From Thermococci archaeon (GTDB taxonomy: Archaea > Hadarchaeota > B88-G9), in contig QMUK01000002.1 of assembly GCA_003660555.1 (NCBI GenBank), positions 1 to 50,668 of the forward strand: a DNA stretch of 50,668 nt, read 5' to 3'. Positions 1 to 50,668 of the stretch are shown here, in pieces (the stretch's first letter is position 1; every line of letters begins with the position of its first letter). The notes under the pieces were generated by a model. It was not told where the DNA came from, searched no databases, and worked only from the letters and a program-made list of their open reading frames with translations. The translations under genes were made by a program, and so were the position numbers.

Positions 1-7
1 AGAGCTA

Positions 8-439
8 ATGATCTCTGAGTTGAAATATCCTCCAAGGAAGCTTCCTGAACTAGATAAATATGGAGAGAGCCTAATATTCTTCCTAGAAAGTAATTACCAG
101 TCTCTCCTCTCCGAGAAAATTGGTCTTATGCCGAAAAAAGAAGTGGCACTCCCGACTCTTGGGAAATGGCCCCTTTGTCTCAGGAGGGCCTTTGAAATTG
201 GGTTGTCTGAAGACGTAGATGTAGTGTTCTGGGATGGGCCTACCTTCGTATTGAAAATGGAGAAGCCATTCATCAATCTCGGAAGACTCCTCTCTCTGAG
301 TAGAAGGGAAATGTTGGAAATGGGTGATGTTAGAGTTAAGTGTAAGCTACCGGTAATGGAGATCCTGAGAAGCGTCTACATGGGCGAGATAGAGCCCTTT
401 GATGCATCGAGGGTCATATATGCTATACTTGAGGACTAA
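8..439 (+). CDS. hypothetical protein (143 aa), overlaps the following PP-loop ORF
   Basis: Intact ORF, same strand as and overlapping the next ORF; no family recognised. Confidence 0.5.
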   Translation: MISELKYPPRKLPELDKYGESLIFFLESNYQSLLSEKIGLMPKKEVALPTLGKWPLCLRRAFEIGLSEDVDVVFWDGPTFVLKMEKPFINLGRLLSLSRREMLEMGDVRVKCKLPVMEILRSVYMGEIEPFDASRVIYAILED

Positions 440-1175
440 AGATCCATTGAAGAGATACAGAGTGTCGCTCTCGATTAAAAAGTGTGAGAACCTGATCGAG
501 AAGAGAGTGGAGTTTAGAGAGTTTCTCCGTGACTTCTCGGGTCTGCTCAAGTGGAGAATATTTCTAAGTGAGGAATTGCCAGAATTGTCTCATAGAGTCT
601 ATCTAGCGTTCTCTGGAGGTATAGACAGCGGGGCTTCTCTCTTAATAATGTGGGAAATAGGTGCCGAGATAACTCCTCTGGTCGTGGTGAATAGATCTGT
701 TGATCTGGATTGGACGAAAAATTTCCTTTCAGAAATTGGATTAAAGGGTAAATTCCTAAACACGCCAGATTTACACTTCAGGGGACATCCCTGCGGTCCG
801 TGCAGCAGGTCTGTGAGGAATGCAATCTATTCCTTCTTGTTGGAAAGAGGTGAAGACTGTGTAGTGGTGTTTGGGGACTGCCTCCCCACTGGCTCTCTCT
901 CAATAACGAGTGAAGAGTTTGGTATCAAAATAGCACTTCCTGCGTCTCTTTCCCTAGATAAAAATGAATGTATTGCTCTCATGGGGAGAGAAGTGGGGGA
1001 GTATGGTTGTCTGCTGCTAAGGAAGACCTGGAGAGATAGGAAGGATCTGAGGAAGTACACACTGAGTAGAATAATGAGAGAATTGAGGAATAGAAGTATA
1101 GATCCGAAAACCGCACTTAAATACATAAAATCGTTGGAGAAGAAGAGATTTTGGGAGGGAACTTTCGATTCCTAG
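399..1175 (+). CDS. PP-loop superfamily ATPase (adenine nucleotide alpha-hydrolase-like)
   Basis: SGGIDSGAS PP-loop motif and Cys-rich HPCGPC segment; start uncertain (ATG 399/402/420). Confidence 0.7.
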   Translation: MMHRGSYMLYLRTKDPLKRYRVSLSIKKCENLIEKRVEFREFLRDFSGLLKWRIFLSEELPELSHRVYLAFSGGIDSGASLLIMWEIGAEITPLVVVNRSVDLDWTKNFLSEIGLKGKFLNTPDLHFRGHPCGPCSRSVRNAIYSFLLERGEDCVVVFGDCLPTGSLSITSEEFGIKIALPASLSLDKNECIALMGREVGEYGCLLLRKTWRDRKDLRKYTLSRIMRELRNRSIDPKTALKYIKSLEKKRFWEGTFDS

Positions 1176-3069
1176 ATCTAACAAGTAGAAGGATTGAAAT
1201 TCCCAGTATTGCGGACATAACTACATCCATTGAGGTATACCCCGGTATCTCCTCTGGCCTTCCTTCCTCCTCTGCTCTTTTCTCTTCCTCTTTTTCCTCT
1301 TCTTTTACTATTCTATTAGTCTTTTTTTCAGTTAGTGTTTCTTCTAGATGCTTTGTTGTTCTGGCTATCTCTGCTGCCGTCAACATTAGTACTAGGGAGC
1401 TCACTGGATTTTCCTCCTTTATGCTTTCAGCGTATTCGTAGTAACTGACTGCCAATATAGGTTCTACTCCCTCTCCTCTAGCTGTTGAAATTGCAATTGT
1501 AGCTTCCTCCTTTGCTCTCTCATACCTCTTCTCGACTTCATTCTCTTCCAAGCCGAGAATTTCCATTACGACTGCTGCCTGTACTCTGGCGTCTATCGCA
1601 TCTAATAAGGCTGCTCCTGGTTTTCCCCTGTCTAGTTCTTTTTTAGCAGATTCTAATTTGTCTTTTGCCATTGCTAGGACTTCTGATCCATTTCTAGTCA
1701 TTAATTGTGCGTAGGTCAGGGTAGTCTGAGCCTCCGCTATTCTTCTCTCAGCAATTTCCTTTAGTCTACTGAAGTCTATGTGTCTCTCTCCTCCACCAAT
1801 TCTCTTAGCTAACTCCAGCCACCATATTGCTGTTTCACCTCTTTCTAGAGCGTATACTCCGGAGTAGATTGCTTCCTTGTATTTCTCGTTGTAGTAATTC
1901 TTTCTAGCTATTTTAAGTGTCTCTTTAGCTTCCTCTATTCTCTTCTCAGCAGCTATATATGCTTCTATAGCGGATGCTGAGGAAAATCCAGTGTAATCTT
2001 CTATTTGTCTTTCCTTCGAATCCAACTCCTCGTCTACTTCATCTAAAAACTCATCTATGGCTATTTCTGGATCTTCATTCCAGAATTCAGCTAATTTCCT
2101 AACGAAACCAGAACTTATTTTGCTCTGGAATGAGTAGCTACTAGCAGAATAGTAATTCCCCTTAGAATACTCCTCCTCGGCTTTATCTAGTCTCTCTTTA
2201 GCTTCCTCCACTGTTTGAATGAGGGTCTCATCTCCGATCTCTCTGGCCATCTTCTCAGCAACCCTAACTGATTTCTTTGCTTCACTTATCATTTCCATTG
2301 ATTTCTGCTTTAGTATCTCCCTTTCCTCTTTTTTCATCTCTATCTTTTCTTTTGTTATTTCTCTTTCTCTGAGCTTTTTACCTGTCATTATTTCAACTGC
2401 TTGGTATATATCTCCGACCTCTATCACTTCTAGTCCCCACTTCTCTTTAGCATACTCGGCTACGTTGACCTTTCTAGTCTCGGTGACTATTTCTATTAGG
2501 GGCCCCAATCTCCTTTCTCTCCTAAATGGCTGCAATATCACCAATTGCCCCTCTGGAACTAGAAATTTCTTGGCACCTGCTCTGTGTGCAGCTTCTGCCT
2601 TTTCTAATATTCCTCCCACAGGTCCTATAGTTCCATCTGGATTTATTGTTCCGGTTATCATTACGTCCTCTCTTATTTTCAGATTCATCAATGCGGAAAT
2701 TGTCGCAACCGTTAAAGCGGCTCCTGCACTCGGACCTCCTATCACAGGTGACTCTGCCCTTATCGTCACGAAGAAATCGTAGTCCTCCGGATTTACGCCA
2801 GCGACTCTCGATGCAACCTCCACAGCTAGTTTAGCTGAAACTTGAGTATCTACTGCGGAGAATGGGACTATCTCCACATATACGTGCCCTTCTCCTTTCT
2901 CAACTCTTACTGTCATCTCTGTTATTACTCCCTCGAAACCTTCCTCTGTTTCCCTAACTGCTGGTGCCTTTATTGTTCTCTCAGTCCCAGCTTCCACAAC
3001 AGTGATGAGAAGGGAGGACAGGAGCAATAGCAATAATGTAGTTGATAGGATCCCCGTTTTCCTTACCAT
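1117..3069 (-). CDS. Secreted/membrane-anchored Lon-like (S16) serine protease with coiled-coil domain
   Basis: Signal peptide; GGPSAGAALTVATISAL (Ser) and GTIGPVGGILEKAEAAHRAGAKKFLVPEGQ (Lys) as in the Lon proteolytic domain; C-terminal TM followed by RSRNRK. Confidence 0.85.
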   Translation of the reverse strand: MVRKTGILSTTLLLLLLSSLLITVVEAGTERTIKAPAVRETEEGFEGVITEMTVRVEKGEGHVYVEIVPFSAVDTQVSAKLAVEVASRVAGVNPEDYDFFVTIRAESPVIGGPSAGAALTVATISALMNLKIREDVMITGTINPDGTIGPVGGILEKAEAAHRAGAKKFLVPEGQLVILQPFRRERRLGPLIEIVTETRKVNVAEYAKEKWGLEVIEVGDIYQAVEIMTGKKLREREITKEKIEMKKEEREILKQKSMEMISEAKKSVRVAEKMAREIGDETLIQTVEEAKERLDKAEEEYSKGNYYSASSYSFQSKISSGFVRKLAEFWNEDPEIAIDEFLDEVDEELDSKERQIEDYTGFSSASAIEAYIAAEKRIEEAKETLKIARKNYYNEKYKEAIYSGVYALERGETAIWWLELAKRIGGGERHIDFSRLKEIAERRIAEAQTTLTYAQLMTRNGSEVLAMAKDKLESAKKELDRGKPGAALLDAIDARVQAAVVMEILGLEENEVEKRYERAKEEATIAISTARGEGVEPILAVSYYEYAESIKEENPVSSLVLMLTAAEIARTTKHLEETLTEKKTNRIVKEEEKEEEKRAEEEGRPEEIPGYTSMDVVMSAILGISILLLVRSRNRKFPPKISSSPTILCI

Positions 3070-3135
3070 TACCTTTCCCCCGGAGCAATTGAGGGTTGGG
3101 GGTAAAAGGTTTTCTTATCAGTGTCGGAGTGTTGA

Positions 3136-3336
3136 TTAAACATAGAGTGTCTCGGCCTCCCCCTCTGCCACTGTCCCCTTGTTTCTCTTCATTTGCCTCA
3201 TTTGTCTCTCTAAAACCTCTGCTAAAAGAGATATTGCCTCTATATTTATTCTTACTGATTCATTCAGGCTGATAATTGCCTCTTCAATCTTTTTGATCCT
3301 ATCTTCCAGTTCTCTAACGTCCATTCCTGACCCCAT
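3136..3336 (-). CDS. small coiled-coil protein, probably co-transcribed with the S16 protease
   Basis: Heptad-like sequence; the better start may be ATG 3324 behind GGGGT; TATA-like cttatatcc near 3358. Confidence 0.5.
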   Translation of the reverse strand: MGSGMDVRELEDRIKKIEEAIISLNESVRINIEAISLLAEVLERQMRQMKRNKGTVAEGEAETLYV

Positions 3337-3691
3337 TGTAATACATTCATATGGGATATAAGGGTATTGGTGTATTAGTGTGGGATGGTTAGATGTCCGA
3401 GTGATTTAATAGCATAGCGTATACTAGAGTGTCTAAAATTAATTTTTTATCTCCCGATGCCGGGAAGGCAGGATAGTCAGACCAAGGAGAGTAGAGTGTC
3501 GAAGAGAAGGCAAAGAAGAGAAGGATTAAATAAAAAGTGAAATGAGAAAAATTGGGTGAACAAGTTGTCATGGATTTTCAAGTTCAGGATTTCATATCAT
3601 AGTGGAACGCAAAAGGCGAGCTTGTCCTAGCCTCGATAATTACGAGATTCCAAATCGCGCTAGATCAACACTCTAGGAGGGGATGGCCTTG

Positions 3692-5146
3692 CATTCGGTC
3701 AGAGTCAGGGGCATATACTCTACAGCCCTCTCATACATACTCAGTGAAATGGGATTTAGAATAGTTCAGCCCTCAGATACCATAAGAGAGAGACTCGGGT
3801 TAGAATACTTGAAAGAGAGTCCAGAAGTAGATATTGTGGATACGGATGGACACAATGGGATAAGGGTAAAAGGGTTGGAAAATGGTGTGGAGAAAATTCA
3901 AGACACTCTGAGAGACGTACTATATCCGTCTATTTTCAGGAGATATCCTCTGTACATGAACGGAATATACAAAGGAGTGGTAAAGGAAATAGACTATTCT
4001 AAGAGGGCTTTCTTCGTGGACATTGGTGAAGAGATTGGATTTCTTCCTTTCAGAAGTGTAGATAGTGTAGAGGAACTAGACGTAAATCAAGAGGTGTTGG
4101 TCCAAGTAAAAGAGATGCCAAAAGGTAAGATGAAAGCTGTACTTACAACACAACTTTCTGTACCAGGAAAGTACGCTGTTCTGATATCGGATGGAAGTGT
4201 GAGGGTTAGCAAGAAGATAAGGGATCAAAGTGAAATAGAAAGATTGAGGAAGTTAGGTGAAGTGATGAAGAAGAATTGGGGGATACTCTGGAGAACCGCA
4301 GCTGAAGGAAAAGAAGTCTCTGAGCTTGTATCTGAATTACAAGAGCTTGAGAATGAAGTAACGAGGATGTTAAAGTTAGCCAAGGAGAAAGAGGCTCCAT
4401 GTTTGATAAGGGGAGATGAGAGAGTGGTCGAAATTGAATTCACCAAAGAGAGTAAGGAGATATTGGATGAGATCAGAAGGAAAGTCGCACCCACAGTCGC
4501 GGGACATCACAAGTATAAATCTCTAGAGAGGGATCTATCACCAGTGGTTGACTTTGCTGAGAGAATATTGAGAAGAGTTCCTGACATCGAGAGAGAAATA
4601 TCGGAGGAGCTACGAAAAGTGTACTGGGAAAGAATCACCCCTGGGAGAAACTTGGTAATAGAACACGTTAAGTTGAATGGAGAGGTCATACACTTGGGAA
4701 GGTTCGGAAAGATAATAGACGTTAGAGAAAATGAGGTAACAATAAGGAGAGAGATTCGAGGCCAAGGAATTTATGATGGTATTTCCGTCCCAATAGAAGA
4801 GGGTGACTACGCTGAAACTACTTTCTCAGAGGGTGCATGGTACTATCGGACGAAATACTATGACAAAGATGGAAACCTGAAGGGAGAGTACTTCAACATC
4901 AATACCCCAATAGAAATATCCCCTTGGAGAGTGAGATACATAGACCTAGAGATAGACTTAGCTAGGACGGCAGACGGAGAAATAGAGGTGTTGGACGAAG
5001 ATAAGATAGTAGAATACAGAGAAAAAGGATTCATAACAGATTACATATTCAAAAGGGCGCTAGAGACTGTAGAATATCTGAAAAAGAGGTTAAGGGGTGA
5101 TCTACATCAGGGAGAAGGTGAAGAAAGTCATAGAGCTGATACTTAG
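3692..5146 (+). CDS. FAU-1-like ribonuclease E/G-type protein (S1-like plus DUF402 domains)
   Basis: N-terminal VRVRGIYSTAL, S1-like VDIGEEIGFLPF, C-terminal DUF402-like DGISVPIEEGDYAETTFSEGAWYYRTKYYDKDGNLKGEYFNINTPIEI; TTG 3692 behind GGAGGGG. Confidence 0.75.
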   Translation, partial: HSVRVRGIYSTALSYILSEMGFRIVQPSDTIRERLGLEYLKESPEVDIVDTDGHNGIRVKGLENGVEKIQDTLRDVLYPSIFRRYPLYMNGIYKGVVKEIDYSKRAFFVDIGEEIGFLPFRSVDSVEELDVNQEVLVQVKEMPKGKMKAVLTTQLSVPGKYAVLISDGSVRVSKKIRDQSEIERLRKLGEVMKKNWGILWRTAAEGKEVSELVSELQELENEVTRMLKLAKEKEAPCLIRGDERVVEIEFTKESKEILDEIRRKVAPTVAGHHKYKSLERDLSPVVDFAERILRRVPDIEREISEELRKVYWERITPGRNLVIEHVKLNGEVIHLGRFGKIIDVRENEVTIRREIRGQGIYDGISVPIEEGDYAETTFSEGAWYYRTKYYDKDGNLKGEYFNINTPIEISPWRVRYIDLEIDLARTADGEIEVLDEDKIVEYREKGFITDYIFKRALETVEYLKKRLRGDLHQGEGEESHRADT

Positions 5147-5426
5147 AGGAAACATCTCTGAAGCAAGGGAAATAGCTAAAGGACTCGATGGGGGATATAG
5201 AATGGCTCTGCTGTCCATAGTGTCATCCATAGAGCGGGGAGATAGATACGCTCTAGTGAATAGGATAATGAGTGGAGAGGTTACGAAAGACATAATACTC
5301 AAGGAAATCAGGGACTCAACCGCCAGAAGTAAACAGAGGTTTAGGCCAGAGTACGAGAGAGAATACGAGGAGGCTTGGAGTTACGTCTTGGAGTCATTAC
5401 TATCTGTACTAGAGGAGGATTCATAG
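5097..5426 (+). CDS. hypothetical protein, overlapping the fau-1 3' end
   Basis: Intact ORF with SD-like GAGGT and GGGGTGATC near the start. Confidence 0.55.
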   Translation: MIYIREKVKKVIELILRGNISEAREIAKGLDGGYRMALLSIVSSIERGDRYALVNRIMSGEVTKDIILKEIRDSTARSKQRFRPEYEREYEEAWSYVLESLLSVLEEDS

Positions 5427-6439
5427 CATTCGCCTTGATCCCCTTCTTCTGTTATTGTTCTAGATTCTAGGTACTCCTTGAGGAGTATTACTAGAAGTGA
5501 AAAGACAACTGGGCCTATTAGTAATCCTGGTATGCCAAAGGCCATCAACCCGCCGACCATTCCTATCATTAGCAGGAATTGATTCACTTCAGACCCCTTG
5601 GATATCATCTTAGGTCTAAGTACTAGATCAGGTACTGGAGATATTAGGAGAAACCCATAAACGGACGCTATTACTGCGTACAAGACACTGCCGTGTAGTA
5701 GGAGGTAGATAGATAGCGTGAGCCAGACTATCCATCCGCCCACTACTGGAAGAAGCTCTAGAAAGAAACACGAGGTACCAAGTATCATACTAGTGGATGA
5801 GCCTAGGCCGAGAAAGTATGACAATATTGACATTAGTAGAGCTTTGATTAGGCTCAGTGTAAACCAAACGTTTATGACAGAATAGAGTGTTTTATCTGCT
5901 CTCCCTACCATCTTCTTTATTAGGGAGTTCTCCTCCGAGAATCTACTTATTATGAGAGATGCCTCCTCCCAGTAGTACAATATGAAGCCGAAAGATATTA
6001 TGAACACCAAAAACTGGATGATTACCTTAGGTATGTATCTCACGAGGTGCAATATCCTCCATGCCTCTTGCTGGAGTAGGAGAGTTGCGGAAACTGAACT
6101 TATTACTCCTTTGAGTTGAGGGAAGTTTCTGACTATGAGCTCACTCATGTAATTCAGCTCTTTTGTTATCAGCTCTACTGTTCTCGGGAGAGAGCAAAAG
6201 AATATTACCATTGCCCCTATAGCCATGGCCAGCACAGCGATCGTCACCATTACGGAGGAGAGTTCTCTCGATATTCTCTTGCTCAGGGCCTTGTGTATCG
6301 GTCTAAATAGATAGGCGAAAATGAACGATAGGACGAGTGGGGTTATCAACTGCTTTACTATGAACCATATGAGGTAAAGAATTAGAACTATGGCGGCTAT
6401 CCAGATAAGTCTCTCCCTACTCAGATCTTTTACCTTCAT
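5381..6439 (-). CDS. AI-2E family transporter (PerM-like permease)
   Basis: Multiple TM segments; conserved C-terminal FGIPGLLIGPVVFSLLVILLKEYLE. Confidence 0.85.
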   Translation of the reverse strand: MKVKDLSRERLIWIAAIVLILYLIWFIVKQLITPLVLSFIFAYLFRPIHKALSKRISRELSSVMVTIAVLAMAIGAMVIFFCSLPRTVELITKELNYMSELIVRNFPQLKGVISSVSATLLLQQEAWRILHLVRYIPKVIIQFLVFIISFGFILYYWEEASLIISRFSEENSLIKKMVGRADKTLYSVINVWFTLSLIKALLMSILSYFLGLGSSTSMILGTSCFFLELLPVVGGWIVWLTLSIYLLLHGSVLYAVIASVYGFLLISPVPDLVLRPKMISKGSEVNQFLLMIGMVGGLMAFGIPGLLIGPVVFSLLVILLKEYLESRTITEEGDQGECYESSSSTDSNDSKT

Positions 6440-7982
6440 TGCCTTCCTCCAGATTTCGTTTCCCGCTTTCTACTGTTACACCACTTTTATGATCTTCTTG
6501 TCTTTTTCTGGCCATTTTGATCTTTAGTGTCAGTGAAACGATGAATATAACTACTACTGATAATAATAGTAGTATTCCTATCCTCAATGGACTCAGGAAA
6601 TTTCCCCCTGTTTCCTTCTCATACTCTTTAATTACTCTCAGACACTTGTCTACCTCTGCTTCTGCTTGAGTGATCTTTTCTCTACTTTCGGTGTATTTAC
6701 CATCTAAAGCTAGATCTATTGATTCATTCATGTACTTTGAGGCACTGTCCCTATATTTGGTAAGTTCTTCAATCAATTCCTTGCTATCTCCAGTTTCCTT
6801 GATTTTGTATATTCCGTTGTTGCATTCAGTTAGCTTCTCTCTCACCTCAGTCCTCTTGGAAAGGATGTCCAATGGTATTTTTCCACCAACTATCTCTTCT
6901 ATTTTTGAAAGAGTATGATTAACCCCTATTAGATAGAAATACGCTGTTTCGCATATCTCTCCTCTTTCAAAAGCACTAGCTTTTCTGAGATCCTCCTTGG
7001 CTGAGTCTAACATCTCAATGATGTCTAAGATGGCTGGATGGTTCTTCTTTTTAGCTTCCTCGACTAAGGTATTTACTAAGCTCATTTTTTGTTTCACATC
7101 CTCTGATAATTCTCTATATCTAAGACAGTAAAAGTAGTTCTCCATTTCAGAGTAGTATACGGAGAGTATCTCTCTCGCTGATTTAGCCTTGAGGAATGCA
7201 TCCCTAGTACTTCCCCCTGAAAGTAGTTCTTCTGCTTCCGCGATTTGATCCTCTGCTATCCCCAACTTCTGAGATATTTCATTTACTTTCTCATTTTCTG
7301 CTCCCATATCCTTTATCTCATCTAGCTTCTCTCTGAGATTTAGTAATTCTACCTTCCCATTCTCAATCATCTCCTTCACAGACTCCTCCTCTGACACTAT
7401 CGAATAAACTACCTTCGGAATATACCTGATGAATCTCACTGGCTTGGGTCTGCTCTCATCGTTATACCATATATAAACACCATTTTGCTTCTCGTTATAC
7501 ACAGGAACTGCGTCTTTAAGCTTAGATCCTTTCGGAAGCTCTATCTTGAGGGCATCCAGACATTTACATTTCTTATTTCCGAAAAGCATTGCTGAGAGAC
7601 TTTTCATGTCATAGTCGAAGTCCCTGTATTTTATCTCATAGTACCCGTCCTCAGTCTCTCTTATGGATTCCACCCACTTGAACTCTATTATCATCTTATC
7701 TCCTTCTGGTATAAATGAGAACTGTTTACTTCCCTCCAACCAGTCATTTATCGTGCCTCTTATGATCTTTTGAGCCTCAATTGGACTTATGTCCATTAAG
7801 GACATCTTCTCTAGGAAGGCCTCATAGTTCTCATAGGGGAACTCTATTCTGACTTCGGATATTCCATCCGCGTATATCTTTATGCTCATGACTACCGACG
7901 GCTTCTCCTCTGACCAAACTGGGACTAGTGAGGAGAGGACTATCAGGGAAAATATGAGAGTTCTCGAGATCAAAGCATGCAC
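6417..7982 (-). CDS. membrane-anchored extracellular protein with helical repeat/coiled-coil region
   Basis: Signal peptide, long helical region, C-terminal TM (GILLLLSVVVIFIVSLTLKIK). Confidence 0.6.
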   Translation of the reverse strand: MHALISRTLIFSLIVLSSLVPVWSEEKPSVVMSIKIYADGISEVRIEFPYENYEAFLEKMSLMDISPIEAQKIIRGTINDWLEGSKQFSFIPEGDKMIIEFKWVESIRETEDGYYEIKYRDFDYDMKSLSAMLFGNKKCKCLDALKIELPKGSKLKDAVPVYNEKQNGVYIWYNDESRPKPVRFIRYIPKVVYSIVSEEESVKEMIENGKVELLNLREKLDEIKDMGAENEKVNEISQKLGIAEDQIAEAEELLSGGSTRDAFLKAKSAREILSVYYSEMENYFYCLRYRELSEDVKQKMSLVNTLVEEAKKKNHPAILDIIEMLDSAKEDLRKASAFERGEICETAYFYLIGVNHTLSKIEEIVGGKIPLDILSKRTEVREKLTECNNGIYKIKETGDSKELIEELTKYRDSASKYMNESIDLALDGKYTESREKITQAEAEVDKCLRVIKEYEKETGGNFLSPLRIGILLLLSVVVIFIVSLTLKIKMARKRQEDHKSGVTVESGKRNLEEGNEGKRSE

Positions 7983-8045
7983 CCTTGGACTGGTAGTAGA
8001 CGGGACTAAAAAGTTTTTCTGAAAAACAGTCAGGAGGGGGAGCTA

Positions 8046-8813
8046 TTGCTGAAGGTAGCGTATCTTCACGCTGGGACAGATGAGGTAGAAATACTCAAAG
8101 GAGTGAACCTTTACGTAAGAGAGGGGGAAATTCACGTAATATTTGGCCCAAACGGGTCTGGGAAAAGTACTCTATTTCACGTGATAATCGGAAGTAGGAA
8201 ATATACAATAAAAAAAGGCAGAATATTCTTCAAGGGAGAAGATGTAACTGAATTGGGCATAAATGAGAGAAGTAGGTTGGGAATTGGGATTGCTTTTCAG
8301 AAACCACCAACTGTAAAGGGTTTGAGACTAATAGACCTAGTTCGATTACTTTTAAGCAAATACAAGAGAGTTTCGGAGGACGAGGTACTCAAATTCTCAG
8401 AGATGCTTGGTGTCGAGCATTTGTTGGAGAGAGAAGTGAATAGAGGATTCTCTGGAGGTGAATTAAAGAAAGGAGAACTAATACAACTATTTGCTCAAGA
8501 CCCGGATCTAATAATGTTGGACGAGCCGGATTCTGGCGTAGACATGGAGAGTGTGGAAGTAATAGGAAGGGCTATAGAGATAATGCTTCGGAGAAAAGAC
8601 GGTAGGTCAGCCATTATAGTCACACACACCGGAGAGATATTAGATCACTTGAATGCGGATGTAGCACACATGATGATAGATGGAAGAATAGTCTGCATGG
8701 GGGAACCAGATGAAATATTAGACAGCATTCGAAGATGGGGATATTCTGGCTGTTTGGAGAGATGTATGAGAGGTGAAACACTTGGGAATAAAGGAGGAGA
8801 TAAGAAAGGCTAA
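8046..8813 (+). CDS. sufC: Fe-S cluster assembly ATPase SufC (SmsC-like)
   Basis: Walker A GPNGSGKST, FSGGELKKGELIQL signature, Walker B LIMLDEPDSGVD; TTG start behind AGGAGG. Confidence 0.93.
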   Translation: MLKVAYLHAGTDEVEILKGVNLYVREGEIHVIFGPNGSGKSTLFHVIIGSRKYTIKKGRIFFKGEDVTELGINERSRLGIGIAFQKPPTVKGLRLIDLVRLLLSKYKRVSEDEVLKFSEMLGVEHLLEREVNRGFSGGELKKGELIQLFAQDPDLIMLDEPDSGVDMESVEVIGRAIEIMLRRKDGRSAIIVTHTGEILDHLNADVAHMMIDGRIVCMGEPDEILDSIRRWGYSGCLERCMRGETLGNKGGDKKG

Positions 8814-9861
8814 AATAGGGATGGAATTCGATGAACGAGTGAGATCTGGTAGTTTCCTACAAGTAGATCAAAATGTAGAGTTTTCGGAGAGTTTTTCAAA
8901 TTCTGTAGAAGTTTTAGAGATAAATGAAGCACTTAAAAGGTACGATTGGCTAAAAAAATATATGTGGAGAGTTATACCGAAAGAAAAAGACGATTACACA
9001 AGGATAGCATCTGAAGAATTTAATGGATATTTCGTGAGGTCTTTTAAGGGAGAAAAAGTGGAATTTCCAGTAGAAACGTGTTTATACATGAATTCTCCTG
9101 AAGAAGTACAGAAGGTACATAACATAGTAATAGCGGAGGAAAGCTCTGAGCTACACCTAGTAACAGGATGTACTCTCTCCAAAAGAGCTAAATTCGGATT
9201 ACACATTGGAATCACTGAGTTTTTTGTTAAAAAGGGGGCTAAATTATCATATACGATGATACACAGCTGGAGAGATGATACTAGAGTCATGCCGAGAAGC
9301 GGAATACTCGTAGAGAAGGGGGGTACATACGTAAGCAATTACTTGAATACTAGCCCCGTGAAAGAACTTCAGACGTACCCAACTGCTTATCTAGACGATA
9401 ACGCTAAAGCATCGTTCAATAGCATAGTATTTGGATATAGATCATCTATAATCGATATAGGATCTAGAGCTTACTTAAGAGGTGAAAAATCAAAAGTAGA
9501 AATGATATCCAAATCTATAGCCAGCGGTGGTGAGATAATAGCCAGAGGGCAAATCATAGGGGAGGGCAAAGGGAGCAAGGGACACTTAGAGTGCAACGGT
9601 CTCATGCTGAAAGATGGTATAATAAGGACGATACCTGAGCTGGAGGCTAGGAGATTGGATGTAGAGCTAAGCCACGAGGCAGCCATCGGCAAAGTGGCGG
9701 AAGAAGAAATAGAGTACCTAATGTCGAGGGGTTTGAGTGAAGAAGAGTCAATATCCACTATAGTCGGAGGATTCCTGAGTTTTGATATTAAGGGAGTCCC
9801 TGACTACCTGAAAAGGGAAATAAATAAGGCTATAGAGGTTGGACAGATGAGGTTGTTGTGA
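8782..9861 (+). CDS. sufB: SufB/SufD family Fe-S assembly protein (SmsB-like)
   Basis: SufBD C-terminal pattern (SHEAAIGKVAEEEIEYLMSRGLSEEESISTIVGGFLS); TTG 8782 behind AGGTGA. Confidence 0.92.
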   Translation: MGIKEEIRKAKIGMEFDERVRSGSFLQVDQNVEFSESFSNSVEVLEINEALKRYDWLKKYMWRVIPKEKDDYTRIASEEFNGYFVRSFKGEKVEFPVETCLYMNSPEEVQKVHNIVIAEESSELHLVTGCTLSKRAKFGLHIGITEFFVKKGAKLSYTMIHSWRDDTRVMPRSGILVEKGGTYVSNYLNTSPVKELQTYPTAYLDDNAKASFNSIVFGYRSSIIDIGSRAYLRGEKSKVEMISKSIASGGEIIARGQIIGEGKGSKGHLECNGLMLKDGIIRTIPELEARRLDVELSHEAAIGKVAEEEIEYLMSRGLSEEESISTIVGGFLSFDIKGVPDYLKREINKAIEVGQMRLL

Positions 9862-9889
9862 CCAAAACCTATTTTTTCCCTGGTGTAAC

Positions 9890-10141
9890 ATGAACACGGG
9901 TGGTAGTTTGGTCGTGGCCTTCGTTTTAATCCGGACGAAGGCAGGTAAGGAGCTAGATGTAGTTGAGAAGGTCAAGGAGATGGGCGAAGTAAAGGACGCC
10001 TGGGCTGTGTATGGTGAGTTCGACATAATAGCTAGAGTAGAAGTCGAGAGTATGCCGGAACTGAACAGCTTTATACTAGAAAAACTGAGAAAAATGTCAG
10101 ACATAGTGATGACGTCTACTCTCATAACAATGGAGGTATAA
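9890..10141 (+). CDS. stand-alone Lrp/AsnC ligand-binding (RAM) domain protein
   Basis: VAFVLIRTKAGKELDVVEKVKEMGEVKDAWAVYGEFDIIARVE; no HTH domain. Confidence 0.85.
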   Translation: MNTGGSLVVAFVLIRTKAGKELDVVEKVKEMGEVKDAWAVYGEFDIIARVEVESMPELNSFILEKLRKMSDIVMTSTLITMEV

Positions 10142-10146
10142 CCCTC

Positions 10147-10836
10147 TTGGAAATCACTAAGCATAGATTCAAGGGTGTTTACCAAATAAAAGAGGAAGAT
10201 CGTCCAGGAGTTGAAATAGCAACGGTTAACCTCTCTCCTGGAACTAGAGTCTATGGAGAGAGAATAATAAGACATTCCGGGAGAGAGTACAGAATATGGG
10301 ATCCATATAGGAGTAAACTCTCGGCCGCGATACACAAAGGTCTGTCAGAGATGCCAATCTCGCCTGGAAGTAGAGTGCTGTACCTAGGTGCTGCCTCCGG
10401 AACCACTGCTAGCCACGTGTCGGACATAATAGGAGAAGACGGTAAAATATTTTGCGTTGAAATGTCATCTAGGACAATGAGGGAACTAATTACTCTGTGT
10501 GAGAGAAGGAAAAATATGATACCAATTTTAGGAGATGCTAGAAAGCCTTGGGAATATTCGTCCCTAGTCGGATACTCAGATGTGATCTATCAAGACGTTG
10601 CTCAGCCAGATCAAGCGAAAATAGCCTTAGAAAATGCTAAACGTCTTCTAAAACCGGGTGGATTCGCAATAATAGCGATAAAATCCAGAAGCATTGATGT
10701 GACAAAAGACCCAAGAGAAATATTCAAGGAAGAAGTCAGAAAAATAGAAAGAGGTGGGTTCGAGGTAATAGAGGTGAAAAGACTGGATCCGTTTGAGAAA
10801 GACCATGCTATAATTTTAGGGAGGTTCGAGGGCTGA
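10147..10836 (+). CDS. flpA: fibrillarin-like rRNA/tRNA 2'-O-methyltransferase
   Basis: SRVLYLGAASGTTASHVSDIIGEDGKIFCVEMSSRTMREL, YQDVAQPDQA, IAIKSRSID motifs. Confidence 0.95.
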   Translation: MEITKHRFKGVYQIKEEDRPGVEIATVNLSPGTRVYGERIIRHSGREYRIWDPYRSKLSAAIHKGLSEMPISPGSRVLYLGAASGTTASHVSDIIGEDGKIFCVEMSSRTMRELITLCERRKNMIPILGDARKPWEYSSLVGYSDVIYQDVAQPDQAKIALENAKRLLKPGGFAIIAIKSRSIDVTKDPREIFKEEVRKIERGGFEVIEVKRLDPFEKDHAIILGRFEG

Positions 10837-11777
10837 GCAAACGTCTAGTACTGCTGAAGCTACTGTTTTCAATAATAGTGATGTTCCACTCTCCAACTCT
10901 TACAGTCGAGCAGAGCGACTCTATCAAGAGTAGAGAGTACTCCTTCGAAAAGGTCGTCGTAACTGTAGAGCTTTCTGGGGATGAAGTAGAGGAGGAAATA
11001 TTCCTAGTCTTCAGAAATGAGGGAGAAGGGATATTCACTGGACTCACATACTCGGTAGTTGGGAAAATAGATGACTTGAAAGTCATGGACAGAGAGGGAG
11101 AAATAGAAAGCAAGGTAGAGAACAGGGGGAAAGAGAGTGTAATAAGATGCGAGTTTCGAGAGCCCGTTGGTCCAAGAGAGACATATGAGTTGACAATGAG
11201 ATTTCGAAGCAAGAGTTTCGTGATAACAAACAATTACGGAATGAGGTTTTCTCCGACATATTCTTTCGATGCTCCCGTAAGAGATTTCGATCTAAAAGTA
11301 ATAATCCCAAGGAGGATGTGCGTATCCCCGCCTATATCTCCTCCACCAGACAAAGTATATTCCTCCGGAGACGATCTGATATTCGAGTGGAACGTAAGCG
11401 ACCTAGAGGTAGGCAATGTTTTCTCGACGACCTTGGGCTATGAAGCTAAAAAAGAAGATGAATATTCTCCTTTATATTTTTTATTTGGTATAATACTACT
11501 CTCGCCTGTAACTCTTCTTCTCATTAGGAGAGAGAGGAGAAAAGGAAGAAATATAATAATGAGTCTTCTTCTGGATGATGAACGGATTGTGATAGAGGAA
11601 ATAATCAAGAGAGGCGGAGTAATAGAGCAAAACGAACTATATAATGTCACTGGTTTCTCTAAACCAAAGATAAGTAGAATAACGTCGGATTTAGAGGAGA
11701 GAGGAATAATTGAAAAGGAGAGATACGGTAGAACAAACAGGATAAGGATAAAGCGTGAATTCATGCCAATGCTCTAA
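10833..11777 (+). CDS. membrane protein with extracellular beta-rich domain, one TM and C-terminal winged HTH
   Basis: TM SPLYFLFGIILLSPVTLLLI; wHTH QNELYNVTGFSKPKISRITSDLEERGIIEKERYGRTNRI. Reading upstream to CTG 10833 restores a signal peptide (LSKRLVLLKLLFSIIVMFHS). Confidence 0.65.
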   Translation: MSKRLVLLKLLFSIIVMFHSPTLTVEQSDSIKSREYSFEKVVVTVELSGDEVEEEIFLVFRNEGEGIFTGLTYSVVGKIDDLKVMDREGEIESKVENRGKESVIRCEFREPVGPRETYELTMRFRSKSFVITNNYGMRFSPTYSFDAPVRDFDLKVIIPRRMCVSPPISPPPDKVYSSGDDLIFEWNVSDLEVGNVFSTTLGYEAKKEDEYSPLYFLFGIILLSPVTLLLIRRERRKGRNIIMSLLLDDERIVIEEIIKRGGVIEQNELYNVTGFSKPKISRITSDLEERGIIEKERYGRTNRIRIKREFMPML

Positions 11778-11834
11778 AGGGTTTCCTATACACTGAAAGC
11801 ATAGATATATAAGGAGGAGGTGTATCCCAAGGTG

Positions 11835-12590
11835 ATGAGGGTCGAGGGCTTGGAGAGATTCGTCATTCCCTTGGTATTACTGATGATTGCATCTACTCCT
11901 CCGTTAGTCAGTGGAGAAGTAATGGTCTGTGGAAGAGGTGACCTGGAAATAGCAAGAAGGGTGTCTGAGTTAAGAGGAATACCATTGATTCAACTCGAGG
12001 AGCTTCTAACGAACAACTCGATAGATGTTAATGAAACAGTATACATAATCGGAGGACCCATGGCAATTCCCATATCTGTGGAGTTGCAACTGAGAAAGAT
12101 GGGAGCTAGAGTTGTCAGACTCTGGGGGCCCAACAGGTTCGAGACCTCCGAGGAAGTCCTTAAGTACTTCTTCATCTCCGAGGGGGTAAGGGAATACCTC
12201 AAAATTAAGCCAAATGAGGTTCCAAATAGAAGAGACATAGCTATTCTGCTTGTAGAAGATGGAGAGATGTCAATAGAACGGGTCGACGAGGATTTGGAAA
12301 CATTGATGTGGTCTGAGATATATAAAGCTGAGGAAGAGTTCGAGAGCGCTAATAACTTGTTCAATTCAGTAAAGTCCTCGATGGATGATGATGAATTCCT
12401 GAAGACCATTGAACTTCTGATCCTCATTTCTAAAAACACCCTAAATGAAGCTAAGAATACAAGAGATCCGAAATTAGGAATGAAAAAATCGATAGAGTCC
12501 AGAATGGTGTCTAAGGAGATCATATGGATGTTAAAACCAAGGTATGCTTCCCTTGGAAAACAAGTATGTGATCATGGAAATAATCCTTGA
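11835..12590 (+). CDS. secreted protein with CWB2-like (cell wall binding repeat 2) domain
   Basis: Signal peptide; VYIIGGPMAIPISVELQLRKMGARVVRLWGPNRFETSEEV. TATA gatatataag about 28 nt upstream of ATG 11835. Confidence 0.65.
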   Translation: MRVEGLERFVIPLVLLMIASTPPLVSGEVMVCGRGDLEIARRVSELRGIPLIQLEELLTNNSIDVNETVYIIGGPMAIPISVELQLRKMGARVVRLWGPNRFETSEEVLKYFFISEGVREYLKIKPNEVPNRRDIAILLVEDGEMSIERVDEDLETLMWSEIYKAEEEFESANNLFNSVKSSMDDDEFLKTIELLILISKNTLNEAKNTRDPKLGMKKSIESRMVSKEIIWMLKPRYASLGKQVCDHGNNP

Positions 12591-12591
12591 A

Positions 12592-12915
12592 CTAGTCTAA
12601 ACTACTCCAGAACTTCCTAGATAGCTCCTTGACCAATGCGTCGATCCTTTCTTTTGCGACTTTCATCTCTTGTTCAAGTTTCTCCATCTCAGTCCTGATT
12701 AATTCCTCCATTTCCTTTTTTATTCTCTTCTTGCCCTCTGCTATAGTTTTCCTATATATCTCCTCAGCTTCCTCCTTTCCTCTTTCTAGGATCTCTCTTT
12801 TTCTGTTCTCTGCCTCAATTATGATTGATTTCGCTCTTGCTTTTGCTTCCTTTATTTTACTGTCCATTTCAATTTCTGCTTTCCTTATTTCTAGTAGGAC
12901 TTCTTCCTTCTTAAT
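12592..12915 (-). CDS. atpH: A-type ATP synthase peripheral stalk subunit H, extended to an ATT start
   Basis: KEEVLLEIRKAEIEMDSKIKEAKARAKSII... AhaH-like coiled coil; the track starts at ATG 12867 but homology-like sequence and the SD (GGGGTGA) lie upstream. Confidence 0.7.
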   Translation of the reverse strand: MKKEEVLLEIRKAEIEMDSKIKEAKARAKSIIIEAENRKREILERGKEEAEEIYRKTIAEGKKRIKKEMEELIRTEMEKLEQEMKVAKERIDALVKELSRKFWSSLD

Positions 12916-12921
12916 TTTCCT

Positions 12922-13032
12922 TCACCCCTTAAGCATTGTCCACAAGAAGATGATATACCCTAGAACTAACATTAATGTGGAGGTAAACCAAGCTATCCTA
13001 AAGACTATTTCCCTCTTCTCCTCTGGGCTCAT
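12922..13032 (-). CDS. 36-aa single-TM peptide [36 protein letters not shown]
   Basis: Read directly; ATGA overlap with the atpD stop, followed by TGA; hydrophobic helix of about 22 aa. Below the ORF-track length cutoff. Confidence 0.6.
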   Translation of the reverse strand: MSPEEKREIVFRIAWFTSTLMLVLGYIIFLWTMLKG

Positions 13033-13643
13033 CTCTTAAACCTCTTCAATCTGAATATGTCCTCTCTTTCCATTTCCTCTAGCTTAAATCTTATTTCCCT
13101 AGAGGTTCTCTCCAGATTCGGTATCACTATGTATTCTAATGCGTTTACTCTTCTTTTGTTCTTGTCTATCTCATCTAGAAGTCTTACCAATGTATTTTCC
13201 AACTCAGTCAGTTTGACTCCCATTTCCAAGAGTTCCTCGTACTCCTTAGAAACTTCGTCTATCAGAGTAGAAGTTCCAAGAATTCCATATCCTCTCTCCC
13301 ATATCTTTCTCTTGATTTTTCCCTTTGATTTTACCTTTGGGACTTTAACCCCCATTATATTCTTAAAAGAGACGTCGATCTCTGGAGCCTCCCTTACAGA
13401 CATTGCTGCAGAGACTATTGCTGGAGTGCCCTCAACTGCTTTGGCCAATGAAAGTTTTTCGTATGCCTTGGCATATTTCTCGTTCACTTTTCTTCTTAAT
13501 TCCGCGGTTTGTTCCATGATCTTGAAGAATTCAGATACTAGAGCATCTCTCTTTCTCTTTAGTAGCTCCCATCCCTTCTTAGCAATCTCTATCCTCCTTT
13601 TAACCTCTATTAGGCCGGACCTCGTCGGCCTTATCTCCATCAT
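13029..13643 (-). CDS. atpD: A-type ATP synthase subunit D
   Basis: [42 protein letters not shown] upstream of ATGATG. Confidence 0.93.
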
Positions 13644-15036
13644 TAGGGTGGTCCTCCTTATCCCTGTACTTTGGATGATATTTTTCAATTTGCCACCTTT
13701 CCAGCCTAGTTAACTCATCCTCAGGCAGCATGGCCAAGAGATCCCATCCTATATCGAGTGTTTCTTCTATTTCTCTTTCCTCTTCTCTCCCTTGGTTGAC
13801 GAATTTGTTCTCAAACTCATATGAAAACTCCAAATACTTCAAATCTCTACCGGTGAGAGCCTCCTTCCCAACTATTGCCACTAAACCTCTCATATCTATT
13901 CCCTCTGCATATGCCGAGTACAATTGATCAGCAAGTGCTCTGTGTTCCTCTCTAGTTCTTCCCTCGCCTATTCCGAGATTCATTAGCCTAGAAAGAGACA
14001 TTAGAACGTTTATAGGCGGATATATTCCCCTCATATGAAGTTCTCTGGAGAGAACTATCTGACCTTCGGTTATGTAACCCGTGAGATCCGGTACTGGATG
14101 AGTCATGTCGTCTCCAGGCATGGTCAATATTGGGAACTGTGTTATTGATCCTTTCCTACCTCTTATCCTCCCAGCTCTCTCGTATATAGTCGCTAGATCC
14201 GTGTAAAGATATCCTGGATATCCTCTCCTCCCAGGAACTTCTTCTCTAGCTGAAGAAACTTCCCTAAGGGCTTCACAGTAGTTAGTCATGTCGGTTAAGA
14301 TTACTAGGACCTGCATGTCGTATTCAAAAGCTAAATATTCTGCTGTGGTTAGAGCCATTCTAGGTGTAACTAATCTCTCTATGGCTGGGTCCTCAGCTAA
14401 ATTAAGGAAAACTACTGCCCTAGAAAGAGCTCCGGTCCTTCTGAAGTCTTCCATGAAATATTGAGCCTCTTCATTTGTTATTCCCATAGCAGCAAAGACT
14501 ACAGCGAATTCCTCTTCCTCCCCTAGTACTTTAGATTGTCTAGCTATTTGAAGGGCTATGTCATTGTGCGGTAATCCCGATGCTGAGAAAATAGGAAGCT
14601 TCTGTCCTCTTACTAGAGTATTCATCCCATCTATTGCTGAAATTCCGGTTTGAATGAATTCCTTTGGTGTGTCTCTGGCATATGGGTTTATGGCCGCTCC
14701 AGTTATGTCTAATCTCTCATCAGGCATGACTTCTGGACCTCCATCTAGAGGTTCTCCTAGTCCGGAGAGGACTCTACCTAGCATCTCTTCGGATACAGGA
14801 AGGCGAAGTGTTTCTCCTATGAACCTGACCCTGGCCCCGGTGTCTATTCCGGAAGTTCCCTCGAATACCTGCACTACAACTACTTCCTCTGATGTGTCCA
14901 ACACCTGTCCTCTTCTTCTCTCCCCGTTCTCCAATTCTATCTCCACGAGTTCTCCGTATCCTACTGGGGAGGTCTTCTCAACGAAGAGCAGTGGTCCAGA
15001 TATCCTATTTATAGTTCTGTATTCTCTGAGAGACAT
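13600..15036 (-). CDS. atpB: A-type ATP synthase subunit B
   Basis: [43 protein letters not shown]. Confidence 0.97.
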
Positions 15037-15037
15037 C

Positions 15038-16789
15038 TCATTCCACCTTGTATTTCCATTCCTCTATCAGGGATTCGAACTCTTCAGTCATCTCTCCGAT
15101 GATTTTCCTAAGCTCTTCAACGAAGTTCTCTTCGTACTTTACCCTTATCAGTTTCTCTTTGCCCTTGACGGATAAGATTCTCTCCACAGGAACTCCGCTC
15201 CTCAAAGCCTCGTATGCCATCTCTTCATATCTCTTAATCGCTCTTATGTATTCTATTTGTTTTTCTGGTGGATAATAAGTATCTACTGGATGAAACGCAT
15301 TCTGTTGGAGAAATGCTAATCTAATTAACCTTGCTACCTCTAGCAATACTCTTTGATCTGGTGGTAGCGCCTCAGGACCAACCAATTGGACTATCTCCCT
15401 TAGTTCAGCCTCTTGCTGTAGCACATGCTTTGTCCATTTCCTGAGATTCGTCCAATCTTCTCCGAATCTATCCTCAAACCACTTCCTGAGTGTATCCTCA
15501 TAAAGGGAATAGCTCTTTAACCAATTTATTGCAGGAAAATGCCTCCTGTAAGCTAGATTGTAATCCAATGCCCAAAACACCTTTACTATTCTGAGAGTAT
15601 TTTGAGTAACCGGCTCAGACATGTCTCCACCTGGAGGGGAAACCGCTCCTATGACAGTTACTGATCCTTCATCTCCGGAAAGAGTTCTGACTCTCCCTGC
15701 TCTTTCATAGAATTCTGCTAACCTAGCTCCTAGGTATGCCGGATATCCCTCCTCCCCTGGCATTTCTTCTAGTCTTGAGGATATCTCTCTCATTGCTTCT
15801 GCCCATCTTGACGTAGAGTCGGCCATTAGTGCTACAGAGTATCCCATGTCTCTGAAATACTCAGCTATAGTCATTCCAGTGTAAACGGAGGCCTCTCTAG
15901 CAGCTACTGGCATGTTAGAGGTATTAGCTATTAGAACTGTTCTCTCCATCAATGGTCTACCAGTCCTAGGGTCTTCAAGCTTAGGAAACTCCTCAAGGAC
16001 GTCTGCCATTTCGTTGCCTCTCTCTCCACATCCAACGTAGATCACTACCTCTGCGTCACACCACTTCGCCAATGTCTGCTGAGTCACGGTTTTCCCTGTT
16101 CCAAACCCTCCAGGTATTGCAGCAGTTCCTCCTTTTGCTACTGGAAAAAGGAAATCTAGTATCCTTTGGCCTGTTATTAGTGGTACCTCGGGCGAAAGTC
16201 TCTCTAAAAATGGCCTAGGTCTTCTCACAGGCCAGACATGGTACATAGTTATTTCCCTACCGTCTTCAAGTAGACATACAGGTTCTTCCACTTTGTACTC
16301 TCCTTCCTCTATCTCAGTTATTACTCCTGGTTTTTCTCCTGGTGGGACCAATATTTTGTGGTTGACACTCCCCTCTCTCACTTCTCCTATGATCGTGCCT
16401 CCACTGACTTTGTCTCCTCTTTTCGAAAGAGGGACAAAGTGCCATTTAGTGGTTCTATCTAAACCAGGGGCCATTACTCCTCTCCTGACAAAGTCTCCAA
16501 TTTCTTCTCTTATTTCCGGGAGAGGCCTCTGTATTCCATCGTATATATTTCCTATGAGTCCTGGTCCGAGTTCTACCGATAAGGGCTTTCCTGTGTCCCA
16601 AGCAGGCTCTCCAGGCTTAATCCCATAAGTGTCTTCGTATACTTGAACCATGCACTTCTTTCCCTCTATTCCAACGACTTCTCCAATGAGTTTCTCCTCT
16701 CCTATCTGGATCACATTGTACATCTTCGGGTTGAGCCCCTTGATCACCACCAAAGGGCCACTGACCCTAGATATCACTCCTTTCTCCAT
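15038..16789 (-). CDS. atpA: A-type ATP synthase catalytic subunit A
   Basis: [18 protein letters not shown]-loop, [46 protein letters not shown]. Confidence 0.97.
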
Positions 16790-17076
16790 AGATCTACACC
16801 CATTACTCTTTTAGTCTTCTCCCTAATCCTTCTTTCTCCCTCTTCTCCCAATACAAGGAGTAATTTGTCTGAACTCTCCAATTCTGATTTTAAGTATTTC
16901 GGAATCCTTTCGTATTGGTCTCCAGGCATTATTACTATTGAAATATTTTTTTCCGTCAGTATGTCTCTAATGGACTCTGAGAGATCATCCTCAGAATGTA
17001 TCTCGTAGACGTTCTTTATTCCGGCCAGTCGAAAGCCGAGTACAAACCCAGGAGGGCCCAGCACGCATATGTCCAA
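16774..17076 (-). CDS. atpF: A-type ATP synthase subunit F
   Basis: Size, operon position, [14 protein letters not shown] and the N-terminal [17 protein letters not shown] pattern. Confidence 0.9.
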
Positions 17077-17077
17077 G

Positions 17078-18100
17078 TCAAACCACCACTAGGTTCTCTC
17101 TTATTAGGTCCTCTCTCAGATTTAGTTCCTTCCCTCTAGCTATTAGTCTGAGATTACTGACTTCGTTTTCCTTTCTCATTAAATAGTTGATTACTGGAAG
17201 TATGGATATTGGTCTATAGTATGCCAGTTTCTCAGCTTTTTTAAGGATGTATCTCTTTAATCCCTGCTCTATTTTAGATAGATCTCTCTTTTCTATTCCT
17301 TCCTTTATGTATTGGAAGAATGGGTAGTTCTTGAGATGTTTGAGAATTTCGTCAAACTCTTCTCTAATGAGCAATTCCATCTCCTTTCTGGGTATAGCTC
17401 CATTCTCTATTAGTCTCCACCTTATTTCCCTAGGAGTGGCACCATCGACCTTCATTCTCAATACTGTCATGATGTTTCTAGCGTCTATCTCGGTGGATAC
17501 CACTTCCCTAACTATTCTGTCTTCCCTGCTTCTTCCAGAAAATCCCGAGGCTAGTCTCTCATAGTAAAGCCTTATTAGTTCTTCTTCCATCTCCACTAAG
17601 CTTTTTCTCTCTGCTACCGCTCTGTAGTCTCTGTGTCTTCCCAATTCGTCTCTGATTTCGGACAAGTTCATTTTTAAGAGCCCGTATATGTCGAACTCCA
17701 TTTCGAGTGGTTCTGCTTCTACGGGAACTAAAGATTTCTCTATCTCTTCAATGGGAAGGCCCCTTCCGACTCCGACTATAATGTTCCTCACGTTGATTAC
17801 CTCGTACTTGGAGGAGTATGCTACTATCTTCCTCCTAGCGTCTCCTGTAGATATTTTAATGAGCTTGTTAATGGTCCTACCGAGATTTAGGTTCAAAGCT
17901 TTCTCCAATAGGTCAATTCCTGAATATTTACCAGCTAATTCATCTATTTCCTTCTTATAGTCAGTTTCACCGATAAATCTTATTATGTCCTTCAATCCCA
18001 TACCCATTAGCCTTCCATATACGTCTCTTTTGAGTAACCTGCCTTTCATTGCCCTTACTCTTGCAACTAAGTACGGATAATTCCCTCTTCTGAATATCAT
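17078..18100 (-). CDS. atpC: A-type ATP synthase subunit C
   Basis: YLVARVRAMKGRLL..., operon position; ATG 18100 behind GGTGA. Confidence 0.92.
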   Translation of the reverse strand: MIFRRGNYPYLVARVRAMKGRLLKRDVYGRLMGMGLKDIIRFIGETDYKKEIDELAGKYSGIDLLEKALNLNLGRTINKLIKISTGDARRKIVAYSSKYEVINVRNIIVGVGRGLPIEEIEKSLVPVEAEPLEMEFDIYGLLKMNLSEIRDELGRHRDYRAVAERKSLVEMEEELIRLYYERLASGFSGRSREDRIVREVVSTEIDARNIMTVLRMKVDGATPREIRWRLIENGAIPRKEMELLIREEFDEILKHLKNYPFFQYIKEGIEKRDLSKIEQGLKRYILKKAEKLAYYRPISILPVINYLMRKENEVSNLRLIARGKELNLREDLIRENLVVV

Positions 18101-18104
18101 ACTT

Positions 18105-18680
18105 TCACCTACTTCTTCGATTGCCGAATAAGCGGTACCTGATCTCAGGTAAATTTCTCTGGAAGAAGTCTTCCAGAAGTAAATCAAGGGTCTTATTGAC
18201 CCTAATAGATCCATCTGAACTCTCTAATATAGCTCCTCCCGATATTTCCTCTGACTCTATTACCTCAAGCCCAGCCTTTCTCAGTTCGATTGCAAGTTCC
18301 CTGTCTCCCTTAGCGACATATGCTCTTTCAAACGATTCGTTTTCTATTTCTTGGAGTATTCCCTTCAGTACTTTGTCTATTTTGACTTGATACTCTGTCA
18401 AAATCGCGTCGAAGAACTTCTTCTTTAGTATCTCTATTATCTCCGTTTCTCTGGTAAGTCTATTCTTTTTCATCTCCAATTCTGCAATGGATTTTTCCAT
18501 TTTCTTTATTCTCTCTAGCTCTTTCTCTGCATCTTCTATTTTCTTCCTTTTCTCTGCATTTACTTCGTTTTCGGCCTCTAGGATTAACTTCTTAGCTTTT
18601 TTCTCGGCCTCAGATATTATCCTATTTACTTCTATTGTAGTTCTCTCTTGGATCTCTCTGATTATCGATTCCAGTCCCAT
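18105..18680 (-). CDS. atpE: A-type ATP synthase subunit E
   Basis: N-terminal coiled coil, C-terminal GGAILESSDGSIRVNKTLDLLLEDFFQRNLPEIRYRLFG. Confidence 0.93.
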   Translation of the reverse strand: MGLESIIREIQERTTIEVNRIISEAEKKAKKLILEAENEVNAEKRKKIEDAEKELERIKKMEKSIAELEMKKNRLTRETEIIEILKKKFFDAILTEYQVKIDKVLKGILQEIENESFERAYVAKGDRELAIELRKAGLEVIESEEISGGAILESSDGSIRVNKTLDLLLEDFFQRNLPEIRYRLFGNRRSR

Positions 18681-18693
18681 AGGCACCACTGGG

Positions 18694-18912
18694 CTATGGT
18701 AAGAGTCTCATGGCAATTATCAGTCCGAATATGACTATCGTCTCAGGAATTACTGTTAATATTAGTCCTTTAGCGAAAAGTCTTTCTTCTTCAGCCATGG
18801 CTCCTACTGCTGCTGCCCCTATTTCTTTTTCAGCTATTCCTGCTGCTAATCCTGTGAGGCCTATTGCTAGGGCTGCTCCTATTGCCTTGTATCCCTCTAC
18901 CCCCACTTCCAA
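18694..18912 (-). CDS. atpK: A-type ATP synthase proteolipid (c/K) subunit
   Basis: Two TM helices; IGAAAVGAMAEEERLFAKGLILTVIPETIVIFGLIIA with ion-binding Glu; TTG behind GGAGGGTG. Confidence 0.93.
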   Translation of the reverse strand: MEVGVEGYKAIGAALAIGLTGLAAGIAEKEIGAAAVGAMAEEERLFAKGLILTVIPETIVIFGLIIAMRLLP

Positions 18913-18955
18913 ATATCGCACCCTCCGAGTGAGAGGGGGTGGGAGTAAAAAAAGG

Positions 18956-20884
18956 TTATCGTCTAGGAATCGTGTATTTCCTCTCTAAACCGAATGGGGA
19001 GAATCTCCTCCCTCCTCCAAGATAAAACTTAGTAAAGAATTCGACATACTGTAATCTCAGTGAATGTAATCCTGGGCCTATTATTCCAAGAGCTAAATTT
19101 ATACTATGGCCTGACAGGAGTATGAGCCCCCCTAGAATCTCATTCCCAGATAATATCGACCCTATTCCCATTTCATTGAATGAAACTGCTATAACTGCGG
19201 ACGAAATGCCTATGGCCATTAACCTAGTGTAAGATAGTATGTTGCTCAGAATAGACGGTATTTCAACTATTTCTATTCCTAACCCTCCAGATACCAATAA
19301 AAATGAGCCGGAGATTATTAAAAGTACGAACAATTCCATAGAGCCACTTATGCCCTGTGAGCCTGTTACCATTGGAAGTATTAAACCGTAAACGAGTACA
19401 GTCATCCCTGTTAGTATTAGCAGCCATCCTCCTTTTTCGTGAATGGCTTTTCTCAAACCTTCCTCTATTGCTTTGTTTCTGAATCCCATGATCAGTCCTA
19501 GGTAGAGATGGGCAATTCCTATAGTCACAGTTATCAAAAACAACTCCTTTATTCCTTCCTTCCCTAGTCTATGCACTGGCAGGAAACTAGGATAGGGAAG
19601 TATATTCCTCAAGATTTCAAAGCCAAAGAACTCATTATAAACGTAACCGAAGATTATCGTCCAGACAGAGGATACGAGTAATATCTTGGATATCACTCTG
19701 GATGATGAACCAAATCCTAACTTCTCTAAGAACGACTTCAGTATTCCGGAGGAAGTTAAGATCAAGAGTAGCATTCCATATCCAACGTCTCCAAGCATTA
19801 ATCCGTAAAAGAGGGGGAATGTCACAAATATTAGTGAAGAAGGGTCTATTTCGTGGTATCTTGGTACAGAATATGAATTAACAAGTGCCTCAAATGGCTT
19901 AATCAATTGGGGATTTTCGAGTAATGTAGGAGGTTCTGAATTTTCATCCTCTTCTATTTTAGTGAAGAAAATATCTTTTAGTGATGACAGAGAATCTATA
20001 GAGTCAGAGGGGACCCATCCTTCCAGCAAAAAGGTCTCTTTAGTAACTCCAACCCAAAGAGGAGCCTCCTTGACAATACTTTTAGCCTTGAGATACTCCT
20101 CATATGCTAGAATCCTGAATAGATTCTCCTTCAAAATCGACAGAATCTCAGCTTCTAATCTGGATGCATTCTCCTTTATCTCGTGTAATTCCATCTCTAA
20201 TGAGTTTATTATCTCAGAAGGGTGTCCACTTCTATATTTTTTTGTTATTTTGTAGATTTCCTCTAATTCTGAGAATCCAAATCTATCTAGTAGTCTCTCT
20301 ACACTTTTGCTTAATTCCTTTCTGTAAAAGATGGCCAATATATTTTTTCCGTCGTGAAACCCAGTGAATATCTCAAATTCATCACTGTTGAGCTCTGACT
20401 TTAACATTTCTTCGTTTAACTCTGTTTGAGTAACCCCCACTTTGTAATCTATTGTCTCATATTCGTGAAACACATCAAGGCGTATATCCAACGATTCTAG
20501 GATTCTAAGCAAGTTTATCTCTGATTTCTTATCATTTAACGTTGATTTAGTCTTGTCCCTCTCCTCAAGCAATGATTGCAATCTAGAGATTATATTTAGG
20601 ATTTCCTTCTCTTTCTTCTCTATCTCTTCCTCTGTGATTTTGTGAATTGGGTTCAATTCCGAGTAAACTTGTCTTATCTCCTCAGATAGCCTAGATAGAA
20701 CAGATCTAAGACTAATCAATTTCTCTGATATTTCTTCGCTCCCTTCTAACGGTTTTCCTTTTTCTGTCCCTGTGAATTCCTCTAGATGCAATACTCTTAA
20801 CTCTCTGATCGTCTCGAGGACTTCCTCCAGTCTTTCCTTACTTCCTACGAGTAATACCCTCTCCATGCTCTTAGGCCTTAGCAT
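18956..20884 (-). CDS. atpI: A-type ATP synthase subunit I (a)
   Basis: Soluble coiled-coil N-half; PLFYGLMLGDVGYGMLLLI; ILSYTRLMAIGISSAVIAVSFNEM. Confidence 0.95.
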   Translation of the reverse strand: MLRPKSMERVLLVGSKERLEEVLETIRELRVLHLEEFTGTEKGKPLEGSEEISEKLISLRSVLSRLSEEIRQVYSELNPIHKITEEEIEKKEKEILNIISRLQSLLEERDKTKSTLNDKKSEINLLRILESLDIRLDVFHEYETIDYKVGVTQTELNEEMLKSELNSDEFEIFTGFHDGKNILAIFYRKELSKSVERLLDRFGFSELEEIYKITKKYRSGHPSEIINSLEMELHEIKENASRLEAEILSILKENLFRILAYEEYLKAKSIVKEAPLWVGVTKETFLLEGWVPSDSIDSLSSLKDIFFTKIEEDENSEPPTLLENPQLIKPFEALVNSYSVPRYHEIDPSSLIFVTFPLFYGLMLGDVGYGMLLLILTSSGILKSFLEKLGFGSSSRVISKILLVSSVWTIIFGYVYNEFFGFEILRNILPYPSFLPVHRLGKEGIKELFLITVTIGIAHLYLGLIMGFRNKAIEEGLRKAIHEKGGWLLILTGMTVLVYGLILPMVTGSQGISGSMELFVLLIISGSFLLVSGGLGIEIVEIPSILSNILSYTRLMAIGISSAVIAVSFNEMGIGSILSGNEILGGLILLSGHSINLALGIIGPGLHSLRLQYVEFFTKFYLGGGRRFSPFGLERKYTIPRR

Positions 20885-20908
20885 AGCGGGACCCCACTAA
20901 TCCGCAGC

Positions 20909-22371
20909 TCAGAGTTCGCCTTTCTTCATTTTGTTTTCAACCACTATGGTTATTATTCTACCGTATGCCGGTCTAGTCACTAGAACTCCGGCTAGTACTC
21001 CAACGATAGTGGTCAAGGCAAACCCCTTTAGCCTTCCGAATCCAAGCACCAGAAGAGGTGACATGGCTGCTACAGTGGTTAGTGCTGCTCCGAGTATGAC
21101 GAAGAAGGCCCTACTGACTAGAGCAGAAACTCCCCTTGGTATTCTCTTTTCTCTTAATACTTCGTCTGTTATTATTATTTGCTGGTCTACTCCAGTTCCA
21201 ACTGCCGCTACTATTCCAGCTATGGATGGGAGATCCAATTCCCATCTTATCATGGACGCGAATCCCAGTATTATTATCACTTCAGATAGGAGTGTCAATA
21301 TGACTGGGAGACTAATCCAAGTCTTCCTGTAGAAGAAGAAGACTACTAGGGCTATTGCTGCTAGTGCAACTAAACCGGCTATGCCTGCTTTTTTCTTGAA
21401 TCCCTCTCCTAGTCTGGGAGATATATATTCCTCTCTAGCTAGACTTACTTTTACTGGCAAAGCTCCTGATCTGAGTAAGACCTGCATGTTTCTTCCATTT
21501 CTGTATGCTTCTTCTCTATCTTGAGCTGTTCCCTCAACTACAACTTCTCTTTGGGTTCTTCCTTTCAAATCCGCAGATATTCTGAGCCTGTCCTTGAGTT
21601 CGTCGTCAACGTATATCTCTAGGTATCCATCCAGATACTTGGGGTCCGTCTGTAGAAGAGCCATGTTCTTGGTGGCCTCCGCGAATCTCCTAGCTCCTTC
21701 CTCAGATATTGTCAGAGGGACCCTCCACTCCTTATACTCCGGAGGGATCAGCTGAACAGCTTCAACTCTCTGGATATCTTTTCCAGTGAATACTAGTGAA
21801 TTTACCTCGGTCCCATCGACGTTTCTCCCCACTACTTTCGCTTCGAACTTTCCTGTTTTAGTTAGTACGTCTCTTGCCTCTTGGAACTCTCTACCTGCTA
21901 TTTCTATTGATATAAAAAGTGTGTATTCTTTTTCCTTTAGAGGCTTTATGGCAATGTCTTTGACTCCTATCCAATTCGCCCTCTGTTGTAGTGTTGATAT
22001 TATTTGGTCAGATGTAATCGGGAAAACTGCTCCTTTCTTAAACTCAACAATTTCTCCTTTACCTTTGAGAATAGACTCTAGTTCTTCTTTATCGACCAAT
22101 TTCATTATTTCTATTGGAATCAAGTGATCTTCTCTCTTGTAGACATTCACAAATACCCCTGTTTCTTTTTCCAGTAGGTCCTTTAATTCTCCTTCGTCCA
22201 TGTTCGTTTTTATCTTAGCACAGGTACCTTCTACTTTCAGTATCACTGAAGTGCCGCCAACTAGGTCCATTCCGTACTCGAGGCCATGTCTTTCTATGGA
22301 AAGTAAAGAGAGGAAGACTACTAGTAGCAGAAGTATTACTCTGCTATCCCCTAGGATTGCTGAACTAACTC

Positions 22372-22387
<16 letters not shown>
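20909..22387 (-). CDS. secD: preprotein translocase subunit SecD
   Basis: GLEYGMDLVGGTSVILKVEG; GTGVDQQIIITDE; six-TM C-terminal half. Confidence 0.95.
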
Positions 22388-24261
<1,874 letters not shown>

Positions 24262-24747
24262 TTGGATAGAGATAAGACGACTACCATGGTCGTGAGTAAG
24301 ATAAGAAATGGGACGGTCATAGACCACATAGAAGCTGGACAAGCCCTAAACGTAGCTAGGATCCTGAAGATATCACCCAAAGATAAAGTGTTGATAGCCA
24401 TGAATGTGTTTAGCGAGAAATACTGTAAAAAAGACATATTAAAAATAGAAGATAGAGAATTAAAGGGAAATGAGGTGGAACTGATAGCATTGATATCTCC
24501 AAGAGCTACCATAAACATAATCAGAGACTATGAGGTAGTTGAGAAGTTCGAAGTGAAGATTCCAAAGAGAATACGAGGATTACTAAGATGTTCTAACCCT
24601 AATTGCATAACAAATTCTGGAGAACCAGTTAATGGATCATTCACAGTAGTAATGGAGCGTCCCCTTAGGCTGAGGTGCGAGTACTGCGAGAGATTCCTCG
24701 ATGAGAGGGAAGTAATAGAACAGTTAACAGGGAGAGAACAGGCGTAA
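24262..24747 (+). CDS. pyrI: aspartate carbamoyltransferase regulatory subunit
   Basis: Zn site CSNPNC...CEYC; GTVIDHIEAGQALNVARIL. Confidence 0.97.
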   Translation: MDRDKTTTMVVSKIRNGTVIDHIEAGQALNVARILKISPKDKVLIAMNVFSEKYCKKDILKIEDRELKGNEVELIALISPRATINIIRDYEVVEKFEVKIPKRIRGLLRCSNPNCITNSGEPVNGSFTVVMERPLRLRCEYCERFLDEREVIEQLTGREQA

Positions 24748-24764
24748 CATCCTAAAGGGGTTAT

Positions 24765-24881
24765 CTACTTCGCTCTTTCCCTCATCCTCTTTCTCTTTCT
24801 CTTGAGTCTCCTCATTCTCTTTTTAATCCACTTCCACCTCATCCTACCCTTCTTCTTCCACTTCCTAGGTCTTTTCCCCAT
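24765..24881 (-). CDS. rpl41e: ribosomal protein eL41 (38 aa): [38 protein letters not shown]
   Basis: Read directly; [23 protein letters not shown] matches the eL41 pattern (yeast [25 protein letters not shown]); TATA tttataat about 30 nt upstream. Confidence 0.85.
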
Positions 24882-24972
24882 GAACCAACCCGGAGCGGAT
24901 ATCCACGGAGTTATTATAAACCTTATCCATTATGCTCTCTGAGAGTAATGAAACGAATTCAGGGAGATATAC

Positions 24973-25233
24973 TCATCTAGAGGTAAAAGAGACTTCATCC
25001 CCTTCCTCTAGTTTTTCAGAAAGATCTTCTATATCCTCCTCATTTAGAGCAATTCTAACCAACCTCTTGATTTTTCCCTTATCTATTACTTCTCTCTCGA
25101 ATTCTTCTCCATAGATGTCTGAGAGATAAGTTATTAATTCCATGACACTAGATCCCTCGGGAACTTCAACGTTTATTTCCTTTGCCCTAGTTAGTTTTCT
25201 GAGGGATCCATAGAATTTCACTTTGACCTGCAA
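24973..25233 (-). CDS. MoaD/ThiS-like beta-grasp (ubiquitin-like) protein lacking a terminal diglycine
   Basis: MQVKVKFYGSLRKLTRAKEINVEVPEGSSVMELI...LEEGDEVSFTSR*. Confidence 0.75.
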   Translation of the reverse strand: MQVKVKFYGSLRKLTRAKEINVEVPEGSSVMELITYLSDIYGEEFEREVIDKGKIKRLVRIALNEEDIEDLSEKLEEGDEVSFTSR

Positions 25234-25265
25234 TACTCCCCACCTTCAGTATTGTTCAATGGAAG

Positions 25266-25292
25266 GGAAAAGAAAAAATGGGGTTAAAAAAG
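25266..25292 (-). terminator. poly-T terminator candidate after the 25299-27956 gene
   Basis: Minus-strand reads cttttttaaccccattttttcttttccc just after the stop codon. Confidence 0.5.
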
Positions 25293-25298
25293 TTGGGG

Positions 25299-27956
25299 TC
25301 AGAACGTCCCTCTGGGTTTCATTACGTCTATTATCTCCCTCTCCACTTCTGGAGGTATAGAGCCTGTGAAGAATATCCACCTTATCTTGAACTTGTATTT
25401 CCCTAGGAACTCACCTACCCCCTCTGGAAGTTCTCTGTCTTTTACTAGTAGGACTACTCCGTCCTTAAGAGCAGCTACTTGTGCCCCATTAAATGCTCCA
25501 GGATCTTCTCCGTTTATGAGTGCCACTGATCTCATGTGAAGTCTCTCCTTCAGCCTATTAGCCACTAGTACTGAGGTCTCGTACTTGTCCTTCCCCGCTA
25601 TGGTGTCAGAGTATATTCCCATTAGGAGTAGGTCTTCCGACACATTGGCTCCTATCACTACAGTCTCCTTGACTCCTAGATTCTCCAAAGCCTCCCTAGT
25701 GTATTCTGGTATCTCATCTCCGTTGGTGAATAGGAGCGGAGCACCAAGAGAGTGGGCATAGGGTACTGCTACTAATGTAAGAGAGACATCTCCTTCAAAG
25801 GGTGCTGGAGCTATCACTGCCTTGTCGGAAATACCCCAAAGATTCTCTGCTATTAATTTAGCTGTCTCGAACCTGTCTTTCCCTCCTATTCTCTCTACTT
25901 GGAATCCCATTGCCTTAAGCTCCATTTCGACTTCAGGAGAGACTGCCTCTGGTCCTCCAACTATTAAGGCTCTCCTAACAGGTAGACTGATTAAGAAGTC
26001 TCTGGATTCTTTAGGTATTTCGTCTGGGCTTACTAGTACTATTGGATCTCCAGTTTTAGATGCGTATGCAGATATAGCTGCTGAATCTACTGCTAGATCG
26101 TTCCTAGCTATTATCACTTTCTCCGGAGGAGAAGTGACCCACTTCTTCTCTATCAACCATTGGTTTAGTCCTTTAGATGCCTCCGTCTTAGAGAAAACGT
26201 GTTGGTTAACGTACCACTTCGGTATAGTCACTGCTATTCTCTCTCCAGAGACCTCCTTATACACCGAAATTTCCCATGGATACTTTCCACAATCAATGGA
26301 TACTATCCATCTCCATATTGCCACTCCAGGGAATTGTCTGTCAAATGGTGCTTCTGTCTCGAGGTATACTTGCCATCTGTTGTGTCTTGGATCGAAATTG
26401 GCTGCAACCAATTCTAATCTCCTAGTTGTGTACTCCTGGAAGTCTCTGTTTCTTCTAACTTCTAACTTTGCTAAGGAAACCGCAACAGATTTATCAGGAC
26501 AGGTCCAGACTCCTAAGTCTGGATAATCGTCATTCCCCACTGTGGAGTAATCTAGAGGTGTTTCTAATCCAAGTGACTGGAATCCAGCCCAACAGTCGTG
26601 GTCTTGGAAGATAGAATAGGACAATCTAGTCGTTCCGATAGCAATCTCTAGCATTGGAGCACCTGGTGATATATCTCCTACTTCTATACTACTTGGACCT
26701 CCCTCTCTTCCAGAAGTCCCGAACTCATAGGATTGGATTTCATTTCCGCCTTCGTCTAGCCAAATGACTACTGAATTGGTTAAGTCCATGACTAGGGGTG
26801 GAAGGGATTTTGAAGCAACAGTTCCTAGGGCTAGTACTAATTCGTCTCTTCCGTCTAAGTCGTGGTCTATGGGCTTCAATATGCTCCATAATAGAGGATC
26901 TGTCCAAGTAGGTGGTATTGCGAAGGAGTACTCCCAGACTTCAGACAAGCTGTTCCCTGATAATTCGAGAGTATACACCCTCACCTCGGCCTCGGTTGAA
27001 TGAACAGAGACTACTACTATCTCGCCCATTTTATCTCCATCTATATCTGCGACTTTCACTGAAAGTCCTAAACCGCCACTGTCCCAAGAGGCTACTTGAT
27101 CCAAGTCTGAGTTCAGTACTTGTAGTGTCGGGCTTCCCCACGTGGAAACTAGTACCTCATCGGTTCCATCTCCGTTCAAGTCTCCGCAATCAAATCCACC
27201 TGGAAAAGCACCTAGTGCTAAGTCCTCAAGTATGGATCCAGAAATCGGGTCTATCTTAAGTATGTGAGTTTGTCCACTTGAATCTAATCCCGAAACTACC
27301 AAGTACTTACTATTATCATCTCTCATGAACTTAATCCCGTAATTGTCTAGTGGGAGGAATTCATATCCTGTGACTTGCCATACTCTCTGTAGCCCGTTGC
27401 TTCTGACCTCAAATAGCTCTAGTGCATCTCCTGCAGTACTACCTAGCCCAGAGGTAGCTATGTCCATTAGTCCTCTCATTAGGAATATCTCGTCAGTCTC
27501 ATCGTTGTCTATGTCTTCTAGCGTTACCCAATGCGACGGGGGCACGGCGATGCCACCAACTACATCGAAATTCGGATTCGTGTCCAGCTGATAAGGTTCG
27601 CTTATGACGTCCATACTGTTTTCCCTGATTATCCAGAGATAAGGAGGAGCTGATCCAGGTTGATTTAATATCCCCTCCACTACTGCCTCCACTAGACCGT
27701 CCCCATCTACGTCTCCCAGATCTACGCTCGTGGGGTAGTAATTGTCTCCCATCTCGTACACTATGGTATTTATGCCGTTGTACCAGACGACTTTCCCTCC
27801 GGGTGTAGGTGATGTTATGGGACAATTCGCATCTAAGAAAACGACCACTCTCTCTCCTGGGGTCCAATCTGCTTTAGCTTCATTTATTGGGAAAAAGGGC
27901 ACTAATACGATAAACACTGTCAATAGGACTGTGGGCTCGGTCAGTTTCTTGGGCAT
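25299..27956 (-). CDS. large secreted protein with FG-GAP/VCBS-like repeats and C-terminal CWB2-like repeats
   Basis: Signal peptide; repeated D-x-D-x-D-G motifs (DVDGDGLVEAVVEG, DLNGDGTDEVLVS, DIDGDKMGEIVVV); LIVGGPEAVSPEVEMELKAMGFQVERIGGKDRFETAKLIAE. ATG 27956 behind GGAGGTG. Confidence 0.85.
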   Translation of the reverse strand: MPKKLTEPTVLLTVFIVLVPFFPINEAKADWTPGERVVVFLDANCPITSPTPGGKVVWYNGINTIVYEMGDNYYPTSVDLGDVDGDGLVEAVVEGILNQPGSAPPYLWIIRENSMDVISEPYQLDTNPNFDVVGGIAVPPSHWVTLEDIDNDETDEIFLMRGLMDIATSGLGSTAGDALELFEVRSNGLQRVWQVTGYEFLPLDNYGIKFMRDDNSKYLVVSGLDSSGQTHILKIDPISGSILEDLALGAFPGGFDCGDLNGDGTDEVLVSTWGSPTLQVLNSDLDQVASWDSGGLGLSVKVADIDGDKMGEIVVVSVHSTEAEVRVYTLELSGNSLSEVWEYSFAIPPTWTDPLLWSILKPIDHDLDGRDELVLALGTVASKSLPPLVMDLTNSVVIWLDEGGNEIQSYEFGTSGREGGPSSIEVGDISPGAPMLEIAIGTTRLSYSIFQDHDCWAGFQSLGLETPLDYSTVGNDDYPDLGVWTCPDKSVAVSLAKLEVRRNRDFQEYTTRRLELVAANFDPRHNRWQVYLETEAPFDRQFPGVAIWRWIVSIDCGKYPWEISVYKEVSGERIAVTIPKWYVNQHVFSKTEASKGLNQWLIEKKWVTSPPEKVIIARNDLAVDSAAISAYASKTGDPIVLVSPDEIPKESRDFLISLPVRRALIVGGPEAVSPEVEMELKAMGFQVERIGGKDRFETAKLIAENLWGISDKAVIAPAPFEGDVSLTLVAVPYAHSLGAPLLFTNGDEIPEYTREALENLGVKETVVIGANVSEDLLLMGIYSDTIAGKDKYETSVLVANRLKERLHMRSVALINGEDPGAFNGAQVAALKDGVVLLVKDRELPEGVGEFLGKYKFKIRWIFFTGSIPPEVEREIIDVMKPRGTF

Positions 27957-28126
27957 AGCCCCACCTCCTACCACGCCGACTTTTGCTACTACATACGTAA
28001 TACACTGGTATTTAAAGTTAGTGGTCTCACGTATTACTTGGATCTAGAGGTCCTAGAGAGTGAGGAGAGGAAAGTTATATAACCTCAGTCAGACTTTACA
28101 ATACTTGAACACCCGGAGGGAAGGGA

Positions 28127-30190
28127 ATGGGAGAGGAGCTTTGGGAGGCTCTCGTGAGAGGAGACGAAAAGAGGGGAGAGCGAGAGGTAGATATATCACA
28201 ACTTACTAAAGAATTAGAGAAGCTTAAGCGAGAGAATTCCGAGCTCTTATCTGAGATTGATCGATTGAACGAACGTCTAAATGAAGAAATCTTGGAAAAG
28301 AGATCGCTATCAGAGGAGAGGGATAAGTTATCAAGAAGGATTAAAGACCTCGAGAGAGCAATAGAGGAGGCTTCCAGCAGTATTAAGCAAAAAGAGGAGC
28401 TAGAAAATTACATAGATGAGCTTAAATCTAAACTCTCATCCATAGAAAGAGAGAATGTAGAATTAAGGAGAAAGAATAATGATTTGAGCTCTGAATTGAG
28501 TAAAATCAAGAGCGAATTGGAATCCAAGGACAAGGAAATCGAGCGCTTAACAAGGGAGATCAAGCAAATCCGTGAGAGGTATAATGAGGTAAACAGGAAG
28601 GTAGTGGCCCTGAAGAGTAGAGAAAGCGAATTAATAGAGAAACTGAATGAGAAGAACGAGTCTCTAAAGGAGAAAGATGAGGAACTATCCAGAATGAGGA
28701 ATAAGATTGTCGAACTAAGAGAGAGAACGTCCAAACTAGAAGATGAATTGAACAATAAGGATGAAGTGGTAAATAGGCTTAGAGAGAACTTCAACTCCTC
28801 AATAGGAAAATTAAAGGAGTTGGCAAAGAGAAACTTAGAGATGAAGTACAAAGTGTCCGAACTAGAAGAGAAAGTCTCAGAATTAGAGGAAGAGAGGAAC
28901 AAAACATTACAAGAGAAAGAGTCGCTTTTAGAGGAGACTAGGAAATTGGAGGATGAGATCTCAACTTTAGAAGAGGAACTAAAAAGACTGTCAAAGGAAA
29001 GAAATGACCTAAAAGAAAAGATTTCAGAGCTAGAGTCCGAAAAAGAAAGACTTAATAGGGAATTAATTTCTAAAAACGAGACGATATCCAAGCTATCATC
29101 TACTATTCACGAAAAGGACTCCAGAATCAATGAGCTGGAGGAGATGCTCAGAAATGCTGAACAAAAAATAAAAGAAGCTGAACAATCATCTAACGAACTC
29201 ATATCTGAAATAAACCGTCTGAAATCTGAGCTGGCAGATTCAAACAGAGAAAATGAATCTTTAAGAGTAGAAATACTTGACAAGGAAGATGAGATAAAGA
29301 ATCTTAAAAGGGAAATAGAGTTCCTCGGAAAGAGAGTTGAGGAGCTAGAAAGGGAAAAAGAAGGCCTATTGGAAAAGATTGAAAGATATAAAAGAGAGCT
29401 AGAGAGAGAATTTCTGGAAAAAGAGGGGCTTACAGCCGAAATAAACTCTCTCGAAGAGAAGGTCTCTGAGTTAAAGAGGACGCTCGAGGAAACTCAGTAC
29501 GAACTAAAGGAGATGGAGATGGAACTATCAAAAACTAAGAGAGAGAAGGACGAAATGAGAAAACAAATGCTCATGAAAGAAGAAAAAGTGAAGGAGGTCA
29601 ATTCCGAAATAAACCTGCTGAGATTAAAGATGTCAGAGAAAGATAGGGAGATAAATGAACTCAAGGAGAAGGTGTCCAAACTGAAAGTAGACCTAGGTAG
29701 GAAAGAGGGAGAGATGAAGGCTATTCTAGAGGAACTAAAGAGAAAAGAAAACAGAATACTAGACCTAGAACGAGAAAGAGAGAAAGTCATTTTAGAAAGA
29801 GAGGAGCTCCTTAGCAAATTATCTGAATTAGATGAGAGAAATAAGGAGCTTGAACTAGAACAGAAAAAGCTTCTTAGTAGAATAAAAGAATTATCCAGAG
29901 AGATCGAAGAAAAAGAGGAAGAACTGTCCAGAAAGAACAAGGAAATATACTTCCTAAGAGAGGAATTGAGCAAAAGATTAAGAGAAGAGAGTAAAGAGCC
30001 GGAAGAACTCGTAACAGAGGCTAAATTGGAGATATATAGACTTTTAGCTCTTAAAAATAAGGGAATGATGTCTAGGATAGAATTTTCAAGAGAAATGAAA
30101 AGAATAGAAGAAAAATATGGCAGAGGAGTAGTACTAGAGGCTGGAAGAGGATTGGTGCTATTCGACGGATCTGAATGGAGGGCAATATGA
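28127..30190 (+). CDS. 687-aa coiled-coil protein with short globular C-terminus
   Basis: About 600 aa of uninterrupted heptad-like sequence; C-terminal KLEIYRLLALKNKGMMSRIEFSREMKRIEEKYGRGVVLEAG. TATA gttatataac at 28073-28082. Confidence 0.8.
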   Translation: MGEELWEALVRGDEKRGEREVDISQLTKELEKLKRENSELLSEIDRLNERLNEEILEKRSLSEERDKLSRRIKDLERAIEEASSSIKQKEELENYIDELKSKLSSIERENVELRRKNNDLSSELSKIKSELESKDKEIERLTREIKQIRERYNEVNRKVVALKSRESELIEKLNEKNESLKEKDEELSRMRNKIVELRERTSKLEDELNNKDEVVNRLRENFNSSIGKLKELAKRNLEMKYKVSELEEKVSELEEERNKTLQEKESLLEETRKLEDEISTLEEELKRLSKERNDLKEKISELESEKERLNRELISKNETISKLSSTIHEKDSRINELEEMLRNAEQKIKEAEQSSNELISEINRLKSELADSNRENESLRVEILDKEDEIKNLKREIEFLGKRVEELEREKEGLLEKIERYKRELEREFLEKEGLTAEINSLEEKVSELKRTLEETQYELKEMEMELSKTKREKDEMRKQMLMKEEKVKEVNSEINLLRLKMSEKDREINELKEKVSKLKVDLGRKEGEMKAILEELKRKENRILDLEREREKVILEREELLSKLSELDERNKELELEQKKLLSRIKELSREIEEKEEELSRKNKEIYFLREELSKRLREESKEPEELVTEAKLEIYRLLALKNKGMMSRIEFSREMKRIEEKYGRGVVLEAGRGLVLFDGSEWRAI

Positions 30191-30203
30191 ATAGGGGATT
30201 CGA

Positions 30204-30674
30204 ATGCCATTAGTTGGAATATACTTCACGAGGGCTCTAGCTGAAAGGAGAAGAGAATTCGTGTACGAGAGGATAAAATCGTGGAACGTGAACAACAACC
30301 TCTCAATAGTTTCGATATCTAAGGAGGAAGTGCCTCTACATGGAGAAGTGCTTTCAATAAACTTCGTATTTAGGTGTATTTACGATCCACCTGTGGGACA
30401 TTTGGAGATAGATGGGACTGCCTTGTACTCTCACGAAATAGTAAAGGAAATATCAAAATCTGGAAAGGAAGTGATTTCCCCAGGAGATATTCCAAAGGAA
30501 ATAATGTCTGAAGTAATGGGATCGGTGTTAAGTGTGTCTCTCGTGAAGGCCACTATTCTGTCAGACCAAGTGAACATACCTCCACCAATACCCTTGCCTC
30601 CTCCAAGGAGACAAATCAGATCCACAGGAGGAGAAGTGGACAAGTACAGCAGTGGAGGAGAAATGTATACTTAG
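30204..30674 (+). CDS. hypothetical protein, possible archaeal SecB-like fold
   Basis: INFVFRCIYDPPVGHLEIDGTALYSHE pattern resembles F-x-F-x-x-x-Y-x-P-x-V-G-x-I-x-I-x-G of archaeal SecB-like proteins; Pro-rich tail. Confidence 0.45.
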   Translation: MPLVGIYFTRALAERRREFVYERIKSWNVNNNLSIVSISKEEVPLHGEVLSINFVFRCIYDPPVGHLEIDGTALYSHEIVKEISKSGKEVISPGDIPKEIMSEVMGSVLSVSLVKATILSDQVNIPPPIPLPPPRRQIRSTGGEVDKYSSGGEMYT

Positions 30675-30686
30675 AGAGGTAAGCAG

Positions 30687-32273
30687 TCAATCGAGGTACT
30701 TGGACACATATGGACCTTCCTTGAAATATCCCATTTTGTAGTAGTACTCCCTGACTCCTATGCCACTCAAAACAGATATCTTGCCAGATTCCATGGATAT
30801 TTCCTCGGCCATTTCAAGCAATCTTCTACCTACTCCTCTGTGCTGCCACCATCTCCTCTTTCTTTCTCCTATAGGGATAGATTTGCCGTAAACGTGTAAC
30901 TCTCTGACTACGTGTGTCCCGGATAACTCTTCCCTATGTGCTTTCCTAGAAACTCTCCTGAGTCTTAGATATCCTATTAATATCTCTTCCTCCGGATCCT
31001 CTGCCGATATGAAGTATTCCTTTCCTTTTCCGGCTTTGTACTCCTCTATCAAGTATTCTACTCTTTTAGGCCTCCTTCCCTCTTTCAGATATTTATGACC
31101 TACCTCCCTGCATCTTATACAATTACACTTCTTTCCTTTCTTCTTCAGTTCCTTGAGAACTACCTCCCTCAAGTTAGATAGCTTCACTCCGTCTACTATA
31201 GCTTTAACTGGTATGTCTCTTTGTATTCGCATAGTTCTGACCCATTTAGGGATTAATTCTCCCTTAACCTTAGATATAAGCTCAATAGCTTCTTTGTCCC
31301 TAATTGGTGTGTATTCGCCCCTTTTCCACTCATCATATAACTTAGTTCCTTCTATGACTAGGCAAGGATATATCTTTATCATGTCTGGTTTGAATTGGCT
31401 ATCACGGAATATCCTCTCGAACATTTTGTAGTCTCTTTTCAAATCAGATCCCGGAAGCCCAGGCATAATGTGGTAACATATCTTAAATCCGGAATCTCTC
31501 GCTATTCTAGTGGCTTCGACGATGTCTTCCACAGTATGGCCTCTATTCACTCTTTCCAGGACATCCTCGTATATTGATTGGATTCCCAGCTCTATTCTAG
31601 TGGCTCCTAGGGATAATATCCTGTCTATTTGGTCCTCCTTAGCCCAATCTGGTCTGGTCTCTACAGTCAGTCCAGTGTTTCTTATCTCGGATTTCTCAGC
31701 TATTTTCTGCGCTTCCTCGATAGAAGAAGTTGTTTTTCCCGTTAGCCCATCTAATATTTCCTTGACAAACCACTTCTGGTAATCGTAAGGCATAGCAGTA
31801 AAGGTGCCTCCCATTATTATTACTTCAGCCTTTTCAACTGGATGTCCTATTTTCCTGAGCTGATTTATTCTGTGTTCGACTTGCTTCCTAGGATGGTATT
31901 CGTTTTGAATTGCTCTCATAGTAGCTGGCTCGAGACCAGTATAACTTTGTGGTACCCCTCGTTCCGGACCTCCCGGACAATAAGAACACTTTCCATGTGG
32001 ACAAGGATAGGGAGAGGTCATTACTGCTATTACCGCTATTCCAGAAATAGTTCTGACCGGCTTTCTGACTAATACATCATATTTTTCCTCTTTTATTACT
32101 TTTTCCTCGCCTATGAAGGATATTATCTCTGAATTGGACGGTATTCTCCCTAATTTGTACTTCCTCGCTATCTTTATTTTCTCTCTGTGTAGATCCTCCT
32201 TCCTCTTTATTCTTCCCTGCTCTATGGATTTTATTATCTCGAGCATTGCCTTCTCATTTTCCAAGTAGAACAC
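30687..32273 (-). CDS. elp3: Elp3 family tRNA uridine(34) modification enzyme (radical SAM + GNAT)
   Basis: CPHGKCSYCPGGPERGVPQSYTG; C-terminal GNAT WWQHRGVGRRLLEMAEE. Confidence 0.96.
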   Translation of the reverse strand: MFYLENEKAMLEIIKSIEQGRIKRKEDLHREKIKIARKYKLGRIPSNSEIISFIGEEKVIKEEKYDVLVRKPVRTISGIAVIAVMTSPYPCPHGKCSYCPGGPERGVPQSYTGLEPATMRAIQNEYHPRKQVEHRINQLRKIGHPVEKAEVIIMGGTFTAMPYDYQKWFVKEILDGLTGKTTSSIEEAQKIAEKSEIRNTGLTVETRPDWAKEDQIDRILSLGATRIELGIQSIYEDVLERVNRGHTVEDIVEATRIARDSGFKICYHIMPGLPGSDLKRDYKMFERIFRDSQFKPDMIKIYPCLVIEGTKLYDEWKRGEYTPIRDKEAIELISKVKGELIPKWVRTMRIQRDIPVKAIVDGVKLSNLREVVLKELKKKGKKCNCIRCREVGHKYLKEGRRPKRVEYLIEEYKAGKGKEYFISAEDPEEEILIGYLRLRRVSRKAHREELSGTHVVRELHVYGKSIPIGERKRRWWQHRGVGRRLLEMAEEISMESGKISVLSGIGVREYYYKMGYFKEGPYVSKYLD

Positions 32274-32634
32274 CCTTGATCAGCTTCATTGCCCCAGGTC
32301 CTATCTCCATGGGTCCTATAAATCTCAAAAACGTTGGATTTGCCTTGCTCCCCATTCTGATTAATAAGTCTTTTCCTAGGAAAACTTCCACGGTGTATTC
32401 TAGGTTGTCTAGCTCCTTAGCCACCTTAATGAGTTTCGAAATCGAGAATGTTGCCATACTACTATTTCTTCCGCTTATTCCTTTCTTCCTAAGATAATAC
32501 TGAATTCCTCTCTTTAAATGGACTCTGGTCTCGTTCTCTGAGAATTCAATAGAAAGTATCTCTCCGTTTGAGTCTTCTAGTTCAACAGCTCCCCTGATCT
32601 TCTTAAGGAATGTGATTGCTTCCTGTAAACTCAA
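32254..32634 (-). CDS. hypothetical protein (126 aa)
   Basis: Intact ORF overlapping its neighbours on the same strand. Confidence 0.6.
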   Translation of the reverse strand: MSLQEAITFLKKIRGAVELEDSNGEILSIEFSENETRVHLKRGIQYYLRKKGISGRNSSMATFSISKLIKVAKELDNLEYTVEVFLGKDLLIRMGSKANPTFLRFIGPMEIGPGAMKLIKGVLLGK

Positions 32635-32780
32635 GCACTACCCTCCCTTACTACTAGATTTAGCTTCCCACTAATTACTACTGATTTTTCTCCTAGTTGT
32701 ACTTCCAAATTCCTTACTTTCAGATTTATCTCTTTCTCTGAGGCTAGAACAGACAATAGTTTAATGATAAATGAGTTCAA
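32631..32780 (-). CDS. small hypothetical protein (49 aa)
   Basis: TTG start overlapping the pyrK-like stop (TTGA), SD GGAGG upstream; the track's longer start lies inside the neighbouring gene. Confidence 0.5.
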   Translation of the reverse strand: MNSFIIKLLSVLASEKEINLKVRNLEVQLGEKSVVISGKLNLVVREGSA

Positions 32781-33577
32781 ACAATTTCCCTCCTTCCTGA
32801 GGATGTTCTGAATACTCCTAGGTCCTGATGATTTTCCATTATCTCTTCTCTGGACAGGACTGGCCCTTCTATACATGTGACTATTTCACCAAACGAGCAG
32901 TGCCCACAAAGTCCGATTCCGCACTTCATGTACCTAGAGAAACTTACTTGATAATCAGTGAAATTCTTGTTCTCTAAGACTTCGATGCAAGAAACTATCA
33001 TCGCCTCAGGTCCACAAACTACTACTTGGTCGTATTGATCTAATTTCTCTGAGTGTAGGGCCTCGGAAACTAATCCTTTTATGCCCAATGACCCGTCTTC
33101 AGTTACAATTACGACTTCAGACTTCGATCTCAACCTATCCAAGAAGAACACGTCTTTTGACGTTTTGAATCCCATTAGTGTTTTCACCCTTATCCCCATG
33201 GATCTCAACTTCTCTGCTAGAGGAGCTAGTGGTGCTATTCCAACTCCTCCAGAAACTAGAAGGACTTCGCTCCATTCTTTTTTCACAGAGAACCCATTTC
33301 CGCATGGTCCTCTTACTCCAATATAGTCTCCAGGTTTTAGTGCGTGAATTGAAGCTGTGAAATTGCCTATTTTCTCCACTGAAACTCCTGAAATCCGTCC
33401 TATGTAAGAATATGCCATTGGTTTCTCTCCCTTTCGTGGAATCCAGATCATACAATATTGTCCTGGATTCGGAGTTTTTCCCTTGAAGAAGATTGTCTTT
33501 ACCTTGTAATTCTCTCTTTTCACTTTTAGGATCATGACCTTGCTCCTAGTAGACGGACACTTGAACCGAAGTTCCAT
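32777..33577 (-). CDS. dihydroorotate dehydrogenase electron transfer subunit-like (PyrK) FAD/2Fe-2S protein
   Basis: VRGPCGNGF, VSGGVGIAPLAPLAEKL, CGPEAMI and 2Fe-2S motif CGIGLCGHCSFGEIVTC. Confidence 0.85.
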   Translation of the reverse strand: MELRFKCPSTRSKVMILKVKRENYKVKTIFFKGKTPNPGQYCMIWIPRKGEKPMAYSYIGRISGVSVEKIGNFTASIHALKPGDYIGVRGPCGNGFSVKKEWSEVLLVSGGVGIAPLAPLAEKLRSMGIRVKTLMGFKTSKDVFFLDRLRSKSEVVIVTEDGSLGIKGLVSEALHSEKLDQYDQVVVCGPEAMIVSCIEVLENKNFTDYQVSFSRYMKCGIGLCGHCSFGEIVTCIEGPVLSREEIMENHQDLGVFRTSSGRREIV

Positions 33578-34332
33578 TAGAATAACCTCCTCCCTATGAC
33601 TAGATATGCCGTATGACCTATCAATTTACCCATCGGTTTTACTTTTCCTTTGGATAGTGATATCTTCCTTTCTACTGTCTCTAGTGCACTAATTTTCACT
33701 CCCTCTGGAATAATTCTGGAGAGATTGACTAGCTGATCCATCGTTGGTAGATAAAGCGAAAATCTCCCCCCTGGTTTCAGTGCCTCGATTACTTTCTCTA
33801 TTATCTCAAATGGATTTCCGACGTCTATTACAGCAGCATCGAATTTCTCATCTGTGCTACGAAACTCTTCCTCTCTCAGATCTACTCTATCTGACAATCC
33901 CAAGAAGTCTAGATTCCTTTTTATTATTTTGGAAAAGTCCTTTCTCTTCTCATATGAGACTACCCTTCCGTTTTCCCCGACTAAGTAGGCTAGTATGCAA
34001 GTCATGTATCCGGATCCTCCTCCCACCTCTAGTACTTCTCTCCCAGGACCTATCGATAGGTACCTTATTATCTGGTACGCGTCTTTTGGATGTATTATCT
34101 GAGGTCCTCTCCTTATTCTGGACAACTTGTCCTGGAAATCTGGTTTAACTACCAATAGTTTTTCACTGGTGCTTGTAGTTATTACGTCTCCCTCTCTTCC
34201 TCCTAAGATATCATCACAAGATATCTTCCCTAAGTGCGTATGCAATTCTCTTCCTTTCTCCAGTTTAACCAAGAACTCAACATCTCTGGAGAGTAGTAAT
34301 GCCAGATCTCCCTCCCTGAATTCCCCAGACAT
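33577..34332 (-). CDS. trmI: tRNA (adenine-N1)-methyltransferase TrmI-like
   Basis: RRGPQIIHPKDAYQIIRYLSIGPGREVLEVGGGSGYMTCILAYLVG. ATG 34332 (MSGEFREGD) sits about 29 nt from a TATA-like element. Confidence 0.88.
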   Translation of the reverse strand: MSGEFREGDLALLLSRDVEFLVKLEKGRELHTHLGKISCDDILGGREGDVITTSTSEKLLVVKPDFQDKLSRIRRGPQIIHPKDAYQIIRYLSIGPGREVLEVGGGSGYMTCILAYLVGENGRVVSYEKRKDFSKIIKRNLDFLGLSDRVDLREEEFRSTDEKFDAAVIDVGNPFEIIEKVIEALKPGGRFSLYLPTMDQLVNLSRIIPEGVKISALETVERKISLSKGKVKPMGKLIGHTAYLVIGRRLF

Positions 34333-34411
34333 GTAATCTGATAGCAACATAGAAACCTTTAAATCTTAGGTAGTTCGTCTCGCACCGAGACGGTGAAGAG
34401 GGGGTATAACC

Positions 34412-34627
34412 ATAGGAAGAGTGAGATCATTGTACATAAAGTCTGTGGCTAAGAAGCTAATGGAAAAGTATCCCAAACTATTCACGGAGGACTTCGAGAG
34501 AAACAAGGAGATAGTCGAGAGAATAATCATTGGTGGAAGCCCCATAATAAAAAACAAAATTGCTGGGTACATAACCAGTGTAATTAAGAGCGAGAGATTA
34601 AGAGCAGAGAGAGAGCTCAGAATGTGA
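34412..34627 (+). CDS. rps17e: ribosomal protein eS17, apparently initiated at ATA
   Basis: (M)GRVRSLYIKSVAKKLMEKYPKLFTEDFERNKEIVERI...IKNKIAGYITSVIKSE; the conserved GRVR lies upstream of the track's GTG 34421. Confidence 0.85.
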   Translation: MGRVRSLYIKSVAKKLMEKYPKLFTEDFERNKEIVERIIIGGSPIIKNKIAGYITSVIKSERLRAERELRM

Positions 34628-35210
34628 TATCGAGCACCCAGTACCCCCTAAGCACTGGATTCTGGTAAATGACGCTGTGTACAACACTTCTCCTAAGTAC
34701 CGCTTTGACTCTCAAGTCCTCCCAGGGATACATTGACTTAGACTCTACTTCCCTTTCGTCTTTTACAATGGTGCGTACTCCCTTAGGAAGGCCCAAGGAG
34801 AATTTACCTCTCTCTTCCTGATCTGAGAGTAAAACTATTGAGTATGTCGCTGTGGATATCTCTGCCAATCTGACTGCTAGACTCAACTTCCCGAGGCCAA
34901 GGACCCTTATACCTGTTTCAGATTCGAAATCTCTTATCTCGGAGATTAGTGGAACATCTCCCTTTTTTCTGGAGAGTCTTCCTCCTGGTATGTCTAAGTG
35001 TACCTCGTCTGCACCCTCTTCTCTAGCTAACTTAAGAGCTAATTCTATTTCTCCTTCTATCACTCTCCTTTTACGGGCTTTCTTGTACATGACTTTGCAA
35101 GGAGTGTTATACGGTGCTTCGACTTTCACAGCACAAGTTACGAATGGTCCATCCCCTTGAAACCTCTCGTTCAGTAATGAGGTGCCCGAATCTGCGCCAA
35201 CTATTATCAT
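34617..35210 (-). CDS. conserved archaeal hypothetical protein (possible DUF4152-type)
   Basis: MIIVGADSGTSLLNERFQGDGPFVTCAVKVEAPYNTPCKVMYKKARKRR; family call from memory. Confidence 0.5.
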   Translation of the reverse strand: MIIVGADSGTSLLNERFQGDGPFVTCAVKVEAPYNTPCKVMYKKARKRRVIEGEIELALKLAREEGADEVHLDIPGGRLSRKKGDVPLISEIRDFESETGIRVLGLGKLSLAVRLAEISTATYSIVLLSDQEERGKFSLGLPKGVRTIVKDEREVESKSMYPWEDLRVKAVLRRSVVHSVIYQNPVLRGYWVLDITF

Positions 35211-35229
35211 CTAGCTGAATCCCCCCTAG

Positions 35230-37530
35230 CTAGCGGAAGTAATGTTCATATATCTCCCCTATTATCGATTTCATCAGCTTCTTCCCACCTTCGACTCTGG
35301 AAGACTTCTCTGCATCGTTCCAGCTCCTGTTCTGTAAGCCCTTGGATATCAGGAGAGCTTCCTCCTCTTGGGAAATGTTAGGTCTCTTCTTGTTTGAGTC
35401 CAAGAAGTACATCCTGATTAGTTTGAGAGCCACATCGTATATGGTCTCGAAATTAAAGAAGTAATCTTTAACATATCTGTTCATCCTCTCTTTTTCCTCC
35501 TCAGTCAAATTAAGTTCCCATGAGGAGATGGCTTTATCGTCGGATTTAAGTAGCTTAGATGCGACGAATGGGTCTAAGTCCCTGTGTATTACTTTCAAAT
35601 AGTCCAATAACCTCCTCCTGAATCTCCTGTTCGCTTCTCTCACCATGTTCTTGGCTTTATTGCTCAGGGGTCTTATTGAAATTATTGAGTACTCTCCGCT
35701 GACTGGGTTTCTTTTCGGGCTTAGATGGACATGTATGAAGCCATTTTTCTCCCAAAAGTCAACTAGATAAATGTCTGATCCATATCCCACTCCTATCCAA
35801 TCGTACTCCTTTGACTCCTTTAATAGTTCTGAGAGCATCCTAGAACCTATGCCCATTCTCATTGCATCCGGATGGGATGCTATTCTAACCACCCTAAGAC
35901 CCTTGAGTCCGGAGAATTCAATCATTCCGTAATACTTGACCATGACATCTGGTATTATGTTTCCAGGTGGTTTATACCTAGTAAGCATTTTCTCAGCTAT
36001 TTCTCTCGGGACATTTCCCTCTTTACATATCTGGAGAGCTCCTACTATTTTTCCTGTTTCCTTGATCTTTAAACACCTTGCTTCATGATGCGGTGCATCT
36101 GCAAGTAGTGCAGCATCGCTCGGCCTATTCCTATAATGTGCCAGAACGTATATGCCGAAGAAGTGCTTCAACTCCTCTTCCTTTTCCCCACTGAACCATG
36201 AGTTTAAGTCGGGTTTCTCATAGTGTAGGAGGGACCTCTTTATTCGTTCGTAATCCTCCTGAAAGAGAGGTTCTGGTTCAGAATCCAAAAGGAGGGCATC
36301 GAAGAGCCATCTCTCAATTGGGTCCCCTGGGCTATACCTTATCGGTTCCTCCATCTCGGCTTTTATAACCCTTTTCTCTAATTTTCTTAGGAACTTGACA
36401 GAAAAACCTCTTCCAGCTCCTTCATATCCGTGAAGTGTAGACGAATATATTGCTCTCGGGTACTTATCCATGATCTCATGTAAAATTGGGACGTGGACTC
36501 CTCCAGCCTCATCGACCCCAATTAGGTCTCCTCTGGATTCCGCTGCTGTCAATGGTGAGCAGTACACAATTCTGATCCTATTCGACAATATCTTCCTTTC
36601 CAAGACTTCGTGTTCTACTCCCAGTCTCTCTAGGGTTATTGAGGCAAACTTCATTAATTCTAAGACGTTTTCAAATTCGGGGGAGGTAACTACTACTCTA
36701 ATCTCTCTTTTTCTCTCTAGTCTCTTGGACAACTCATGTGCCAAAGCAGCTAGAGATATACCTAGCACAGCAGACTTCCCCCTCCCTCTATCTGCTGTGA
36801 TCACCATGTACCTCTCTTCGTCCAGTAACTTCTCGGCAAGTGAGATTGCATTCACTTGGTCCTGAGTTATGGCTAAATCGTAAACTTCCCTGGGAAAAAC
36901 AGTTCTCTCTGGTATCATCAATTCCCTCCTTTTGGTATCTCCTTCTCGCCGATACACTCCTCTCTTGATCCATCTGAGATTTGGACAGTCCATTACCCAT
37001 ATCCCATCGTGTTCCATTATCTTGCTTGCTATTCTCCTGAGAAAAAGTCTTCTAATGTCTTTCATCTCGTATGGTGGTGTTATCATTTTTTTGTGGAATC
37101 TGAAGTTGGTCTTGTGCAAGTTCTCTAGTCTAGGAGTAAGCATCAGGATTAAGCCTCCTCCCCTGACGGTCTCTATTAGTCTCCCAAGGACATCTGGGTC
37201 GAAGTCATCAGTTAAGTCTAATACTGCTAAATCAAAGGTTCTACCCATTGCCTTTTCACTTTCTTCAAAGGAAAGCAAGGTCACATTGCCCTCTTCCTCA
37301 AGAGAGTTTAGAAAAACATCGAATCTCTCCTTGGATTGTTCACTTTCTCTGAAAGGAGTGCAGGAGTATAGTATCTCTACGTTCTCCCCTTTAATTTGTG
37401 AGAAATGTTTTGATATCATACCTGCTAGTTTGCTTTTCCCCTTTCCAGTTAGAACTAGCATCCTTCTATGATTTAAAGCTTCCGACTCTGAAATCATTTC
37501 CTCTAACTCTCGAAGTAATTCCTGAGTCAT
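35230..37530 (-). CDS. tmcA: tRNA(Met) cytidine acetyltransferase TmcA
   Basis: Helicase-like ITADRGRGKSAVLGISLAAL, ADAPHHEARCLK, GNAT VRIASHPDAMRMGIGSRMLSELL. Confidence 0.95.
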   Translation of the reverse strand: MTQELLRELEEMISESEALNHRRMLVLTGKGKSKLAGMISKHFSQIKGENVEILYSCTPFRESEQSKERFDVFLNSLEEEGNVTLLSFEESEKAMGRTFDLAVLDLTDDFDPDVLGRLIETVRGGGLILMLTPRLENLHKTNFRFHKKMITPPYEMKDIRRLFLRRIASKIMEHDGIWVMDCPNLRWIKRGVYRREGDTKRRELMIPERTVFPREVYDLAITQDQVNAISLAEKLLDEERYMVITADRGRGKSAVLGISLAALAHELSKRLERKREIRVVVTSPEFENVLELMKFASITLERLGVEHEVLERKILSNRIRIVYCSPLTAAESRGDLIGVDEAGGVHVPILHEIMDKYPRAIYSSTLHGYEGAGRGFSVKFLRKLEKRVIKAEMEEPIRYSPGDPIERWLFDALLLDSEPEPLFQEDYERIKRSLLHYEKPDLNSWFSGEKEEELKHFFGIYVLAHYRNRPSDAALLADAPHHEARCLKIKETGKIVGALQICKEGNVPREIAEKMLTRYKPPGNIIPDVMVKYYGMIEFSGLKGLRVVRIASHPDAMRMGIGSRMLSELLKESKEYDWIGVGYGSDIYLVDFWEKNGFIHVHLSPKRNPVSGEYSIISIRPLSNKAKNMVREANRRFRRRLLDYLKVIHRDLDPFVASKLLKSDDKAISSWELNLTEEEKERMNRYVKDYFFNFETIYDVALKLIRMYFLDSNKKRPNISQEEEALLISKGLQNRSWNDAEKSSRVEGGKKLMKSIIGEIYEHYFR

Positions 37531-37553
37531 CTGCCCCACGGATTGGGGTGGGG

Positions 37554-37562
37554 GATAAAAAG
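37554..37562. promoter_or_regulatory. shared TATA-like element (GATAAAAAG / CTTTTTATC) between tmcA and the carbamoyltransferase gene
   Basis: Centred about 27-28 nt from both divergent ATGs (37585 + and 37530 -). Confidence 0.5.
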
Positions 37563-37584
37563 TCTTTCATTAAACTGGCGGAAC

Positions 37585-39090
37585 ATGATCGTGCTTGGCA
37601 TACACGATGGCCACGACGCTGGTGCTGCTTTGTTAATAAACGGAGAAATAGTAGCGGCTGTAAATGAGGAGAGATTCTCTAGGAAGAAATGTCATAGAGG
37701 CATACCTTTGAAATCCGTAGAATTCTTGCTGAATTCTCAAGGTGTTTCTCCCCAAGAAATAGATGTTGTGGCAGTATCTGGTCTGTTTAGAAGGGAAAAG
37801 AGGTTTAGATTGTTAGAACGTTTTCTAGATAGATTAGGATTCTGTAGGAGAACGTTTATAGAACATCACACGTGCCACGCCTCTTCAGCTTATTTCACAT
37901 CTGGGTTCAAAAAGGATTGCCTAGTTCTGACAATAGATGCTGCCGGAGATGGTCTATCAATGACTCTGAACTTGGCGAATGAAGAGGAGGGCATAAAGAG
38001 AATGTGGTGCTCAAGTAGCTATAACTCTCTGGGAGATTTCTATGCCTCAGTGACAAAGATATTGGGATTCAAGCCAATGCTTCACGAAGGAAAGGTAATG
38101 AGTTTGTCCTCATATGGAAGACCCACTTACTTAGAGGCTCTCAGGAAACTAGTTTGGTTCGACCGAGAAGAGAAGAGCCTAAGGGGAATTGGTGTGCTAG
38201 GTGAGAGATCCATTAAAGAAATAATGGAGAGGATAGGTTCGAACTACGTTCCACGAGATTTGGCCTCTTCCGCCCAAACCCTCCTGGAGGAAGTTGTGAC
38301 TAGCATAGTGGAAGTCGCTATGGAAGAAACGGGTATCAAGAGATTGTGTTTGGCTGGAGGAGTTGCACAGAACGTCAAGGCCAATATGCTCATTAGAGAA
38401 TTAGTAGACGAGCTATATGTCTTTCCCCACATGGGAGATGGAGGATTAGCTGTAGGTGCAGCTCTTTACCAACAATGGGTTGAAGAGGGTTTAAAACCAT
38501 ATGAGCTGAGGAGTTTATTCCTGGGTCCAGAATACGAGTACGACTCTGGGGAGGAAGTTGACCCAGGGGAAATCGCTGAGTGGATTTCAGAGGGAAAAGT
38601 AGTGGCTCTGTTCCAAGGGAGAATGGAGTATGGGCCTAGAGCTCTAGGACATAGGAGTATATTGGCTGACCCAACCTCTAATGTTAAAAGAGAGCTCAAC
38701 GAGAGGCTTGGGAGAGAATGGTTTATGCCATTTGCTCCAACAATAATAGAGAGGAAAGCTGATAGATATTTAGAGAATGCCGAGAGGTCTCCATTCATGA
38801 CTCTCTGCTTCAGAGTGAAAGAAGAAGTAATAAACCAAATACCTTCTGTGGTCCATGTGGATGGTACTACTAGGCCACAAACCATAACTAAGGAAGATGA
38901 CCCGTTCTACTATCAAGTGATAAGAGAGTTCGAGAGAATAAGCGGTGTGCCATTAGTTCTGAATACTAGTCTAAACCTCCATGGAGAACCTATAGTTTGT
39001 AGACCTGAAGAGGCTATTTCCTCGTTTAGGAGGGGTGCAGCAGACGTGCTTGTTATAAACGGAAGAATATACCGGGGGGATGTTCGATGA
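37585..39090 (+). CDS. NodU/CmcH family carbamoyltransferase
   Basis: MIVLGIHDGHDAGAALLINGEIVAAVNEERFSRKK, EHHTCHASSAYFTSGF, LAGGVAQNVKAN, MEYGPRALGHRSILADPT. Confidence 0.95.
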   Translation: MIVLGIHDGHDAGAALLINGEIVAAVNEERFSRKKCHRGIPLKSVEFLLNSQGVSPQEIDVVAVSGLFRREKRFRLLERFLDRLGFCRRTFIEHHTCHASSAYFTSGFKKDCLVLTIDAAGDGLSMTLNLANEEEGIKRMWCSSSYNSLGDFYASVTKILGFKPMLHEGKVMSLSSYGRPTYLEALRKLVWFDREEKSLRGIGVLGERSIKEIMERIGSNYVPRDLASSAQTLLEEVVTSIVEVAMEETGIKRLCLAGGVAQNVKANMLIRELVDELYVFPHMGDGGLAVGAALYQQWVEEGLKPYELRSLFLGPEYEYDSGEEVDPGEIAEWISEGKVVALFQGRMEYGPRALGHRSILADPTSNVKRELNERLGREWFMPFAPTIIERKADRYLENAERSPFMTLCFRVKEEVINQIPSVVHVDGTTRPQTITKEDDPFYYQVIREFERISGVPLVLNTSLNLHGEPIVCRPEEAISSFRRGAADVLVINGRIYRGDVR

Positions 39091-40550
39091 AATTCGTCTC
39101 ATCTGAAGAAATGGGGATAATCGAGGAGAATGCTTCTTACTTTGGGATAACTCACGATCTTCTAATGGAGAATGCAGGAAGGAGTGTTGCTGAGAAGGTT
39201 TCAGAAATGGGTGATAGGTTCTTGGTTGTTTGCGGTCCGGGAAACAATGGTGGAGACGGTCTATGCGCTGCAAGACACCTCTTACAAAACGGAAAGGAAG
39301 TTCGTGTCTTACTTTTCGGGAAGAAGATGAGTTCCCCTGAAGGAGAAAAGAATCTCAGAATATGTTCTGCTCTCGGTATAGTGGACAGAATAAGAGACCA
39401 ATATGAACTAATAGAGAAGGCGAAGGAATTCAGGCCACAAGTTCTGATAGATGCTCTTCTTGGAACTGGAGTAAGAGGTGAGATTAGGGAGCCGTACCTT
39501 TCCCTTATAAGAGCCTTGAACAAATTAATAGATGATGGAATTACAGAGAAAGCGATAAGCATCGATTTGCCTAGTGGTATGGATCCAAATACTGGAAAAG
39601 GGATTTTCGTCAAATCTCATATGACCATTACCTTGCATAAACCAAAGATAGGACTCAGAAGCTTTGAGGGAGACGTCGTCATCGGAAGTCTAGGCATACC
39701 TCCAGAAATAGAGACTCTCTGTGGTCCTGGGGATTTAAAAGCTGCAATTCCTGTTAGGAGGGGGGACTCACATAAAGGCGAAAACGGAAAAGTTCTAATC
39801 GTGGGTGGAAGCAGAGACCTAGTTGGCGCTCCGGCACTGGCTGCAATGGCATCTCTCTCCGTTGGAGTAGATCTAGTCAGAGTTATTTGTCCGGAGAGAG
39901 TTGCTTTCACAATTAACTCTCTATCCCCAGATGTAATCTCATTGAAACTCAACGGTGAGTTCCTATCCTTAGAACACGTTGAAAATATTCTAGAGGAAGC
40001 AGAGAGAAATGACGTGACGTTAATCGGTCCTGGAATAGGTAGAAGAAAGGAGACCGTGAGAGCACTAGAGGAGCTTCTCTCCCACGATTTAGGAAGGCTC
40101 GTGATAGATGCTGATGCTCTCAGAGTTCTCGGGTCCCTTGAGTTGGGTTCGGAAGAAGTGATAATAACCCCGCATAGAGGAGAGCTCTCGTCAATACTCG
40201 GCAGGGAAGTTTCTAATCCTCTCTTAGATGCTAGAGAGATTTCCAATAAAATGGGAGTGGTGGTTCTCCTGAAAGGTAGAGAGGACTTGATAGTTCAAGG
40301 TGAGAGATACAAGAGGAACGTAAGCGGGAACCCAGGTATGACTGTGGGCGGTACTGGAGACGTTCTAGCTGGAGTTACGGCCGGAATTCTCTCCAGAGGG
40401 AGAGATCCCTTCTTAGTAGCCTGTGCTTCCGCTTTCCTAGTTGGGCTGGTAGGGGATACCATGTTGGAGAGGCGGGGATACTTCTTCTCTGCCTCTGAAT
40501 TGATAGAAGGAATACCAAGCGTCTTAACTAAAATGGGGATAATGGGATGA
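39087..40550 (+). CDS. nnr: bifunctional NAD(P)HX epimerase/dehydratase
   Basis: CGPGNNGGDGLCAARHL and GNPGMTVGGTGDVLAGVTAGIL. Confidence 0.96.
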   Translation: MKFVSSEEMGIIEENASYFGITHDLLMENAGRSVAEKVSEMGDRFLVVCGPGNNGGDGLCAARHLLQNGKEVRVLLFGKKMSSPEGEKNLRICSALGIVDRIRDQYELIEKAKEFRPQVLIDALLGTGVRGEIREPYLSLIRALNKLIDDGITEKAISIDLPSGMDPNTGKGIFVKSHMTITLHKPKIGLRSFEGDVVIGSLGIPPEIETLCGPGDLKAAIPVRRGDSHKGENGKVLIVGGSRDLVGAPALAAMASLSVGVDLVRVICPERVAFTINSLSPDVISLKLNGEFLSLEHVENILEEAERNDVTLIGPGIGRRKETVRALEELLSHDLGRLVIDADALRVLGSLELGSEEVIITPHRGELSSILGREVSNPLLDAREISNKMGVVVLLKGREDLIVQGERYKRNVSGNPGMTVGGTGDVLAGVTAGILSRGRDPFLVACASAFLVGLVGDTMLERRGYFFSASELIEGIPSVLTKMGIMG

Positions 40551-41086
40551 TCAGCAGTAATAGTAGGAAGGAGAAAGCAACCGTTCGTCTCTACATATAC
40601 AGTCTAAAGGAGTGTAATCCCAAGGCTTGTACCGGGGAGAGACTAATAAGGTCTGGAATGGCTAAGCTCGTTAGGAGCGTTCCGAAGTCCATTGTGCTAA
40701 ACCCGTTTTCTGAGAAGTACGTATTCCCAGGGGATAGGAGACTAGTGTTGTGTCATGGCATAACAGCAATAGACTCCTCGTGGAACAAAGTTAATCCAAT
40801 CCTCTTCTCTAAGTTATCTAGGTATGGATTTCCTAGAGTTTTACCTTACTTAATTGCAGCTAACCCTGTTAATTTTGGTAAACCAAATGTATTGAGTACT
40901 GCAGAAGCCTTCATGGCCTCTCTGTACATAGTAGGTATGAAAGAGATCTCGCTGGAGATTGCGTCTAAGTTCAAATGGGGGGAAACCTTTATTAAATTGA
41001 ACGAGGATCTCCTAGAAGAATACTCTAAAACGAAAAGCAGAAGTGAGATTTCATCGTTAGTCAAGGAGGTGCTAGGTCTTGGCTAG
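40547..41086 (+). CDS. tsr3: 16S rRNA aminocarboxypropyltransferase Tsr3 (DUF367)
   Basis: [60 protein letters not shown]. Confidence 0.93.
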
Positions 41087-41225
41087 GTTCGAGGTAGCAG
41101 AGAAGAGACTCCTCATCAAGAAGATATGCATGAGATGTAATGCTAGGAATCCACCTAGTGCGACTAGGTGTAGGAAATGCGGCTATCCTAAACTAAGACC
41201 AAAGGCCAAAGAGCCGAGAGGTTAG
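41079..41225 (+). CDS. rpl40e: ribosomal protein eL40 (48 aa): [48 protein letters not shown]
   Basis: Read directly; C4 zinc ribbon CMRCNARN...CRKCGY and [11 protein letters not shown] signature; TTG start behind GGAGGTG; below the ORF-track cutoff. Confidence 0.95.
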
Positions 41226-41566
41226 GGAGGAGTAGGTGGGGACCATAAGCCCCCTTCTGTTTTGAGGCGACATTTGGCTAAGCACCCTACCACCCACCTC
41301 TCCAGGAAATCATCGGCGGTAATTTGGGCTTGCACCCCGCGGGACCGAGCCGTTTCACCGTATCCCTAGGGATTCTCCGAGGGTTAACTCGGCCCTCTCG
41401 CGAGGACCTTCTCCCCATCACGGACATCCCCCTAGGGGCGTGTCGTTTCTGCTCTCGGTCCAAGACCTCTCGGCCTGTCCCTTTGGGGACCGCGGTTCCT
41501 GGAGGTGGGGGGACTTTCCTCAGGCTTGAGGCCCGGGAGTCGCCTATCCCCTCCTACTCCTCCCTA
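41223..41566 (-). ncRNA. rnpB: RNase P RNA (archaeal, type A-like)
   Basis: Minus strand has GAGGAAAGTCC (CR I) and ACAGAAGGGGGCTTA (CR V); ends form a 14-bp P1 helix TAGGGAGGAGTAGG/CCTACTCCTCCCTA. Confidence 0.95.
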
Positions 41567-41618
41567 ACCCAACGAAAAGAGGTTTTGCGAGTAAGTGAAT
41601 GGCGGCTGATCACCGACT

Positions 41619-44675
<3,057 letters not shown>

Positions 44676-44812
44676 ATGGGCGTCGGTGATCAGCCTCTAC
44701 CGACCTCACTTCCCCATAGGGGATCGGTCCTTCACCCGCGACTTTCATCGCGAGTTGCATCTCCCGAGGTAGGACAGCCAATCGGAGAGAACAACCAATT
44801 GGAGGGAGAGCA

Positions 44813-44889
44813 TGGTGGACCCGGCGGGATTTGAACCCGCGACCTCTGCCTTGCAAGGGCAGCGCTCTCCCAGTCTGAGCTACGGGCCC
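44813..44889 (-). tRNA. tRNA-Ala(TGC), CCA encoded, no intron
   Basis: GGGCCCGTAGCTCAGACTGGGAGAGCGCTGCCCTTGCAAGGCAGAGGTCGCGGGTTCAAATCCCGCCGGGTCCACCA; acceptor G3:U70; in the 16S-23S spacer. Confidence 0.98.
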
Positions 44890-44942
44890 GCTAGGGCTCA
44901 ACGACCCTATACCACCGACCAACCCAGTCTTGCGCACCATTA

Positions 44943-46417
<1,475 letters not shown>

Positions 46418-46597
46418 TGGCCGCAAGGTCTGGGTTGGTCGGTATTGGCGGGTCATTGAGCCCTTCGTCGGACCCGAACCCATAGCTCAGGTCCCCATGT
46501 GCCTGCGGTTGTGGACAACACCTCATCCCTCGAGCTCAGCTCGACCTCAGGGTTGGGGCCGCCTGCACCGCAGGCATCCCTGCTTTTCAATACACTA

Positions 46598-46607
46598 GAT
46601 ATATAAG
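46598..46607 (-). promoter_or_regulatory. TATA box of the rRNA operon
   Basis: Minus-strand CTTATATATC about 180 nt upstream of mature 16S. Confidence 0.6.
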
Positions 46608-46699
46608 CCTTATCCTCCCAGCCCCGAGTCTCCGGAATACATTTATCTATGGGGATTTCGTCACACCATCTCGATATAAAGCTTACTGGAGGGTACGTC

Positions 46700-48634
46700 A
46701 TGAGGTTGCTATATGTCGCAATACTTTCCTCATTAATTTTGTTCACACTCAGTCCAACGCAGGAGCCATCCTATGGCATGAACTCAGTTCTATTGAAAGT
46801 TGGGATGCAAGACGAACCTAAAACTCTTAATCCGTTTAAGGCAAGTGATGTATGGACTTGGAATGTAATAGGATACTTCTACGAGTCCCTTTATGCATAT
46901 AAACCTTTAACGTTCGAAGTAATACCCTGGGTCGCAGACGGATACCCGGAATTCTCAGATGACTACAAGGAAGCAATAGTCCATATAAAGAGGGGAATAA
47001 AATGGGAAGATGGGACCGAGCTCACAGCACATGACGTAGTTTTCACTGCTAAAATTATGATGGAATTCAAAATTCCCAGATATTGGTCTTCTTGGGAGTT
47101 CGTAGAGAGCGTGGAGGCTCTGGACAATTACACCGTGAAATTCAAACTGAAGGAGTGCAGAGTCACTTTCATGGAAGGGACTCTGATGAGCATAATAGTC
47201 CAAAAGAAGAAGTGGGAGAAAATCGTAGATGAGGCCAAGAGAAGCGAAGACCCATTCAACTACCTGACAGAATACAAGAACGAGAAGCCCATTAGCGCTG
47301 GACCCTTCGTGTTCGGTGAGTGGAAACGAGGATCATACATTTTCATAAAGAGAAACCCGAACTACTACTTCTCTGGGTATAAATTCAACTATACTTTCCA
47401 AACTCTTGAGGAAATGAGAGAATTTCTGAGCTCTAGACCAGGATTAGAGCAATATGCAGACTTCGAGGAGAAAAAGATAACTCTCACCATAGGCCCCTTC
47501 GTGGACGGGATCTTATACAAGATATACAGAACTACGGACGCAGCCATATTAGCCTTGGATAAGGGAGACATAGACTACATATGGTGGCCAATCCAACCAG
47601 GATACGTGAAGTTACTCAAGGAGAACGAGAATGTTTCAATGATTTCTACGCCAGAAAACGGAATAAGATACCTCGCATTCAATTTGAGAAAGGATCCATT
47701 CAGGATAAAGGAGTTCAGACAAGCCATGGCCTACCTCATCGACAAACACTTCATAAGAGATAGGATCCTCCAAGGACTAGGGGAGTATCTCTGCACTGTA
47801 GTTCCTCCAGGAAACAAAGCTTGGTACAACCCCAATGTCAAGTGCTATGGAGATGAAGGCCAGGGGATGAGCAGAGCTGAGAGAGTGAGGAAAGCTGTAG
47901 AGTTATTGAAAAAAGCTGGATTCTCTTGGGAAGTAGAACCTAGAATAGAGGGGGATAGGATTATACCAGGGAAAGGTCTGATAATGCCCAATGGAGAGAA
48001 AGTACCTGAATTCGATATACTCACGCCCCCAGCTGACTACGACCCGCTTAGATTCGAGACCTCTAGGAGAATTCAAGAGTGGTGGAGAGAGGTCGGTGTT
48101 CCTGTTACAGCGCAACCGACGTCCTTTGCCACAATAACTCAGAGAGTGTTCAAGGAATGGAACTTCGACGTGTATGTATTAGGATGGAGACTTTCTCTTC
48201 TGCCAGACTATTTGAGAGACTTCTTCCACTCTTCTCAAATAATAAAAGATGGATACAACCCCATGGGATACTATAACCCAGAACTGGATAAATTGGCAGA
48301 CGAATTCGTAGCTTGTGGTCCTAGGGAGGAGAAAGTGAAGATAGCCTATAGGCTCCAAGAAATAATAGCAGAGGATCTGCCGTACATACCCCTCTACTCT
48401 CAGAGTAATATAGAGGCTTTCAGGACAGATAGATTCAAGGGATGGTTCTCCCAAGGGCTTGGGAGCATCTCAGCCTCAATATCGTATCTAAAGCCAGTGA
48501 ACACAACTACATCAGAGGTGAGCGAGCAAGGAGGTGAGAAGGGGATAGGTTATGAGTCATATATTTGGGCTTTAATCTCAATATTAGCCATTTCGCTTGT
48601 GACAACCCTTGCATGGAGGAGAAACAGGAGATGA
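46700..48634 (+). CDS. ABC transporter substrate-binding protein, family 5 (peptide/oligosaccharide)
   Basis: Signal peptide; KVGMQDEPKTLNPFKASDVWTWNVIGYFYESLYAY; C-terminal TM. Confidence 0.93.
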   Translation: MRLLYVAILSSLILFTLSPTQEPSYGMNSVLLKVGMQDEPKTLNPFKASDVWTWNVIGYFYESLYAYKPLTFEVIPWVADGYPEFSDDYKEAIVHIKRGIKWEDGTELTAHDVVFTAKIMMEFKIPRYWSSWEFVESVEALDNYTVKFKLKECRVTFMEGTLMSIIVQKKKWEKIVDEAKRSEDPFNYLTEYKNEKPISAGPFVFGEWKRGSYIFIKRNPNYYFSGYKFNYTFQTLEEMREFLSSRPGLEQYADFEEKKITLTIGPFVDGILYKIYRTTDAAILALDKGDIDYIWWPIQPGYVKLLKENENVSMISTPENGIRYLAFNLRKDPFRIKEFRQAMAYLIDKHFIRDRILQGLGEYLCTVVPPGNKAWYNPNVKCYGDEGQGMSRAERVRKAVELLKKAGFSWEVEPRIEGDRIIPGKGLIMPNGEKVPEFDILTPPADYDPLRFETSRRIQEWWREVGVPVTAQPTSFATITQRVFKEWNFDVYVLGWRLSLLPDYLRDFFHSSQIIKDGYNPMGYYNPELDKLADEFVACGPREEKVKIAYRLQEIIAEDLPYIPLYSQSNIEAFRTDRFKGWFSQGLGSISASISYLKPVNTTTSEVSEQGGEKGIGYESYIWALISILAISLVTTLAWRRNRR

Positions 48635-49608
48635 GTCTGGCCACTTACATTATCAAGAGAACTATTCAGATTGCGATAACGCTCTTCGTAGTAATAACTA
48701 TACTCTTCTTTCTATTCAGAGTGATGCCAGGAGATCCAACAGCTTTTCTGCTCGATCCTAAAATGAGTCCTGAGGCAAAGGAAATAATAAGGAAACAATT
48801 TGGATTGGATAAACCTCTCTACGTGCAATACGTACTTTACGTGAGGAACGTCTTAAAAGGAGACTTCGGTACATCCTTCTATTACGGAGTTCCAGTCTTC
48901 GAAAGGATAAAGGAACTCTTGCCAAATACCCTTCTCCTATGGGTTCCTGCCATTCTGCTATCTTATTTCATAGGGATAAACGTTGGGAGAAGGATTGCTT
49001 GGAAAAGAGGCAGCAAGGAAGAGTACATAATGATCGTCCTAGGTCTGTTCTTCCTAGGAATGCCGATATTCTGGTTCGGCATGATAATGATTTGGCTCTT
49101 CTATCACGAGTTAGGAATATTTCCGGCTGGTGGAATGATGACTCCTGAGCTTTGGCTTGATCCATCTACTCCCTTGTGGAAGAAGGTAGCAGACATAGTT
49201 TATCACCTTCTGTTGCCAATAATAACCCTGTCCATAGGAGGATTCGCTGGCTCCATGTTACTGATGAGGAACAGCATGTTAGACACTCTCAGAGAGGATT
49301 ACATAACTACTGCTAGGGCTAAGGGGCTTAAAGAAAGTGTAATAAGAGATAAACATGCCGCTAGGAACGCTATGCTCCCAATAGTTACAGCTATGTCCAT
49401 TTCCCTCGCCTTCTCTGCTGGTGGTGGAGTACTAACTGAAACCATATTCTCTTGGCCTGGACTAGGAAGAGAAATAGTGCAAGCCGTATTGAACTACGAT
49501 TATCCTCTAGCACAGGCTGCCTTCTTCTATATCTCGGTAATAGTTCTGTTCGCCAATTTGGTTGCAGACGTCCTCTACGCATACCTAGATCCCAGAATAA
49601 AATATTAG
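48631..49608 (+). CDS. ABC transporter permease (DppB/OppB type)
   Basis: RVMPGDPTAFLLDPKMSPEAKEIIRKQFGLDKPLYVQY; DYITTARAKGLKESVIRDKHAARNAMLP EAA loop; ATGA overlap. Confidence 0.95.
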   Translation: MSLATYIIKRTIQIAITLFVVITILFFLFRVMPGDPTAFLLDPKMSPEAKEIIRKQFGLDKPLYVQYVLYVRNVLKGDFGTSFYYGVPVFERIKELLPNTLLLWVPAILLSYFIGINVGRRIAWKRGSKEEYIMIVLGLFFLGMPIFWFGMIMIWLFYHELGIFPAGGMMTPELWLDPSTPLWKKVADIVYHLLLPIITLSIGGFAGSMLLMRNSMLDTLREDYITTARAKGLKESVIRDKHAARNAMLPIVTAMSISLAFSAGGGVLTETIFSWPGLGREIVQAVLNYDYPLAQAAFFYISVIVLFANLVADVLYAYLDPRIKY

Positions 49609-49626
49609 TGTGAGGAGGTGGAGACC

Positions 49627-50493
49627 TTGAGATTCAGAGACAGCTGGGAGACATTCAGGAGGAGTCGAGTAGGACCAATAGGGCTAATGATACTCCTAGT
49701 TTTCGTCCTCATGGCTGTATCTGGCCCAATTTACGTTTATATTCGTGGAGAAGAGATATACCACCCACTTAAGGGAGTGGATCCAGTAATAAAAGGCGTC
49801 TCTCCTCCTTCGATTAGACATCCTCTAGGCACCGATCACTTGGGAAGAGATTTGTTAGCTCAACTCATGTACGGTGCCCAAACTTCCTTCCTAATAGGTA
49901 TAACCGCTGCTGCCATGGCGGTTTTCATAGGCACCTCAGTTGGATTAACAGCCGGCTACTTCGGAGGAGCAATAGACAATCTACTAATGAGAATAGTGGA
50001 CATAATGATGGTCCTCCCAGGGCTTCCTCTGATCATAATAACTGCTGCAGCTATAGGAAAACAGAGTATATGGATAATAGTATTTCTAATAGCCATTCTA
50101 GGATGGGCAGGCACTGCTAGAGTCATTAGGTCTCAGACCCTATCCTTGAGGGAGAGGCCCTTCGTGGAAGCAGCCAGAGTAGCTGGCGCATCCGACACTA
50201 GGATAATATTCAAACACATCGCACCCAACGTCTTGCCGCTAACCACTTTGTACTTGACGCTAGGAATACCAGGTGTCATAATAACTGAAGCCGCGATAAG
50301 TTTCCTCGGATTGGGAGATCCCAGTAAAGTGAGTTGGGGTATGATGTTGCAGTGGGCCTTCACTACGGGAAACACTTACAACCCCTACTGGCTTTTTCCC
50401 CCTGGACTATGCATAACCCTGATGGCCTTAGCGTTTTACCTAATTGGAAGGGGCATGGAAGAGATAATAAATCCAAGGCTCAGGGAGATTTAA
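49627..50493 (+). CDS. ABC transporter permease (DppC/OppC type)
   Basis: [54 protein letters not shown] behind GGAGGTG. Confidence 0.95.
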
Positions 50494-50500
50494 TTGGGTG

Positions 50501-50668
50501 ATGAACATGCTACTGGATGTCAGGAACCTGAAGATGTACTATAGAACTAGGAGGGGTCACGTAAAGGCCGTAGATGGTGTTAACTTTTCCCTAAATAGGG
50601 GGAAGGCTTTGGGGCTAGTTGGAGAGAGTGGTTGTGGAAAGACTTCCATAGGCATAACCCTCCTGAGA
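50501..50668 (+). CDS. ABC transporter ATP-binding protein (DppD/OppD type), truncated at window end
   Basis: [56 protein letters not shown]; Walker A GESGCGKT. Confidence 0.93.

Follow-up and report, generated by a model that had tools for sequence, protein, structure and literature searches.

The window, a stretch of 50,668 nucleotides whose 16S, 23S and RNase P RNAs mark it as archaeal, carries an A-type ATP synthase operon on its minus strand. The gene for the peripheral-stalk subunit H, ahaH, raises the question of where its translation begins: mechanical ORF calling selects an ATG, whereas the initial annotation proposed an ATT 16 codons upstream. We examined the two positions by family comparison, Shine-Dalgarno (SD) scoring and a scan of the genome for other near-cognate starts (Table 1).

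Position of the AhaH start

Read from the stop codon at 12924-12922, the minus-strand codons are TGA AGG AAA ATT AAG AAG GAA GAA GTC CTA CTA GAA ATA AGG AAA GCA GAA ATT GAA ATG(12867). Inspection bore out the local features on which the initial annotation had based its proposal: no in-frame ATG, GTG or TTG lies between this TGA and ATG 12867, and a GGGGTGA stands 6 nt 5' of the ATT (12928-12922 and 12915-12913, respectively). The pairing of this motif with the anti-SD of the window's own 16S rRNA, also claimed there, amounts to -13.6 kcal/mol, while ATG 12867, said to have no SD at a workable distance, has a register-scored energy of only -2.4 kcal/mol.

Homologues place the start at the upstream codon. 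The ATT form matches TIGR02926 with an E value of 3.2e-9 (residues 8-88 on positions 2-82 of the 85-position model); its score of 36.9 bits does not reach the curated cut-off (48.5), nor do the scores in any of the 28 phylum genomes searched. We collected 45 other AhaH genes with readable ends, 17 of them in phylum members and 28 in archaea more widely, and all 45 have a canonical start at model positions -11 to -2, mostly -7 to -3. The ATT falls inside this range, in agreement with the earlier statement that it gives the usual AhaH N-terminus, whereas a start at ATG 12867 would remove that conserved N-terminus. Phylum relatives begin MVEESLRAIFEAEKKA... and are co-terminal with the ATT form within one residue, the N-terminus MVEESLRAIFEAEKKAREQ of phylum members aligns with (M)KKEEVLLEIRKAEIEMDSK of the ATT form, and the 16 codons upstream of ATG 12867 retain the conserved EI.KAE pattern. 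No close AhaH was found in L031, a Diapherotrites bin, or in the Methanomicrobiales loci. An alignment of homologues had been suggested as a check; with phylum-level relatives as the nearest ones, the start site proved to be shared and none of the 45 genes started at the site of 12867, but the codon itself was not shared, because every homologue read has ATG, GTG or TTG there. The ATT is thus specific to this lineage.

Table 1. Features of the ahaH region and of genes with candidate near-cognate starts. Coordinates without a handle are those of the window.
Feature	Position	Strand	Remarks
ahaH, A-type ATP synthase peripheral-stalk subunit H	12592..12915	-	107 aa counted from ATT; TIGR02926 match
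Candidate start codon ATT	12913..12915	-	no other near-cognate codon at SD distance; at -5 in the model
ATG chosen by mechanical ORF calling	12865..12867	-	probably internal Met17; SD -2.4; model position +11
SD GGGGTGA	12922..12928	-	includes TGA stop of upstream ORF; -13.6 kcal/mol with 16S 3' end
36-aa single-TM ORF, AhaG-like by position	12922..13032	-	one hydrophobic helix; between ahaD and ahaH
ahaD (subunit D) open frame	13029..13688	-	PF01813, E 3e-59
Anti-SD, 16S rRNA 3' end GATCACCTCCT	44942..44952	-	16S within window
Membrane protein with C-terminal winged helix	10833..11777	+	probable near-cognate start at CTG 10833, the second of the window
PyrG	CTG, L169:2448		residue 2 aligned to model position 3; 11 codons to the first ATG
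RpoL	ATA, L155:13982		residue 1 on model position 1
RdgB	ACG, L157:9592		residue 5 aligned to model position 2; 18 codons to the first canonical start
Cbf5	ATA, L097:7533	-	residue 8 on model position 4
ArgF	CTG, L221:4231	-	model begins at residue 7-9; 16 codons to the first canonical start
ZPR1	ATA, L220:6452	-	model begins at residue 12; 31 codons to the first canonical start
MetRS open frame	L271:3920-5941	-	no ATG/GTG/TTG ahead of conserved N-terminus; strong SD precedes TTC
T2SSF/ArlJ-like protein	CTG, L278:4358; frame L278:3279-4358	-	near-perfect SD AAAGGAGGTGAT, -22.1; no canonical start for 17 codons
Further candidates	ATC, L275:2843; ATT, L226:579		by SD only or SD plus signal peptide

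Ribosome-binding site and translational context

SDs were scored by stacking energies against the 11-nt complement of the 16S 3' end, in a fixed register and at a spacing of 5-8 nt. Across 408 kb of the genome, the energy found before the ATT is reached by 0.28% of internal codons and lies within the best 18% of canonical starts. GGTG before start candidates clearly prefers a spacing of 5-8 nt; at 7 nt, the distance between GGTG and ATT in ahaH, it was counted 17 times among the first six canonical start candidates of each gene versus 2 times among 4,879 internal NTG codons. Starts with an SD of -9 or stronger in an 844-kb sample of the genome comprise 191 TTG, about as many as ATG (182), and 47 GTG.

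The genes upstream of ahaH are closely packed. Subunit D ends at 13029, and the ATG of the 36-aa ORF overlaps its stop codon as ATGA (13032-13029). The stop codon of this small, genuine-looking ORF (TGA 12924-12922) sits in the ahaH frame with no later stop between the two, a point absent from the initial annotation. None of the family models searched against the 36-aa ORF matched it; by position it is possibly AhaG, and small TM ORFs are similarly placed directly 3' of D in Methanomicrobiales loci (L032-L039). Several phylum relatives (L041-L064) have a gene order unlike that found here, in which D is followed by another conserved ORF (VERIIKFELSRLNVHLPERR...), which we take to be DUF61, and a TM protein; in the phylum relatives examined, subunit H is near the opposite end of the operon.

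The ATGA overlap, together with the 6 nt from TGA to ATT, suggests translational coupling of D, the small ORF and H. A ribosome that terminates on the small ORF would most likely re-initiate at once on ahaH: at the UGA within GGGGUGA its anti-SD would already be on its site, and initiator tRNA would be set on the AUU that follows after 6 nt, for a predicted N-terminus of Met-KKEEVLLEIRKAEIEM... Archaeal re-initiation is efficient at overlaps or very short distances (up to ~10 nt) and is lost by ~20 nt (PMC10666635). More generally, a strong SD at 5-8 nt appears to be enough for near-cognate starts (AUU, AUA, CUG, ACG) in ~1% of the genes of this genome. That AUU tunes the stoichiometry of AhaH is speculation. 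Loss of aIF1 as the cause of relaxed selection was considered and rejected, since the genome encodes aIF1 as well as aIF1A and aIF2 beta. The initiator tRNA is apparently normal (CAT anticodon, GGG/CCC in the anticodon stem, A1-U72). Given the presence of these factors and this tRNA, no simple loss explains the near-cognate starts.

Probable near-cognate starts elsewhere in the genome

A scan over ~1.09 Mb of this genome's sequence looked for near-cognate codons that have a strong SD in frames lacking an SD-supported canonical start. It yielded recognizable genes with complete N-termini, and strong-SD near-cognate codons seem to be the starts of about ten other genes; the list is partly based on the SD only, for which the scan carries a background. 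In relatives, every readable PyrG (7) and RpoL (20), this genome's own not counted, begins with a canonical codon at a comparable position. In the window itself, CTG 10833 follows GGGAGGTT, and its SD scores -15.3 versus -1.1 at the best canonical start; a start at this CTG adds the signal peptide LSKRLVLLKLLFSIIVMF, which a start at GTG 10878 would lack. An ATA match at L271 was rejected as the start of MetRS because the codon is internal to that gene, and the matches at L109, L145, L152 and L172 were set aside as not credible or not decidable. A comparison of ORFs with those of the phylum relative G001 by alignment end was overrun by antisense shadow ORFs and was usable only for Cbf5.

In 844 kb of the genome, 12 of 565 near-cognates passed the filter versus 37 of 6,553 other codons (Fisher p = 3e-4 at SD -11; p = 0.0017 at SD -10 and 0.06 at SD -9), a modest test in that the threshold was picked after inspection and neighboring codons sharing one SD were counted separately. 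The enrichment was not seen in 400 kb of G001 (1/234 versus 128/5,739). The positions of the starts relative to their families are stronger evidence than this test. With little more than even confidence, we lean toward a lineage with genome-wide relaxed start selection, in which SD strength rather than codon identity would fix the start, TTG would equal ATG in frequency where the SD is strong, and ~1% of genes, including the essential PyrG, RpoL and Cbf5 and possibly MetRS, would begin at CUG, AUA, AUU, AUC or ACG.

Alternative explanations and known systems

The ATT might be a wrong or polymorphic base in a metagenome assembly, the true codon at 12915 being ATG or TTG. The assembly is a MAG of 1.3 Mb in 150 contigs and is the single source of the ATT base, and the nearest relatives, which belong only to the same phylum, show ATG, GTG or TTG at this site. 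We nevertheless regard such an error as improbable: some ten lost starts in ~1,000 genes would imply ~4e-3 errors per base, and among the 23,327 codons aligned to G001 that rate would produce ~11 nonsense changes (an estimate, with fewer after detection loss), but split genes were found in 0 of 104 pairs compared with G001, where fragments shorter than 60 aa would escape. In addition, the altered codons land on efficient near-cognates. The split-gene evidence is strong but not absolute, and widespread sequence error is unlikely.

Two further readings leave the ATT base as it is. AhaH could be naturally short, starting at ATG 12867 with the upstream codons untranslated; this ATG is the first canonical start codon and would still give a 91-aa coiled coil, but its poor SD, its absence as a start site among the 45 homologues and the EI.KAE pattern kept in the upstream 16 codons make this very unlikely. 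Hardly credible is read-through of the TGA, which would join the TM ORF and AhaH into a membrane-anchored stalk protein resembling F-type subunit b. The two ORFs do share a frame with one TGA between them, and there is a weak likeness to F-type subunit b (NF004411, 3.2e-5), but a shared frame has a 1/3 chance, the TGA belongs to a strong SD that is followed by a near-cognate codon at normal spacing, small TM ORFs are free after D in methanogens, and no TM-fused AhaH was apparent among the homologues examined for starts. Taken together, we infer from the sequence that AhaH very probably initiates at AUU 12915 under a strong SD and is probably coupled to the small ORF; elsewhere in the genome, too, strong SDs appear to permit near-cognate starts.

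Gene finders restricted to ATG, GTG and TTG would truncate or misplace such genes; under this type of calling, conserved N-termini are lost from AhaH, PyrG, ArgF, RdgB and ZPR1. Should the pattern prove real, the lineage would offer an archaeal test bed for the trade-off between SD strength and aIF1-type fidelity in start selection.

The infC gene of Escherichia coli starts at AUU. In Staphylococcus aureus, where compensation of a weak start codon by a strong SD is established, starts with extended SDs include cvfC1 (AUU), ccpN (AUA), infC (AUA) and citZ (AUA), such AUU and AUA starts reach ~10-30% of the AUG level, and the AUU start of E. coli pcnB is cited in the same work (PMC13009471). The start codons mentioned in an excerpt of a review on archaeal initiation are AUG, GUG and UUG only (PMC7531240). 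AhaH resembles other members of TIGR02926 as a coiled-coil stalk subunit with a conserved N-terminal EI.KAE stretch, but its gene follows D and a small TM ORF and has ATT as its start codon. Like AhaG of Methanosarcina mazei (PMC4350412), the small ORF is hydrophobic and lies directly after D; AhaG is 6.3 kDa and the ORF here 36 aa, and the two are likened by position and hydrophobicity, not by homology. The ATGA overlap and the very short distance from the small-ORF stop to the AhaH start recall termination-reinitiation in archaeal operons (PMC10666635), with the AUU start codon as the difference. In the S. aureus and E. coli cases, as proposed for ahaH, a strong SD at normal spacing directs initiation to a near-cognate codon; those cases, however, are bacterial, were mapped by drug-arrested ribosomes and/or reporters and are read as attenuation, whereas the present ones are known from sequence, concern housekeeping genes and belong to an archaeon with aIF1, aIF1A and aIF2. 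A single ATT start is a further case of the known SD-directed near-cognate starts, and greater interest attaches to the recurrence of such starts within a single archaeal genome.
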